Shown piece by piece: positions 1-58,693 of a stretch of 58,693 nucleotides of DNA. Within the stretch, counting starts at the first letter, position 1. Every line of letters begins with the position of its first letter. The position numbers and the translations under genes are program-made. Under the pieces are notes generated by a model that was not told the origin of the DNA, searched no databases, and worked only from the letters and a program-made list of their open reading frames with translations. This stretch comes from an uncultured Lachnospiraceae bacterium (GTDB lineage: Bacteria; Bacillota; Clostridia; Lachnospirales; Lachnospiraceae), in NCBI GenBank assembly GCA_947630485.1, contig CANRHU010000011.1, positions 1 to 58,693 on the forward strand. The letters run 5' to 3'.

Positions 1-101
1 TTCACGATCCTCCTGCCGCCAAACAGCAGGACGTTAAGCAGATCGGCGAAGACGTCGTTATACGCTTCCAGCGTCTTTTCTGTCATATCTTTTTCAGCCA
101 T
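1..101 (-). CDS. Rpn-family recombination-promoting nuclease / putative transposase, N-terminal fragment (cut by window edge)
   Basis: Only the first 33 codons are inside the window. The peptide begins MAEKDMTEKTLEAYNDVF and continues with FADLLNVLLFGGRRIV. This is the usual opening of the Rpn/PD-(D/E)XK putative transposase proteins that are multi-copy in Lachnospiraceae. The start is the ATG at 101, preceded on the minus strand by a GGGAGGG ribosome site. A sigma-A-like promoter lies just upstream (143-171). The catalytic residues lie beyond the window, so activity cannot be judged. Family recognition is from the N-terminal motif only. Confidence 0.6.
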   Translation of the reverse strand, partial: MAEKDMTEKTLEAYNDVFADLLNVLLFGGRRIV

Positions 102-142
102 CAATAATTCCCTCCCGCCCCAACAATCTGCTTGTTATCTTT

Positions 143-171
143 AGTATACTCATAATCTGCCTCATATGCAA
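143..171 (-). promoter_or_regulatory. Sigma-A-like promoter for the Rpn-family gene
   Basis: Read on the minus strand: -35 TTGCAT (166-171), a 17-bp spacer and -10 TATACT (143-148). It sits about 40 bases ahead of the ATG at 101, which fits a short leader. Confidence 0.45.
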
Positions 172-227
172 GACTTTTCTCTGCGTCTGCCATCCGTTCC
201 CTCGCCTCCCAGATCAGTCTGGAAAAA

Positions 228-356
228 TTATACCTGAATGAATACCCGCGCCCAGGTGAGCCTGTCACGATCCCAGACCGTCTCCTTTATCATGAATTCA
301 CGTTCCAAAAGCGCTATCAGTTCCTCATTCCCATAGTCTTTTCTATTACCATTCAT
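228..356 (-). CDS. Very small hypothetical ORF, possibly a gene remnant
   Basis: A 42-codon frame starting at the ATG at 356. The peptide is acidic and contains ELIALLEREFMIKETVWDR, which looks like genuine protein sequence. No ribosome site lies at a proper distance; a GGGAGG lies too far upstream. A neighbouring frame just downstream (reading about 235-120) also looks protein-like (FSRLIWEARERMADAEKS). The simplest reading is a decayed gene broken by a frameshift in the AT-rich accessory patch. No family was recognised. Confidence 0.2.
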   Translation of the reverse strand: MNGNRKDYGNEELIALLEREFMIKETVWDRDRLTWARVFIQV

Positions 357-549
357 CTGAAAACAAAAGTGAATCTCCCACCTCCCTTACAGCGATTTCC
401 GACTCTGACGTTTTTGGATCATATGGCCTGTGCAGAACAGGATTCTTATAATTTTTTAAATTCTATCATCCAGGCGGATACATTGCAGCTTTTTCTGCAT
501 GATTTTAGAAAAAAATCAGAAAAGATGATATGACACTCAGAATGAAACG
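357..549. other. AT-rich intergenic stretch without a recognisable gene
   Basis: No supported gene on either strand. The sequence is visibly more AT-rich than the rest of the window. It ends at the terminator of the Fic gene. Confidence 0.4.
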
Positions 550-584
550 AAAAACGGGAACCACCTGCTAAGGCAATTCCCATT
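550..584 (-). terminator. Rho-independent terminator of the Fic gene (repeat copy 1)
   Basis: Read on the minus strand, a stem built from GGGAATT/AACGGG-type arms is followed by a run of five T. It lies about 105 bases past the Fic stop codon. The same 35-base unit recurs at 2251-2285 with four mismatches. Confidence 0.6.
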
Positions 585-690
585 CCGGAAGCTTCCAATA
601 AGACAGTATCAAAACAATACTGACATATGCGATTTTACCTTCCGAAGATAACGTCTTCAAATTCATAATCGGTCTCTCTATTCTTATATG

Positions 691-1773
691 TTAAACCAAA
701 ATTTCCCATTTACCGTAGCGCTTTCCGTCTACTCTGCGGATGTATTGTTTCTCTTTCAGAGAATCTATAATGCGCTTTATGCTTCTGACTGACTTTCCTG
801 TTTGTTCTGCAAGTTCAGTTTGCTTAACAGACGGGTTCTTTTTTATTAAATCTAACACGGCAATTTCTTCAAAAGTACAGTCTAAAGTGTCAATTTGGCA
901 CTTTGGTGTTTTGCTCTTGGCACTTTGGGAAGCGGTTTCATCCACAAAATCAACGTGCATACAGCGATTCTTTAATTCGTAATTTGTACCGAGCAGAAGG
1001 TTTGAGAAAAACAATTCCAAAAACTTTGTGGTGGAATGAATACCTTTTTGCAAATCGTTATAGTTTGCACGAACCAGTGCATTACGGAAATACCAGGAAT
1101 TTTCACGGAACGCATCGTTTTTGACACGGAATCCAAAGGTTTTCAAATACTTAATCATAAACACGGCGGTGGCTCTTGTGTTACCCTCGCCAAAGGGATG
1201 AATCTGCCAAATGTCCGATGCAAATTTTGCAAGGTGTTTCACTGACGCTTCAACCGACAGTCCCTCATAAGAAAACTGTTTTTCGGTGGCAAAATCATAA
1301 TCCAAAATGTCCTTTATGCTGTTAAAATCAGCGTAGATAACCGATTCACCGTTCAGTATCCATTCTTTTTTGGAAATGTTATACTGACGGATTTTTCCGG
1401 CGTGGTCGAATACGCCTTCAAACAATCTGCGGTGAATGGTGATCCATTCGGCAGGAGAAAACTGAAACGCTTTTTCGCCCAAAAGCTTGGTTATTCTTGC
1501 AGATACAATATCTGCTTCTTTGGTGCTGTCCTCAAGTTCGGTGCGTGTGGTTCTCTGCTCATAATAGCTGTAAATACGCTTCTGAACCTCATCGATGGTT
1601 ATTTTACCCTCGATGTGTTCCTTTGCAGTATCCAGCAAATAATCAGAGGTTTTTAGTCCGTCGACCGCCTGCAAGCCGATAGCTGTTTGCCATGCTCCAC
1701 TTTTTTCGGTTCTTTCAGGTTCACCCTGTCTGATATATTCTTCAAGCTCAAATTGCCAATCTTTGTCGGGCAT
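691..1773 (-). CDS. Fic family protein with C-terminal winged-helix domain
   Basis: The 360-residue protein has a Fic domain at roughly residues 90-230 with the active-site loop HPFGEGNTR at 192-200. This is a variant of the HxFx(D/E)GNGR motif in which the second Gly is Thr, as in many bacterial Fic proteins. Fic enzymes usually transfer AMP or another nucleotide to a target side chain; His192 would be the catalytic base. The last ~60 residues (KQTELAEQTGKSVRSIKRII) form a winged helix, typical of stand-alone Fic proteins that may regulate transcription. I saw no clear [S/T]xxxE[G/N] inhibitory motif near the N-terminus. Base composition is visibly AT-richer than the flanking metabolic genes, which suggests horizontal acquisition. 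A small HTH gene sits just upstream and a terminator downstream. Confidence 0.85.
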   Translation of the reverse strand: MPDKDWQFELEEYIRQGEPERTEKSGAWQTAIGLQAVDGLKTSDYLLDTAKEHIEGKITIDEVQKRIYSYYEQRTTRTELEDSTKEADIVSARITKLLGEKAFQFSPAEWITIHRRLFEGVFDHAGKIRQYNISKKEWILNGESVIYADFNSIKDILDYDFATEKQFSYEGLSVEASVKHLAKFASDIWQIHPFGEGNTRATAVFMIKYLKTFGFRVKNDAFRENSWYFRNALVRANYNDLQKGIHSTTKFLELFFSNLLLGTNYELKNRCMHVDFVDETASQSAKSKTPKCQIDTLDCTFEEIAVLDLIKKNPSVKQTELAEQTGKSVRSIKRIIDSLKEKQYIRRVDGKRYGKWEILV

Positions 1774-1844
1774 ATTGGCACCTCATTTCGTTATCATAGT
1801 TTTTCGTCTTTGTAGCCTCTTGTGTCGTACAGGAAGCTCCTAAA

Positions 1845-2049
1845 TTAACATTTTGATTTTTGTTTGATATATTTTCCACTCTTAATTCTCGCATCCTTCG
1901 GCTTTGGCTCATCGTCAGAGATAGCCCACGCGCAGCCTATTCGCACTGCTCCGGAGATTCGTCCCTCACAGCAAAGAATCTGTATGCGCCGGGTGGAAAT
2001 GCCCCAGCGTTCCGATGTCTGCTGAACAGACAGATATTTCTTCTTCCAT
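1845..2049 (-). pseudogene. Small MerR/excisionase-type HTH protein, frameshifted near its start
   Basis: The frame ending at 1845 encodes a typical short DNA-binding protein (YLSVQQTSERWGISTRRIQ, then GAVRIGCAWAI and DARIKSGKYIK). It has no usable in-frame start. The only upstream in-frame start-like codon, the TTG at 2075, lies within a few bases of the -10 box at 2080-2085, about where transcription would begin. A well-placed ribosome site (AAGGAAAAGGGG) leads instead to the ATG at 2049, one base out of frame. Removing one A from the AAA that follows would restore MEEEYLSVQQ. I therefore read this as a one-base frameshift. It would be co-transcribed with the Fic gene. If the sequence is in error, it is an intact 67-residue protein. 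Confidence 0.6.
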
Positions 2050-2079
2050 TGCCCCTTTTCCTTACAATTCAACAATTAT

Positions 2080-2108
2080 ATTATACCCGAAAGCGCGAAT
2101 GAAAGCAA
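2080..2108 (-). promoter_or_regulatory. Sigma-A promoter for the HTH-Fic unit
   Basis: Minus strand: -35 TTGCTT (2103-2108), 17-bp spacer, -10 TATAAT (2080-2085). Transcription should start near 2073. This rules out the TTG at 2075 as the translation start of the downstream HTH gene. Confidence 0.6.
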
Positions 2109-2506
2109 GAGACCTTGACGGATCAACAACTTCCAGATTCTATTTCCCAGGTCAGTCTAAAAAAGTACTAACTCCCCTCTGCTTCATCCGTAGATCGGGT
2201 AATTATACGGTATCCCTTTGTACAAGAATGTAACATTTGCCATTCGGTATAAAAACGGGAACCGCCTTCTAAAGCAATTCCCGTTCGTATTGCGATATTC
2301 GTTTATCCATGTAAACCGACGCATCTAATACTGCACGGAATTACATTTTCGCTTTAAATTCCTTCCTGTTCCGCCGCCGGGATACCAAGAGCCTCCATCC
2401 GCCTTATACATAAAACGGGGCGGCTCGTCCTTCCGGCACCCTCTCCGTCATAGCCTTTCCCGCCTTTTGGAAAGAGAACGGAGACAGGAGCATTTAGGAA
2501 AAGCCT
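2109..2506. other. Intergenic stretch between the Fic island and the AraC gene
   Basis: No gene supported. It holds the second copy of the 35-base terminator unit (2251-2285). Composition shifts from AT-rich to the GC-rich background around 2340-2400, marking the right edge of the accessory patch. Confidence 0.4.
2251..2285 (-). terminator. Rho-independent terminator downstream of the AraC gene (repeat copy 2)
   Basis: The outer arms AACGGGAA and TTCCCGTT are perfect complements. On the minus strand they are followed by a T run. The unit is 31/35 identical to 550-584. Confidence 0.6.
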
Positions 2507-3358
2507 CTACGCAAAACGATGTTCCTTCCGCCCGGTCTGCGCCTGCCGTATCTCCCGCGGGGTACAGCCGTAGGTCTCGCGAAAGAGCTGATTGAAAAGT
2601 TTGTAGTTTGTAAATCCGTGCTTTTCGGCAAGCTCCAGAATCCCGGCGGACGCATTGCAGACGTCCTGATAGACATGCATGATCCGAACCTGATTGACGT
2701 ATTTGGAATAAGGCATGCCCATATGCTTGCGGAAGAAGCGGCTGAAATACTCGCGGCTTAAGTAAAACTGGGAAGCGATACTCTCAAGCGGCAGCGGCTC
2801 CGCATAATGCTGGTCGATGTAGTTGAGAATCTCATTCATACGTTCCATGGCCTCCCTCTTGTCCCTGCTTTCCTGGATATCGCCTTTTTCCGTAAAATGA
2901 TTTAACAGCTCAAAAAAGATCTCCATCGCAACCGCCTGGCTCTTGAGCTCATGACCGATCGGCTGGCGAATATACAGCGGGGGCAGTTCCATCAGCAGCT
3001 TGCATACATCGAGATAAGGCTCAAGCTGCTCCGGCTTCAGCCTGTCCTTCGTACATGAAAAGCGATAGTTTCCCAGATCCGGCACGAAATTTTTCATAAG
3101 CCTGCGTGAGAAATGAATCGACAGTATCATAGAGGTCTTTTCATACTTATACTCATGAAGCTGGTTGGCGTCGATCACAACAAACTCGCCGGCAACCGCC
3201 GTATAGCGGCGGTCGCCGATGCGGATCATGGAAGTGCCGTTCAAAACGTAAATCAGTTCGACCGCGGAATGCCAGTGTACAGGCGTGTATTTCCTGCGAT
3301 TGCTATAATAATGGATCAGTACTCCGGTTTGATCCAATTTAAACAACGGATCATACAT
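2507..3358 (-). CDS. AraC family transcriptional regulator (cupin sensor)
   Basis: The 283-residue protein has an N-terminal cupin-type effector domain (about 15-120, with HWHSAVELIYVLNG). The C-terminal AraC DNA-binding domain with two helix-turn-helices spans about 185-280 (LPLESIASQFYLSREYFSRF and a second HTH ending YGCTPREIRQ). Length and layout are standard for the family. It lies 89 bases downstream of the GH127 glycosidase on the same strand, so it probably senses an arabinose-type sugar and controls that gene; this is inference from position. Start at the ATG 3358. Confidence 0.85.
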   Translation of the reverse strand: MYDPLFKLDQTGVLIHYYSNRRKYTPVHWHSAVELIYVLNGTSMIRIGDRRYTAVAGEFVVIDANQLHEYKYEKTSMILSIHFSRRLMKNFVPDLGNYRFSCTKDRLKPEQLEPYLDVCKLLMELPPLYIRQPIGHELKSQAVAMEIFFELLNHFTEKGDIQESRDKREAMERMNEILNYIDQHYAEPLPLESIASQFYLSREYFSRFFRKHMGMPYSKYVNQVRIMHVYQDVCNASAGILELAEKHGFTNYKLFNQLFRETYGCTPREIRQAQTGRKEHRFA

Positions 3359-3420
3359 TCAAATTTTCCTCCTGCGCGCGATATAACAGAATCTTTCGTT
3401 TTCTGCAGAAATATATTTCC

Positions 3421-3440
3421 GCGGCCCTGCAGAAGGCCGC
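3421..3440 (-). terminator. Small intercistronic hairpin between GH127 and araC-type genes
   Basis: GCGGCC and GGCCGC pair across an 8-base loop. There is no clear T run, so it may slow or partly terminate transcription, or protect the upstream mRNA end. Confidence 0.25.
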
Positions 3441-3447
3441 CTCCGCT

Positions 3448-5844
3448 TTATCCCCTCAGCCACACGGCCATCTCACCCTCGCCACGGTTGGCCCAGGCGT
3501 AGTAAGGGATCAGCGTAAGCTCCGTATCTTCTTCCTCCGGCGGCATGTAATCCGAATAGAGCGCGGCGGCAGCCGCGGTCATCTTCTTGGCCGGCACCCG
3601 CAGAATCTCCATAGGATGTCCCAGGGACACGGAGGTCTCGGTTCGGATGGAGGCCGCCTTCTCCAGATCGACGCGGTACAGATGCAGTCCGCTGCCGTTG
3701 TCTGCCTCCTCAGCGCAATACGTGATCGGACCGCGCGTAACGGCGACCTTGCCGACGTCCTCGCGGACGCGCGGATTGGCCGCTTTTACACGGACTTCCA
3801 TCGGGAAATCCAGGAGAATCGTATCGCCGCTCCGCCAGGGGCCGCCAATATAAAGATAGCCGTCCTCCACCCAGGCTGTCGGCTCCGCATAACCTGCTTC
3901 CGGCCGGCAGATTTCCTGCCGCTGCCCGCCGCGGATAACCTCCGCGCGGTAACCGCGGCACCACCCTGGGATACGGAAAGCCAGTGTACAGCCGATACCG
4001 CCGTCCTCGGTTCCCGGCGCGCCGCACGGTTCGGAGCCCGCGCCAGAAGCGGCCGGCTCTGCTTCGCAGACATGTACCTGCACCTTGCCGGCCCACGGCA
4101 TTTCCGTCTCCATCCGGAGCGTTATGCGGGCTGCGCGCGGCCGGGCGCTCTCCTGCCCGCTATGCAGGGAATCCTCCCGCAATTTCCCGGACATGGTCTC
4201 GCCCCAGACGCCCTGCGCGTCTTCCCCGGCAGCCGGTCTCTGTCCCAGGCGTACTTCCTTCGTCACCCGGCCGCCCAGATACAGGTGAAACCAGAGCGTA
4301 TCCTCATTTTCCGTATAAGCGTAAGCCCCGAGGGAGCTGATCAGCCTCGCCAGATTCGGCGGACAGCAGGCGCAGCCAAACCATTTCTGGCGAACGGGCT
4401 TCACATGGCTTAGCCGGCTGTCCCTGCGGCACGCCTCCGGCACCGCTTCCAGCGGATTCACATAGAAGAAACTTTTGCCGTCCAGGGCCATCCCGGCCAG
4501 CACCGTGTTATAGAGCGCCAGCTCCATCACGTCCGCATACGAACTCTCCGGGCGGATCTGCAGCATCCGGCGCGCGAAGAAGACCAGCGCGATCGCCGCG
4601 CAGGTCTCCGAGTAGGCCGCGTCGTTCGGCAGGTCATACGGGTAAGAAAAGGCCTCCCCGTCACGGGTGCCCCCGACGCCCCCGGTAATATAGAGTTTTT
4701 CCTTCACGATGTTGTCCCAGAGACGCCTGCAGGCCGCATACATGGCCTCGTCGCCGCTCAGACGGGCTATATCCGCCATGCCGGAATAGAGATAGCCCGC
4801 GCGTACCGCGTGGCCTTTCGCCTCTGCCTGTGCGCGAACCGGCCGGTCGGCCTGATAGTAAGCGTAATCCGCGGCGGTCAGCGCGCGGATCCGCGGCGGA
4901 AATTCCCTGGCGGCCGTCTCTGGAGCTCCTCCCGCGGCAGCGGAATCCGCAGCGGAAGAATCCGACGCGGCGGAGCCCGATGCAGCGGAACCCGACGCAG
5001 CCGGTTCTCCGCCTTTCCGGCCGGTTTCCTTCCCATGCTCGTAAAGCCACCGCCGCTTCTCTTCCTCAATAAAATAGTGGGGCTCCGTCCCCCGCTGATT
5101 CAGGAAAAACTCCGCCAGACGCAGATAGCGCTCGCAACCTGTAACCTCGTACAACCTCACAAGAGCCATCTCTGCGATTTCATGGCCGGGGTATCCCTTA
5201 CATTTCCCCTCCTCCGGGCCGAAAACGGAAGCCGCGTAGTCCGCGAATCTGCAGGCCGCCTTCAGTAGTCTGTCCTTGCCTGTCGCCTGATAATAGGCCA
5301 CGGCGCCTTCTGTCAGATGGCCCAGACAGTACAGCTCGTGGTGATCTTTCAGATTCGTAAACGCCCTGTCCATACCGTTTAAGATATAATAGGTATCCAG
5401 ATAACCGTTCTCCCACTGGGCCGCGCAGACCACATCGATGGCCTCGTCCGCGATCTGCTCCAGCCGCGGATCCGGGTGCCAGGTGAGGGTATAGGCCACG
5501 GCCTCGATCCATTTGCTGAAATCCGTATCCTGAAAGACAAAACCGTAGAATGCATCCGGATCCGGATGCGCCGGATCCTCCGGCAGCACCTCGAATCCGC
5601 GATATGTATAGGCCGGGGCCGTAAACCCGCCTCCCGCGCGCTTCTTCTCCCCTACCAGCCTTCCGGCCGCCCGGAAATTGTGCATACAGTAGCTGGGCGC
5701 GGCGCCGCTCACCCGGTCGTTGAGCGCCTCCCACTGGTAGGGAATCACCTCGGTGCGCACCAGCTCCTGCTCCCGCCGCCAGAACTCATCGGTAATCTGT
5801 ATCTGTCTGAGGCCGACCGGCCGACTGAACCGTTTCTCATCCAT
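3448..5844 (-). CDS. GH127 (DUF1680) beta-L-arabinofuranosidase
   Basis: A glycoside hydrolase expected to release beta-L-arabinofuranose from plant glycans. The family signature is clear: SETC (E413, C415) and FGCACCPPN (C491, C493, C494). In the characterised Bifidobacterium enzyme the equivalent Glu and three Cys bind zinc, and one Cys is the nucleophile; by spacing C493 is the likely nucleophile here. The start is the ATG at 5844, preceded by AAAGGAA. A longer frame to 5919 would overlap the next gene and lacks a ribosome site. No signal peptide is visible, so the enzyme is cytoplasmic. Residues about 272-318 are an Ala/Ser-rich repetitive insertion (a 15-base unit repeated) absent from normal family members, and a second soft insertion lies near residue 630. 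It is followed by an AraC gene. Confidence 0.9.
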   Translation of the reverse strand: MDEKRFSRPVGLRQIQITDEFWRREQELVRTEVIPYQWEALNDRVSGAAPSYCMHNFRAAGRLVGEKKRAGGGFTAPAYTYRGFEVLPEDPAHPDPDAFYGFVFQDTDFSKWIEAVAYTLTWHPDPRLEQIADEAIDVVCAAQWENGYLDTYYILNGMDRAFTNLKDHHELYCLGHLTEGAVAYYQATGKDRLLKAACRFADYAASVFGPEEGKCKGYPGHEIAEMALVRLYEVTGCERYLRLAEFFLNQRGTEPHYFIEEEKRRWLYEHGKETGRKGGEPAASGSAASGSAASDSSAADSAAAGGAPETAAREFPPRIRALTAADYAYYQADRPVRAQAEAKGHAVRAGYLYSGMADIARLSGDEAMYAACRRLWDNIVKEKLYITGGVGGTRDGEAFSYPYDLPNDAAYSETCAAIALVFFARRMLQIRPESSYADVMELALYNTVLAGMALDGKSFFYVNPLEAVPEACRRDSRLSHVKPVRQKWFGCACCPPNLARLISSLGAYAYTENEDTLWFHLYLGGRVTKEVRLGQRPAAGEDAQGVWGETMSGKLREDSLHSGQESARPRAARITLRMETEMPWAGKVQVHVCEAEPAASGAGSEPCGAPGTEDGGIGCTLAFRIPGWCRGYRAEVIRGGQRQEICRPEAGYAEPTAWVEDGYLYIGGPWRSGDTILLDFPMEVRVKAANPRVREDVGKVAVTRGPITYCAEEADNGSGLHLYRVDLEKAASIRTETSVSLGHPMEILRVPAKKMTAAAAALYSDYMPPEEEDTELTLIPYYAWANRGEGEMAVWLRG

Positions 5845-5887
5845 ATCTCGTTCCTTTCTCAAAACCGTACCGGACATCGGCCGTTCA

Positions 5888-7168
5888 TTATCCTTCCAAT
5901 GCCTGTTCGAGATCGGCAATGATATCCTCCACGCCCTCGATGCCTACGCTCAGCCGGATCATCGCCGGGTCGACGCCCGCCTCCACCAGCTGCTCATCGC
6001 TCAGCTGCCTGTGGGTATGGCTGGCCGGATGCAGCACCGAAGTCCTGGCGTCCGCCACATGGGTTACGATCGCCGCCAGCTTCAGTTTATCCATGAATTC
6101 CGCCGCTGCCTTTCTGCCGCCCGTAAGACCGAAGGAAATAACGCCGCAGGTTCCGTTCGGCATATATTTCTGCGCCAGATCATAATATTTATCACCTTCA
6201 AGTCCCGGATAATTGACCCAGGCCACGTCGCCGCGGCTCTTTAAGTACCGCGCCACCTTAAGCGCGTTCTCACAGTGTCTGGGCATCCGCAGATGGAGGG
6301 TTTCCAGACCTACATTCAGCAGGAACGCGTTCTGAGGCGCCTGAATCGGCCCCATATCGCGCATCAGCTGGGCCGTCGCCTTGGTAATGTAGCCGGCCTT
6401 TCCGAATTTCTTCGTGTAAATGACGCCGTGATAGGACTCGTCCGGCGTCGTCAGGCCCGGGAACTTGTCCGCATGGGCGTCCCAGTCGAAATTGCCGCTG
6501 TCCACGATGCAGCCGCCTACGGTCATGGCGTGCCCGTCCATGTATTTTGTCGTCGAATGGGTCACGATATCCGCGCCCCACTCGAAAGGCCGGCAGTTGA
6601 TCGGCGTCGCGAACGTATTGTCCACGATCAGCGGCACGCCGTGCCTGTGCGCCAGGCGGGCAAACTTCTCAATGTCCAGCACCACCAGGGCCGGATTCGC
6701 GATCGTCTCGCCGAAGACCGCTTTTGTGTTTGGACGGAACGCTTTCTCAAGCTCCTCCTCGGGCGCGTCCGGATCCACCAGCGTACACTCGATGCCGAAG
6801 CGCTTAAGCGTCACAGTGAACAGGTTAGAGGTTCCGCCATAGATTGTGGCGGCGCTGACCACATGGTCGCCCTCGGAACAGATGTTGATGACCGCGAACA
6901 GATTGGCCGCCTGGCCGGACGAAGTAAGCATGGCCGCCACGCCGCCTTCCAGCTTGCAGATCTTGTCTGCCACCATATCATTGGTGGGGTTGGCCAGTCT
7001 GGTATAGAAGTAACCGTTCTCTTCGAGATCGAACAGTCTTCCCATCTGCTCGCTGGTTTCATATTTAAATGTCGTGCTCTGATAAATGGGCAGCACTCTG
7101 GGCTCGCCGTTCTTCGGCTGCCAGCCGCCCTGGATACAGATCGTATCCAATGACTGTCTCTGACTCAT
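5888..7168 (-). CDS. metY: O-acetylhomoserine sulfhydrylase (O-acetylhomoserine aminocarboxypropyltransferase)
   Basis: A 426-residue PLP enzyme of the Cys/Met metabolism family that converts O-acetylhomoserine plus sulfide to homocysteine in the cytoplasm. The PLP lysine is K208 in HSTTKYMDGH. The opening (SLDTICIQGGW, YQSTTFKYET) and full length fit MetY rather than the shorter cystathionine synthases. A GAGGAGGTTC ribosome site precedes the ATG. It stands alone: the next gene upstream is divergent and GH127 follows 43 bases downstream. No T-box or SAM riboswitch was recognised upstream. Confidence 0.92.
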   Translation of the reverse strand: MSQRQSLDTICIQGGWQPKNGEPRVLPIYQSTTFKYETSEQMGRLFDLEENGYFYTRLANPTNDMVADKICKLEGGVAAMLTSSGQAANLFAVINICSEGDHVVSAATIYGGTSNLFTVTLKRFGIECTLVDPDAPEEELEKAFRPNTKAVFGETIANPALVVLDIEKFARLAHRHGVPLIVDNTFATPINCRPFEWGADIVTHSTTKYMDGHAMTVGGCIVDSGNFDWDAHADKFPGLTTPDESYHGVIYTKKFGKAGYITKATAQLMRDMGPIQAPQNAFLLNVGLETLHLRMPRHCENALKVARYLKSRGDVAWVNYPGLEGDKYYDLAQKYMPNGTCGVISFGLTGGRKAAAEFMDKLKLAAIVTHVADARTSVLHPASHTHRQLSDEQLVEAGVDPAMIRLSVGIEGVEDIIADLEQALEG

Positions 7169-7773
7169 GATAGAACCTCCTCATAAAATTCTTCTCCTAG
7201 TCTATCATAGTCAGGACACAGAAATCAATGTGTATATGAAAATTTAAAACCGGTTATTTTGAGATGGGAGGGTCGGAGGTTCGGCCGGCCCTTCCCTGAC
7301 AGTCAAGTGATTTATCCAACCGCAGTTATTCCTTCATGGCATCACTCCTTCCCCTCGTGTCTCTTCGTGCTCTTTTTGAAGACCACATAATACAAAACGC
7401 AAAATTCGACAAAAAATAACACACTTTTCATGCACCGAAATCGGTTAATATCCGCGTCATTTTGTATTCTGCGGACGGATTGCTTCCATACAAACAAGGC
7501 GTCGATGGTGCCCTGCCCGCATGAAAATACAGCATATGCCGCTGACACCTTTCCTGCGGGGCTCTTTCCTGTATGGCTCTTTCCTGTATGGCTCTTTTCC
7601 TGCGGGGCTCTTTCCGCACGGTGCATGGAAATAAAAGCCGTCCCGGTTGACAGAAACCGCCCGGCAAACTATAATCATCTGGTAAGCAAAAACGCCCGGC
7701 CGGCCGAGAGGTCCGCGCCGCGGCCATCATTGGAAAACCATCATGGGAGAAATTTGAGAAAAGAGGACGTTCT
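7169..7773. other. Long intergenic region, repeat-rich, no supported gene
   Basis: Divergent spacer between metY and the DUF368 gene. Frames crossing it are composed of repeat-derived peptides and have no ribosome sites. It contains a member of the palindromic element family and a short minisatellite (see 7488-7627). Confidence 0.5.
7488..7627 (+). repeat. Palindromic element copy plus 15-base minisatellite
   Basis: 7488-7525 (ATACAAACAAGGCGTCGATG...) matches the window-wide hairpin element. 7531-7560 shares ATGCCGCTGACACC with the copy at 48365. From about 7556 a unit resembling GGCTCTTTCCTGTAT is repeated about five times in tandem. Confidence 0.6.
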
Positions 7774-8661
7774 ATGACAGCTATCATGGATATTATAAAA
7801 GGAATTTTCATCGGAATCGCCAATATCATCCCGGGGGTCAGCGGCGGCACCATGGCCGTATCCCTGGGCATCTATGACCGGATCATCGCCGCGGTATCCA
7901 ATCTTCTAAAGGACTGGCGGGCAAGCGTCCGGACCCTGCTGCCCCTGCTCATCGGCTGCGGCCTGGGGATCGTGGGCTTCACTTACGCCATTGAATTTCT
8001 GTTAAGCAATCACACGTTTGTAACCTGTATGGCGTTCGTAGGCCTGATCCTGGGCGGCCTTCCCACGCTCTTCCTCGCGCTTCGGCGGGAGCGGGAGCGC
8101 ACCTCCGCCTCCATCGGAATCGCGGACGTCCTTGCCTTCGTGATCCTGTTCGGCATAGCGGTGTTTCTGCCGATGCTGAACGCGGACGATGAAGTGCTCA
8201 AAACCTTTACGGCTGCGCCCTGGACGCTGGTCTCGCTGTTTCTTGTCGGAGTCGTCGCGTCGGCCACCATGGTAATCCCCGGCGTCAGCGGTTCCCTGAT
8301 CATGATGATTCTGGGCTATTATTACGGCATTATCAATACGATTAAGGCGTTTCTGGAGGCGCTGCGGCATTTTGATATCGGCGGCATGTTCTCGGCCGGA
8401 ATCCTTCTGCTGCCTTTCGGCATCGGCGTCCTGCTCGGGATTTTCCTGATCGCCAAGCTGATCACCTTCCTGTTCGAGCGCTACGGCGTCACCACCTACT
8501 GCGCAATCCTCGGCCTGATTATCGCGTCTCCTTTCGCGATATTCTATAACACAGGGCTCTGGACGCAGCTCGGTGCGCTCTCGGCGGGACAGCTCCTCTT
8601 AGGAATCGTGCTTGCGGTCGGCTGCGGGATATTCACTTACATGCTGGGGAAAGAGGAATAA
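7774..8661 (+). CDS. DUF368 membrane protein, PopT-type polyprenyl-phosphate transporter
   Basis: A 295-residue polytopic membrane protein with the DUF368 hallmark IANIIPGVSGGTMAV near the N-terminus and a second, mirrored MVIPGVSGSLIMMILGYYYG near residue 170. These two loops reflect the internal repeat of the family. DUF368 proteins have been shown in other bacteria to recycle undecaprenyl phosphate across the membrane, supporting wall synthesis. The role here is by family. Ribosome site AGAGGA precedes the ATG at 7774. It appears monocistronic and ends at a strong terminator. Confidence 0.85.
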   Translation: MTAIMDIIKGIFIGIANIIPGVSGGTMAVSLGIYDRIIAAVSNLLKDWRASVRTLLPLLIGCGLGIVGFTYAIEFLLSNHTFVTCMAFVGLILGGLPTLFLALRRERERTSASIGIADVLAFVILFGIAVFLPMLNADDEVLKTFTAAPWTLVSLFLVGVVASATMVIPGVSGSLIMMILGYYYGIINTIKAFLEALRHFDIGGMFSAGILLLPFGIGVLLGIFLIAKLITFLFERYGVTTYCAILGLIIASPFAIFYNTGLWTQLGALSAGQLLLGIVLAVGCGIFTYMLGKEE

Positions 8662-8670
8662 ATCTCATAC

Positions 8671-8697
8671 AAAAAGGGGCTGCTAAGGCCCCTTTTT
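8671..8697 (+). terminator. Rho-independent terminator of the DUF368 gene
   Basis: AAAAGGGGC pairs with GCCCCTTTT across a 7-base loop and is followed by a T run, starting 9 bases past the stop codon. Confidence 0.85.
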
Positions 8698-8703
8698 ATT
8701 TCC

Positions 8704-8740
8704 ATGCAGAAAGGGTGACAGCGGCACGCTTTCTGTATTC
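8704..8740. repeat. Palindromic hairpin element copy
   Basis: The arms CAGAAAG and CTTTCTG flank a GC-rich core. The body (GGCACGCTTTCTGTATT) is nearly identical to the copy at 20078-20122. It lies between convergent genes and may also act as terminator for the zinc-ribbon gene. Confidence 0.6.
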
Positions 8741-8761
8741 GTACTATGCGCAGGCCGCGGC

Positions 8762-9439
8762 TTATTCCCCGTAGGCTCCGCTCTTCACTTCGTCCGCGGC
8801 TTCCTCCGCCACCTCTGCGGCCGCTTCCACGGCTTTCTCAACAGCCTCCTCGACGGCTTCCGCCGCGGTCTCCGTCTCTTTCTCCAGAGATTCAGCGGTC
8901 TCCTCGACAATCTCCTCCGCGCCGCCGGCAAATTCCGCATCCGCAGCTTCCTCGACAATCTCTTCCTCAGCGCTTTCTTCCTCAGCGCTTTCTTCCTCGG
9001 CGCTTTCTTCCTCGGCGCTTTCTTCTTTAGCGCTTTCTTCCTCGACGCTCTCTTCTTCAGCGCTCTCTTCCCTGACAGGCTCCGGAGCCGCTGTGCCGCA
9101 CTTGCCGCAGAACTTATTTCCTTTTTTAATCACTGCCCCGCAGGAAGGACAAATCACGCTGCCATCCAGCTTGCGGACCTTATCCTGAAGCTCAGCCACC
9201 GCCGCCAGGCTCTTCGTGATCTCGTCCACGATGGACTGATACTCGCCGTCCGTGTCATTCTTATGGTTCTTGTAGTAAAGCTGTCCGATCGCCGCGTAAA
9301 GCGATTTCACCTTATTCTTCTCGGACGTAGCCTGCGCCTTCAGCTGCACGATCTCAGCCACATCCTTGGCCTTCTGGGCGGCCTCCTTGCCCTTGTCCGC
9401 CAAAGTCTTGCTGATATCGTCAAAGTCAATAAATGCCAT
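8762..9439 (-). CDS. Coiled-coil zinc-ribbon protein with acidic repeat tail
   Basis: A 225-residue soluble protein. Residues 1-95 are mostly charged helix (KGKEAAQKAKDVAEIVQLKA), likely a coiled coil. A zinc ribbon follows at about 97-117 (CPSC...CGKCG). The C-terminal half is Glu/Ser/Ala repeat (EESAEEESAEE) encoded by a 15-base tandem repeat. The N-terminal part plus zinc ribbon occurs in many Clostridia as an uncharacterised protein. A ribosome site AAGGGGG precedes the ATG. Function unknown; the acidic tail is probably disordered and variable in length between strains. Confidence 0.75.
   Translation of the reverse strand: MAFIDFDDISKTLADKGKEAAQKAKDVAEIVQLKAQATSEKNKVKSLYAAIGQLYYKNHKNDTDGEYQSIVDEITKSLAAVAELQDKVRKLDGSVICPSCGAVIKKGNKFCGKCGTAAPEPVREESAEEESVEEESAKEESAEEESAEEESAEEESAEEEIVEEAADAEFAGGAEEIVEETAESLEKETETAAEAVEEAVEKAVEAAAEVAEEAADEVKSGAYGE
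8958..9070 (-). repeat. 15-base in-frame tandem repeat (EESAE unit)
   Basis: A unit close to GCGCTTTCTTCCTCG is repeated about seven times. It encodes Glu-Glu-Ser-Ala-Glu on the minus strand. Because the unit is a multiple of three, copy-number change alters tail length without breaking the frame. Confidence 0.85.
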
Positions 9440-9509
9440 GATGAATATACCCCCTTGTCTTTTTCTATCATATTACCTTTTTTACAGGCAAATGTCAATG
9501 CAGAGCTTG

Positions 9510-9557
9510 AAAAAGCGGCCGTCCGGTCTGAATGATTCCCAGTCCGGACAGTCGCTT
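9510..9557 (-). terminator. Terminator of the GntR-ATPase-permease operon
   Basis: On the minus strand AAGCG..GTCCGG pairs with CCGG..CGCTT and runs into TTTTT, about 40 bases past the permease stop. Confidence 0.65.
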
Positions 9558-9598
9558 ACAGATCAATTTCCGTTTAATCGGAAGGGCAGGAGACGCAT

Positions 9599-12127
9599 TT
9601 ATTTCCACAGTCCGTACTTCTGTTTTGTCTCCTCCGGAAGCTTCGTCAGATCGATCTCACAGTCCAGCTCCTCCGTCCACTGGCCGTTATATTCACCAGC
9701 TGCCGATTTCCGCGTACCGTTCCGGCGTATCCGCACAGTCACGTTCACTCCGTCAGCCAGGTTATCACGGTCATAATAATCGGAATTCATCCAGACGTAC
9801 TCCGAATAGACAAGCCCCGGCGCCAGCGCCCGGATGTCCTCCGGATCCTCATATTTTACCTCGTCTTTAAACTCCAGGGGCGTCTCCCTTATTGCCGGCA
9901 GCTCCTGGGCGGCCGGCAGTTCCTGAGCCTCTGACGCTGAGCTGTCCGCTGCCTCCGACACGTCTGCATCCGCCAAATCCTCGCCCACGTCATCTGCGGT
10001 TTCCGCTTCCGCAGCGTCTCCCTCTTCCGGCGCTTCTTCCGCCTCCGCAGCGTCTTCCTTTTCCGGCGCTTCTTCCGCCGCCTGACGGTATTTATCTCCG
10101 TAATAATAGATATCGATACCGACGATATCCTCATCCGCCAGCGTCCGGATCTCTGTCCCGGCCTCTTCAAGAAGCTTAAGGGTCCTCGTAAAGGACGGAT
10201 ACACCGGGTAGACGCAGCGCCCGGTCAAATCGTCAATAGCCGTCCACCGCTCAAGGCCGACCATTTCCTGAAGAATGCTGTTGTACCGAATGGCCTCCTC
10301 ATGGAGCTGGGTTCTAAACTGGATTGTTCCAATCGGAAGCTCATGTTCCATGGTGTCCGTCGTCAGATCCAGCATATCCTGCTTAAACGCCGCAAGCAAT
10401 GCCTCACGGCCCGCCGCGTCAAGCTCTACGGCGGCTCCGGTTCCGGACTGTATAGAGTAACCATCCCCGTCAAGCACCGCGGAAGCGCCGGCTTCGGAAC
10501 CATTCTGCATAAAGTAAACCGCTGCGGTCTCCTCCGCCGTCTGCTCCATAATCGGATAAAGCGCCTGCTTGTACTCCGGGCTTTCGACAATGGAGTTAAA
10601 CAATTCCCAGCTCTCGCCGCTTCTCTTTACATAATTATACTGGCGGTAGACCTGCCTGCCGCTTTTCAGCTTTACGCGCAGGTAGATCGTTTGATAATCC
10701 CGGTAAAAGGTATGATCGAAGCGTCTGAGTTTCTCCTGCTCCGCGGCGAGCCTTGCCAGCTCTGACACCGTATAGGCATCCGTCAGCTTCATATGCGTCA
10801 TGCGGTAATGATTGCCGAGGCCGTAACTCCAGACATAATGTCCGTCATATTCCTTGCCGGTGTCCATCAGAAACGACTCCACGTAATCGGAAGGGCTTCC
10901 CGCCTCCTCAAATTCTACGCTTCCGTAATCGACCCAGTCCTCCGCGTTCGGCGCGTAGACCGCCGCATCCACGATCTCATCCGCCTTCGGATACCAGCTG
11001 TCATAACCGAACAGATCGTAGTAGCCTCCTATATTAACCGCGATCGCAATGACGGCACAGATCACCAGCTGATAACGGTTGGCAAAAAGCTTGCGGAAAT
11101 CAAAATGATAAATGATCTCCATCAGACAGTGGGTCAGCAGCACGCCGCAGACCGTCCCGAATACCAGCCAGCCGACGCCTGTGACAAAGGATCCGAAGAA
11201 CATTCCGCCCGCTACCCCCACCGGAACCGCGATCAGAATCCGGATCACCGCCTTCGTCTTGTCGAAGGCCATAGCCCGGCCGGCCGCCTCCGATGCCCTG
11301 AGCCGGTACAGAGCGTAGGCAAGCAGTGCAAACGCCGCCGTTACCAGAAGCACCGGCAGGGCCCGCCACAGACTCCAGGTATTTTCCGTAAAATCATCCA
11401 GGGCAAAAATATAATTGCCGAGCGGAGACGTGTACCGCAAAAGCCGCATAAGAAGCTGATCCGCTCCTTCCGTGATTCCCATACCATAAATCCAGGTGCG
11501 GAAATTTGTCTCACAGAACACTTCTCCCAGGGCAGCCATGGCCGGCCCGTAGCCGAAGAATACGCCCGCCCCCAGAAGCGCCACCACCACATGGCCGGTC
11601 ATCATCATGGCGATGACCACGGTGGTGTAAATCAGACAGTAGTAGACCGAATTGATCAGCAGACTCTGCCACGGCAGGCTGCCGATCCGGTCAAGGCCGA
11701 TTCCCGCCGACAGAAGGAAGCAGACGGCCGCCGCCTGGGCCAACGCATAGCAGACAAGCGGCACCAGGATTCCATTCGCATATGCCGCCAAAAACAGCTG
11801 GCGGCGCTTCACCGGAATACTGTGGTAGAAATCCACCTTCTGCCGGTTATGCAGATACTGATATCCGCTGACCGCCCACAAAACCGCTGAGAGCACCAGG
11901 ATAACGATCACGGGAATATTAACCCAAAGAGCTTCCACAATGCGCTGTGTCTGCGAAAAACGCTGGGATATGGACATATCTGCCTGCTCCCTCACGAATT
12001 TGCTGCATCTCATGGCTATGGGAACGATCAGCGCAAACATCATGCTGACGATGCTCCAGGCGACCGTCCACAGCCTGCGCTTTAAATCCTCCCGCATCAG
12101 CTTAAAGCACAAGTTTCTTGATGTCAT
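9599..12127 (-). CDS. ABC transporter permease (DUF6449-type, YtrC/D-like)
   Basis: An 842-residue membrane protein using the ATG at 12127, which overlaps the 3' end of the ATPase gene by 26 bases. At least six hydrophobic segments lie in the first ~330 residues (for example MFALIVPIAM, IPVIVILVLSAVLWAVSGY). The motif FYHSIPVKRRQLF is typical of permeases paired with YtrB-type ATPases in Clostridia. A large extracytoplasmic or soluble C-terminal part follows. Near the end an acidic repeat (EEAPEEGDAAEAE, partly duplicated by a ~39-base repeat at about 10015-10080) interrupts otherwise normal sequence. Exported or sensed substrate unknown; related cassettes respond to envelope stress. Confidence 0.75.
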   Translation of the reverse strand: MTSRNLCFKLMREDLKRRLWTVAWSIVSMMFALIVPIAMRCSKFVREQADMSISQRFSQTQRIVEALWVNIPVIVILVLSAVLWAVSGYQYLHNRQKVDFYHSIPVKRRQLFLAAYANGILVPLVCYALAQAAAVCFLLSAGIGLDRIGSLPWQSLLINSVYYCLIYTTVVIAMMMTGHVVVALLGAGVFFGYGPAMAALGEVFCETNFRTWIYGMGITEGADQLLMRLLRYTSPLGNYIFALDDFTENTWSLWRALPVLLVTAAFALLAYALYRLRASEAAGRAMAFDKTKAVIRILIAVPVGVAGGMFFGSFVTGVGWLVFGTVCGVLLTHCLMEIIYHFDFRKLFANRYQLVICAVIAIAVNIGGYYDLFGYDSWYPKADEIVDAAVYAPNAEDWVDYGSVEFEEAGSPSDYVESFLMDTGKEYDGHYVWSYGLGNHYRMTHMKLTDAYTVSELARLAAEQEKLRRFDHTFYRDYQTIYLRVKLKSGRQVYRQYNYVKRSGESWELFNSIVESPEYKQALYPIMEQTAEETAAVYFMQNGSEAGASAVLDGDGYSIQSGTGAAVELDAAGREALLAAFKQDMLDLTTDTMEHELPIGTIQFRTQLHEEAIRYNSILQEMVGLERWTAIDDLTGRCVYPVYPSFTRTLKLLEEAGTEIRTLADEDIVGIDIYYYGDKYRQAAEEAPEKEDAAEAEEAPEEGDAAEAETADDVGEDLADADVSEAADSSASEAQELPAAQELPAIRETPLEFKDEVKYEDPEDIRALAPGLVYSEYVWMNSDYYDRDNLADGVNVTVRIRRNGTRKSAAGEYNGQWTEELDCEIDLTKLPEETKQKYGLWK

Positions 12128-13001
12128 ATCCTGCCACCTCCGTTTCACTGATAAATATCTCCTCCAGGGAGAGCGGAATGATTTCCGCGAAAATCGGCTC
12201 GCAGCTGTGCATGGCTGTCTCCACCGCATCCCGGCTGCCCCGGACGGTCAGGGTCAGAAGGCTGCCCCGCTCCTCGACATTGATGATCTCAAGCCCATGG
12301 ATATCCTCCGCCTTCCTTCCGGGCTGCAGCACGCACTGGATCTTGTGAAGGTTCAGTTTCATATCTTCCAGATCCCTCGACAGCAGTATGCCGCCCTTGT
12401 GCAGCAGTCCCACATGGTCGCAGATATCCTCCAGCTCCCGCAGGTTGTGGGACGCGATAATAGGCGTCATGTTCCGCTCCTGCATATCCCCCGCAAATAT
12501 ACTCTTCACAGTCTGGCGCATCACCGGGTCCAGCCCGTCGAAGGTCTCGTCGCAGAACAGATAATCCGTCCCGGCGCAGACTCCGCAGATTACCGCCGCC
12601 TGCTTCTTCATTCCCTTGGAGAAGGTATTGATCTTCCGCCTCCGGTCCAGGCCGAAACTCTCCATCAGGTGGATAAATCTCTCCTTATTAAATTTCGGAT
12701 ACACCGCCCGGTAGAAGGTCATCATCTCCTCCGGCGTCGAATTGCTGAAGAAATACTGGTCGTCCGAAATATAAAAGAACCGGCTTTTAACCTGTATATC
12801 CTCATAAACCTCCTTTCCATCTATGGTTACACTGCCCTCATCCGGCCGCAGTATTCCGCTCATCATACGCAGAAAAGTGCTCTTGCCCGCGCCGTTGGTG
12901 CCGATCAGACCGAAGACGCTGCCGTCCTTGATCGTGGCGTCGATATGGTCCACGGCCACGATGTCGCCAAACCGTTTCGTCAGGTTCCTGGCCTCTATCA
13001 T
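12102..13001 (-). CDS. ABC transporter ATP-binding protein (YtrB-like)
   Basis: A 299-residue ATPase. Walker A is GTNGAGKST (about residues 33-41), the signature is the divergent TFSKGMKKQ, and Walker B with the D-loop is LFCDETFDGLDP. This belongs to the class found beside GntR regulators of the YtrA type. It starts at 13001, overlapping the regulator's stop by four bases (ATGA), and its tail overlaps the permease start, so the three proteins are translationally coupled. It should energise the downstream permease at the membrane. Confidence 0.88.
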   Translation of the reverse strand: MIEARNLTKRFGDIVAVDHIDATIKDGSVFGLIGTNGAGKSTFLRMMSGILRPDEGSVTIDGKEVYEDIQVKSRFFYISDDQYFFSNSTPEEMMTFYRAVYPKFNKERFIHLMESFGLDRRRKINTFSKGMKKQAAVICGVCAGTDYLFCDETFDGLDPVMRQTVKSIFAGDMQERNMTPIIASHNLRELEDICDHVGLLHKGGILLSRDLEDMKLNLHKIQCVLQPGRKAEDIHGLEIINVEERGSLLTLTVRGSRDAVETAMHSCEPIFAEIIPLSLEEIFISETEVAGYDIKKLVL

Positions 13002-13492
13002 GATGTCTCTCCCTCCTCTCGTAGTGCCTTGCCGTAACTGGCGGACCGCGCCCTATCGGCTTCCCTTGCCGTCTGCGCAGGTTCCGCCGCCTGCTCAGCT
13101 TCTCCTGCCTCCTGCACAGGTTCTGCTGCCATCTCCTCATACACCGAATGGATGACCGCAAGCAGCCGCTCCTTCTCTAATCCCAGGCCCCTGGCCCGCT
13201 CCGTCAGCTCCTTAAATTCCCTAAGCATCTCTTCTCCGCGCCGTTCCATGATATGGCGGTTCTCCGCGACGAAGCTGCCCTTCCCTTTGACCGAATAAAT
13301 GTATCCCTGCCGCTCCAGCTCCGCGTAAGCCCGCTGGATCGTATTGGGATTGATCGAAAGTTCCATAGCCATGGAGCGCACCGAAGGCATCTGGCTGTCC
13401 TGGGCCATCACGCCTGTCACCATCAGCTCCACAAACCGATCTACGATCTGTTCATAGATCGGCCTCCGGTCCCGATAGTCCAGTAAGATCAT
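12998..13492 (-). CDS. GntR family transcriptional regulator (YtrA-like)
   Basis: A 164-residue regulator. The winged HTH occupies residues 1-75 (RPIYEQIVDRF, MPSVRSMAMELSINPNTIQR, YSVKGKGSFVAEN). A short helical dimerisation segment follows, as in the YtrA subfamily. The last ~45 residues (AAEPVQEAGEAEQAAEPAQ) are low complexity and atypical, and look like an added tail. First gene of the operon; an inverted repeat just downstream of its promoter (13544-13562) suggests autorepression. Confidence 0.85.
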   Translation of the reverse strand: MILLDYRDRRPIYEQIVDRFVELMVTGVMAQDSQMPSVRSMAMELSINPNTIQRAYAELERQGYIYSVKGKGSFVAENRHIMERRGEEMLREFKELTERARGLGLEKERLLAVIHSVYEEMAAEPVQEAGEAEQAAEPAQTAREADRARSASYGKALREEGETS

Positions 13493-13543
13493 ATCCCGCT
13501 CTCTCCTTTCCCCGCCGCGCGGCGGTCGTTCGCGTATTTAACT

Positions 13544-13592
13544 GTACTAATACGATTAATACACTTATATCACACAGCAGGATGGAAATCAA
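13544..13592 (-). promoter_or_regulatory. Promoter and putative operator of the GntR-ABC operon
   Basis: Minus strand: -35 TTGATT (13587-13592), 17-bp spacer, -10 TATAAG (13564-13569). Immediately downstream, GTATTAAT-CGT-ATTAGTAC (13544-13562) is an inverted repeat with one mismatch, placed at the transcription start where a GntR repressor would block initiation. Confidence 0.55.
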
Positions 13593-13630
13593 TAACAGAA
13601 TTCTTACGTATTTATGAAGGGATGGAAACA

Positions 13631-13672
13631 ATACAAAAAACGCGTCACTGGCGCGTTTTTTGCATACTGACG
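13631..13672. repeat. Palindromic hairpin element copy
   Basis: AAAAAACGCG pairs with CGCGTTTTTT around TCACTGG, followed by GCATACTGACG. The structure could also terminate transcription in both directions. Confidence 0.75.
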
Positions 13673-13681
13673 GAATCCAAA

Positions 13682-13705
13682 AGGAGCGCCGGTTTCCCGA
13701 CGCTC
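13682..13705 (-). terminator. Terminator of the PFOR gene
   Basis: GGAGCG..CGG pairs with CCGACGCTCC. On the minus strand it is followed by TTTT. It lies about 95 bases after the PFOR stop. Confidence 0.6.
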
Positions 13706-13799
13706 CCATCTGTATCATTCTCGCATCCCGCGTGTAAGGCAATGACGCCTCTTATGCGGGAATCTGACGCCGCTGTCCGCAGACGTACCTCTCTTCGGA

Positions 13800-16700
13800 T
13801 TACTCCGCTCCGTACAGTCCGATCAGCTTCTTCAGATAATCGTAACGCTCCTTGGCCTCTGCCTCGTTGCGGGCAAACAGCTTCGCAGCTCTCTCCGGAT
13901 TCTTCATGGCCAGGGACGCGTAACGAACCTCACCCTTTAAGAAATCCTGATAGCCTTCCATCTTCGGCTCCTTGCTGTCCAGAGTGAACTTGTTCTCCGC
14001 AGCCGGATTGAAGCGGAAGTTGTTCCAGTAACCGGTCTCTACCGCCAGCTTCTCCTCGGTCTGAGCCTTGCTCATGCCCTTCTTGATGCCGTGGTTGATA
14101 CACGGAGCGTATGCCAGGATCAGGGACGGTCCCGGATAAGCCTCAGCCTCCGCGATGGCCTTGATGGTCTGAGCCATATCAGCGCCCATGGAGATCTGAG
14201 CAACATACACATAACCGTAGCTCATAGCGATGGAAGCCATATCTTTCTTCTTGGTCTCCTTGCCGCCTGCAGCGAACTGAGCCACAGCGCCGGTCTTGGT
14301 CGCCTTGGAGGACTGACCGCCGGTGTTGGAATAAACCTCGGTATCGAATACCATGACATTGATGTCCTTGCCGGACGCCAGCACATGGTCTACACCGCCG
14401 AAGCCGATATCATAAGCCCAGCCGTCGCCGCCGAATACCCACTGGGATTTCTTCGCCAGGAAGTCCGCGTTGGCGACCAGATACTTAGCCGTATCGCAGT
14501 CACAGGTCTTCAGAGCCTCTACCAGAGCGTCGGTAGCGGTTCCGTTCAGAGCGCCCACGCTGAAGGTATCCAGCCATTCCTTGCCGGCCGCCTTCACAGC
14601 CTCGGGAGCCTCGTCCTTCGCGATCAGAGTCTCAACCTTCTCCTTCAGCTCGTCGCGGATCGCGTTCTGAGCCAGCAGCATACCGAAGCCGTACTCCGCG
14701 TTGTCCTCGAACAGGGAGTTGCCCCAGGCCGGGCCCTGTCCCTTGGCGTTGGCCGTGTAAGGAGTGGACGGTGAGGAGTTGCCCCAGATGGAGGAGCATC
14801 CTGTCGCGTTGGCGATGTACATACGATCGCCGAACAGCTGGGTGATCAGCTTCGCGTAAGGAGTCTCGCCGCAGCCTGCGCATGCGCCGGAGAACTCAAG
14901 TAAGGGCTGCTTGAACTGGCTGCCCTTCACAGTCGTGTCTTTGAACTTGGCAACGACGTCGGTCTTGATCGGCAGGGACTGGCCATAAGCGAAGATCGGC
15001 TGCTCATCCAGATGATTCGCCAGCTTATCCATGGTCAGAGCCTTCTCGCCCTTCTTGCCCGGGCAGACGTTCGCGCAGGAGCCGCATCCGGTACAGTCAA
15101 GAGCGGAAATGGTCACCGCAAACTTGTAACCCGACATACCGGTCAGAGCCAGCATCTTCATGTCGGCCGGGGCCTTGGCAGCCTCGTCCTCCGTCAGAGC
15201 TACCGGACGGATGACAGCGTGCGGACATACATAGGAGCAGAAGTTGCACTGGATGCAGTTGTCAGGATTCCATACCGGAACGTCGACCGCGATACCGCGC
15301 TTCTCATAAGCGGCAGCGCCGGATGGCGTGGAGCCGTCCACATAATCCTTGAACGCGGACACAGGGAGGTTATTGCCTTCCTGGGCGCTGACAGCGGACT
15401 GAACGTTGTTGACAAAATCGACGACATCCTTACGTCCCTCGGTCACAACCGCGTAATCAAGGCCCTCGTCCTCGCAGTTCTTCCAGGACTCCGGAACCTC
15501 TACCTTCACAAAGCCGGTAGCGCCAGCGTCGATCGCGGCCCAGTTCTTCTTAACGACATCCTCGCCCTTGCGGCCGTAGGTCTTCTGAGCGGCATCCTTC
15601 ATCAGCTGGATCGCCTTGTCCTGCGGAATGATTCCGGTCAGGGTGAAGAACGCGGACTGAAGGATCGTGTTGATACGGGTCGGGCCCATGCCGGTCTCGA
15701 TACCGATCTTCACGCCGTCGATGGTGTAGAACTGAATGTTGTGGTCAGCGATGTACTTCTTCATCTGACCGGGCAGATGGGTCTCCAGCTCCTCTGCGTT
15801 CCAGGCGCAGTTCAGCAGGAAGGTACCGCCGTCCACGATCTCCTGAACCATGTTGTACTTGCGTACATATGCCGGGTTGTGGCACGCCACGAAGTTCGCG
15901 GTGTGGATCAGGTAGGTGGATTTGATCTTCTTGTGTCCGAAACGCAGGTGGCTCATGGTCACGCCGCCGGACTTCTTGGAATCGTAATCAAAATACGCCT
16001 GCGCGTACATATCGGTGTTGTCGCCGATGATCTTGATGGAGTTCTTGTTCGCGCCGACCGTACCGTCCGCGCCCAGGCCCCAGAACTTGCAGTTGGTGGT
16101 TCCTTCGGGTGTGGTAACAAGCGGAGCTCCGACCGGCAGGGACAGATGGGTCACATCGTCCACAATACCGATGGTGAAGACCTTCTTCTCCGTATTCTCA
16201 TAGACAGCGACGATCTGAGCCGGCGTGGTATCCTTGGAACCAAGGCCGTAACGTCCGGTGTAGACCGGAACAGCGTCGAACTTGCTGCCCTTTAATGCCG
16301 CGACAACGTCTAAGTACAGCGGCTCGCCCATGGCGCCCGGCTCTTTGGTCCTGTCAAGAACAGTGATCTTCTTCACAGTATCCGGGATCGCATCGATCAA
16401 TGCGGCCGCGCTGAACGGACGGTACAGGCGGACCTTGACAACGCCGACCTTCGCGCCGTTCTTCATCATGTAGTCTACAGTCTCTTCGATGGTGTCATTG
16501 ACAGAACCCATCGCGATGATCACCTGCTCGGCATCGGGAGCGCCGTAGTAGTTGAACAGCTTGTAGTCCGTACCGATCTTCGCGTTCACCTTGTCCATGT
16601 ACTTCTGGACAATGCCCGGAAGAGCGTCATAGTACGGGTTGCAGGCCTCTCTTGCCTGGAAGAAGATATCCGGGTTCTGAGCGGAACCTCTCTGGCACGG

Positions 16701-17336
16701 ATGATTCGGGTTCAGAGCGTGATGACGGAACTCGGCGATCGCGTCCCAGTTGACCATCTCAGCCAGATCGTCATAATCCCACGCCTCGATCTTCTGAATC
16801 TCATGGGAGGTACGGAAACCATCGAAGAAATTGATAAACGGAACCTTGCCCTCGATCGCCGCCATATGGGCAACCGCGGTCAGATCCATAACTTCCTGTA
16901 CGCTGGACTCGCACAGCATCGCGCAGCCGGTCTGACGGCAGGCGTACACGTCGGAGTGGTCGCCGAAAATGGACAGAGCATGGCTGGCAATCGCACGCGC
17001 GGACACATTGATCACGCCCGGCAGCTGCTCGCCTGCGATCTTGTACAGGTTCGGGATCATCAGCAGAAGACCCTGGGAAGCGGTATAGGTGGTCGTCAGA
17101 GCACCGGCTGCCAGAGAGCCGTGAACCGCGCCGGCCGCGCCGGCCTCGGACTGCATCTCAGTGATCTGAACCGTACGGCCGAAAATGTTCTTTCTGCCTT
17201 CGGTAGCCCACTCATCCGTATGCTCCGGCATGACGGAAGAAGGGGTGATGGGGTACATGGCTGCTACTTCGGTAAACGCATACGAAGCATGAGCGGCAGC
17301 CTGATTACCATCCATGGTTTTCATTTTTCTTGCCAT
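13800..17336 (-). CDS. nifJ: Pyruvate:ferredoxin (flavodoxin) oxidoreductase, single-chain
   Basis: An 1178-residue homodimeric-type PFOR oxidising pyruvate plus CoA to acetyl-CoA, CO2 and reduced ferredoxin in the cytoplasm. Visible domains in order: N-terminal thiamine-pyrophosphate domain (YPITPSSVMPEHTDEW), CoA/transketolase-like domain, gamma domain, then two 4Fe-4S sites at about residue 694 (CIQCNFCSYVCP) and 745 (CTGCGSCANVCPG). The C-terminal thiamine-binding domain carries the third cluster cysteines (ACAGCGETPY near 818; YAPCINHG). Length is normal and all ligands are present. GTAGGAGG precedes the ATG. It is monocistronic, with its own promoter and terminator, as expected for a highly expressed fermentation enzyme. 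Confidence 0.97.
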   Translation of the reverse strand: MARKMKTMDGNQAAAHASYAFTEVAAMYPITPSSVMPEHTDEWATEGRKNIFGRTVQITEMQSEAGAAGAVHGSLAAGALTTTYTASQGLLLMIPNLYKIAGEQLPGVINVSARAIASHALSIFGDHSDVYACRQTGCAMLCESSVQEVMDLTAVAHMAAIEGKVPFINFFDGFRTSHEIQKIEAWDYDDLAEMVNWDAIAEFRHHALNPNHPCQRGSAQNPDIFFQAREACNPYYDALPGIVQKYMDKVNAKIGTDYKLFNYYGAPDAEQVIIAMGSVNDTIEETVDYMMKNGAKVGVVKVRLYRPFSAAALIDAIPDTVKKITVLDRTKEPGAMGEPLYLDVVAALKGSKFDAVPVYTGRYGLGSKDTTPAQIVAVYENTEKKVFTIGIVDDVTHLSLPVGAPLVTTPEGTTNCKFWGLGADGTVGANKNSIKIIGDNTDMYAQAYFDYDSKKSGGVTMSHLRFGHKKIKSTYLIHTANFVACHNPAYVRKYNMVQEIVDGGTFLLNCAWNAEELETHLPGQMKKYIADHNIQFYTIDGVKIGIETGMGPTRINTILQSAFFTLTGIIPQDKAIQLMKDAAQKTYGRKGEDVVKKNWAAIDAGATGFVKVEVPESWKNCEDEGLDYAVVTEGRKDVVDFVNNVQSAVSAQEGNNLPVSAFKDYVDGSTPSGAAAYEKRGIAVDVPVWNPDNCIQCNFCSYVCPHAVIRPVALTEDEAAKAPADMKMLALTGMSGYKFAVTISALDCTGCGSCANVCPGKKGEKALTMDKLANHLDEQPIFAYGQSLPIKTDVVAKFKDTTVKGSQFKQPLLEFSGACAGCGETPYAKLITQLFGDRMYIANATGCSSIWGNSSPSTPYTANAKGQGPAWGNSLFEDNAEYGFGMLLAQNAIRDELKEKVETLIAKDEAPEAVKAAGKEWLDTFSVGALNGTATDALVEALKTCDCDTAKYLVANADFLAKKSQWVFGGDGWAYDIGFGGVDHVLASGKDINVMVFDTEVYSNTGGQSSKATKTGAVAQFAAGGKETKKKDMASIAMSYGYVYVAQISMGADMAQTIKAIAEAEAYPGPSLILAYAPCINHGIKKGMSKAQTEEKLAVETGYWNNFRFNPAAENKFTLDSKEPKMEGYQDFLKGEVRYASLAMKNPERAAKLFARNEAEAKERYDYLKKLIGLYGAE

Positions 17337-17486
17337 TTGATTTTCCTCCTACAAATGTGAATATAGCCCAGTGAAGTGCGTGCGGGCATCGACCGCAGAC
17401 CTCGGATCCGGCGTCTGTTTGATGATTCGGCAGAGTGATCCGTTCGGGGGTGGCAGCAGACAGCGGCACACACTGACCTGTCTAAC

Positions 17487-17515
17487 ATTATAGCAACTAT
17501 TTTTTGATTTGAAAA
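17487..17515 (-). promoter_or_regulatory. Candidate PFOR promoter
   Basis: Minus strand: -10 TATAAT (17487-17492), 17-bp spacer, -35 TTTTCA (17510-17515). The -35 is weak, but the -10 and spacing are ideal. Confidence 0.45.
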
Positions 17516-17556
17516 GCATAAAAGCGAGGAATTTACGTATTAATTTCTGAACAATG

Positions 17557-17574
17557 GCTGCGGCGCGCCGCAGC
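17557..17574. repeat. 18-base perfect palindrome
   Basis: GCTGCGGCGCGCCGCAGC reads the same on both strands. It is upstream of the PFOR promoter; possible protein site or cruciform. Confidence 0.7.
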
Positions 17575-17621
17575 GCCGGAAACGCGCCGCCGGCGTTCTT
17601 TTTCCTGTATGCTGAGACGGG

Positions 17622-17663
17622 ATACAAACAAAGCGTCACTGGCGCGTTGTTTGCATACTGACG
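17622..17663. repeat. Palindromic hairpin element copy
   Basis: ATACAAACAAAGCGTCACTG followed by GCGCGTTGTTTGCATACTGACG. Nearly identical to copies at 13631 and 48392. It sits 45 bases past the VanW stop and may terminate that gene. Confidence 0.75.
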
Positions 17664-17707
17664 TAACAGAAAAAGCGCACCTTTCGATGCGCTTTCCGTC
17701 TTAAAAA

Positions 17708-19516
17708 TCAGTAAATCGGGGGAACCACAATACTGTCCCCTCCCGGTTCCACTGGAGACGGGACCTCTCCGGAGACAGGGCCCTGGCTCTCAATCACCCC
17801 CGGTCCGCCGCCCGGCCCCATGCCGGCGTCAGGCACTGTCTGTCCTTCCGTCTGCGCGCCCGGTCCTGCCGCGACGCCTCCTCCTCCCGGCCCCGCCGCA
17901 GCGGTACCTCCGCCCGGACCTGCCGGAACCGACTCGCTTTCCGGCTGGCTCTCCAGACCGGCCGATGGATCCGGCAGGGAAATCTCCCCTTCCGGAGTGA
18001 GCACAATGCCGGAGGTGTTCCGCTTGATCACCGCCGCGTGTCCTTTGTAGGAAGTCGTATGATCGACGTCCCTGCTCACGACCTCCCCGTCCTTCTTCAC
18101 GATCAGCCTGGTCTCCCAGCGGCTTCCGCTGGAACCTTCCGATACGACAATCTCCTGATCCAGGGGAACCGTCTGGTCTTCTTCATAGGTAGGCACAGGC
18201 GGATCAAGAACGCCAATCTTCGTGGACTCCAGGGAGTAGGTTACACCTTCCTCCAGCACCGGAATCCCGTACACGGAAACGGTTACCGTCTGATCATGGT
18301 AGTTTGCCTTGATGCCGATCGCCGCCTGGCTGGTATTGATAAACCGGAAATCCGGTCCGCCCCAGCTGACCGTGGCGTCCATGCCCGGGGTTACATAGCT
18401 GGGCTCAAATGTGTGCGACTGTCGTTTGGATATCTTCATACCGGCCCGCACAACCGCGTTGTACAGCGTCGTGGACACCTGGCAGACGCCGCCGCCGATC
18501 TCCTGAACCACCGCGCCGTTATTGTAGGCGGCCGCGCTCTGATACCCCTTCGCTTCCGTCCTCTCTCCTACCGTATCGTTAAAGGACAGTTCCTCGCCGG
18601 GCTGAACAATCGTTCCGTTCAGATGTTCCGCCGCCAGGCGCACATTGGTATTCCGCTTGGAATTCGCGGTCGTATTGGTCGTATATGTACCGATGGTCTT
18701 ATAAAGGCTCTGGGCGCTGGCCTTCGAAATCTCGGGCTCCACCGTGGTGACACTGACCTGAATCTGCGCGTCAAAGTCCTTGGACTCAATGGCGCTCTTA
18801 ATATCAGCCGCCAGCTTCTCCTCGTCGATCACGACGCCCGCTTCCCCTTCGGTGAATGTGAAGCTGTCGCTCTCCGCGTCGTAGCTGTCGATCGCGCCGT
18901 TCTTTGCCGATTTATTCCACCGCTGCTTCATAGCCGCCACCTCAGCGGCAACCGCCTCGTCCAGACCGGACGTATCAAGCGTGTATTTCTCCCTCGGTTT
19001 CCCGGTAAAGATCTCCTCCAGAAGCGCGTCCACCTTCCCTGTCATCAGATTCGACAGCTCGTAGACGTCTTCCCCGCAGACCGCCTTCATCTTCCAGGGA
19101 TAATTCTCAAGGATCGCCTCGCGGGCCTGATCCCGCGACATGCCGGTGATCGTGATGTTGTCCACCGTCACCTGCTTCTCCAGCTCAGTCTCCGGCTCCG
19201 TGGAGGCGGACGTCTCCGTCTTCGTGCCTTCGTCGTCGAAATCCCCCTGACGGCCCGGATGCTGCGTCATCGCAAAAGCCACCGCCGCAATCACCAGGAT
19301 CAAAATGACGCCGATAATGGCGATGATCCGGTAATCCGGAGATGGTTTCCTCTTATGGCTTCTATAACTGCGGTAGGCGGTCCCGGAATTCTGATAGCCT
19401 GTCCTAGCGCGGCTGCCTGTCGTTCGCCCTGATGTACTGCTCCCCCCGCTGCGGCTTCTGCTCCTGCCGGCAGCAGAAGAAGAGCGGCTGCCGCCTGTCC
19501 GATATGTTGTACTCAT
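17708..19516 (-). CDS. VanW family membrane-anchored protein
   Basis: A 602-residue envelope protein. The N-terminal ~60 residues are Ser/Arg/Gly-rich and cytoplasmic, followed by one membrane helix (IIAIIGVILILVIAAVAFAM). Outside lie a peptidoglycan-binding-4-like region (about 120-260) and the VanW domain (about 270-410, with ELSFNDTVGERTEAKGY and GGGVCQVSTTLYNA). A G5-like segment follows (about 430-500). The Gly/Pro-rich repetitive tail (PAGPGGGTAAAGPGGGG) is low complexity. The exact biochemical role of VanW is unsettled; wall association is likely. The ATG at 19516 is chosen because AGGTGA sits just ahead of it; an upstream TTG has no such site. Confidence 0.85.
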   Translation of the reverse strand: MSTTYRTGGSRSSSAAGRSRSRSGGSSTSGRTTGSRARTGYQNSGTAYRSYRSHKRKPSPDYRIIAIIGVILILVIAAVAFAMTQHPGRQGDFDDEGTKTETSASTEPETELEKQVTVDNITITGMSRDQAREAILENYPWKMKAVCGEDVYELSNLMTGKVDALLEEIFTGKPREKYTLDTSGLDEAVAAEVAAMKQRWNKSAKNGAIDSYDAESDSFTFTEGEAGVVIDEEKLAADIKSAIESKDFDAQIQVSVTTVEPEISKASAQSLYKTIGTYTTNTTANSKRNTNVRLAAEHLNGTIVQPGEELSFNDTVGERTEAKGYQSAAAYNNGAVVQEIGGGVCQVSTTLYNAVVRAGMKISKRQSHTFEPSYVTPGMDATVSWGGPDFRFINTSQAAIGIKANYHDQTVTVSVYGIPVLEEGVTYSLESTKIGVLDPPVPTYEEDQTVPLDQEIVVSEGSSGSRWETRLIVKKDGEVVSRDVDHTTSYKGHAAVIKRNTSGIVLTPEGEISLPDPSAGLESQPESESVPAGPGGGTAAAGPGGGGVAAGPGAQTEGQTVPDAGMGPGGGPGVIESQGPVSGEVPSPVEPGGDSIVVPPIY

Positions 19517-19689
19517 ATTGTCACCTGTCTGCCTGATATTCAATCACTTCAAACTGTAGTATAGCATACTTTGTCAAAAAAGAAATATGTTTTTTCTTAG
19601 TCAATTCTTACGATTTTTTTAGGTATTACCCGCCTGTTACAAATATTGCATTTCCAAGAAAAATCCATGAATTTTCCTAAAATCTGGAA

Positions 19690-19716
19690 ACAGTGGCAAG
19701 CCGGCGGACATATGAT
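19690..19716 (+). promoter_or_regulatory. Possible sporulation-type (sigma-K-like) promoter
   Basis: AC at 19690-19691, 17 bases, then CATATGAT (19709-19716), which fits the loose AC...CATANNNT pattern. No good sigma-A promoter is evident here. Speculative. Confidence 0.2.
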
Positions 19717-19749
19717 GGAGTGTAATCAGAATATCTGGAGGAACAAAAC

Positions 19750-19980
19750 ATGAGTGATTTAGCGGCAACAAACTGCGGATGCGGATGCGACTGTACAACG
19801 GGAGGAAACGGCGGATGCAACATCATTTTCCTGATCCTGCTGCTTTGCTGCTGCGGCGGCAACGGCGGCGGCATCTCGAACATAGGCGGCGCCAACTGCG
19901 GCTGCGGGAGCGACATTCTCTGGATTCTCCTGCTGCTTTGCTGCTGCGGCGGCAACGGCGCAAACGGCTTCTGCTGCTGA
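19750..19980 (+). CDS. Cys/Gly-rich miniprotein with internal duplication
   Basis: A 76-residue protein with a strong ribosome site (GGAGG, 19737-19741) and its own terminator, so very likely real. It consists of two similar halves. Each has a CGCG start, a hydrophobic stretch (IIFLILLL and ILWILLLL) and CCCGGNG directly after it; 17 residues are cysteine. The pattern recalls small spore-associated or metal-binding Cys-rich proteins, but I do not recognise the family. The hydrophobic stretches are too short and Cys-flanked for ordinary membrane helices. The upstream sequence weakly resembles a sigma-K promoter. Function unknown. Confidence 0.7.
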   Translation: MSDLAATNCGCGCDCTTGGNGGCNIIFLILLLCCCGGNGGGISNIGGANCGCGSDILWILLLLCCCGGNGANGFCC

Positions 19981-20046
19981 TCCCCAGAACCTGCCGCGGC
20001 GTCTGTCTGCCGGCTCCATTGATCCGTCGGCAGACAACATTTCTGC

Positions 20047-20078
20047 AAGACCGCCGGGATGACCCGGCGGTCTTCTTT
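20047..20078 (+). terminator. Strong terminator of the Cys-rich miniprotein gene
   Basis: A perfect 12-bp stem, AAGACCGCCGGG with CCCGGCGGTCTT, a 4-base loop, then a T-rich tract. Confidence 0.85.
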
Positions 20079-20167
20079 ACGTCAGTATGCAGAAAGAGCG
20101 CTGGCGGCACGCTTTCTGTATTACGTCAGTATGCAAAAAACGCGCCAATGACGCTTCGTCTGTATTC
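20078..20167. repeat. Two head-to-tail palindromic hairpin elements
   Basis: Two adjacent units, each beginning TACGTCAGTATGCA and ending CTGTATT (20078-20122 and 20122-20167), in the opposite orientation to the copies at 13631 and 17622. Confidence 0.75.
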
Positions 20168-20168
20168 G

Positions 20169-20330
20169 CTATCTCCGGACCGGATTCTCCCTTCTGCCTT
20201 TCTGGCAGCGCACAACGCAGCTGCCTCCGGCAGAGACCGAACAATCCCTTTTCCTCTCTTTCTGTCTCTCCATACATTCCTCGTCGATCTCGTAAACCGA
20301 ATTCCCTTCTATAATCAGGCGGCCCGGCAT
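20169..20330 (-). CDS. Small hypothetical protein (53 aa)
   Basis: The ATG at 20330 has a well-placed GGAGG (20337-20341). The peptide opens MPGRLIIEGNSVYEIDEEC, then a Lys/Arg-rich stretch, and has four cysteines (C19, C30, C38, C42). The stop codon abuts the palindromic repeats. No family was recognised. The good ribosome site and ordinary composition favour a real gene; no promoter was identified. Confidence 0.4.
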   Translation of the reverse strand: MPGRLIIEGNSVYEIDEECMERQKERKRDCSVSAGGSCVVRCQKGRRENPVRR

Positions 20331-20430
20331 AATTTCCTCCCGCATTCTTTTCTATACCATCATCATATGCCGGAATGTCTGACATGTTCCCCCGCATATA
20401 CATACTCCAAAGAGAAATACCGAGGCGGAC

Positions 20431-20820
20431 ATGAGCGAAGAATCCACCATAAAATTTACCGACTTCGATTATCTGACGGGCGACCATCATCTGCAGATGG
20501 TAAAGGCCGCCCTTCCATATGTTAATCTGCAGGGACAGCGCTTTCTCTCCATCCTTGTCAAATTTCAGGAGCTGCGCAGGACGATTGCGCTGTTTAACGG
20601 CGACGAGGCGTCAACCGTAGGCGTCATGTCCCTCGGAAACGCCGAGCGCCGCTCGCCGCTAGACATGCTGAACGCCATTCGCCCTTACGCGGATCCCCAG
20701 GACCAGGACTTCATCGACATGGTCTGCAACCTGATCGAAGGCCTGCGCATCGGCAGCCAGTATCAGCAGGAAATGATGATGCAGGAAGCGGCCGGTATGA
20801 CCCGCAGGAGGTGCGTGTGA
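20431..20820 (+). CDS. Conserved-looking hypothetical protein (129 aa), first of an overlapping pair
   Basis: Ribosome site GAGGCGG precedes the ATG. The protein is soluble and helical (MVKAALPYVNLQGQRFLSIL, PQDQDFIDMVCNLIEGLRIG) with no signal peptide and no recognised domain. It ends in Met/Gln/Arg-rich sequence. Its stop overlaps the start of the next gene by four bases, so the two products are probably made in fixed ratio and may interact. Function unknown. Confidence 0.65.
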   Translation: MSEESTIKFTDFDYLTGDHHLQMVKAALPYVNLQGQRFLSILVKFQELRRTIALFNGDEASTVGVMSLGNAERRSPLDMLNAIRPYADPQDQDFIDMVCNLIEGLRIGSQYQQEMMMQEAAGMTRRRCV

Positions 20821-21272
20821 ACGGCGGCCGGGGCGGCGAGCCCCGCGTCCGCGCCGCGGGCGGCAGCCGGAATGGTGAGTCCCGCGCCGCGGCTGCGGGC
20901 GGCAATCGAAACAGTGAGCCACGCGCCATGGGCAGCAGCCGAAACGGCAATCCCCACTCCGCGGCTGCGGGCGGCAGCTGGAAAGACGATCCGCGCGTCA
21001 AGGCCATGAACCCCCAGAAGGTTGCGTTTCTCACGGAGCTGGCCGCGCAGGTCGAACAGACGCCGCGCAGTCAGATCATGGGGCGTTTTCTCGCCATGAC
21101 GCTGGAAGCCGACCGGAAGGGAATCTCCTTCTCCGACCAGGAGACGGAGATTCTGGCCGGAATCCTGGCCGACTACATGGATCCGGCAGCCCGCGGGAAA
21201 ATAGACCTGCTCCGGATGCTCTCCCGGCGAATGGCCGCGGGAGCACGAAAGCGGCCGGACACCTCCGGATAG
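20817..21272 (+). CDS. Hypothetical protein with repetitive basic N-terminus (151 aa)
   Basis: The GTG at 20817 is chosen because AGGAGG (20805-20810) lies 6 bases ahead; the overlap with the previous stop is GTGA. Residues 1-60 are built from four imperfect ~13-residue units (EPRVRAAGGSRNG-like) rich in Gly, Arg, Asn and Ala. Residues 62-145 are an ordinary helical domain (AFLTELAAQVEQTPRSQIMG, ILAGILADYMDP). The two parts have clearly different character, as if a repeat tract had been added to a small conserved protein. No family recognised. Convergent with the cell-wall protein gene downstream. Confidence 0.6.
   Translation: MNGGRGGEPRVRAAGGSRNGESRAAAAGGNRNSEPRAMGSSRNGNPHSAAAGGSWKDDPRVKAMNPQKVAFLTELAAQVEQTPRSQIMGRFLAMTLEADRKGISFSDQETEILAGILADYMDPAARGKIDLLRMLSRRMAAGARKRPDTSG
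20833..20990 (+). repeat. In-frame ~39-base tandem repeats
   Basis: Units of about 39, 39, 33 and 39 bases sharing GCGGCTGCGGGCGGCA-type cores. They encode the repetitive N-terminus of the 151-residue protein. Confidence 0.7.
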
Positions 21273-21332
21273 ACGGCTTCCTGCCTTGTCAACGCGGCAG
21301 GATAGACGGCTCCGCGAAGCTCCCTGCCCCCG

Positions 21333-22730
21333 TCAATGCGGTAGGATGGACGGGCCGACAGCCGCCGAAGGAGCTGGCGGCGAAACCGCAGCGCCGCCTG
21401 CCGCGGCCTGCCCTTTCTGCGCGCACACGCCCACCGAATCCACCTCATATCCGTCCGGAGTCGTCGCGGAGGCGTACATGGCGCCCAGCGGACGCTGTCC
21501 TTCGGTGGAGTCTTCCATCTGGCCGGTCGCCGGATTCCGTACTTTGACGGGCACAGGTTCCGTCAGGTTAAAATAGTACTGCTTGCCGTCTATCGTCTGC
21601 CAGCCCTTAACCATATCCCCGTTCGCGGATAAATAATACCAGTAACCGTTGCTGTAAAGCCACCCGGTCCGCATCTTTCCGTCTGTCTCTTCCAGGTAAT
21701 ACCACACGCCGTTCAAATCCAGCCAGCCTTTTTTCATGTGGCCGTCAGGCCGCAGGTAATACCAGGTAGTGCCGTCCAGATACCATCCCGTATTCATAAT
21801 CCCGTCCGCGCCGATATGATACCAGAGACCTTTTACATAGATCCAGGTATCCCTTGCGTAACTGCCGTAGAGCAGCTTATACCTCCAGCCGGCCTCCGTC
21901 AGCTCCCAGGTTCCGGCGACCTCCGCCGCTTCCTTCTGGGGACTCCGGTAAACGCCGCCCACGCCGCGGTTGGTAGGCCCAACGCCGCCTCCGCCGCTTC
22001 CGGCGAAACCGCCCAAACTGCTTCCCCAGCCGCTTCCACTTCCGCTTCCCCAGCCGCTTCCGCCTCCCCAGCTGCTTCCGCCGCTGCTTCCGCTACTGCT
22101 TCCGCCGCCGCTACTGCTTCCGCCCCCCCAGCTGCTTCCGCCGCTTCCGGAACTCTGCTGCTCCGTATAAAGCGTTACGGCGCTTTCCTGCACAAACGTA
22201 ATCTGACAAAGCTCGCCGTCCGCCACGATTTCCGCGCCTGCTATGACGGCCTGCAGTCCCGCGCTGCCGTCCGATACCTTCACGCGCAGCGTCCCCAGAC
22301 TGCAGATACTGGCCGGTTTCATGATTTCTCCCGTCCCGGCGATCACAAGCGTCACCAGACCGCGGTTCTCGTCATAAGCACATTCGCGGATCGCCGTTTT
22401 CCAGCTGCTGTCAAACGAAAACTCCGCCGACGTGACATTGGCCGGATCGGGACTGTCCAAAGCCACATTGACCTGAATCGCCGTGATCTCCCCAAGACCG
22501 CTCTGCTGCACCAGCTGAACGGACAGTTCCGCCTCTCCGTCCTTTGCTTTCCTCCAGGAGGCGGCCCCGCTCACATACCCGGCCTCGGTTCCGGCCTTCG
22601 CGGACAGCGGAAGAACGGTCAGTACCGCCGCCAGACAGAGGCCTGACGCGGCGGCCGCGGCAGCCAGCCGGCCGCACAGCCGGATACGGCGCGAAGCCGC
22701 CGCCATTTTCCTGCCGACAAACCCTCTCAT
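21333..22730 (-). CDS. Secreted choline-binding-repeat protein with cohesin-like N-terminal domain
   Basis: A 465-residue exported protein. The signal peptide covers residues 1-46 (hydrophobic core then LSAKA). Residues ~50-180 form a beta-rich domain (ITAIQVNVALDSPDPANVTS, SICSLGTLRVKV) resembling cohesin or related domains that bind dockerins; this call is by pattern and not certain. A Gly/Ser/Trp-rich linker (190-255) leads to several choline-binding repeats (about 290-395; GTTWYYLRPDGHMKKGW, GVWYYL, GYWYYLSANGDMVKGW) that attach the protein to the cell wall. It starts inside the stop codon of the upstream M60 peptidase gene (ATGA), which carries a dockerin-like repeat, so it probably anchors that enzyme to the surface. 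Confidence 0.75.
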   Translation of the reverse strand: MRGFVGRKMAAASRRIRLCGRLAAAAAASGLCLAAVLTVLPLSAKAGTEAGYVSGAASWRKAKDGEAELSVQLVQQSGLGEITAIQVNVALDSPDPANVTSAEFSFDSSWKTAIRECAYDENRGLVTLVIAGTGEIMKPASICSLGTLRVKVSDGSAGLQAVIAGAEIVADGELCQITFVQESAVTLYTEQQSSGSGGSSWGGGSSSGGGSSSGSSGGSSWGGGSGWGSGSGSGWGSSLGGFAGSGGGGVGPTNRGVGGVYRSPQKEAAEVAGTWELTEAGWRYKLLYGSYARDTWIYVKGLWYHIGADGIMNTGWYLDGTTWYYLRPDGHMKKGWLDLNGVWYYLEETDGKMRTGWLYSNGYWYYLSANGDMVKGWQTIDGKQYYFNLTEPVPVKVRNPATGQMEDSTEGQRPLGAMYASATTPDGYEVDSVGVCAQKGQAAAGGAAVSPPAPSAAVGPSILPH

Positions 22731-25700
22731 GATACGCCACCTCCCGCGTTCAGTACGATCGGCGGAAGCTGGGACGGCATCTCTACAAACAGCGTAGAGC
22801 TGACCAGCCTCTCGCCGGTGTTTTTCTTCGCGTCATCCACTCGGTACAGCTCCGCCCGCACCCGCGCAAAATCTATGGTATCCGCGAAAGCCGGGTCGAT
22901 ATAGTAAACCCAGGTGCCTTCGCTGACCTCGCCCAGAAGTCCGTCCTTCGGATCGGGGGCGAAAATGATCTGCTCGGCCCGGACGCTGCCGTCCGCGTCG
23001 GTTCCCCCGACCAGCCGTCCGTTCTCATCCCACAAAAGCACCGCGTTAAACGCCGGATTGCCTTTATAGGTTCCGGTAAATACGACTGACCCGGCCGGAA
23101 TCCGCGCTCCGTTGCCGGCTGTAAATTCCTTCTCCAGACGCCCGATGCTCTTGGAGGCCGCCAATTCAATATTATCTCCGGTCTGGCCGATCAGCGAAAG
23201 CTCGGAGACCGTAAGCGCCGTTCCCCCCTGACCGGGGGCTACCAGCCGCACGTAGGAAGCGTCGTACGTATAGAGCGCCTTTTCATCATGGAAATAGACG
23301 GTCTGGCTTCCTCTCTCTCCCGGAACAAACTGCTTCTGTGAAGTGGTTACCGGCTGCCAGTCCCCGCTTCCGGTCCGGCTTACATAGATCTCAAACGCGC
23401 CGATCGGCGTGCCGGAAGCCGCTGTGTAACTCAGACCGGTGATGGTTTCCTCCTGATTCAGATGCAGAATGATCTCCGGATCTGTCCCGGCCTCCGTGCT
23501 TCCCGTAAAGGCGGTGTCCGCCCTGCCGTCGATCATCGCTTCAAGGCCCGGCTGTTCCGTCGTATCCGGATGCTTTTCATTCGGCTGCTCCAAACTGTCA
23601 TTGGTCAGGTTCGTGCTGACCTCCCAGAGGCTCTTATCAAGCTGTCCGTCGTGACACACCTTCACCGAACCGATCTCTTTCCTGGCCGTGGGATTCAGCC
23701 AGTGGTCATAACCTATAACCTCATATGTAAACGTATGATTGTTAATCGTTCCGATTGTATCTGTAAATACAGCGCTTCCGTCATCTTCCGCCCAGGCGTA
23801 ACCTACCGGACGCCGTTCTATCGTATCCTTCACACGCTCGTAGCGGTAGACCTCGTACATCCAGATACTGCTGTCGGAGGACAGCCGCAGCGTCACCTGG
23901 CTGCTCCCATTCTCATACTCCAGAGTTCCGGCAGCCGCAGTGTGTTCCGCACGGTTCTGTCCGGTTCCCTCCCGCAGCTGAACGGCCCGGCTCTCGTCAT
24001 TGGCAAACCAGATGCCCCGCGTCTCTTCCGGGAACTGGCCCGCATAATAAACCGTTCCCGCATCCGGCTCAAGGCCCCAGCGCCGGAAGAATGCGAGGAG
24101 ATTTTTCTGCGCCGCCGCCGTGGCCAGACGCATCAGCTTATTGTCCGTGTCCGCACCGGAAAGCGTCAGCTCATTGCCTTCGGCGCCGGGCGCGGATTCC
24201 GGATTGCGCACATAGCTGTCCACCCGCGCAAAGAACAGATTCTCCAGCTGTTCCTCATTGTCGTCAAAGGTCTTATAGTTGTAGCCGCCCAGGTCATACG
24301 CCAGATGAAGCTGCCAGTACATGGCCAGCTGGACGAACACATTGGACGCCTTTCCTTTCGTCCCGGAGGTTACCTTCTTAAACACATCGTCATAATCAAA
24401 GCGCACGGAATCATTGGTATCCCTGGCCTGTCCAAGCACGGCGAAGTAGTTGTTGGTGATCTCCGCCACCGCATAGGCGCCTTCATTAATTTCATGACCG
24501 ATCTCGTGGGAAATACCCCAGCCGAAATACTGGCCGGTTCCGGTATAGCTTCCGTCGCTTCCGGCATTCATCGGGACGCCTCCCATCATGCCGGCCAGCT
24601 CCGGCCACTCGATCCCGATATGCTTGCCGCCCGCGTACATGAACGCCCCGGCAAACATCCTCTGATAGCGGATATTGATACGGCTGACCGGCATCCTGTT
24701 ATAGGCCGGCGCCTCCGCGTCCCCGCTGAGCCCCTTATGCTGATAGAACAGCACCATCATCTCGTCAAAGGCGCGCATGGACTGCTCCAGTTTGGCCGCC
24801 ATCGCATCCAGGCTTCCTCCTCCGAGCCCGGCCAGCACCTGCGCCGCCGCGGTAGAAATCATACCGTACCTGGTGAGGATGTCCGTTCCTTCATAAATAC
24901 AGTTCTTCGGATCCCATCCGTACTGCGCATGGTCCTGACTGTGGCGGGAGGCCGCCTCCTGATTCTGCTTCTCAACCTTCGTCAGATAAGCCTTCGCAAG
25001 GCGCACGCGCTCGGCGATATCGTCCGTATCCGACAGATCTAAAACCGCCGCGCTGTGACCGCCGCTGACGCGGACGCCGTACTGCTCCGCGCCGAAAGCG
25101 CCCGTATACTCCACATACAGCTGGCCGCCGCGCTCCAGATTCATGTCGTCGAGCGCCGTCACCGTGATCTCATTCGGACCGCCCTTTAAGTAGCCAAGGG
25201 ATTTGAATACCGCCTTGCTGCTGCCGTGATACTGGGAAAGAATCAGCTCCAGCCTCGTCGCGTCTCCGTTTCGCACGGTCTGTCCGCCCACATAAACGGT
25301 CAGCGTCTCCCCGGCCAGGGCCGTCACGCCCAGCGGCTGATAGGTGTTGAGGCCGCCCCGGAACGTGATATGGCCGTCCGACTTCGCCGTATCCTTCGTA
25401 TCGACCATCAGAATATCATCCTGCAGGCCGCCGTCCTTCAAAATCTTCACCGCGTTGTCCAGCTCGGTTTCCAGCTCCGCCTTCTTCGGATGGAACTCGC
25501 CGCTGACGGTATCCTTAACCTGGAGCTTCGCGCGCAGCTTCTCAATGTCCGCGAGCGTCACTTCCGGCCGCAGAACCACATGATAGGTATCCGTATACAG
25601 CCCCATGATCTCATTTTCGATCGGATCGTAGTAATAGAATTTCATCTCCGCCACACTGATCCGGGAGGCATGTCCGTAGGTATTGCCCAATAATAGCTGC

Positions 25701-28195
25701 ACCTTTCGGGCCTTAAACGGCTCAGCGGTCTGGAACGTGTAATAAACCTTCTTATTGCTGCTGACCTTGCGCCTCATCGTGGTCTTCAGCGTCGTCTTCT
25801 TCCCGTCATTCGTCCAGTACTGCAGCGTCGCGCCGGTCAGCTCGTACGGCTGCATCTCATCCGGGATTACCACAACCGTGTCCATCTCATACTCAGCGTC
25901 CAGCGTCACGATCGGCGCTTTCTTATCATCCGGATACGTATAGCCCGCGTCCCAGTCGTTGCGCACCCAAGCGGTGTCGTACCTGCCGTCCGCGATATCA
26001 AACTGATGCTCCCCGTCGCCTCCATACTGCACCGACTCAATGTGGGCCGTGACATTCTTCCCGCTAAGCTCCGTATTGATCAGCTTGTAATTGGGCACCG
26101 CGGGCGGATCCATACTGATGGTTGTCGCCGTATAGTGAAGGGACGCCGAACCCTCGCCGATCTCATTGGTTCCGGTCAGATAAAACTCATACTCCGTCTC
26201 GTCCCTCAGACCCTGCAGGTCGTACTTGGCCTCCTTAATTCCGGAAACCGTCTGGTAGCGCGCATTTTTGGCCGCTGCCTCGCGATAGTAAAGGGTATAG
26301 CTCTCCGTGTCCTTCATCGCCTTCCAGCTGATTGACAGACGGCGATAACCTGCCTGAATCACCAGATTCTCCGGGGCAGGCGGAAGTCCCATCGCCCGAG
26401 GGGCGGCCGTCACGGACGCAGGATGGCTCTTCCATGTCCGGTTGACCGAACGGATCTCTACGGTATAGGTATTGCCGTTGACCAGATCCGCCCCGCCCAG
26501 GCTTGTCACTTCGAGCGCGGCTGTCTCCACCTGGTGCGTATCCGTAACCGTGTTTTTCTTGCTGTTTATGCCGGTCACGGTAACCTCATACCCTGTAACG
26601 TTCGGCATCTTCTTCCAGGTTAATGTAAAGGATTCATTTCCGTTATCTACCGTCACACGCTCCGGCACGGACATGGGCGGCTCCGGAATCCGGTCCGCCA
26701 TATCGCCAAAGAATTCCACATCGGAAATCTCTGCCAGATTGCCCCCGTTCATGGTCTTTGTAACCTTAATCGTGATTTTCTTAACCGCAACCTGTCCTTT
26801 CAGGTCAATGACGATCGGTATTCCCTGCAGCATCTCCCCGCCCGCGGCAATCACCGCAAACGGCTGCGCCGCAGCGCCGGCTGCCGACACGGTCCGGAGC
26901 GCATATTTTGCCCGGATCGTCTGCACGGCCTGCGTGGCCTCGCCGTTTTGGATGATAAATTCCCTGAGCGTGCCGTCCAAAAGCTCCACCGTAACCTTCC
27001 CGTTCTGGATGCTTCCCCCCGAACCAGGTACGGGATCAATGGTAAAGCCGGCCATCGTTTTCGCCTCCGAGAACTCCGCGGCGACCTCCACCGGCGACGC
27101 CTCGCTGATAACGGAATCCGAGCCTGACAGCGTCACCACTTCCGTCTCTCCGGCAATCATCTCGGTCAGGGAACCTGTAACCTGCGTCCCCGTCGCTTCA
27201 ACGCGGACCTCATCCGCGCGGATCCGCACATTTTTCACCGGCTTTGCCTTGCGGGAAGCGATATCCGTATCGTAATACCTGGCAAACGCCGCCATATCCA
27301 GCAGATCCACTTTGCCGTCCCCATTCAGGTCGGCCCTGTCATAAAAAACGTCGTAGGGATGATCCGCCACAGAGATAATCTCCATCAGCAGATCTTTATC
27401 ATTTTCGTCCAGGATCTGGTCGTTATTGATATCGCCCATCACAAAAACGCCGAATTTCGCGGCGGCGCTCTCCGACGTATATCCGTGGAGCTCCGGCCGG
27501 TCGTTCATCAGGTGGATCGTCGTCAGATCCGTTCCGATGGCAATATCTTTCTGCTCATAGGGCAGATAGGAGTTGTCCTCGTCCGACAGCGGAGTCAGCT
27601 TCAGATCATAGCGTCCAACCGGTATATCCTCAAAAAGAGCGGACGCTCCCACGTAGACGCCGTCCTCTGTCTGCGGAAGCAGAAGGGACGGTCCCACCTG
27701 CTCCATCAGATTCTCCTCACCGCTTTTACCGGCCGGATAGAGCTCCAGCTGCCAGTCGGATTCCTGGCTGGCAACCACGCCGTGCAGCTCGAGACGCAGA
27801 CTCCCGGTTCTCTCCAGACTCACCTTGCGCATCCCATACAGACTCAGCGTATTCAGCGCATCTGACGGAGTTGCATTCTCCGACTCCTCGCTCGTCTCCA
27901 CAGCCTCTGTCTCCGCGTTTCCGGACGGTTCCTCCTCCGGCCGCGCGCCTTCCGGCCGCTCGCCTTCCGCCTCCTCGCCTTTTGGCTGTTCGCTTTCCAG
28001 CTCCGTCTTCTCTGTCGACCCTTCACCTGCAGAGGTTCCCCGCGTCGGTTCCTCGGTCTTCTCTTCCCCGTCCGCAGACGGAATCCCGGTTGTCTCTTCC
28101 TGCAGCGTATCTGTCCCCGTGACGACGGCCGCCGCGGAGATCGGCGTCTGCACCGCCAGCAAAAGCGCCAGCAGGATCGCTGTCTTCTGTCTCAT
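22727..28195 (-). CDS. Giant secreted M60-like metallopeptidase with dockerin-like repeat and sugar-binding modules
   Basis: An 1822-residue exported protein. In order: signal peptide (1-23); acidic Glu-rich stretch (30-115); dockerin-like pair of calcium loops (about 250-312; GDINNDQILDENDKD and DLNGDGKVDLLD); two fibronectin-III domains (about 508-690); a discoidin/CBM32-like domain (about 728-858); the M60 catalytic region (about 1075-1330) with zinc motif HEIGHE at 1230-1235 and downstream E1245; a further beta domain; a second discoidin-like domain (about 1550-1670); and a C-terminal region. M60 enzymes cleave heavily glycosylated proteins such as mucins, and the modules fit glycan binding. 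It has its own promoter, and the downstream cohesin-like anchor gene overlaps by four bases. Confidence 0.88.
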   Translation of the reverse strand: MRQKTAILLALLLAVQTPISAAAVVTGTDTLQEETTGIPSADGEEKTEEPTRGTSAGEGSTEKTELESEQPKGEEAEGERPEGARPEEEPSGNAETEAVETSEESENATPSDALNTLSLYGMRKVSLERTGSLRLELHGVVASQESDWQLELYPAGKSGEENLMEQVGPSLLLPQTEDGVYVGASALFEDIPVGRYDLKLTPLSDEDNSYLPYEQKDIAIGTDLTTIHLMNDRPELHGYTSESAAAKFGVFVMGDINNDQILDENDKDLLMEIISVADHPYDVFYDRADLNGDGKVDLLDMAAFARYYDTDIASRKAKPVKNVRIRADEVRVEATGTQVTGSLTEMIAGETEVVTLSGSDSVISEASPVEVAAEFSEAKTMAGFTIDPVPGSGGSIQNGKVTVELLDGTLREFIIQNGEATQAVQTIRAKYALRTVSAAGAAAQPFAVIAAGGEMLQGIPIVIDLKGQVAVKKITIKVTKTMNGGNLAEISDVEFFGDMADRIPEPPMSVPERVTVDNGNESFTLTWKKMPNVTGYEVTVTGINSKKNTVTDTHQVETAALEVTSLGGADLVNGNTYTVEIRSVNRTWKSHPASVTAAPRAMGLPPAPENLVIQAGYRRLSISWKAMKDTESYTLYYREAAAKNARYQTVSGIKEAKYDLQGLRDETEYEFYLTGTNEIGEGSASLHYTATTISMDPPAVPNYKLINTELSGKNVTAHIESVQYGGDGEHQFDIADGRYDTAWVRNDWDAGYTYPDDKKAPIVTLDAEYEMDTVVVIPDEMQPYELTGATLQYWTNDGKKTTLKTTMRRKVSSNKKVYYTFQTAEPFKARKVQLLLGNTYGHASRISVAEMKFYYYDPIENEIMGLYTDTYHVVLRPEVTLADIEKLRAKLQVKDTVSGEFHPKKAELETELDNAVKILKDGGLQDDILMVDTKDTAKSDGHITFRGGLNTYQPLGVTALAGETLTVYVGGQTVRNGDATRLELILSQYHGSSKAVFKSLGYLKGGPNEITVTALDDMNLERGGQLYVEYTGAFGAEQYGVRVSGGHSAAVLDLSDTDDIAERVRLAKAYLTKVEKQNQEAASRHSQDHAQYGWDPKNCIYEGTDILTRYGMISTAAAQVLAGLGGGSLDAMAAKLEQSMRAFDEMMVLFYQHKGLSGDAEAPAYNRMPVSRINIRYQRMFAGAFMYAGGKHIGIEWPELAGMMGGVPMNAGSDGSYTGTGQYFGWGISHEIGHEINEGAYAVAEITNNYFAVLGQARDTNDSVRFDYDDVFKKVTSGTKGKASNVFVQLAMYWQLHLAYDLGGYNYKTFDDNEEQLENLFFARVDSYVRNPESAPGAEGNELTLSGADTDNKLMRLATAAAQKNLLAFFRRWGLEPDAGTVYYAGQFPEETRGIWFANDESRAVQLREGTGQNRAEHTAAAGTLEYENGSSQVTLRLSSDSSIWMYEVYRYERVKDTIERRPVGYAWAEDDGSAVFTDTIGTINNHTFTYEVIGYDHWLNPTARKEIGSVKVCHDGQLDKSLWEVSTNLTNDSLEQPNEKHPDTTEQPGLEAMIDGRADTAFTGSTEAGTDPEIILHLNQEETITGLSYTAASGTPIGAFEIYVSRTGSGDWQPVTTSQKQFVPGERGSQTVYFHDEKALYTYDASYVRLVAPGQGGTALTVSELSLIGQTGDNIELAASKSIGRLEKEFTAGNGARIPAGSVVFTGTYKGNPAFNAVLLWDENGRLVGGTDADGSVRAEQIIFAPDPKDGLLGEVSEGTWVYYIDPAFADTIDFARVRAELYRVDDAKKNTGERLVSSTLFVEMPSQLPPIVLNAGGGVS

Positions 28196-28212
28196 CTTGG
28201 CCTCTCCTTTTG

Positions 28213-28297
28213 CAACCTAGTTTTTACAGTTAACCTATTATAGCACTTCCAGCGTAACCTATCAACTAAATTTTCTATAACCTGAAATATGTAACCC
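28213..28297 (-). promoter_or_regulatory. Promoter of the M60 peptidase operon with repeated AGGTTA sites
   Basis: Minus strand: -35 TTGATA (28260-28265), exactly 17 bp, -10 TATAAT (28237-28242). The hexamer AGGTTA (plus-strand TAACCT) occurs at 28231, 28255 and 28278, with near matches at 28213 and 28292. All have the same orientation; one touches the -35 and one lies at the start site. This suggests a regulator binding direct repeats. Confidence 0.6.
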
Positions 28298-28333
28298 TTT
28301 TTCAATCTGTTCAGCCCTTCATAACAGACATCC

Positions 28334-28410
28334 AAAAAGGCCGTTGCAAAACGAGGGCTTACTCAATCGTTCCCGATTTGATATGCTCTCCGTTTTACAG
28401 CAGCCTCTTT
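28334..28410 (-). terminator. Terminator of the xpaC-telA operon
   Basis: On the minus strand AGGCTGCTGTAAAACG pairs imperfectly with CGTTTTGCAACGGCCT and is followed by a short T run. The loop is long. Confidence 0.4.
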
Positions 28411-28498
28411 CTTCTAATAATAAATTCTTCTAAATGAATACTTCTAAACGGAAGGACTGTAACGGTTGGCCGTACCGCTCTATCCGCCCGCCGCTTCC

Positions 28499-29659
28499 TT
28501 AACGGCCCGCCCCTTCACGGCTCATGGCCAGAAGCTTCTGCCGCAGCTCGCCTTCAATACGCCCAAGCTCCAGCTCCGCCTCCTGCCGTTTGGCGCGCCC
28601 TTCCTCCTGTATCTTCATCACATCGTCGAGAGTGCTGATCAGTGTCTGGTTCGTAGCCTTCAGCGTCTCGATGTCCACGATTCCCCGCTCAGACTCGCGG
28701 GCCGTCTCCACCGTCGCCATTTTTAGCATCTCCGCGTTCCGTTTCAGAAGTTCATTGGTGGTATCCGCCACCTGCCGCTGGGCCCTCGCCGCGTCAGTCG
28801 AATGACTCAACCCCACCGCGATTACCATCTGCGTCTTCCAAAGGGGAATGGTGTTTACCAGCGTAGACTGAATCTTCTCCGACATGACGGTATCATTGTT
28901 CTGAATCAGACGAATCTGCGGCGCCATCTGCAGCGACACCATACGGGTCAGATCCAGATCGTGAAGCTTCTTCTCAAACCGGTCGCAGAGATTGGCCAAA
29001 TCGCTGGCCGCCTGCGTATCCTCCGGCAGACCGCTGCGCTGCGCCTTCTCCACCGCCTGCGGAAGATCCTTTTCGCGGATCTCGCCCAGCTTCTTCTTCC
29101 CTGCCAATATGTACATGGACAGTTCCTTCAGATAGGACAGGTTCAGCTCATACATCCGATCCATCACCGTCACATCCTTCAGAAGCTGCACCTGATGATT
29201 CTCCAGCATCTTGCTGACCTGATTCACATGCTGCTCCGCTTTCTCATAGCGGGTCTTCACAGCCGTCAGCTTATCGCTTCCCTTGCGGAAAATGCTGAAA
29301 AACCCCTTATCCTCCTCCTCGTCAATGTTTTTCAGTTCGCCCACCAGATCCGTCAGCATCTGCCCGACTTCTCCCAGATCCTTCGTCCGGATGTGCTCCA
29401 GCGCCGTGTCCGAAAAATCGGCGATCTTCTTCTGGGCGCCCGCGCCGTACTGCAGCACCATATTCGAATTCGTCAGATCAATTTTAGACGCGAAATCATC
29501 CACCATCTTCTGCTCTTCTTCTGTCAGAGTCACCTGCACCGGCTCCGGCTTTGCCGCCTCGGCTGCCGGCTGCTCCGGCACCGGCAGATTCCGCTCCCCG
29601 AAAGGTTCCAGCGTCAGCTCCGGCGCCGTCTTTACCATCTCATCCAAATCCTGCATCAT
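28499..29659 (-). CDS. Toxic anion resistance protein, TelA family
   Basis: A 386-residue cytoplasmic, almost entirely helical protein of the TelA/KlaA family (pfam05816). Recognisable stretches are SNMVLQYGAGAQKKIADFSD and LTAVKTRYEKAEQHVNQVSK. Family members were named for tellurite resistance, but their native role is thought to be envelope stress and is not settled. The start overlaps the stop of the XpaC-like gene by four bases, and the XpaC-TelA pairing is conserved in Firmicutes, which supports both calls. Confidence 0.87.
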   Translation of the reverse strand: MMQDLDEMVKTAPELTLEPFGERNLPVPEQPAAEAAKPEPVQVTLTEEEQKMVDDFASKIDLTNSNMVLQYGAGAQKKIADFSDTALEHIRTKDLGEVGQMLTDLVGELKNIDEEEDKGFFSIFRKGSDKLTAVKTRYEKAEQHVNQVSKMLENHQVQLLKDVTVMDRMYELNLSYLKELSMYILAGKKKLGEIREKDLPQAVEKAQRSGLPEDTQAASDLANLCDRFEKKLHDLDLTRMVSLQMAPQIRLIQNNDTVMSEKIQSTLVNTIPLWKTQMVIAVGLSHSTDAARAQRQVADTTNELLKRNAEMLKMATVETARESERGIVDIETLKATNQTLISTLDDVMKIQEEGRAKRQEAELELGRIEGELRQKLLAMSREGAGR

Positions 29660-31242
29660 TCACCGCTCCCCTCTTTCTCATCTTTTTCCTTCATTTCAAA
29701 ATCGCTCTCCGTGAGGCCCTCGCGTTTCAGTATCGACTGCAGCACGGAGGCGTCCGTCATCACATCGAAAGCCGTATCCTCATACATATCGTCAAGGAGC
29801 TTCTCGAAAGCGCCGTTGATCGTATCCATGGTCTCCTCGATCTCCCTCTTCGCATTCGTAAGATTCTCCCCGGGAAATTCCACCTCGGAAAAATCCCTGT
29901 ACGCCGTCACCAGCTTCACCGTGGTCGGCAGATAATACTCCATAAATCGCTCCAGCTCGTCCAGCTGATCCGGATATTTCCGCAGCGTCTCAAAAAGCCT
30001 CTCCAAAACCCGATCCAGCCGGAGCAGTTTATCCGTCATCGCTCCCTCCGGCAGAGATCTGCGCATCTGATCCAAAAGCTCCATCTGCTCCTCGCCGTGA
30101 AGGATGGCCGCCCCGACCGCCGCGTCCACGCTCTGACCGTCCGCGCCGCCTTCGCCGCGCCTTTTCTCTGTCTCCGCCTTTCCGGAAGCGCGCGCCGCAT
30201 CTTCTTTCTCTCTGCGCGCCTCCTCTTTCTCCCTGCGTGTTTCCTCTTCCTCTTTGCGCTCCTCGTAGGATTCCTGCGCCGCCCGGTACTGTTCATAAGT
30301 CTGCATGTCCATCAGCAGGTAGGAACCGTCCTCGGCCAGGCGCGCGTCCGGGAGCATCCCCGCCGACAGGATCTTTTGCAGATCCTTCTTCACGAAATCG
30401 GCTCCGCGCCCAACCGCCTGCCCCAGCCGGCCCGTCTCGCAGTAGGGTCTGCCAATCCGACGAACTTCAGCCAGATAAGCCTTTAGCCTATGGACGCGCT
30501 CGCTTCTTGCAACCCCCAGCCCCAGCATCGTGCCGAAGCCGACCGTTACAAGCGCCAAAAACAGCGTCATCCCCCAACCGAAGGCGCTGTCAATCACAAG
30601 CAGCGAACAACAGAAAAAGAGCAGCGTCAGCAAGCCGAATACGGAGGCCCCGATTCCGCCTGCCAGGCTCATGAATATCCCGGATATCCGTCCCTTCCAG
30701 TTGACGCGGAAATCCATACTCCGCAGGGCTGCCCCGGCACTTCCCTGTGCGGCCGGTCCGGCAGAAGCTGACGGTCCGCCGCCCCCGCGTCCCTGCTGTC
30801 CGGCGTTTTCCGCGTATGAACCGCTTCCGTACATACCATTCGCGGCGCCGCCAAAGAAACCGCCGTCCCCATAGGTATACCGCCCGGTATCCCCGGGTTT
30901 CCGCGTTCCGTGCCGCCAGTCGTTTTCTGTCCTGGAGGCGCCCGCGGCGCCCCCGCGGGCCGCACTTCCGGCAGTCTCATCCCCCGCCCAGCGGGCCCCG
31001 CTTCCGGCAGTCTCATCCTCCGCCCAGCGGGCCGACTGACTGTCCACCGGCTCCTCCGAATCGCGCCCTGCCCGGGCACGGTATCTCTCGAACTGCTGTC
31101 TGGCCTCCTCCAAAGCGGAATCCACCGTGCTGCCGATCGCCTGATTCAGCTGGTTGAAATCCTTCATTTCAAAGGCCGTACACAGCGCCTTCCGGATCTG
31201 CTCCGCGATATCATCCTTTTCCCAGTTTTCCTGCCCGTCCAT
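29656..31242 (-). CDS. XpaC-like protein (5-bromo-4-chloroindolyl phosphate hydrolysis family)
   Basis: A 528-residue protein. Residues 60-175 are low complexity with two 12-residue repeats (ARWAEDETAGSG and ARWAGDETAGSA) and Gly/Ala-rich sequence. Two membrane helices follow at about 195-255 (SVFGLLTLLFFCCSLLVI, LFLALVTVGFGTMLGLGV). A charged helix is at about 325-385. The XpaC domain fills the C-terminus (LLRLDRVLERLFETLRKYP). The historic enzymatic name is from a reporter phenotype and should not be read as a proven activity. First gene of the operon with TelA; GGAGG precedes the ATG. The repeat region is unusual for the family. Confidence 0.8.
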   Translation of the reverse strand: MDGQENWEKDDIAEQIRKALCTAFEMKDFNQLNQAIGSTVDSALEEARQQFERYRARAGRDSEEPVDSQSARWAEDETAGSGARWAGDETAGSAARGGAAGASRTENDWRHGTRKPGDTGRYTYGDGGFFGGAANGMYGSGSYAENAGQQGRGGGGPSASAGPAAQGSAGAALRSMDFRVNWKGRISGIFMSLAGGIGASVFGLLTLLFFCCSLLVIDSAFGWGMTLFLALVTVGFGTMLGLGVARSERVHRLKAYLAEVRRIGRPYCETGRLGQAVGRGADFVKKDLQKILSAGMLPDARLAEDGSYLLMDMQTYEQYRAAQESYEERKEEEETRREKEEARREKEDAARASGKAETEKRRGEGGADGQSVDAAVGAAILHGEEQMELLDQMRRSLPEGAMTDKLLRLDRVLERLFETLRKYPDQLDELERFMEYYLPTTVKLVTAYRDFSEVEFPGENLTNAKREIEETMDTINGAFEKLLDDMYEDTAFDVMTDASVLQSILKREGLTESDFEMKEKDEKEGSGE

Positions 31243-31294
31243 GGCCGCCTCCTATTCATACGGTATGACCGCGCCGCATTTTCCAAATCTTTTC

Positions 31295-32218
31295 CTATGC
31301 CATTGCAAAATTGACCGCGCTGTAGATGAGAAACAGAATCACGCCCGCATTCACGCACACCGCCGTCATCCATTTTCCGGCCGGTATCCTGCCCGGCATC
31401 CTGTAAAACCAGATCTGCCTGCGGCCGGCAATCAGCAGCACAATGCCGCCGATCACGCTCAGCCCCAGTATAAGATACCAGCCCACCACCAAAAAGGAGC
31501 CTGCCAACGGCGACGTTTCCATATAATTCATCATCAGAATCGGCACAATACTTCCGCTGAAATTCACCATCATATGCAGCGCGATCGTATAGCGGATCCG
31601 TCCGGTGCGCAGATACACATACGCGAAAATCGCCCCGAGCGCAAACGCGTAAAAGAACTGGTAGAAATTCCCGTGTGCCAGCGCAAACAGCGCCGCCGAC
31701 ATAAACACCGCCGTCCGCTGACCGAAGCACGCCACCCGATCCAGCAGAAATTTGCGGAACAGCAACTCCTCCAGAACCGGCGCTACGATTACGGCCGCCA
31801 AAAGGATCTCGCCGGGCTCCATCTCCAGGATCAGCTCCTGCACATTGTTCACCATCGGCTGACCGGTAAGCAGACTTACGATCAGCATCAGGAAAAGTCC
31901 GATCAGATTCCCCACCAGCATCGACCCCAGGCAGATGACAAAGACAGCCGAAAACCTCGCCCCGCCCATCCGAAACTGCCAGGCCGGCCCTCTCTTGGGA
32001 ACCGTGCGCACAATCAGATAGCTGAGCGGAAACGCAAGCGGATACATAGCCAGAATACCGATCAGCGAATACAAACCGCCGTCCGCCGCCCCCGCGGCGC
32101 CCTCCAGCAGCCGAACCGCCCCCAACTGACTGAGGGCAGCCACGATAAAAAAGACAAAATAGGCCAGACCCATCCGGGAGTAACTCCTGCGGGCCTGCGT
32201 AAGCCGCATCTCCTCCAT
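31295..32218 (-). CDS. CPBP family intramembrane glutamic endopeptidase
   Basis: A 307-residue polytopic membrane protein. The conserved motifs of CAAX-protease/bacteriocin-processing enzymes are present: EELLFR (E150, E151), ALAHGNFYQFFYA, and a third His in ALHMMVNF. These residues line the membrane active site. The ATG at 32218 is used because AGGAG precedes it; an upstream extension to 32380 lacks a ribosome site and is mostly Arg-rich. The substrate is unknown. It lies 186 bases downstream of the EF-G-like gene on the same strand. Confidence 0.85.
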   Translation of the reverse strand: MEEMRLTQARRSYSRMGLAYFVFFIVAALSQLGAVRLLEGAAGAADGGLYSLIGILAMYPLAFPLSYLIVRTVPKRGPAWQFRMGGARFSAVFVICLGSMLVGNLIGLFLMLIVSLLTGQPMVNNVQELILEMEPGEILLAAVIVAPVLEELLFRKFLLDRVACFGQRTAVFMSAALFALAHGNFYQFFYAFALGAIFAYVYLRTGRIRYTIALHMMVNFSGSIVPILMMNYMETSPLAGSFLVVGWYLILGLSVIGGIVLLIAGRRQIWFYRMPGRIPAGKWMTAVCVNAGVILFLIYSAVNFAMA

Positions 32219-32404
32219 CTGCCTGACTCCTTTCCGCGAACCGTTCCCAAACCGGCCGTCCCTATTCGGGCGCGGCATTTCGCTCCGGGAAACGTATCGC
32301 CCGCACACTGTCCGCATGGAAACATCAGGGACGCGCCGACCGCAGATATCCCTGCCGGCGGCGCGCCCCATGTCGAACATACTATGAAGACCCTTGCGGA
32401 TCCG

Positions 32405-34507
32405 TTAGTTCTCCGCATCCTCCAGGCTGGCTGCCCTTGCCTCGACTTCCTTCTTCTGGATATCGCCGGGGGCCTGCTCGTAGCGGCTGAACTCATATTC
32501 AAACACACCGATGCCTCCGGTCATGGAGCGCAGGTCGGTATTGTAACCGAACATCTCGCTCATGGGCACGTCCGCCTCAATGATCTGCTTGCCGTGGTGG
32601 TCGGAATTCATACCGAGCACGCGGCCGCGGCGGCGGTTCAAATCGCCCATGATATCGCCGGTAAACTTATCCGGCACAGTCACCTTCACGGATGCGATCG
32701 GCTCCAGAAGAACCGGATTGGCCTCCATGAACGCCTTCTTAAAGGCCAGGCTGGCCGCCATCTTGAAGGCCATTTCGGAAGAATCCACCGGATGGTAGGA
32801 GCCGTCCAGAAGGATCGTCTTCAGTCCGACGACCGGATATCCGGCAAGCGGTCCCTTCAGGACGCATTCCTGGATTCCCTTCTCAACCGCCGGGAAGTAG
32901 TTCCTCGGGACAGCGCCGCCGAATACCTGCTCCTCGAAGGTATACGGAGTCTCCAGATCGCCGGAGGGCTCGAAGGACATCTTTACATCGCCGTACTGGC
33001 CATGGCCGCCTGTCTGCTTCTTATACTTGCCCTGCGCCTCCACCTTCTTGCGGATGGTCTCGCGGAACGCGAACTTCGGCTTGGACAGATCGATATCAAC
33101 TTTGTAACGGCTCTGGAGCTTGCTGACCACAACCTCCAGCTGCTGGTCGCCGATGCCGTACAGAAGGGTCTGGCGGTTCTCCTTATCGCCCACCATCTTA
33201 AGCGTCTGGTCCTCGTCCATCAGCTTCGCCAGGGCGCTGGCCACCTTGTCGTCGTCGCCCTTGGTCTTTGTCGTGTAGCGCATATAGGTGTAAGGCGTGG
33301 AGATCTCCGGCTTGTGATACAGAATCGGGGCCGTGCGGACCGCCAGCGTGTCGCCGGTCTGGGTCACGTTCAGCTTCGCCACCGCGCCGATGTCTCCGGC
33401 TTTCAGCTCCGGAAGCTCGATCTGCTCCTTGCCGCGCAGGGTGTAGACCTTGCCGATCTTCTCCTCTGTCTCCTTGCTTACATTATAGGAAGTCATATCC
33501 GGTTTCAGGGTGCCTGTACACACCTTAACCAGAGAATATTTGCCGATGAACGGGTCCACGATGGTCTTGAAAACTCGCATGGAAAGGGACACGTCGTCGT
33601 TATATTTGGCCACAAAGCGCTCGCCCGTAGACACATCCACGCCGATGCACTCGAAATGATCCGGCGACGGAAGATACTTGTCGATGGCCTGCAGAAGCAT
33701 CTTGGCGCCCTGGGCGTTGATGCCGGAACCAAGCATAACCGGCACGATGCTGCCGCTTAACACATTCTCACGCAGCGCGGAGGAGATTTCCTGATAAGTG
33801 AACTCCTCGCCGGAGAAATACCGCTCCATGAACTCCTCGTTGGTCTCCGCCACGGCCTCCATCAGGGCCTCGCGGTAGATCGTCAGGTTCTTCTCGCAGT
33901 AATCCGGGATCGGGCACTCCTCGTAATCGCTTAACGTGGTGAACTTCCGTCCGGCCATCTTCACCACATTCACGAAGCCCACGAACTTCTCGTTCTCACG
34001 GATGGGCATATGGAAGGGCGCGATCTTGCGGCCGAAGCGTGTCTCCATCTTTAAGATCAGGTCGCGGTAGCTGGCGTGGTCGTCGTCCATGTTGGTCACG
34101 AAAATGATCCTGGGCAGGTTATACTTCTCGCAGAGCTCCCAGGCTTTCTCGGCCCCGACCTCGATGCCGGCCTTGCAGTTGATCACGATCACGGCCGCGT
34201 CGGCAACGCTGATGGCTTCCTCTACTTCGCCCACGAAATCGAAATATCCGGGCGTGTCCAGAATATTGATCTTAATCGGCCCGTTCTCTCCCTTGTACTC
34301 AATGGGCACCAAGGATGTGGAAATGGAAAACTGCCTCTTGATCTCTTCCTTATCGTAATCGCTGATCGTCGTTCCATCTACTACGTTGCCCATACGCTTG
34401 GTGATCCCTGTCACCAGCGCCATCGCCTCGACTAAAGTGGTCTTTCCGGCGCCGCCATGTCCGAGCATGGCAACGTTGCGGATCTGTTTGGTGCTATACA
34501 CGTTCAT
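32405..34507 (-). CDS. Elongation factor G paralogue lacking the catalytic switch-II histidine
   Basis: A 700-residue translational GTPase with all five EF-G domains (QTGGHGQYGDVKM in domain IV, SMTGGIGVFEYEF near the C-terminus). G1 is GHGGAGKTT (17-25). Switch II reads DTPGYFDF instead of DTPGH, so Tyr88 replaces the histidine that activates the hydrolytic water. G4 is TNMD instead of NKMD. It therefore belongs to the divergent EF-G-like group rather than the main FusA, and no ribosomal protein or tuf gene is nearby. GTP hydrolysis is predicted to be slow or altered. The ATG at 34507 is chosen from AGGAGG spacing; a GTG at 34513 is too close to it. Likely roles are translocation under stress or on a subset of ribosomes; this is inference. 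Confidence 0.88.
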   Translation of the reverse strand: MNVYSTKQIRNVAMLGHGGAGKTTLVEAMALVTGITKRMGNVVDGTTISDYDKEEIKRQFSISTSLVPIEYKGENGPIKINILDTPGYFDFVGEVEEAISVADAAVIVINCKAGIEVGAEKAWELCEKYNLPRIIFVTNMDDDHASYRDLILKMETRFGRKIAPFHMPIRENEKFVGFVNVVKMAGRKFTTLSDYEECPIPDYCEKNLTIYREALMEAVAETNEEFMERYFSGEEFTYQEISSALRENVLSGSIVPVMLGSGINAQGAKMLLQAIDKYLPSPDHFECIGVDVSTGERFVAKYNDDVSLSMRVFKTIVDPFIGKYSLVKVCTGTLKPDMTSYNVSKETEEKIGKVYTLRGKEQIELPELKAGDIGAVAKLNVTQTGDTLAVRTAPILYHKPEISTPYTYMRYTTKTKGDDDKVASALAKLMDEDQTLKMVGDKENRQTLLYGIGDQQLEVVVSKLQSRYKVDIDLSKPKFAFRETIRKKVEAQGKYKKQTGGHGQYGDVKMSFEPSGDLETPYTFEEQVFGGAVPRNYFPAVEKGIQECVLKGPLAGYPVVGLKTILLDGSYHPVDSSEMAFKMAASLAFKKAFMEANPVLLEPIASVKVTVPDKFTGDIMGDLNRRRGRVLGMNSDHHGKQIIEADVPMSEMFGYNTDLRSMTGGIGVFEYEFSRYEQAPGDIQKKEVEARAASLEDAEN

Positions 34508-34632
34508 ATACACGTTCCTCCTGTCAAATAAGCCTATGAGGATATTCTACTAAATATTTGCGGATTTTACAAGTAAATTGTAGAGAATAGACTGGATTTT
34601 TTCTAAAATATGAGTTGAGGCTGGTTTACTTG

Positions 34633-34665
34633 CAAAACGGTACGCGTAACGCGGAGAGCGTTTTG
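34633..34665 (-). terminator. Hairpin downstream of the sugar ABC operon
   Basis: CAAAACG pairs with CGTTTTG, enclosing an inner CGCGTAACGCG hairpin. No T run, so termination is uncertain. Confidence 0.3.
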
Positions 34666-34739
34666 ATCCTTCTTGGCTTAACAGCGGTACGCTTCAGGAT
34701 TGGAATGTGAATTTTCGGATCGGTACCGTTCAGACCAGG

Positions 34740-36005
34740 CTACAGGTGTCCTTCGGCCCCCGCGTATACATCCCGGGCCTCTTTTTCGGGCACCAGGGAA
34801 TCGTCAAAATGAACCGCCACATTCTGCCGCGAGAGCGTCTCCTGAAGTTTTTTTACGTCGATTCCGGCGATATCCGAATGGTCGTCGATCGCGATCGCGC
34901 AGGCGGTTCCGGCTGCCTGACCGGTGAGAATGGCCGGCGGTATGACCCGCAGCACGTCCCACGCGTAGCCTTCGCCTGACGCACACCGTCCCGCCGTGAT
35001 CAGATTGGGAAATCCGGTTCTTACCAGGGTACGATACGGCACCTCATAGAGATAGTCCCTCCGGTCAAAATCGCAGATTGCCGCAATGGAATCCTCGAAA
35101 TGTCTGTAGGCGTCTTCCGCCCGGAGCGTGTAGTCGCCGTCGATACGGCGCGTCGTTCGAAACTGCGGCATCGCCGGAAGCGCAAGCACGGTTCTTTTAA
35201 AACGGTCTCCCCCGTTGTTCCTGAGGTTTTCCAGACATTCCAGATGATTCTCGATCACATATTCCGTAACGTCTCTCGCCGTTGTTCCTGCTCTGGCGGG
35301 CTTGCCTTCCGGCTGGCCCGCGCCGTACAAAGAGGCGCGGCCGCCGGTATACATACACCCATACAGCAGGGATATATCCTGCTTTTCGACCGCTTTGCGG
35401 CAGGTTTCCAGATTGGCGGAAAACGGAAGATAGGTATGGTAATTCTGTCCCTGCACGGTGGGAACCTCCGCGCGGAAAAGAACGTCGGCGTCGCCGGTCG
35501 TGTCGATAACCATCTTCGCATGATAAATCTCGCAGCCGGTTTTATTTTCTACAATCACCCCCTGGCAGAGACGCCCCTCCATAATGGGCGCCGTGATCAG
35601 CGTATCGTACAGGATATCAACGCCTTCCTTTCGGGCGAATTCCGTCAGCGCCATCGTGAAAATCGGGGCGGAAAACCTGGTCACATAGCGGGCTTTCTCT
35701 CCGTTTCGCGGTTCGCCTTCTTTCCAGGGGGCCGGAATGGTGTCGTATCCGTCCTTCACGGAAAGACGCAGAAGCTCCTCCGCCATCCCCTTGATGATCT
35801 GAACGCCCCTTCCATTGCACAGCGGTACGAACAGATTGATCAGGCCGTTGGTGGCAAGTCCGCCAAGGCCGATTGTCTTTTCAATGAGAAGAACCTTCTT
35901 CCCCATGCGGCTTGCGCAGACCGCGGCCGATACGCCGGCCACCCCTCCGCCCGCGACGATAATGTCATAATCCGCGGCGACCGCCGCTTCTCTGATGATC
36001 TGCAT
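34740..36005 (-). CDS. FAD-dependent oxidoreductase (pfam12831 type)
   Basis: A 421-residue flavoprotein. The dinucleotide fold is at the N-terminus (DYDIIVAGGGVAGVSAAVC, then LLIEKTIGLGGLATNG). A second family motif is VIDTTGDADVLFRA near residue 165, and a C-terminal ITAGRCASGEGYAWD segment follows. AGGAGG precedes the ATG. This family often occurs in carbohydrate loci, but the substrates are mostly unknown. It lies 54 bases downstream of two sugar ABC permease genes, so it probably oxidises the imported compound or a derivative. Confidence 0.85.
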   Translation of the reverse strand: MQIIREAAVAADYDIIVAGGGVAGVSAAVCASRMGKKVLLIEKTIGLGGLATNGLINLFVPLCNGRGVQIIKGMAEELLRLSVKDGYDTIPAPWKEGEPRNGEKARYVTRFSAPIFTMALTEFARKEGVDILYDTLITAPIMEGRLCQGVIVENKTGCEIYHAKMVIDTTGDADVLFRAEVPTVQGQNYHTYLPFSANLETCRKAVEKQDISLLYGCMYTGGRASLYGAGQPEGKPARAGTTARDVTEYVIENHLECLENLRNNGGDRFKRTVLALPAMPQFRTTRRIDGDYTLRAEDAYRHFEDSIAAICDFDRRDYLYEVPYRTLVRTGFPNLITAGRCASGEGYAWDVLRVIPPAILTGQAAGTACAIAIDDHSDIAGIDVKKLQETLSRQNVAVHFDDSLVPEKEARDVYAGAEGHL

Positions 36006-36059
36006 AGTTACCTCCTGATCAATCCGGTAACAGAGAAGAATCCTTCCCGCCCGGCATCC

Positions 36060-36965
36060 TTATCCTTTGACAGCGCCGATCATGACGCCCTTTACGAAAT
36101 ATTTCTGCACAAACGGATAGATGCACATAAGAGGCAGGGTGGAAACCACGATGAGCGTGTATTTAAGGGTATCGGCCATGTTCTGCGCCGCCTGCACCAG
36201 TTCCGGATCCGTAAAACCGCTGGAATCGATCTGGGTATTGATGAGAATCTCGCGCAGAAACAGCTGAAGCGGATACAGATTCCTCTTATTCAAATAGAGG
36301 AACGGGGTAAAATAGCTGTTCCAGTGTCCCACGGCGTAGTACATCGCAATAACGGCGATAATAGGCTTGGAGAGCGGCAGGACAAATTTCCAGAAATACT
36401 GGAAATAGCTGCAGCCGTCCACTCTGGCCGAGTCTTCCAGTTCCGCCGGAATGGAAGACTCGATGTTGGTACGCGTGACCATCACGTTGTAGACGCTCAT
36501 AGCGCCCGGAAGAAGCACGGCCCAGACGGTATTTAAAAGCTTGAGGCTGCTTATGAGGAGATAATTCGCGATCATACCGCCTCCGAAAAGCATGGTGAAC
36601 AGGAACATCCGGTTGAAAAAATGCCTGCCGGAGAAGGTTTTCACAGACAGCGGATAGGCGCACAGCAGCGTCATTATAACATTGATGAACGTCCCGACGG
36701 TGGTGTAAAAGATGGTGTTGCGGTAGCCGATCCACACGTCCCGGTACTTGAGCGCCAGTTTAAAGTTTTCCAGCGTAAAATCCACCGGCCACAGCAGCAC
36801 CCGTCCGCCGCCGACATTCTTCGGCGAGGAAAAGGCGCAGGCGACAACGTTGAGCATTGGAAGCAGGACGACAAGGGTGAGAAGGCACACAATGACGATG
36901 GAAGCCGTGTTAAAGATTCTGTCGTCCCACGACTTGCGGATCATGGCGCCATGATTTTTTTTCAT
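36060..36965 (-). CDS. Carbohydrate ABC transporter permease (LplC/YtcP type)
   Basis: A 301-residue membrane protein with about six helices and the conserved permease loop ELEDSARVDGCSYFQYFWKF, which contacts the ATPase. The C-terminal half has the usual FVQKYFVKGVMIGAVKG ending of this subfamily. It follows the other permease after 13 bases, so both are from one transcript. No ATPase gene is present; a shared MsmX-like ATPase elsewhere is presumed. Confidence 0.92.
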   Translation of the reverse strand: MKKNHGAMIRKSWDDRIFNTASIVIVCLLTLVVLLPMLNVVACAFSSPKNVGGGRVLLWPVDFTLENFKLALKYRDVWIGYRNTIFYTTVGTFINVIMTLLCAYPLSVKTFSGRHFFNRMFLFTMLFGGGMIANYLLISSLKLLNTVWAVLLPGAMSVYNVMVTRTNIESSIPAELEDSARVDGCSYFQYFWKFVLPLSKPIIAVIAMYYAVGHWNSYFTPFLYLNKRNLYPLQLFLREILINTQIDSSGFTDPELVQAAQNMADTLKYTLIVVSTLPLMCIYPFVQKYFVKGVMIGAVKG

Positions 36966-36978
36966 AATGTCACGCTCC

Positions 36979-37971
36979 TTACCAGAGGCTGGTGTCCGAA
37001 AGGCGTCTGGCCATCCGGTTCGCCAAAGTGATGAGAATGAGGTTTATTACGGAGTTAAAAAGTCCGACCGCCATGGCGTAGGAGTAGTCGGGCTTCATCT
37101 GCGCCGCGAGTCCAACCTGATAAACATAAGTCGAGATCACCTCGGAATACTCCCTGTTGAGGCTGTTCTGCAGCAGCAGCACCTTTTCAAAGCCTACGCT
37201 CAGCAGATGCCCGACCCTCATGATACCCAGAGTGACAACGGTCGGCGCGATATGCGGAAAATCCACATGGAGGACGCGCTGGAAACGGGAAGCGCCATCC
37301 AGCTGGGCCGCCTCATGAAGCTCATAGTCTACGCCCGAGAGGGTCGCGATGTAAATGATAGCGCTCCAGCCGAAATTCTGCCAGACGCCGCTCCACACGT
37401 AGATATGCCGGAAAGCGGCGGGTTTGCCGAACAGGTCGGAGGGGTATGTTCCGGTGACGGATTCATAGAGAATACCGTATAATCCAACGCGGGAATTCAG
37501 AAACTGCATCACCATACTGACCAGGACCACAACAGAAATAAAGTGGGGCAGCGTAACGATAGACTGGGTGATTTTTTTGAACCGCGGCAGTTCTATGCAG
37601 TGAAAGATCAGCGCAAAGGCAATGGGAATCGTCATACCGACGGCGAAACTGTAAAGCGATAATATCAGGGTATTCTTCAAAACTCTCGTAAACTGGTAAG
37701 ACTTGAAAAAACGGATGAAATTGTCGAACCACACCCATTTGCTGCCGAAAATTCCATCCGCGGCACGGTAATTCCGAAAAGCCAGCTGGATGCCTCCCAT
37801 CGGCAGATAACAGAAGATGAGGATATATAAGGCCGGAAGCAGTATCAGCACATAAAGCTGCCAGTCACGCCGCAGAGCGAACCGCAGCCGTTCGGCGGCC
37901 GGCCGTTTTTGTATTTGTCCCCGTGCCCCTTCCGCTTCGGGAGACGGGGAGTTATTTTTTAACCATTGCAT
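36979..37971 (-). CDS. Carbohydrate ABC transporter permease (LplB/YteP type)
   Basis: A 330-residue membrane protein. After a charged 35-residue cytoplasmic N-terminus come about six helices starting LYVLILLPALYILIFCYLPM. The EAA-like loop is ELHEAAQLDGASRFQRVLHV. The ending (NRMARRLSDTSLW) is typical. It pairs with the downstream permease and the upstream lipoprotein to import an oligosaccharide or related solute. Confidence 0.92.
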   Translation of the reverse strand: MQWLKNNSPSPEAEGARGQIQKRPAAERLRFALRRDWQLYVLILLPALYILIFCYLPMGGIQLAFRNYRAADGIFGSKWVWFDNFIRFFKSYQFTRVLKNTLILSLYSFAVGMTIPIAFALIFHCIELPRFKKITQSIVTLPHFISVVVLVSMVMQFLNSRVGLYGILYESVTGTYPSDLFGKPAAFRHIYVWSGVWQNFGWSAIIYIATLSGVDYELHEAAQLDGASRFQRVLHVDFPHIAPTVVTLGIMRVGHLLSVGFEKVLLLQNSLNREYSEVISTYVYQVGLAAQMKPDYSYAMAVGLFNSVINLILITLANRMARRLSDTSLW

Positions 37972-38016
37972 TTTGTGGCTCCTTTCTAAAGCGGAGTATC
38001 TGTTGGCGTTCTCTGC

Positions 38017-38054
38017 CGTCCGTCCTGCGCTCTCTGACCGGCGCAGGACGGACG
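38017..38054 (-). promoter_or_regulatory. Intercistronic hairpin between binding-protein and permease genes
   Basis: A perfect 14-bp stem (CGTCCGTCCTGCGC with GCGCAGGACGGACG) and a 10-base loop, without a T run. Such hairpins usually stabilise the upstream mRNA so the binding protein is made in excess over the permeases. Confidence 0.65.
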
Positions 38055-38090
38055 CGCACGCCCTCTAAGGGATGTTTTGTTTTCCGGATA

Positions 38091-39827
38091 TTATTCGTAG
38101 ACGCGGCTGTAGGCGGACTGAACCGTCTCCAGATATTCATCAAGACCGATCTTTGTGAGTTCTTTCTGGAAAGCGTCCCAGTCGCTCTCCAGGTTTTTGG
38201 AGCCGGCAAAAACGGCAGAGCTGTACTCGTTGACATAGTTGGTCAGGGTTCCCTGCAGTTCGCTGATCACGGTTGTCTCTTCATCATTATAGACCAGATT
38301 GGACGGGATGACCTCTGCCGGAGCATAGCCGCCTGTCTGATACTCTACGATGGCCCGGTTGATATTTTGTTTGACAATATCGGCGGATCCGATCGCCAGG
38401 CCTTTTCCATTGGAAATTCCGTACTGGCGGACATAGATGCCGTACTGCAGCCAGCAGGCGTCTGTGGGATCCGTGCCGCCCCAGAAGCTGTTGTCGTCGT
38501 ATGCGACAATATACAGATCGTAGCCGTCCATCGGAGATTCCCATTTCTGTTCCACGTCGGGCACATCCACCGCATAGTCCCAGTTTACACCCTGCAGGCC
38601 CCAGCGCTGGCTGATGCCGATGTATTCACAGCTCATCAGATCGCCGAGCTTGAAGGCCGCCTCCGGATTTTTGCAGTTGGCCGTTATGATCATGCTGTTC
38701 CTGGCGCTGCTCGGATTAAACGAAGCGTACTGTACCCCATTCGGCCCGGTCAGCGGTTTGATGGTCACATATCCCTCCCGGGCGTCCATATTCGTGACCG
38801 TTTCCGGGGTGGCGCCCGCAAACATAAATAATGAGACATCTTCCGTATTTGCAACGGCCTTGAACTGCTCCTCATTCATGGTCAGGGTTTCCGAAAGAAT
38901 AAGGCCTTCCTCAAAAAGGCTGCGGATGTACGCCAGCCCAGCCTTCCATTCATCCGTGGTATAGGCCGCGCCCACAACGCCGTCGGTAACGGTTCTGTAA
39001 TATTTGTCCCCTGAATAGACGAAGGCGTTCATGAGCATCTCAAACCAGTTGTTCCCGCTGCTGCTAAGCGCGACGCCCGCGAGGGGAATCTCGTCCTTCT
39101 TGCCGTTGCCGTTTAAGTCGGTGGCGGCGACTTTCTCCAGCAGGTTCTTCAATTCTTCCGTGGTGGTGGGAACGTCTTCTCCCAGGGCGTCCAGCCAGGG
39201 TTTATATAAATGAATTTTTGTGCCATACTCGTTTCCGGAACTCTGATTGTAGCTTCCGACCGCGTACAGATTGCCGTCGGGCATGACGAGCTGCTGGGTG
39301 TAATCAACGCCGGTGCGCTGAATAGCTTCATTGATATTGGAGGCAAGCTGGGGATCTTGATAGTATTCGGTCAGAGGAATGATGGAACCCGCCGCCGCCC
39401 ATTCCATAAGAAAGGATGAAGCGAAGCTTCCGCCGTCCCTGTGCATGATGATATCAGGAAGATCTTCGATATCGCCGGCTGTCAGCGCCAGATTTACCTT
39501 CGTTTCATAGTCGGCGCTGGGAATTGCGGTAAACTGCAGATCGAAATTGCCCTGCTCCTCAAGCCATTCCGTCATTTTATTATTATTGTAGTCCACACGC
39601 AGTTTGTCCGGAATCCATATGGTCAGGGTCGTTGGTTCGCCGCTGCCGCCGTCTGTGTCCGCGGTGCTGCCTGACGGGGCGGCGATACTGCTGTCTGCCG
39701 AACCGGCGCTGCCAGAATCGCTTTCCGCGCTGCCGCTTCCGCTGTTGGCGCATCCTGTCGCCGCCGCAAGCAGCATCAGAACGCTCAGAAAAAGAGCCGT
39801 TGCTTTTTTCATATGTTTCATTTTCAT
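38091..39827 (-). CDS. Extracellular solute-binding lipoprotein of a carbohydrate ABC transporter
   Basis: A 578-residue lipoprotein. The signal sequence ends in the lipobox LAAATGC (Cys at about 26), followed by a Ser/Gly/Asp-rich linker. The mature domain (TLTIWIPDK onward) resembles the large LplA/YtcQ binding proteins for plant or mucosal glycans. GNGKKDEIPL resembles the calcium loop common in this subfamily. A GGGAAGG ribosome site fits the ATG at 39827 or the one six bases later. First gene of the operon; a divergent AraC-type membrane regulator lies upstream. Confidence 0.9.
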   Translation of the reverse strand: MKMKHMKKATALFLSVLMLLAAATGCANSGSGSAESDSGSAGSADSSIAAPSGSTADTDGGSGEPTTLTIWIPDKLRVDYNNNKMTEWLEEQGNFDLQFTAIPSADYETKVNLALTAGDIEDLPDIIMHRDGGSFASSFLMEWAAAGSIIPLTEYYQDPQLASNINEAIQRTGVDYTQQLVMPDGNLYAVGSYNQSSGNEYGTKIHLYKPWLDALGEDVPTTTEELKNLLEKVAATDLNGNGKKDEIPLAGVALSSSGNNWFEMLMNAFVYSGDKYYRTVTDGVVGAAYTTDEWKAGLAYIRSLFEEGLILSETLTMNEEQFKAVANTEDVSLFMFAGATPETVTNMDAREGYVTIKPLTGPNGVQYASFNPSSARNSMIITANCKNPEAAFKLGDLMSCEYIGISQRWGLQGVNWDYAVDVPDVEQKWESPMDGYDLYIVAYDDNSFWGGTDPTDACWLQYGIYVRQYGISNGKGLAIGSADIVKQNINRAIVEYQTGGYAPAEVIPSNLVYNDEETTVISELQGTLTNYVNEYSSAVFAGSKNLESDWDAFQKELTKIGLDEYLETVQSAYSRVYE

Positions 39828-39860
39828 ACCTTCCCTTTCATTTTTGTAATTTGTCTGCAT

Positions 39861-40132
39861 GTTTCCCCTTGTTCCGGAACGGGACCGGGCTTTCGCCTCG
39901 GCAAGATTATTTTATCATCCATTCTGAGAGTTAGGAAAGCGCCAATACGGAAATCCGACGTGAAAAATGATAAACGCGGAGACGCTTTCTAAATTTCCAC
40001 ATTTTCTGTTTTTCCAAAAACAGCGCTGTAATATGGAAAAAATATTCAAAAAGTGCAAGGCGATTTTGTGCACTATTCACAACTTTTTATGAAATGTCTC
40101 TATCAGCCATGGGCAGCGTAAAAGAAGCATTA
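39861..40132. other. Divergent control region of the sugar ABC operon
   Basis: An AT-rich spacer between the divergent lipoprotein and regulator genes. The plus-strand promoter lies at 40133-40161; no confident promoter for the minus operon was picked out. It probably holds the AraC binding sites. Confidence 0.35.
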
Positions 40133-40161
40133 TTGAAACCTGCCGGATTTTTTGTTATAAT
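40133..40161 (+). promoter_or_regulatory. Sigma-A promoter of the AraC/YesN-type regulator
   Basis: TTGAAA (40133-40138), 17-bp spacer, TATAAT (40156-40161), about 40 bases ahead of the start codon. Confidence 0.7.
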
Positions 40162-40202
40162 GTATCAAACGAGAATGATGCAGATTATGGGGGGGATTGT
40201 TC

Positions 40203-42323
40203 TTGGCCAGCAGACATTCGGCTATTTATCAGGAGATCTATCAGAAAAGGTTTTGGAGCGTAGCGAAGCTCTGCCTGATCTTTACGCTGCTATGCAGTCT
40301 GTTTTGTGTCCCATGCTATGCCTATATGTACCGGCTCAACAAGGAAGCCGCCATAGAACAGTACCGCCTCAATCTTGAGAAGAATATGAAACAGCTGGAT
40401 TCCTCAATCAGCACAGTGGGCAGCGCAAAGGATATTCTGACCAGCACGCAGACCGGATGGTCAGGGAATCTGACAAGGCAGCAGATTGATAATCTAAAGC
40501 TTATGAACGCGAAGAGGTTTCTGTTCTCTTATTTCAGGTCTTACGATTTTATCCAGAATGCGGGGGTCTCGTTCGATGGGGAGCCCGGTTTTGATCGATA
40601 TTACCTTTTTTACAACAGACCTCCCCTGGAGTACGGGAATTTCCTGCGCTGCAACGACGAGGACTACTGGTCGGACTTTTCCGGAGAGATGAATGTGCTT
40701 CCTTCCGCGTCCTTCTGGTCGGATGCCCTGAAGGACTATGAGGCAGTCACCCTGATATACCGTCTTTCGAAACTGAACGGCTCCTATCTGTTCGTTCACT
40801 ATGCGACAGACGGCCTGCTGTCTCTTTTTGCCGACGAGGATACGCTCTCCTTTTGCAGACTCACTGTTTGGTGCGGCGATACGCCCGTCGCTGTCGGCGG
40901 CGCGGAGCCGCAGGGAGCTTTTGAGCGTCTGTCGGTAAGCAGCAACAGCCTGCTGCCCGTAAGGGTCGAACTGGAGCTGCCAGGATGGTACCTTGTCAGA
41001 AATCTGAGGCCTCTGCAGTATCTGACCGCTTTTTTCCTGTGTTTTCTGATTGCCGTTAGTCTCGTGTGCTTGTTCTTTTTCGCTTTTATTGCCGATAAAC
41101 CCTATCGGCATCTGGTCGGGGAATTGTTTGACGCGGGTTATGTCCGGGAAGATCCGAAGGAAACGGATACGGGGGAGTTTCTTGTCAGCGCGGTCAGGCA
41201 GCTGGGATCGAAGCTTACGGATTACCGCCAGGTCATCGATACCCAGCGGGAGAACGTCCGCAATCAGATCCTGGAACGGGCGCTTTACCATGGCCTGTAT
41301 TCTGAGGAGGCACGTGCTATGTTTGCCAGATTCCTGCCGGAATTCCCTTCCCGGTGGCGGCTTGCGCTGGTTCAGTTTATTCCGGATTCCAGATCCATCG
41401 AACCGGACGCCATCCGGACGGTTCTCTTCGAATATTTCCGGCAGCTGTCCGATGGAATTTATCTGTTTCCGTTCGATTCAGACGCGGTTCTGGCGATTTT
41501 TCCGGAAAACAGCGGTCTGAATGTACAGCAGGAACTCGAACGCCTCTGCGACAGCTATGGAAAGCAATATTCTATTTCCATGGGCTATATACTCGGGGAT
41601 ATCTGTGACTCGCCTGCGATGCTGGCGGGCGCCTTCCAGCAGATTGAGCACGGCGTTATAACAAGTCATGCGGGCGCGGCGGCCGCCCGAAACCGTAATC
41701 CGGTGATCGGCATGCACCAGCTATGGACCATTTACTACGCGCTCCAGACCGGCGATGAGAAGACCGCGCTTTCTGCCCTGCAGAGCGCAGCCGCCCCGAT
41801 TCTGGAGAAGCAGGACAGCGTAGGCGCAAAATACTCCTGCCGCGCGTTAAATTATTTCCTGCTTCAAATCAAGCTGGAAAACAGAGTCCTTGATGATATT
41901 CATATCCCCGTTTTCAACAGTAAAAATTTCCAGTACCTTTTTAGGACGGAATTCCCGGCCTGTTTTCGGGAAATCTGCGAACATATCAATCTTGAGAGAG
42001 CCAGCGAAGCGAAGAAGGGGAATAACGAACTGGTTGATTTCATCAACAGCCACTACAATGATCCGCAGCTGGATATCACGATGGTAACGGATCACTTTGG
42101 CATTTCTGCGCCTACCTTGCAGAAACGTATGAACGCCTTCGCAGGTAAAACCTTCTCTGCCTATGTAGAAGAACTGCGGATGAATAAAGCGCGCCAGGCG
42201 CTGCAGGATTCCGATATGTCCGTTCAGGAGATCGCTGAACTTGTAGGCTACGCGAATACGAATTCCTTCTATAAGGCTTACCGGCGATGCTTCGGGGAAT
42301 CTCCGCGCGCCCTGCGTTCATAG
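40203..42323 (+). CDS. Membrane-bound AraC family regulator with extracytoplasmic sensor
   Basis: A protein of about 706 residues. It has an N-terminal membrane helix (LCLIFTLLCSLFCVPCYAYM), an extracytoplasmic sensor of ~240 residues and a second helix (YLTAFFLCFLIAVSLVCLFFFAFI). A cytoplasmic linker domain follows, then a C-terminal AraC DNA-binding domain (about 610-705; LDITMVTDHFGISAPTLQKR and VQEIAELVGYANTNSFYKAY). This one-protein sensor-regulator architecture is typical beside LplABC-type sugar operons and implies direct sensing of an outside ligand. The start is TTG at 40203 or 40197, after a GGGGGG ribosome site; which one is used is uncertain. Confidence 0.87.
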   Translation: MASRHSAIYQEIYQKRFWSVAKLCLIFTLLCSLFCVPCYAYMYRLNKEAAIEQYRLNLEKNMKQLDSSISTVGSAKDILTSTQTGWSGNLTRQQIDNLKLMNAKRFLFSYFRSYDFIQNAGVSFDGEPGFDRYYLFYNRPPLEYGNFLRCNDEDYWSDFSGEMNVLPSASFWSDALKDYEAVTLIYRLSKLNGSYLFVHYATDGLLSLFADEDTLSFCRLTVWCGDTPVAVGGAEPQGAFERLSVSSNSLLPVRVELELPGWYLVRNLRPLQYLTAFFLCFLIAVSLVCLFFFAFIADKPYRHLVGELFDAGYVREDPKETDTGEFLVSAVRQLGSKLTDYRQVIDTQRENVRNQILERALYHGLYSEEARAMFARFLPEFPSRWRLALVQFIPDSRSIEPDAIRTVLFEYFRQLSDGIYLFPFDSDAVLAIFPENSGLNVQQELERLCDSYGKQYSISMGYILGDICDSPAMLAGAFQQIEHGVITSHAGAAAARNRNPVIGMHQLWTIYYALQTGDEKTALSALQSAAAPILEKQDSVGAKYSCRALNYFLLQIKLENRVLDDIHIPVFNSKNFQYLFRTEFPACFREICEHINLERASEAKKGNNELVDFINSHYNDPQLDITMVTDHFGISAPTLQKRMNAFAGKTFSAYVEELRMNKARQALQDSDMSVQEIAELVGYANTNSFYKAYRRCFGESPRALRS

Positions 42324-42356
42324 GGACGCGGCAGAAGCAGAGTATCCGTCAAAAAG

Positions 42357-42384
42357 GGCCGGGAACCTGTTTCCAGATTCCCGG
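42357..42384 (-). terminator. Terminator between convergent regulator and GH31 genes
   Basis: CCGGGAA..CTG pairs with CAG..TTCCCGG. On the minus strand it is followed by TTTTT, so it chiefly serves the GH31 gene but may act both ways. Confidence 0.75.
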
Positions 42385-42409
42385 TCCTGCGCGCCGTCGT
42401 CGTCCGGCG

Positions 42410-44938
42410 TCATTCTCCCTTCGGAAGCGTCATCCGGAGCACTTCCAGCAGGCTCCCTCTAAGTCCTTCCGGCATGTCGATTCCGTTAAGCTTATCCGCC
42501 GCACCCTCCGGGCCTCCGTTTTTTTCCTCCAGTACAGACCAGATCTGATTCTTCAAGGCGTACTCCGTCTGCGCCCTGTTTAAGATCCGGCCGCAGAAGG
42601 CGTCCACGTCATTTTCCGCAATCAGCGGCTCTCCCTGCGGAAAAACCACCGTAACGCCGCGGGTAACGGGAAACTCTTTAAGTTCCACCGTCAGGGTATG
42701 GGATTCCCTCTGATAGGAGCAGACGACGTCCTCCATCATCCGCCCTTCTGACAGGACCTCCGGCGCCGCGTTCCTTACGCCCCCCAAAACCAGCTTCCAG
42801 CTTCTCTTCTCCGGCAGCACGGATAAATTTCCCCGCGCCGGCGCGATGGTAAACGTCCGGATGTCTCCCGCTTTTAAGGCAAGCTCCGTCACAGCCCAAT
42901 TCTCCGGTCTGTCCTCGGGACTGTCCCCGTCGTCTTCTCTCAGCAGAAACCTTCCGTCCGCCGCGGGAAAAATACGCACTTCCATGGCCGCCGGGTTTTC
43001 CGCGGAATTGCTGTACCGCTTCATATCTGTCATGGGCACAATGGCGCCTGCCTTCATAAGTACGGGGATATTCTCAATCCCCCTCCACATGCGCAGCATC
43101 CTTCCGCCGTCATAGATTCTCCCGTCGAAGAAATCCATCCATTTTCCCTCCGGAAGCCATACATCCGTCCAGGCGGCTCTTGCTTCCTTCTCCATCGGAC
43201 GGGTGATCGGCGCTGCCAGAAGCTCCGTCCCGAAATAGTACTCATTGGGCACCTGGTACGCCTCCTCCCGTTCCGGCTCCTTATAATACATCGGCCAGAT
43301 CAGCGGCTGATCCTCCGCGCTGGCCCTGTAGTTCATCGTATAAAGATAGGGAATCAGGCTGTGGCGCAGCCTAAGATACCGTCCCATTACCTCCCTCGTC
43401 GCCGCGTCATGCTTCCAGGGTTCTCTCCCGTAGAATGGCCCCTTGGTGCTGTGGAGACGCATGATCGGCGAGAACACGCCGAACTGCACCCATCGGGCCA
43501 CCAGCTCGTCGTCCCTTACGCCCCTCATATGACCTCCGATGTCGTGGCTCCACCAGCCATAACCGATATTGCTGGCCGTGCTTGTAAAATAGGGCTGATA
43601 GGCAAGGCTTTCCCAGGAAATAACCGTATCTCCGGAGAATCCCACCGGGTATCGGTGGCTTCCCACCTCCGCGTAACGTGAAAACGTGATGCGGCGCGTT
43701 CCTTTCCAGGAGCTGTCCAGATAATGGGCATGGTTCAGAATCCAGAGAGGATCCAGTCCCGGCAGTCTGCATTTCGTCCCCTGCTGCCAGTCCAGCCACC
43801 AGAAATCCACTCCCTGCCTCTCCAGGCTATGGCAGAGCACTTCAAAATAAACCTTCATGAAATTCCGGTCAGACGGGTCAAATTCCACCGTCTGCCCGCC
43901 CGCGGGATCGATCTTCAGCGCTTTCGCCATCTCAGGATACAGCTCCTCATAGGCTCGGACGCCGTCCGCCGGATGGACATTGAGGCTGACCTTCAGGTTC
44001 CTGTCATGGAGCCAGGCCAGGAATTCCTCCGGATCCGGAAAGAGCTCTCTGTTCCAGGTATATCCGGTCCAGCCGCTTCCGTATTTGGGATCCACCTCGT
44101 CCACCAGGTGCCAGTCCATGTCGAGAACCGCCACGCTAAACGGCAGCCGCTCCGCCTCAAAACGCAGCATCAGCTCTTTATACTCGTCCGCCGAATAGCG
44201 ATGATAGCGGCTCCACCAGTTTCCCAGGGCGTACCTTGGAAGCAGCGGCGTCCTGCCGCATAAATGATAGAAATCCTTCAGACACTCCAGGTAACGGTGC
44301 CCATATCCCCAAAAATAGAGATCGATACAGGCCCTCCGCTGTTCCACCCAGCCGTCCTCCGTCATAGGCATGGAAGCGCCATCGTCAATGACGGAAAAGC
44401 CTTCGCGGGACAAAAGCCCCGTCCCCAGTTCGATTTTCCCGCAGTCTGCGGGATCCTTGACATAGATATAGCGCTCCCCGTCCATTCCGTCCAGCGTGCG
44501 GTAAGTCCCTTTCAGGTCGCCCGGCTCCTGTCCGTAACGCCATCGGCTGCCCTCTACAGACTTCACGTCAATCATCAGACCGTCCGCCGTAAATTCCTTC
44601 TGATTATAGTACAACACAAGCTCGTCGGTTTCAAGAATCAGCCAGGGCGTCCCGCCATCGCCCGCCTCTTTCCCGGCTTGCGTTTCCACGAGTTGGGGTC
44701 CTTTCGACTCCCCCCGTTCTGCGGGCTTGGCCCCTTTTGGCTCCCCCCGTTCTGTGGGTTTGGGCCCTTCCAGGGCCCACGCTGTCTCAAACCGCGGCGT
44801 TTCAAAATCCCGGTTTACCACCGCCTGCGTCGCCCTGTCCTCGAAATATCCCTCGCTGCTGTACTCCAGACGCAAAAGCGACGGCGTAAGCACCGTGATC
44901 CTGTAATTCTCTCCCTTAACAATCCCCTTCTGATCCAT
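42410..44938 (-). CDS. Glycoside hydrolase family 31 (alpha-glucosidase/alpha-xylosidase type)
   Basis: An 842-residue cytoplasmic enzyme. The GH31 barrel is evident: PFSVAVLDMDWHLVDEV, the nucleophile motif DFWWLDWQQG, the acid/base region GFSGDTVISW, and WWSHDIGGHMRG. Specificity among alpha-glucosides or alpha-xylosides cannot be set from sequence alone. The ATG at 44938 follows AAGGAG; an upstream extension has no ribosome site and overlaps an amidohydrolase remnant. Residues about 50-93 contain an 11-residue tandem repeat (GPKPTERGEPK, GAKPAERGESK), an in-frame insertion unusual for the family. Confidence 0.9.
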   Translation of the reverse strand: MDQKGIVKGENYRITVLTPSLLRLEYSSEGYFEDRATQAVVNRDFETPRFETAWALEGPKPTERGEPKGAKPAERGESKGPQLVETQAGKEAGDGGTPWLILETDELVLYYNQKEFTADGLMIDVKSVEGSRWRYGQEPGDLKGTYRTLDGMDGERYIYVKDPADCGKIELGTGLLSREGFSVIDDGASMPMTEDGWVEQRRACIDLYFWGYGHRYLECLKDFYHLCGRTPLLPRYALGNWWSRYHRYSADEYKELMLRFEAERLPFSVAVLDMDWHLVDEVDPKYGSGWTGYTWNRELFPDPEEFLAWLHDRNLKVSLNVHPADGVRAYEELYPEMAKALKIDPAGGQTVEFDPSDRNFMKVYFEVLCHSLERQGVDFWWLDWQQGTKCRLPGLDPLWILNHAHYLDSSWKGTRRITFSRYAEVGSHRYPVGFSGDTVISWESLAYQPYFTSTASNIGYGWWSHDIGGHMRGVRDDELVARWVQFGVFSPIMRLHSTKGPFYGREPWKHDAATREVMGRYLRLRHSLIPYLYTMNYRASAEDQPLIWPMYYKEPEREEAYQVPNEYYFGTELLAAPITRPMEKEARAAWTDVWLPEGKWMDFFDGRIYDGGRMLRMWRGIENIPVLMKAGAIVPMTDMKRYSNSAENPAAMEVRIFPAADGRFLLREDDGDSPEDRPENWAVTELALKAGDIRTFTIAPARGNLSVLPEKRSWKLVLGGVRNAAPEVLSEGRMMEDVVCSYQRESHTLTVELKEFPVTRGVTVVFPQGEPLIAENDVDAFCGRILNRAQTEYALKNQIWSVLEEKNGGPEGAADKLNGIDMPEGLRGSLLEVLRMTLPKGE

Positions 44939-44976
44939 TAAGCGGTTCTCCTTTCCCAAAGCCGTCCATCCAGCCG

Positions 44977-45156
44977 TCAGTTCCTCCGGTAAACGATCCA
45001 TCCGGCCGCGTCGTACTCATAATCGACCTGGACCCCCTCGCATGTTCCGATATCCGCGACTTTTCCGTCCTTTAAAGCAACGTTTCCTTTTTTATACTCC
45101 ACTCCGTTCCAGATGATCCCATTGCTGATCAAAATCGATTTTAGCCCAGCTCCCAT
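44977..45156 (-). pseudogene. Amidohydrolase (dihydroorotase/NagA-like) N-terminal remnant
   Basis: An ATG at 45156, with AAGGAG upstream, opens a 59-codon frame. LISNGIIWNGVEYKKGNVAL and DGKVADIG are the usual first strands of an amidohydrolase. The frame then ends at YDAAGWIVYRRN, exactly where the metal-binding HxH segment should begin. The rest of the enzyme is missing, apparently deleted up to the GH31 gene. It is 12 bases downstream of the dehydrogenase gene, so it was once part of that operon. Confidence 0.65.
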
Positions 45157-45168
45157 CTCCGGCTCCTT

Positions 45169-46185
45169 CTATTTCCACTCCGGACACGATATCCTGCTCC
45201 AGTCGAACAGCACGCCAAGCGGAAAATCGCGGTCATTCGCCAAGCGGTCAAAGATCTCCTCGCAGTCCATCGGCGACGCAATGGTGGTGATGATGGGCGA
45301 TACCTGAATCCGCCCTTTTTCCATCATGCGCAGGAGCGCCTGGCAGTCCGCTTCGTTGGTCCAGCAATATGGATAGCTGTCCATCTTCGGACGTACCATA
45401 TTGTGTGCGCCGATCAGCGAAACGCCCGGTTTATGTACCTGACGGTAGAAATCAATCGGGCAATCCGACACGCGGGTGCAGCCGTTTAAGGCAATGCGCC
45501 CCTGCCGCGCCACGCAATCCAGCGCCTGCATGAGCGCCTGAGAAGATCCGGTCACCTCCACAATGGCATCGACGCCTTTTCCGGCCGTCACCGACTTCAC
45601 CTGTTCCGCGAAATCCCGCTTTCCCGGATCAAAAACGTAATCCGCTCCCAGCCGCAGAGCAAGCTCACGGCGGACGGGATTGAGATCCGCCGCGATCAGC
45701 GGGCACGCGCCCATCCATTTCGCGCATTGCAAGGCGAAAAGCCCCAGGTGGCCCAGTCCCATAATCATGGCCGATTCGCCAAATTCCAGCCGTGTCTTCC
45801 GCAGGCCGCCAAGCCCCATAGCGCCGACGATAGCAAACACGGCGTCCTCATCCCTGACATCTGCCGTAACCGGATAGATATCCTCTTGGGGACGCACACT
45901 ATACTGGGCATGCGTCCCATGGTACACCAGCACCCTGTCCCCCGGCTTTACTTTCTCTACCGCGCCCCCGACCCGTACAACCATTCCCACCGCGTCGTAT
46001 CCAAGCCGCCGCGGGAAACCCGAACCCGTGTTGGGCAGTCCCAGAAGATTCGCACGTTCCGTTCCGGCGCTAATCAGTGTATAGTGCGTTCTGGTCAGGA
46101 CTTCATTCTCACGGATGTCCCGTTGCTCATAATCCGTCAGCTTCGCTTTTCCGATCGTCACAAATTGGATCTCTTTCATCAACAT
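45169..46185 (-). CDS. Medium-chain dehydrogenase/reductase (sorbitol dehydrogenase-like, zinc ligands not evident)
   Basis: A 338-residue NAD(P)-binding MDR protein. The N-terminal GroES-like half includes ISAGTERANLLGLPNT and GYDAVGMVVRVG; the Rossmann motif is MIMGLGHLGLFALQCA. The usual catalytic-zinc cysteine near residue 40 is not seen, so it may be a zinc-independent member. AAGGAGG precedes the ATG. It is the only intact enzyme in a cluster whose neighbours are eroded. A sugar or sugar-acid substrate is likely but unproven. Confidence 0.8.
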   Translation of the reverse strand: MLMKEIQFVTIGKAKLTDYEQRDIRENEVLTRTHYTLISAGTERANLLGLPNTGSGFPRRLGYDAVGMVVRVGGAVEKVKPGDRVLVYHGTHAQYSVRPQEDIYPVTADVRDEDAVFAIVGAMGLGGLRKTRLEFGESAMIMGLGHLGLFALQCAKWMGACPLIAADLNPVRRELALRLGADYVFDPGKRDFAEQVKSVTAGKGVDAIVEVTGSSQALMQALDCVARQGRIALNGCTRVSDCPIDFYRQVHKPGVSLIGAHNMVRPKMDSYPYCWTNEADCQALLRMMEKGRIQVSPIITTIASPMDCEEIFDRLANDRDFPLGVLFDWSRISCPEWK

Positions 46186-46214
46186 ACCGCCATTTCCTCC
46201 TTCTTAAACATCGT

Positions 46215-46829
46215 CTATTCCCCTGGCCTTCCTCCGTCTAAGGCGTCCATTCTCCAGTCAAGGGTGCGGAACGCCTCCGCCAGCTCCTCCGCCGTATCCG
46301 CGGCGCCGACGATCTTGATCACATCCGGGCCTTTCGACTCCAGATGCCGCGCAAGGCATAAAAGCTCTTCCGCGCGCATCGGGACGAAGGTATGACAGGA
46401 GATCAGTACCTCACACCCATGTTCGTGCGCAAATGAAATCAGCTCCTTCTGTCTGGCAAGCGCCCGTCCATCAAGCGTCACCTCCCTCGGGTTCGTATGC
46501 GCGAAAATCATATCCTCCGGCGCATGTTCCCGGTCGAATCGCTCCTTGGAGGGCCGGTCAAAAGAGAGCTTCCGTCTCCTCATACGCCTCCTGCTCATAA
46601 TTCTGGCTATAGCTCAGCGCCATGACCGGCAAAACAGAATCGTTTATGATCCTTCTTATGGACTCCACATTCTTGTATTCCGCGTCCAGACATGAAAGGT
46701 GCAGGTCATATCCCATCGCTCCGTCAATCCTGGCATTTTTCATTTTCGCAATCGCGTCATACGGCGTGCGCTCCCTCACCACATCGACAATAAACGGCGA
46801 TGAATGCCCCGCAAAACTCCTTTTCCCAT
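46215..46829 (-). pseudogene. Type I 3-dehydroquinate dehydratase-like gene, frameshifted and internally deleted
   Basis: Homologous pieces lie in two frames. The first contains PYDAIAKMKNARIDGAMGYD, LHLSCLDAEYKN and VLPVMALSYSQNY. After about 46565 the continuation FDRPSKERFD...DVIKIVGAADTAEELAEAF is in another frame, with roughly 25 residues missing between. The ribosome site and ATG at 46829 are one base out of frame with the first piece, at a run of A. The C-terminal part also stops early. Paralogues of this enzyme occur in quinate or sugar-acid loci, so this is probably a catabolic relic rather than the shikimate-pathway gene. Confidence 0.7.
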
Positions 46830-46844
46830 GTTCTCCTCCTTGTT

Positions 46845-47135
46845 TTCCGGCTGTCAGGTGCGCCTCCTCCGAGAAGCGCACACACTTCATCGCCAATCTT
46901 CCAGCTGCTTTCTCTTTCGGCGGTCCCGCCCAGCTCGACGACCCTGCCGGATATCTCCAGGCCCATCCATTCCGGACAGCCGGGCGGAGAAGGATATTTT
47001 CCCTGCCTCTGCAGCAGATCCGCGCGGTTTAAAGCCGCCGCGTGAATCTCAATCCGCATTTCATCCTCTTTCACCACCGGATCCGGCACATCTGACCAGA
47101 CCAGCCCTCTTTTCATTCACAAGCATTGCCTTCAT
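46845..47135 (-). pseudogene. Quinone oxidoreductase-type MDR gene, truncated and frameshifted
   Basis: The ATG at 47135 has a good AAGGAGAG site and begins MKAMLVNEK. The homologous continuation (LVWSDVPDPVVKEDEMRIEI, ALNRADLLQRQGKYPSPPG, WMGLEISGRVVELGG) is shifted by one base. Similarity ends at CALLGGG, about one third into the enzyme, where the DHQ dehydratase-like relic begins. Two independent lesions make it non-functional. Confidence 0.7.
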
Positions 47136-47494
47136 ATGGAATCTCTCCTTTCAAGACCCGCCCGCAAACCCTGGCCCGAAATTCGGACCTGCTTCCGCAG
47201 ACATCTTCCTGTCCGAATCTGCGCGCATCTTCGCAGAACGTTTAGCAGACGGTAACCATTCTCTCTCGCACTATAACAGAACGTCCGCGGTCTGTAAATG
47301 TTCATATTGATATTCTTGTGCTTTTCGATACTATCATTCCGGAGTTCTTTTCCGTCCGGATGTATTTACATTTTCTCATCTCTGATATAAAATGATGACA
47401 AAGATTACAAATAAATACCGCAGAATACAGAAAAAGCATTTCTGCGCACACATTTGAGGCTCAAGCAGAAAGAGCTGCAGGAAAAAGAGAAGAT
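47136..47494. other. Divergent intergenic region upstream of the second AraC gene
   Basis: No gene supported. A weak promoter candidate reads plus-strand TTTACA, 17 bp, TAAAAT at about 47366-47394. The region probably once controlled the now-eroded minus-strand cluster. Confidence 0.35.
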
Positions 47495-48283
47495 ATGCAG
47501 AATTTTTTATATGATATGATAATCACCGGGATCTACGCGTTTAACCGCATCCGTGTCTCACAGGGGCAGACCGCCCAAAGACGCGGCAGGGAATATTCCG
47601 CTTTTGCCATCAAGACCCATGGCTGCACGATCTATCGCATGCGGCGCGCGAAATACGTCTCCGATCCGGGCCACGTCATTTTTCTCCCCCGGGGCGCGTC
47701 CTATTCCTGGGAATGTCTGGAAGAAGGAGAATGCCTGATGATCGAATTCGACTGCGAAAACTGCCCCGACTCCATTTTAAGCTCGCCGGTCAAAAGCAGC
47801 ATGGAACTGGCCGCCATCTTTTCCCGTCTGGAGAATCTGATGCTGTTTCGGCCCCACGGTTATCTTCCGAAATGTATGACCGGTCTGTATGAAACCATTT
47901 CCCGAATCGCGGAAAATGAACAGACGGATTATCGCTTCTCGTCGAAGAAGGAACGGATCCGCCCTTCCGTCGAATACATGGAGCAGCATTTCAGCGACGG
48001 CGGCATTGACATCCAGACGCTCGCACGCCTGTCCGGTATAAGCGTCGTATATTTCCGCAAGATCTTCACGGAAGTTTACGGTATGCCTCCGATCCGGTAT
48101 CTTAACATGATCAAAATCGAAAAGGCTAAGGGGCTTTTGATAAGCGACTACAGCACGATCGAGGATGTGGCAGAATCTGTAGGGTACGGCAACGTATATC
48201 ATTTCTGCAAAATGTTCAAGCAAATGACCGGAATATCCCCCGGCAAATACGCGGCGTTTAGAGATATGTCCGGTCACTGTTAA
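47495..48283 (+). CDS. AraC family transcriptional regulator
   Basis: A 262-residue regulator. The N-terminal cupin-like part (DPGHVIFLPRGASYSWECLE) precedes the AraC double HTH at about 165-260 (IDIQTLARLSGISVVYFRKI, TIEDVAESVGYGNVYHFCKM, TGISPGKYA). It is divergent from the eroded dehydrogenase/amidohydrolase cluster and was probably its activator. The regulator itself is intact. Confidence 0.85.
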   Translation: MQNFLYDMIITGIYAFNRIRVSQGQTAQRRGREYSAFAIKTHGCTIYRMRRAKYVSDPGHVIFLPRGASYSWECLEEGECLMIEFDCENCPDSILSSPVKSSMELAAIFSRLENLMLFRPHGYLPKCMTGLYETISRIAENEQTDYRFSSKKERIRPSVEYMEQHFSDGGIDIQTLARLSGISVVYFRKIFTEVYGMPPIRYLNMIKIEKAKGLLISDYSTIEDVAESVGYGNVYHFCKMFKQMTGISPGKYAAFRDMSGHC

Positions 48284-48364
48284 AGGAGAGGCCGCTCCGC
48301 CCACACTTATTCCATTCCAATCACAGCGCCCCTGCTCCGCGGGCTCGTCCGACGCTTCGGAAGC

Positions 48365-48434
48365 ATGCCGCTGACACCCTTTCTGCATGGAAATATGAAC
48401 AAAGCGTCACTGGCGCGTTTTTTGCATACTGACG
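48365..48434. repeat. Palindromic hairpin element copy with 5' partial unit
   Basis: 48392-48434 carries AAAGCGTCACTGGCGCGTTT and the TTGCATACTGACG end, as at 17622. Immediately before it, ATGCCGCTGACACCCTTTCT repeats sequence also present near 7533. It lies after the AraC gene and may terminate it. Confidence 0.75.
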
Positions 48435-48536
48435 TAAAACAGGCGCCGCCGAAAATGTATTTACAGAACCGGGTCACGGAAGTATAATAGAAATGACAAC
48501 ACCAGCGAAACCTAATCCTACGGAGGAAAAATCACA

Positions 48537-49304
48537 GTGAAAGTAGTAATCTGGGCCGGCGGCCTGGGCTCCCGCATCAGCGAGGAAAGCCACCTGCTGC
48601 CGAAGCCGATGATCGAGATCGGCGGCAAACCGATCCTGTGGCACATCATGAAGATCTATTCCCATTACGGCTACAACGACTTCATCATCTGCCTTGGATA
48701 TAAACAGGAGATCGTCAAACAGTTTTTCGCCAATTACATCGCCAACAACTACGATGTAACCTTTGACATGCGGGAGAATAAGACCGTCATCCACGAGACA
48801 GCCGTGGATCCCTGGTCCGTGACTCTGGCCGATACCGGCCTGATGACCGGAACTGCCGGCCGCCTGACGCGCGTCCGCAAATATATCGGCGATGAAACCT
48901 TCATGGTAACCTACGGCGACGCAGTTGCCGACGTGGATCTCCCCGCCCTGGAGCGGTTCCACCGCTCCCACGGGAAACTGGCGACCGTCACCACCGCTAC
49001 TCTGGCGCAGACCAAGGGCGTCCTGAACGTGAGCGCGGACGGCGATGTGATGGCCTTCCGCGAGAAGAAGGACGAGGACGCCGCGCTGATCAACGGCGGC
49101 TTCATGGTCATGGAGCCGGGCATCTTCGACTATATCGAAGGCGACGCCCAGATGGACTATGATCTGCTCAGACATCTGGCGGAGCTGGGGCAGGTAAAGG
49201 CCTACCAGCACACCGGCTTCTGGCAGTGCATGGACACCCAGCGGGAGAAGAAAAAGCTGGACGAGATGTGCCGCCGCGGCGATATGCCGTGGAAGGTGTG
49301 GTAA
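48537..49304 (+). CDS. rfbF: Glucose-1-phosphate cytidylyltransferase-like nucleotidyltransferase
   Basis: A 255-residue nucleotidyltransferase. The N-terminal signature is WAGGLGSRISEESHLLPKPM, with GGKPILWHIMKIYSHYGYND and FDMRENKTVIH; these match RfbF (CDP-glucose synthase) better than glucose thymidylyltransferases. It would make CDP-glucose for dideoxysugar synthesis. The GTG start at 48537 follows GGAGG. The usual partners rfbG and rfbH are absent here, so the pathway context is missing. Confidence 0.85.
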   Translation: MKVVIWAGGLGSRISEESHLLPKPMIEIGGKPILWHIMKIYSHYGYNDFIICLGYKQEIVKQFFANYIANNYDVTFDMRENKTVIHETAVDPWSVTLADTGLMTGTAGRLTRVRKYIGDETFMVTYGDAVADVDLPALERFHRSHGKLATVTTATLAQTKGVLNVSADGDVMAFREKKDEDAALINGGFMVMEPGIFDYIEGDAQMDYDLLRHLAELGQVKAYQHTGFWQCMDTQREKKKLDEMCRRGDMPWKVW

Positions 49305-49337
49305 CCGCTTCCGCGGCTGGCGGCAGCATTTCCATAT

Positions 49338-50021
49338 TTATAGGAGACCGTATACCATTTCCTTCAAAACGGCCGCTTCGCTCTCACGCAGCGCGCCGCG
49401 ATAAGCAAGTCCGGCCGGATTCTCCCCGGTAAGCGTCACAAAATGGCAGAGCGCCGCCGCGTATGTACCCGCCGCGGACGGATGGCTCCCGTCCTCGTTG
49501 TACAGTTCTATCTCCGGATGCTTCGTATAAATCTCATAGAATACACGCCCGACTGGCGAGACAGGAAGCCCTAACTCCCTCCCCAGCCTCTCGTACGCCT
49601 CGGCCAGGGCTCTGCTCATGCTCTCATTGGTTCCTATGAGGCCGTCCGCCCCTGTCCTGCGCCCCCAGGTTTCATACAGAATTGCCTGCGCGCCGTTTGA
49701 GGCAAGTTTTTTGCAGAGCGCCGCCGCTCCCGCCTTAAACCGGTCATAGCTTAAGATCGGAGACCGGCTTTGCTCCTGAAGGAACGCGTAATCATATTTT
49801 ATCTGCGCCAGCTTGGTCTCCAGCAGTTCGCCATAAGGATCCTTAAGATCCGCGAACTGATCCAGATAATATCCGCCGCTCGTCACCTGGTCAACGGAAA
49901 ATGAATAGCCCGCGTCGCCGGAAAGCTGCTGAAAAACATCCCAGAGACTGTTATAGTACGTGTAGCTGTTGCCGATAAACAAAACGGAATAGGTTCTGTT
50001 TTTCTCCAATTTTAACGTCAT
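49338..50021 (-). CDS. SGNH/GDSL-type hydrolase (DUF4886-like)
   Basis: A 227-residue protein with the SGNH block I near the start (VLFIGNSYTYYNSLW, catalytic Ser19), an oxyanion Gly/Asn region (TSGGYYLDQF) and the Asp-His block DGSHPSAAGTYAAALC near residue 183. No signal peptide, so it is cytoplasmic. Probably an esterase acting on acetylated or acylated small molecules or sugars. It is convergent with the rfbF-like gene; 33 bases separate the stops. Confidence 0.8.
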   Translation of the reverse strand: MTLKLEKNRTYSVLFIGNSYTYYNSLWDVFQQLSGDAGYSFSVDQVTSGGYYLDQFADLKDPYGELLETKLAQIKYDYAFLQEQSRSPILSYDRFKAGAAALCKKLASNGAQAILYETWGRRTGADGLIGTNESMSRALAEAYERLGRELGLPVSPVGRVFYEIYTKHPEIELYNEDGSHPSAAGTYAAALCHFVTLTGENPAGLAYRGALRESEAAVLKEMVYGLL

Positions 50022-50179
50022 TCGGCCCGCTTCCTCCTTAAAATCTTAAAGATACTATATCCCCCTGTCCCGGTAAAGTCAAGACGTATCCTTAAACCGC
50101 AGCGGAGCGAACGCCCGGCCTGCTGTTCACCTGCCGGGGCGGCCCTAAAGCCTTAAAGTTATTTTTTTAGGTTATTTTG

Positions 50180-50264
50180 CGATTTAAATCCGGGCTAACT
50201 TCGATTTAAATTTTGCGATTTAAATCAATAAAGTGTTGACATTTCGATTTCTCTGTCTTAGAAT
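50180..50264 (+). promoter_or_regulatory. aroF operon promoter with three palindromic GATTTAAATC boxes
   Basis: A textbook promoter: TTGACA (50236-50241), 17 bp, TAGAAT (50259-50264). Upstream are three copies of CGATTTAAAT at 50180, 50202 and 50216. Two continue as the perfect 10-base palindrome GATTTAAATC and one has a final T. They end 10 bases before the -35, as expected for an operator array. Confidence 0.65.
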
Positions 50265-50305
50265 GAAAAAGTTCACTACTATATTTATGATACGAGGATA
50301 CCGCT

Positions 50306-51316
50306 ATGATCATCATCATGAAACCTGGCGCTTCCGAGGAAGCGATATCAAAGGTTACCAGGCTGATCGAGTCCAAGGGCCTTCAGGCCCACCTCTCCCA
50401 CGGCGACGAGGTCACCATCGTCGGCGTCGTCGGCGACAAGACGAAGCTCAACGGCTCCAACATTGAGATCTCCGAAGGCGTGGACAAGATTGTCAATGTA
50501 ACCGAATCCTACAAACTGGTCAACAAGAAATTCCATCCGGAGGATTCCGTGATCCCGGTGGGGAACACCACAATCGGTCCGGGCAGCTTCACCGTCATGG
50601 CAGGCCCCTGCGCCATCGAGAACCACGATATGCTGCTGGCGAGCGCAGAGGCGGTGAAGAAGGCGGGAGCCACCTTCCTGCGGGGCGGCGCATATAAGCC
50701 AAGGACATCGCCCTACTCTTTCCAGGGGCTGGAGGAAGAGGGACTTCAATATATGAAGGAAGCCCGCGAATCCACGGGACTTAACGTCATCTGCGAGGTC
50801 ACAAGCCTGCGGGCGCTGGAAACCGCCGTCAAGTATGTAGACATGCTGCAGATCGGCGCCAGAAACATGCAGAATTTCGAGCTTTTGAAGGAAGTGGGCA
50901 AATCCGGTGTGCCGGTGCTCCTAAAACGCGGCCTGTCGGCCACCATCGACGAATGGCTCAACGCCGCGGAATATATCATTTCTGAGGGAAATCCGAATAT
51001 CGTGCTCTGCGAGCGTGGCATTCGGACCTATGAAACCAGCACGCGGAATACACTGGATCTGAGCGCCGTTCCGGTGATCCGCGCCAAGAGCCATCTGCCG
51101 GTGATCGTGGACCCGAGCCACGCCACAGGCGTAAGGGCTTACGTCGAGCCTCTGTCCAGGGCGGCCGCCGCGGTCGGCGCGGACGGCATCATGGTAGAGG
51201 TGCATCCATGCCCCTCCTGCGCTATGTCGGACGGACCGCAATCACTGACCTTCGAACAGTTTGAGACAATGATGCAGCATCTCCGCCCGTACGTGGAACT
51301 GGCGGGCAGAGGCTGA
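50306..51316 (+). CDS. aroF: 3-Deoxy-7-phosphoheptulonate synthase (type I-beta)
   Basis: A 336-residue DAHP synthase making the first shikimate-pathway intermediate from phosphoenolpyruvate and erythrose-4-phosphate. The N-terminal ~70 residues are the ferredoxin-like regulatory domain of the I-beta class ([16 protein letters not shown]). The barrel shows [45 protein letters not shown] and DPSHATG. Tyr- or Phe-mediated feedback through the N-terminal domain is usual for this class. First gene of a tight operon, 19 bases before tyrA. Confidence 0.95.
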
Positions 51317-51335
51317 TTTTCAGGAGGTTTCGGAT

Positions 51336-52454
51336 ATGGACACAACGAATCCCACCGTCAGAACGGATTCCATTTTCGGCTTCATCGGCCTGGGCCTGAT
51401 CGGCGGGTCCATCGCCAGAGGCATCAAGCGCAAACGCCCCGATGCGACGATTATGGCCTACATGAGGACGCGCGCGCGCCTGGAGCAGGCCAAGGCTGAC
51501 GGCATCGTGGACGTGCTTCTCAGCGGAATCAGCGAAGAGCTTCGGCTGTGCGATATCATTTTCCTGTGCGCGCCGGTGGAATGCAACGCCGCTTATCTGA
51601 AGCAGCTCCGGCCGTACTTGAAACCGGGCGCCCTCGTCACGGACGTGGGGAGCACGAAGACCGATATCCATGCGCAGGTTACGGCCCTCGGCATGGAGGA
51701 CGTGTTTATCGGCGGACATCCCATGGCCGGCTCGGAGAAAACCGGATATGAGAACTCGACCGATCATCTGCTGGAGAATGCCTATTATATCGTGACGCCC
51801 ACCGCTTCCTCAAAGGAGACAGATGTGCGGCGTCTGGTCACAATAGCGGAAACAGTCGGATCGATCCCGATCATCCTGGATTTCCGCCGTCACGACCAGA
51901 TCACGGCCGGAATCAGCCACCTTCCCCACATTGTCGCGTCCAGCCTGGTGAATCTGGTGCGGGACGCCGACGCGGACGACGGCATGATGAAACGGCTGGC
52001 CGCCGGCGGTTTTAAAGATATCACAAGGATCGCCTCCTCCTCTCCGGAGATGTGGGAGCAGATCTGCATGACCAACCGCGGAAATCTGACCCGGATCCTG
52101 CGGCAGTATATCCGATCCCTGGAGCAAGTGGCGTCGGAACTGGAAAACGCCGACAGCCAGGCGGTATACGATCTGTTCGCCACCTCGCGCACATACCGGA
52201 ACAGCTTCTCCGAGAAAGCGCGCGGCGCCATTGCGCCGGAATACTCCTTCACCGTGGATATTGTGGACGAGGTGGGTTCCATCTCGACGCTCTCCGTGAT
52301 TCTGGCGTCGAAGGGAATCAGTATCAAGAACATCGGAATCAACCATAACCGGGAACACGGCGAAGGCGCGCTGCGGATCGAATTCTATGAACAAAGCGCC
52401 ATGGAACAGGCGTGGGAAGTGCTGAAAAAATATCACTATGAACTGATGCGTTAA
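51336..52454 (+). CDS. tyrA: Prephenate dehydrogenase with C-terminal ACT domain
   Basis: A 372-residue enzyme converting prephenate to 4-hydroxyphenylpyruvate for tyrosine synthesis. The Rossmann motif is [14 protein letters not shown]. The catalytic His is in [16 protein letters not shown], and another conserved His in GISHLPH. Residues ~300-372 form an ACT regulatory domain ([20 protein letters not shown]), suggesting feedback by tyrosine. AGGAGG precedes the ATG. Flanked by aroF and aroA. Confidence 0.94.
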
Positions 52455-52472
52455 AAGGAGGATATAACCTTC

Positions 52473-53912
52473 ATGAAATTTACTAAATGCAGCGGGTTAC
52501 GCGGAGAGGTTATTGTGCCGGGGGACAAGTCGATTTCCCATCGCAGCGTCATGTTCGGGGCGATTGCGAAAGGAACGACCGAAGTCCGCCATTACCTTCA
52601 GGGGGCAGACTGCCTGTCCACCATCTCCTGCTTCCAAAAGATGGGCATCGATATCACAAATAACGGCGGCACCGTGCTGATCCACGGCAAAGGTTTGCGC
52701 GGGCTTTCACGTCCGGCCGGCGTCCTGGACTGCGGAAACAGCGGAACCACCACGCGGCTGATTTCCGGGATTCTTTCCGCTCAGGATTTCGACGTGACGC
52801 TGTCCGGCGACGCCTCGATCCAAAAGCGTCCGATGAAACGGATCATCGATCCCCTGTCAAAAATGGGGGCGCAGATCACAAGCCTCAACGGCAACGGCTG
52901 CGCTCCGCTCCGGATCAGCGGCCGGAAACTGCACGGTATCTCCTACACATCGCAGGTTGCTTCCGCGCAGGTGAAATCGGCGATCCTGCTGGCCGGGCTT
53001 TATGCGGACGGGGAAACGCGGGTGACCGAACCCTATCTTTCAAGAAATCACAGCGAGATCATGCTGCGCTATTTTGGGGCAGATGTGCGGACAGAACCGG
53101 CGCGGAAAGCGCCGGCTGCCGGAATCACGGTGCGACCGGCGCGGGAAGCGCTGACCGCCCCCGGCCGGTCAAATCAGGCCGGCGTCACCGCCGTCATACA
53201 GCCGGCCGACGAGCTTACCGGCAATCTGATCGAGGTTCCCGGCGACATCTCCTCCGCCGCGTTCTTCCTCTGCGCCGGACTGATGATCCCGCACTCAGAG
53301 ATTCTGCTGCGGAACGTAGGCATCAACCCGACGCGGGCCGGGATTCTCGCCGTCGCGAAGGACATGGGCGGTGATATTTCCTTATTGAATACAAACGGTG
53401 CGTCACCGGCGCTTTCTTCGCATGGAAATACAATCGGAGCGTCACCGGCGCTCCGCTCGCGTGGAAACGAAAGCGCCGGCTCCGGAGAGCCGACGGCCGA
53501 CATTTTGGTGCGTTCTTCCGCGCTTCACGGCACGGTCATCGAGGGCGCCGCCATACCGACGCTGATCGACGAACTGCCGATGATCGCGGCAATGGCATGC
53601 TTCGCGGAAGGCACCACGGTTATCCGCGACGCTGCGGAACTAAAAGTAAAGGAATCCAACCGCATCGCCGTCATGACGGAGAATCTGACCGCTATGGGCG
53701 CCGATGTCACCGAAACCGCGGACGGAATGATTATCCGCGGCGGAAAACCTCTGCACGGCGCCGTCGTCGACAGCCATCTCGATCACCGCATCGCTATGAC
53801 ATTCGCCGTCGCCGGCTTATGCGCCGAAGGCGAAACCGAAATCCGCGGCGCGGAATGCGTAAATATCTCCTATCCGCAGTTTTATGAGGACCTGACGCGG
53901 CTGATGCGGTAA
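52473..53912 (+). CDS. aroA: 3-Phosphoshikimate 1-carboxyvinyltransferase (EPSP synthase) with two in-frame insertions
   Basis: A 479-residue EPSP synthase, about 50 residues longer than the usual ~430. Active-site motifs are intact: GDKSISHRSVMFGAIA, CGNSGTTTRLISG, SAQVKSAILLAGLY, DELPMIAAMA and KESNRI. The extra length comes from two tracts: about residues 207-245 (PARKAPAAG, VRPAREALTAPG) and 306-331 (GASPALSSHGN, GASPALRSRGN). The second tract is encoded by two tandem copies of the intergenic palindromic element. Both tracts fall between strands of the second half-barrel, so the enzyme may still be active. AAGGAGG precedes the ATG. Last gene of the operon; the stop is 5 bases from the convergent kinase gene. 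Confidence 0.93.
   Translation: MKFTKCSGLRGEVIVPGDKSISHRSVMFGAIAKGTTEVRHYLQGADCLSTISCFQKMGIDITNNGGTVLIHGKGLRGLSRPAGVLDCGNSGTTTRLISGILSAQDFDVTLSGDASIQKRPMKRIIDPLSKMGAQITSLNGNGCAPLRISGRKLHGISYTSQVASAQVKSAILLAGLYADGETRVTEPYLSRNHSEIMLRYFGADVRTEPARKAPAAGITVRPAREALTAPGRSNQAGVTAVIQPADELTGNLIEVPGDISSAAFFLCAGLMIPHSEILLRNVGINPTRAGILAVAKDMGGDISLLNTNGASPALSSHGNTIGASPALRSRGNESAGSGEPTADILVRSSALHGTVIEGAAIPTLIDELPMIAAMACFAEGTTVIRDAAELKVKESNRIAVMTENLTAMGADVTETADGMIIRGGKPLHGAVVDSHLDHRIAMTFAVAGLCAEGETEIRGAECVNISYPQFYEDLTRLMR
53389..53465 (+). repeat. Two tandem palindromic elements inside the aroA coding region
   Basis: Copies at 53389-53426 and 53427-53465 share AATACAA, GCGTCACCGGCGC and CG(C/T)GTGGA- or GCATGGA-type ends with the intergenic family. 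Lengths of 38 and 39 bases, plus flanks, keep the frame open. Confidence 0.8.
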
Positions 53913-53917
53913 AAGGA

Positions 53918-55996
53918 TCAGGCTTTGCCGGAACTTTTTGCGCTCCCGCCCGCGCCGTCTTCACGCGCCGGCGGCGACGCCATCAAACGGCGGAAGGTCT
54001 CATGCAGCGCGGCAATGTCAATCGGCTTCGGGATATGCATATTCATGCCGCTGTCAATTGCCCGCTGCACATCTTCCGTAAACGCATTCGCGGTCATCGC
54101 GGCGATCGGAACCGTCCGCGCGTCCGGATGGGCGCTCGCGCGGATCGCCCTCGTCGCGTCATAGCCGTTCATCCGCGGCATCTGAATATCCATCAGTATC
54201 ATATCGTAATATCCCGGTTCCGAATTCACAAAACGCTCTACCGCCTCGCTGCCGTCCTGCGCCAGATCAAAATCGACACCCTCAAGCCGCAGAATTTCGC
54301 CCAGGATCTCCGCGTTGATCTCATTGTCTTCCGCCGCAAGAATCCGCTTTCCAACCAGAAGGTTCTCCGCCGTCTCCACCGCAATCTCGGTCTCCGGCTC
54401 CTCCGTCTGTTCGGGAAGGGCAAACTCCATGTCCACCGTAAACGTGCTGCCGGCGCCCTTCGTACTCTTCACGGAAATCATTCCGCCCATCAGCTCCACC
54501 AAATTTCTGGTAATCGCCATTCCCAGGCCCGTACCCTGCACCTTGTTCGTCAGCGAATTGATCTCCCGCGTAAACGGCTCAAAAATCGTCTTCTGAAATT
54601 CCTCGCTCATCCCGATACCGTTGTCAGCGACAACAAAGCGCAGATGCGCATAGTTCGACGACCGCTGCCCGCAGTCCGAGACAATCAGCTCAATCGTTCC
54701 GCCCTTCGGCGTATATTTGACCGCGTTCGTCAGCAGATTAATCAGAACCTGCGTAAGACGCAGCCGATCCGCAAGAATCCGGTCAGGCACACGGCCGCGC
54801 ACATGAATTGCAAACTGCTGCTCCTTGTCCCGCGCCTGCGGCAGCATGATCGTTGAAATTTCATCCAGAAGCTCGCGAAGCGGCACCCCCGCCACGTTCA
54901 GCGCCATATTCCCGCTCTCAATCCTGCTCATATCGAGGACGTCATTGATCAGCCCCAGCAGATGGCGGCTCGCCGAAGTGATCCGCTGCGCATACTGACG
55001 CACCTTGGCGGGATTTTCCGCCTCGTTCTCAAGCAGGGTGGAAAAACCGACGATCGCGTTCATCGGCGTGCGGATATCATGCGACATATTCGCAAGAAAC
55101 ATATTTTTCGCCGCGTTGGCCTGCCGCGCCTGGATCAGCGCATCCTTTAAAATGGCGTTCTGCTTCTCCTCACTGCGGATAATATTCTCAATGCTTCGGA
55201 CGCCCATGACCACGGAAACGGGAACCCCGTCCCGGCGCTCATTGACGGTAAACGCGACCACGCACCACTCTTCCCCGCCCTCCGGCTGCTTCCGTATATA
55301 GCGGTATTCCACTACATTTTCATCCATCAGAGCCTTCTGAATCTGCTCCGGCTGGAGACTGTTCCGTATATCTCCCTGCATCCGGCTGTCCGTCTTCTCA
55401 AATGCGACGCGCTTCGTCAAAAGCTCCCTGTAATTTCCCCTCGCGGCGGCGTTATGGTTATCCGGATAAATCATGCGGTAAAAATCACTGACCAGGTCGA
55501 GCATGTACACCTCCCTGTAGGAGGAAGCGGTGCTCTGCAGCGCCGTGCGCAAAAGCTCCTGATCGCGGAGATCGCTGATCAGCTCGTTCTCGCGCTTCGT
55601 GTGATTGATCATCTTGTCGGTCACGTCGCTGATAAATACATAGAACACGCCGCCGTACTCGTCGCTTCTGACGTAATGTCCGAAATCCTCCACCCAGCGC
55701 ACTTCGCCGTCCCGGCAGATAATCCGGTATTCCACATAATCGAGATTCCGCTGGCTCTTTACGATCTGATCCTCAATGCTCCGCTCCACTCCGTCAAGAT
55801 CATCCGGGTGCACCATGCCGCGGAACGTATTCCCCGTCAGCCCGCGGAACTGCTCGACCGTCTCACATTTATACAAATAAAGGACCTCATTATTGACATA
55901 GATAATCTCTTCATTCCCATCCGCATGATAGATAAAGAACCCGCCCGGGATTCCGGACATAACGTCTTCAATTTCAAGGCTGCTTATTCGTTCCAT
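53918..55996 (-). CDS. Soluble hybrid sensor histidine kinase (PAS-PAS-HisKA-HATPase-REC)
   Basis: A protein of about 692 residues without membrane helices. A PAS domain is at about 5-125 (GFFIYHADGNEEIIYVNNEV), and a second PAS-like region at about 165-285. Phosphoacceptor His306 lies in NMSHDIRTPMNAI. The ATPase domain shows LINLLTNAVKYTPKGG, VADNGIGM and GTGLGMAI. The C-terminal receiver has ILAAEDNEINAEIL, phospho-Asp603 in LMDIQMPRMNG and the Lys in IPKP. The ATG at 55996 has GGGGTGA in good position; upstream GTG/ATG starts to 56083 are possible but lack one. No output domain or cognate regulator adjoins it, so its partner lies elsewhere. Confidence 0.88.
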   Translation of the reverse strand: MERISSLEIEDVMSGIPGGFFIYHADGNEEIIYVNNEVLYLYKCETVEQFRGLTGNTFRGMVHPDDLDGVERSIEDQIVKSQRNLDYVEYRIICRDGEVRWVEDFGHYVRSDEYGGVFYVFISDVTDKMINHTKRENELISDLRDQELLRTALQSTASSYREVYMLDLVSDFYRMIYPDNHNAAARGNYRELLTKRVAFEKTDSRMQGDIRNSLQPEQIQKALMDENVVEYRYIRKQPEGGEEWCVVAFTVNERRDGVPVSVVMGVRSIENIIRSEEKQNAILKDALIQARQANAAKNMFLANMSHDIRTPMNAIVGFSTLLENEAENPAKVRQYAQRITSASRHLLGLINDVLDMSRIESGNMALNVAGVPLRELLDEISTIMLPQARDKEQQFAIHVRGRVPDRILADRLRLTQVLINLLTNAVKYTPKGGTIELIVSDCGQRSSNYAHLRFVVADNGIGMSEEFQKTIFEPFTREINSLTNKVQGTGLGMAITRNLVELMGGMISVKSTKGAGSTFTVDMEFALPEQTEEPETEIAVETAENLLVGKRILAAEDNEINAEILGEILRLEGVDFDLAQDGSEAVERFVNSEPGYYDMILMDIQMPRMNGYDATRAIRASAHPDARTVPIAAMTANAFTEDVQRAIDSGMNMHIPKPIDIAALHETFRRLMASPPAREDGAGGSAKSSGKA

Positions 55997-56147
55997 TCTG
56001 CTCACCCCATATATCCGCATGACTGTAGACTGCATGTGCCTATTATCCAACTTTTTCGGATAAATTTCAATGCTTTCCGTCACGGTTTGGGCGATAATAT
56101 TTTCATGCCCTCTATACGGTTCAGCCGATAATTCTTCAGCGCCGCCT

Positions 56148-58547
56148 TCACGTTCTCCGCATGCGGTTTGCGCGATAATAATTAATCAGGCAGCCGGCCA
56201 TGAGAATCTCCCGCTCCTCGCCGGTCAGCTGATCCAGCGTACATAAAATCGTGCGGACGCAGCTTCCGTTCCCGTCAAGCACCTGCGCCGTCACCTGTTC
56301 GCCGCCTTCTTTCAGAATTCTTCGGATATCCTTTAAAAACAGATACGTCCCTTCCGGAAGCTCCAGCTTCTCCTCCGTCCGAAGCGGAAGCAGGCCCCAG
56401 TTGATCAGATTCGAACGGTATCGCTTGGTGGCGTATTCGTTCGCCAGATTGGCAAAGCCGCCCAGCACCTTCTGGGAGCTGGCCGCCTGCTCGCGGGACG
56501 AGCCGTCGCCGATCTGGTCGCTGACCATCAGACCGCCGAAGGTAATGCCTGCCGGATCACAGCGCTCAGACTCGGCCAGAGCGGCCAGGACAGCATCCAG
56601 TTCGGCGTCGCCGGATGCGGCGGCCGCGGTTCCCGCACAGCCGCTTCCATCTCCCTCTGCCGGGCTCACCGCCCCAGCCGGATTCACCGCGCTTCCGCCC
56701 ATTCTCCGTCTCTCCAGTTCCCGCACCGTCTTCGCGCGGTTCACATACTCCGCGTCGCGGCTCACCATCATATATCCGGAAATTTTCTCCGGATTGGAGC
56801 GGAAGGAGGATGCCTCGCCGGATGGGATCAGCTCATCGGTAGTCACGGAACCGTGGTAGGAACCGGTCACGCGAAGGAGAAGATGTTGCTTAAGCGGCTC
56901 CATCTCCGGCCAGTCCGCAATATTCGGCCCCAGGACCAGCTTCTCGGAGGCGTCGCCTTTTCCAAAATTATCAAATACCTGATTTTCATAGATCTTCCTG
57001 TTGAAATGATGTTTAAGTCCCCGGTACTCCACATCCGCCAGCTCCGTGGCCGCCGTCAGACGGCCGCCGCTGCGCACCGTGGCCGCAATCGAACGGGCGT
57101 CCATTAAGCAGGCCGCCGCCATCTGCCCCTGCCCCGGCTTGGAGCCTTCCCGGTTGGGATAATTGCGGGTCATATGGCGGATACTGACCTGATTATTGGC
57201 CGGCACATCGGTAACGCCGAAGCACGGGCCGCAGATAGCCGGGCGCAGGGTCGCCCCGCAAACTGCCAGCTCCGCCGCCACCCCCTGTTTCATCAGATCC
57301 TCCATCACCGGAAGACTGGCCGGATTAACGCCGAGAGACAGGCCGTTCCCCGGGATTCCGTAACCCTTCAGGATATCCGCCATCGCCGCAATATTTTCAA
57401 AAAGCCCGCCGCTGCAGCCGCTGACCAGAGCCTGATCCACCCAAAACTCCCCGTCCCTCATATGGGACATGATGGAAAATGGTTCGCCGTGGCCGCCTTT
57501 GATCCGGTTCCCTTCCGCTTCCACCTCCGCCAGAACCTCCGGCATTCTCTCCTTAAATTCCCGGATCGGCATAGCGTTGCTGGGATGGAACGGCAGGGCA
57601 ATCATACACTCTACGGAAGACAGATCGATCTCGATCATGGCGTCGTAGTACGCCCCCGCTGCCGGACGCATTTCCACATAATCCGCTTCACGGCCATGTC
57701 CCGCCAGATACTGCCGGGTCTTCCCGTCCGTACACCAGATGCTGGAGAGCGCCGCGCTCTCCGTGGTCATCACATCGATTCCCATGCGGTACTCCATGGA
57801 CAGATTCGCAATTCCGTCCCCCACGAACTCCAGCACCTTATTCTTACTGAAATGATTCTTAAATGTGGCGGCCACAAGAGCCAGCGCCACGTCCTGGGGC
57901 CCCACGCCCGGCCGCGGGGCGCCGGTCAGCTTCACCGCGACGACGGGCGGGTACTTCACATCGTAGGTGCGGCCCAAAAGCTGTTTGGCGACTTCGCCGC
58001 CTCCCTCGCCGATGCCCATGGTTCCCAGCGCGCCGTAGCGGCTGTGGCTGTCGGAGCCAAGGATCATCTTTCCGCCGCCAGCCATCATTTCCCGCATATA
58101 CTGGTGAAGGACGGCCCTGTACGGAGGTACGAAAATGCCGCCGTATTTCTTCACATTTCCCAGTCCGAAGACATGGTCGTCTTCGTTGATCGTGCCTCCT
58201 ACGGCGCAGAGCGTATGGTGGCAGTTGGACAGCACATAGGGCACCGGAAACCTCTGAATCCCGCTGGCACGCGCCGTCTGCAGGATGTTCACATAGTTAT
58301 TGTCAGGAGAGACCAGCGCGTCGAATTTCAGTTTCAGATTCTCCATATCGCCGCCTTGATTGTGGGCTTTTAAGACGCCGTAGGCCATTGTGCGGGTGCG
58401 CCCCTCCGCCGCATCCAGGCGGCCGGCGAACAGGGCGGCGGTTCTGGCCGCGGTTCTGGCTGCGGACTCTGCGGTGGACTGGGCGCAGCTTTCAATCACC
58501 CGATAGTTTTCATCCAGAAATACTCCGTGAGCGGTTAATCTGACCAT
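56148..58547 (-). CDS. Aconitase family hydratase
   Basis: A 799-residue [4Fe-4S] hydratase. Aconitase landmarks: ILGSDSHSRYGALGTMGIGE, cluster cysteines in SGCSGG (about 378) and CGPCFG (about 438), MTRNYPNREGSKPGQGQ and, in the swivel domain, NLANEYATKRYRSNLINWG. The opening domain order suggests a divergent hydratase rather than standard AcnA/LeuC, so the exact substrate is open. Residues about 612-656 are a Gly/Ala/Ser-rich insertion (AVNPAGAVSPAEGDGSG) placed in the linker to the swivel domain. The ATG at 58547 follows GGAGG; the ATG at 58562 overlaps that ribosome site. Confidence 0.85.
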   Translation of the reverse strand: MVRLTAHGVFLDENYRVIESCAQSTAESAARTAARTAALFAGRLDAAEGRTRTMAYGVLKAHNQGGDMENLKLKFDALVSPDNNYVNILQTARASGIQRFPVPYVLSNCHHTLCAVGGTINEDDHVFGLGNVKKYGGIFVPPYRAVLHQYMREMMAGGGKMILGSDSHSRYGALGTMGIGEGGGEVAKQLLGRTYDVKYPPVVAVKLTGAPRPGVGPQDVALALVAATFKNHFSKNKVLEFVGDGIANLSMEYRMGIDVMTTESAALSSIWCTDGKTRQYLAGHGREADYVEMRPAAGAYYDAMIEIDLSSVECMIALPFHPSNAMPIREFKERMPEVLAEVEAEGNRIKGGHGEPFSIMSHMRDGEFWVDQALVSGCSGGLFENIAAMADILKGYGIPGNGLSLGVNPASLPVMEDLMKQGVAAELAVCGATLRPAICGPCFGVTDVPANNQVSIRHMTRNYPNREGSKPGQGQMAAACLMDARSIAATVRSGGRLTAATELADVEYRGLKHHFNRKIYENQVFDNFGKGDASEKLVLGPNIADWPEMEPLKQHLLLRVTGSYHGSVTTDELIPSGEASSFRSNPEKISGYMMVSRDAEYVNRAKTVRELERRRMGGSAVNPAGAVSPAEGDGSGCAGTAAAASGDAELDAVLAALAESERCDPAGITFGGLMVSDQIGDGSSREQAASSQKVLGGFANLANEYATKRYRSNLINWGLLPLRTEEKLELPEGTYLFLKDIRRILKEGGEQVTAQVLDGNGSCVRTILCTLDQLTGEEREILMAGCLINYYRANRMRRT

Positions 58548-58622
58548 TCTTTCTTCCTCCATTCTTCTGCTTCTATCTCCGGCTTTCCGTATAACCTGTT
58601 TTCCGTATAATCTAATTTGAAC

Positions 58623-58671
58623 AAAATCGCTGCGCGATGGCCTGCCGAGGCTGTTGCATAGCGATTTTTTA
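58623..58671. terminator. Bidirectional hairpin near the right edge
   Basis: AAAATCGCT pairs with AGCGATTTT, and a T run follows on the plus strand. It is upstream of the aconitase gene and probably terminates a gene beyond the window. Confidence 0.5.
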
Positions 58672-58693
58672 TCTTTATTAAAAAAGCAGTAGA

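Follow-up and report, generated by a model that had tools for sequence, protein, structure and literature searches.

The aroA gene of a Lachnospiraceae bacterium carries an in-frame tract of palindromic sequence, raising the question of where this sequence came from and how it entered a conserved enzyme. The gene lies at 52473..53912 on the plus strand of the 58,693-nucleotide stretch of DNA that was analysed (the window) and encodes an EPSP synthase of 479 aa, as judged from the ORF, a match to Pfam PF00275 (E 2.2e-117) and the predicted fold. Within it is an in-frame insert of exactly 78 bp, or 2 x 39 bp (53388..53465, plus strand; placement ambiguous by up to 2 bp with a shared AA), bearing out the preliminary description in which two in-frame units had been recognised inside the gene. 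Both units are of type I (see below) and 39 bp long, unit 1 (53388..53426, plus strand) encoding TNGASPALSSHGN and having arms that are only partly paired, and unit 2 (53427..53465, plus strand) encoding TIGASPALRSRGN. The tract is best read, with a probability of about 0.8, as a double copy of a mobile, non-autonomous hairpin element with a 39-bp unit.

Protein alignment placed the 26 extra residues (TNGASPALSSHGN TIGASPALRSRGN) between LLN and ESAGSGEP in the window AroA alone, the encoded peptide being absent from all 20 aligned congeneric AroA proteins, and in the search of 26 genus genomes residues 308-331 were covered by no reported match in the 25 others. The two flanks were mapped separately to 20 genus loci, two of which were unmappable, and the 18/18 loci with both flanks mapped gave a 0-bp gap at the orthologous site, a value extrapolated across as many as 43 unaligned bases on either side of the junction. 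The relatives are without the tract, in keeping with the earlier statement that normal EPSP synthases lack it, and the conclusion that a dispersed palindromic element inserted here in a lineage-specific event is supported. All genomes are draft assemblies, and the aroA insert is seen at the level of the assembly. In a structure model of AroA (44 sequences; mean pLDDT 87), the core and the strands on both sides of the insert were confident and the predicted fold matched solved EPSP synthases, with insert residues 307-336 falling below pLDDT 50, such that the insert as modelled would fit a disordered loop tolerated by the enzyme.

AroA has a second variable loop (site B; 53090..53200, plus strand), at which the model is of low confidence at residues 212-221 and 223-234. 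The length of this loop is hypervariable among the element-bearing species and its sequence is mostly low-complexity, a recognisable unit (KASLAPCSHGN) being present only in the congener G014. Separately, the AroA of a more distant Lachnospiraceae bacterium (L104) has a 26-residue insertion near residue 64, in a different loop, that does not visibly resemble the unit.

A weight-matrix scan of the window identified nine units, beginning at 7487, 8701, 13630, 17621, 20084, 20128, 48392, 53388 and 53427, and the same scan of three shuffled windows identified none; the matrix was built from the same 35 sequences as the covariance model (see below). The intergenic copies reported earlier are real, those near 20078 and 20122 being on the minus strand as a head-to-tail array of two units with the 44-bp period of the type II linker (20084..20166), although the earlier list had missed a minus-strand type I unit of the AGAAAGC arm class detected by the weight matrix (8701..8739) and had included a copy at 7487 that proved weak, a degenerate unit with a weight-matrix score of 32 (7487..7525, plus strand). 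Plus-strand units with a type II tail lie at 13630..13668 (tail ACTGACG) and 17621..17659, both found by covariance model and weight matrix, and at 48392..48430, found by the weight matrix and having mixed arms (GAACAAA with AAAAAAC). The exact 39-mer of the unit at 13630..13668 is present nine times in the fetched DNA of the same genome, and a half-unit-like stretch at 48361-48395 adjoins the unit at 48392..48430. No Rfam match was found within the window. Short-period repeats with steps of 12-18, 15 or 39-72 bp were also observed at 8917-9096, 9979-10082, 20811-20993 and 21988-22163, none of which visibly resembles the hairpin units.

The 39-bp unit has the structure AA-TAC-arm-GCGTCACTGGCGC-arm'-GCAT-GGA. 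There are at least 90 exact matches to the core in the genome from which the window derives (the own genome), and a covariance model built from 35 units gave 175 matches there, of which the 150 listed group into 114 arrays. With this model aroA unit 1 scored 1.1e-13 and unit 2 scored 1.1e-14, E-values that are not independent since both units are among the 35 training sequences. The genome thus has many further copies of the element outside aroA, and the profile scan suggested in the preliminary description extends the family to the relatives, with 84-137 matches in 10 of the 26 genus genomes, 4-16 in five and 0-2 in 11, under stricter filters than those behind the own-genome count of 175. Among 35 genomes outside the genus, five had 1-5 weak matches, and in a wider draw of 397 family genomes eight genomes of other genera had 1-3 weak matches (E 1e-6 or better). 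High copy number within the genus with few and weak matches outside it indicates that the element is a clade-restricted amplification.

For the anatomy of the unit, the fetched own-genome DNA supplied 128 arrays with 186 units in all, a sample that favours units with the exact core since the first loci were located by that sequence. AATAC at the left end and the core of 13 bases are conserved, while the arms vary, with 63 distinct left arms and 162 distinct units. The arms vary yet co-vary: 54/162 distinct units show full pairing across the eight outer columns, where shuffling gave a mean of 15.3 and at most 25, and there are 57 two-sided covariation cells against 24.1 in shuffled data, none of 500 shuffles reaching as high. 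The stem model has 15 pairs, and near the base of the stem most units retain an A facing a C. Two tails are found, type I (GCATGGA; 116 units) with a 39-bp period and type II (GCATACTGACGT; 49 units) with a 44-bp period, the tail being ambiguous in 21/186 units. Self-comparison of the fetched own-genome DNA revealed no larger parent element, in that among the matches listed there was no long repeat flanking units, only arrays and gene paralogues; pairs at or above 99.9% identity (overlapping loci) were left out, such that an exact long repeat could escape. Two imperfect palindromes of about 220-250 bp were observed at L010:1033-1253 and L238:1770-2019, parts of the two loci being about 70% similar to each other.

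Comparison of filled and empty sites allowed an insertion rule to be read from four clean junctions, X-AA-Y becoming X-AA-TAC...GGA-AA-Y, with insertion at AA, a 2-bp repeat or none, and placement ambiguous within the A run. In aroA the target is TTG-AA-C/T, with a clean empty counterpart, while in LacZ it is GCG-AA-C, empty in 7/7 mapped genomes. An ABC-F gene holds the insert in the own genome, G011 and G014 at the target GGAA-AA-TAC, with none in G001, G017 and G021, and an intergenic 83-bp array in G018 corresponds to an empty site in G012 (GTGA-AA-TAA) with flanks 97-98% identical. There are two exceptions, both read by eye: the site B unit in the G014 aroA gene, which lies between 8-bp near-repeats, lacks its 5' end and adds a net 42 bp, and a G008 gene-end array between 16-bp near-repeats. 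No clean junction could be read for the M56 gene (event 42) or for several of the intergenic sites, which were left out of the rule count. Across 123 arrays the left flanks are almost featureless (0.22 bits or less) up to AATAC, where the boundary is sharp. The right flanks of type I arrays begin with AATAC in 28/69 cases, about 2 being expected from a background in which TAC follows AA in about 2.7%, and with AATA in 43/69; the AATAC at these right flanks may in part be remnants of older units. At one orthologous site (L163:3240-3278 and L164:4520-4558) a well-paired unit is present in both G014 and G008 with different arms, which suggests conversion or replacement.

A unit of 39 bp corresponds to 13 codons and, counting codons wholly inside the insert, the 116 type I units are open in 114, 115, 110, 114, 115 and 35 cases in the six frames, so that with five of six frames stop-free an insertion into a gene is survivable. 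The 44-bp type II differs in having two forward frames blocked in 49/49 units when the consensus tail is added to each. That the element occurs both between genes and in frame within them, as first claimed from the window, holds across the fetched own-genome DNA, where 8/128 arrays are in frame in coding ORFs: AroA, ZnuA, LacZ, a second GH2 enzyme, a GNAT acetyltransferase, ABC-F, a BlaR1-like M56 protein and one ORF with no Pfam match. The relatives add AroA site B (G014), SpoIIP (G012), a GH2-like protein (G018), a short partial ORF in G014 that is the weakest case, and a protein of 257-296 residues (see below), giving 13 candidate sites in total in four frames, with AroA hit at two loops in two species. 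The forward frame (NTNxASLALxSHGN) is used at eight of these, reverse phase 1 at three, and reverse phase 2 and forward phase 2 at one each; exact 39- or 78-bp empty orthologous sites were found for three of the 13. Strict classification of the 128 own-genome arrays gave four in-frame and one apparent frameshift case, the looser one giving the eight in-frame arrays, with the frameshift case (L225) consisting of two opposed units. The coding model used ranked the true frame best in 97.4% of training windows (training ORFs) and replaced one at 86.5%. In the own-genome LacZ (L012) further repeat-like loop expansions were noted, for example NADTAQG repeats and an AAGT-rich stretch, and loops seem prone to expansion in this lineage.

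The gene predictor placed 10/128 arrays inside a predicted gene and left seven unplaced. Predicted coding DNA makes up about 84% of the array-bearing own-genome loci (313,155/373,085 bp) and only 8-10/128 arrays are in genes, a comparison that is indicative only since the loci were chosen around units. The 111 placed intergenic arrays lie in 66 tandem, 32 convergent and 13 divergent gaps, against 102, 38 and 27 respectively for reference gaps of at least 60 bp in the same loci, such that the shift of arrays to 3' gene ends is modest; in tandem gaps 47/66 arrays are nearer the 3' end of the upstream gene.

The gene for the 257-296 residue protein, which had no Pfam match in the two copies tested, has a tract of 39 bp in G021, 78 bp in G001, G011 and G014, 117 bp in G018 and 156 bp in G003, between flanks that are 91-97% identical. 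Recognised units number 2, 2, 2, 2 and 3 in G001, G011, G014, G018 and G003 (L365:6336-6414, L368:7993-8071, L369:12401-12479, L366:11788-11866 and L370:2297-2414, with an orthologue in L363), the 39-bp tract of G021 not being recognised as a unit by the scan. The tract has thus grown or shrunk by 13 residues at a time.

Of 36 pairs of adjacent units among the own-genome matches listed, 35 share one orientation, with a spacing of 39 in 25 and 44 in six; an opposed pair is also seen in L225. Neighbours are on average identical at 27.83/39 positions (53 pairs) against 27.89 for random pairs, and the closest relative of a unit is in its own array for only 6/107 units with array mates. Growth by slippage would give look-alike neighbours, and since neighbours are not alike arrays seem to have grown by repeated targeted insertion, although the random-level similarity could also result from ectopic gene conversion or from the movement of ready-made arrays. 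Local duplication was rejected as the source of arrays, being unsupported by neighbour similarity with gene conversion as a caveat, as were recurrent ready-made pairs, the commonest ordered pair occurring three times as by chance (mean 2.81). For aroA, where the two units differ and array neighbours are generally not local duplicates, the earlier suggestion that the element inserted twice is plausible and a single insertion of a ready-made pair is possible. Of the poorly paired units 21/53 join two arms that each also occur in well-paired units, a pattern that recombination at the shared core, shrinking arrays, would be expected to leave.

These observations can be assembled into a mechanism in which an enzyme acting in trans, possibly a single-strand transposase of IS200/IS605 type, would carry the hairpin to a short target resembling (G)TATT / AATA(C). 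The end of the unit (..GGA-AA) would recreate the target such that an inserted unit is itself a new target, and because the unit ends in target-like sequence arrays would grow head to tail via new insertions, shrinking in turn through recombination at the shared core. Most insertions in genes would be purged by selection, with the survivors being those of the 39-bp type in flexible loops and a tolerable frame, giving loop extensions of 13 or 26 residues. The unit-derived extensions would as such be tolerated additions, any benefit to the host protein being hypothetical. In its full form, a self-targeting 13-codon hairpin, open in five of the six reading frames, would be carried in trans by a single-strand transposase and would add 13-residue loop blocks clade-wide, with in-gene copy number ratcheting up and down by 13 residues; this form of the scheme is put forward as a speculative one.

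No enzyme tracking the copy number of the element was found among PF01797 and RVT_1 proteins. PF01797 was found in 10/26 genus genomes and was absent from 6/10 element-rich ones, RVT_1 was absent from two of the 10 element-rich genomes, one of them 98% complete, and in the own genome the sole Y1 hit was one broken IS200-type fragment. One IS200-like element (protein beginning MANKANDLAHTKWMCKYHIVFTPKY) could nonetheless mobilise the units in trans, its TnpA cutting the GTATT end of the unit; this is a possible rather than a probable source of activity, which would supply one candidate enzyme for the mobile hairpin reading, without contradicting it, and would make the units its non-autonomous passengers. 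In the Y1 loci fetched, which are part of those with PF01797 matches in the genus genomes, a unit adjoins 4/6 copies of this family (protein start MANKANDLAHTKW, at least 81% identity). All three intact copies are near a unit, at 0 bp in L144 (G007) and L147 (G011) and 44 bp in L146 (G014), and in the broken own-genome copy (L031, C33) a unit lies 7 bp after GTATT. The IS200-like element starts after GTATT (L144, L147) or GTTTT (L146), and the boundary of the unit on that strand is also GTATT, the complementary AATAC being that which opens many type I right flanks. Against this, two further copies in G007, one partial (L154) and one broken (L157), lie in loci of 3.2-3.4 kb that contain no unit, and inspection of the aligned IS ends of the three intact copies revealed no sequence in common with the units; the less similar Y1 loci L153 and L160 in element-rich genomes likewise have no adjoining unit. 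The absence of any PF01797 match from six of the ten element-rich drafts also counts against it, although multi-copy IS are often lost from draft bins. The L144 copy lies inside the linker of a unit array with no target duplication, which indicates that the IS200-like element can use units as targets, and since insertion sequences that target REPs are known, as described in the part of that literature available (PMC1525189), the association may be one of target use alone. The shared GTATT boundary makes trans-mobilisation the most attractive testable idea, albeit one held with considerable reserve.

It is also conceivable, if somewhat doubtful, that no dedicated enzyme is involved and that units spread when replication switches template or through ectopic recombination between short homologous stretches, the arms being reshuffled by gene conversion. 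The orthologous site in G014 and G008 at which well-paired units differ in their arms, the poorly paired units that join two arms known from well-paired ones and the two targets that already held an AATAC-like sequence are all in keeping with this. However, a target such as GCG-AA-C provides no more than 2-3 bp of homology, and the left boundaries of the 123 arrays are sharp at AATAC.

A canonical REP/RAYT system, with the unit as a REP moved by a REP-associated tyrosine transposase, is improbable. The unit resembles REPs in being a short palindrome in high copy, mostly near 3' gene ends with some copies in genes, compared with the portion of the REP account available (PMC3733652), but all 6 tested Y1 proteins score 141-161 bits with the IS200 model (cut-off 55) and no more than 39.4 with the RAYT model (cut-off 80). 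The terminal GTAG is absent and a CGTC motif is limited to the type II tail, while the dominant head-to-tail arrangement is absent, under-represented or negligible in REP families as far as excerpts of the published accounts describe them. A RAYT was rejected as mobiliser on the broken IS200-type fragment, the lack of tracking by PF01797 and the IS200 type of the Y1 proteins, with absence from draft genomes not being final. Retrotransposition-like copying by target-primed reverse transcription, which predicts 5' truncation and variable target duplications, is more improbable still; the 5'-truncated G014 aroA copy between 8-bp near-repeats and the G008 copy with 16-bp near-repeats would suit it, but at the four junctions that are better defined any repeat beyond target-supplied sequence is no longer than 2 bp, and two element-rich genomes have no RVT_1 match, including the 98% complete one. 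A reverse transcriptase was likewise rejected as mobiliser, RVT_1 not tracking copy number. That the tract is an assembly artefact or ordinary low-complexity expansion of an AroA loop is scarcely credible, for although the assemblies are drafts and the site B loop of these species is hypervariable, the tract is an exact in-frame multiple of 39 bp, covariation is family-wide and the same ABC-F insert is present in three separate assemblies.

Palindromes that lie in frame within coding sequence are best known from Rickettsia and some REP-rich bacteria. In the amplified family of gut Lachnospiraceae described here, filled sites can be set cleanly against empty ones, some insertions are shared and others private, and in one gene the tract ranges from 39 to 156 bp across six related genomes. 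Such sites make three questions testable, namely what moves short palindromes that have no RAYT, how tandem arrays originate and whether conserved enzymes gain new loop sequence from mobile hairpins. In the literature searched, which misses most subscription journals, no description of such an element in Lachnospiraceae was found, in agreement with the preliminary description.

The likeness to Rickettsia palindromic elements (RPEs) that had been proposed holds as an analogy, both being in-frame coding palindromes, and not as membership. In the part of the account available, the first-described RPE is about 150 bp long with nearly half of the copies in genes (PMC10969869). The present units share with RPEs the character of selfish palindromes found between genes and in frame within unrelated genes, a likeness drawn from their description, and differ in being 39 or 44 bp long, in having 8/128 arrays in frame in genes and in their head-to-tail order. 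The tagged REPs, comprising GTAG and CGTC families including Rickettsia RPE-4/RPE-6 and Neisseria dRS3 (Di Nocera et al., 2013; PMC3733652), are closer published relatives than the first-described RPEs. According to the sections of that paper available, these are palindromes of 20-40 bp in high copy, mostly intergenic near 3' gene ends and with complementary variation of the arms, some units or groups within genes encode 20-30 residues, and the CGTC families are without a known transposase. The unit described here is likewise a palindrome of 20-40 bp in high copy with a covarying stem, mostly intergenic near 3' ends with some copies in genes. In contrast, it has no terminal GTAG and its type I tail (116/186 units) also has no CGTC, the type II tail (49 units) having CGTC three bases from the stem on the other strand. 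Its stem of 15 pairs compares with 8-9 (CGTC) or mostly 6-9 (GTAG) in the portion of the REP account available, unit pairs are head-to-tail (35/36) whereas REP dimers are mainly head-head or tail-tail, and the host group differs, Firmicutes and Clostridi being absent from the main text of PMC3733652.

As in the REPIN/RAYT and TnpA-REP systems, the hairpin may be moved in trans and has a conserved stem mismatch (the A opposite C near the base), REPs of E. coli having two conserved stem mismatches in the excerpt available (PMC8266576); unlike REPIN/RAYT there is a single palindrome in place of two inverted REPs, no GTAG and no RAYT was found in the genomes searched. The unit resembles IS200/IS605 elements in its hairpins and may also do so in inserting 3' of a short fixed target with little or no target duplication, given four clean junctions and two exceptions, and one IS200-like family shares its GTATT boundary (two of three intact copies, with GTTTT in the third), but it has no tnpA of its own and by inspection no similarity to the IS ends. 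Lacking their usual tag, dimer arrangement and RAYT, the unit nonetheless works like the REP and RPE elements.
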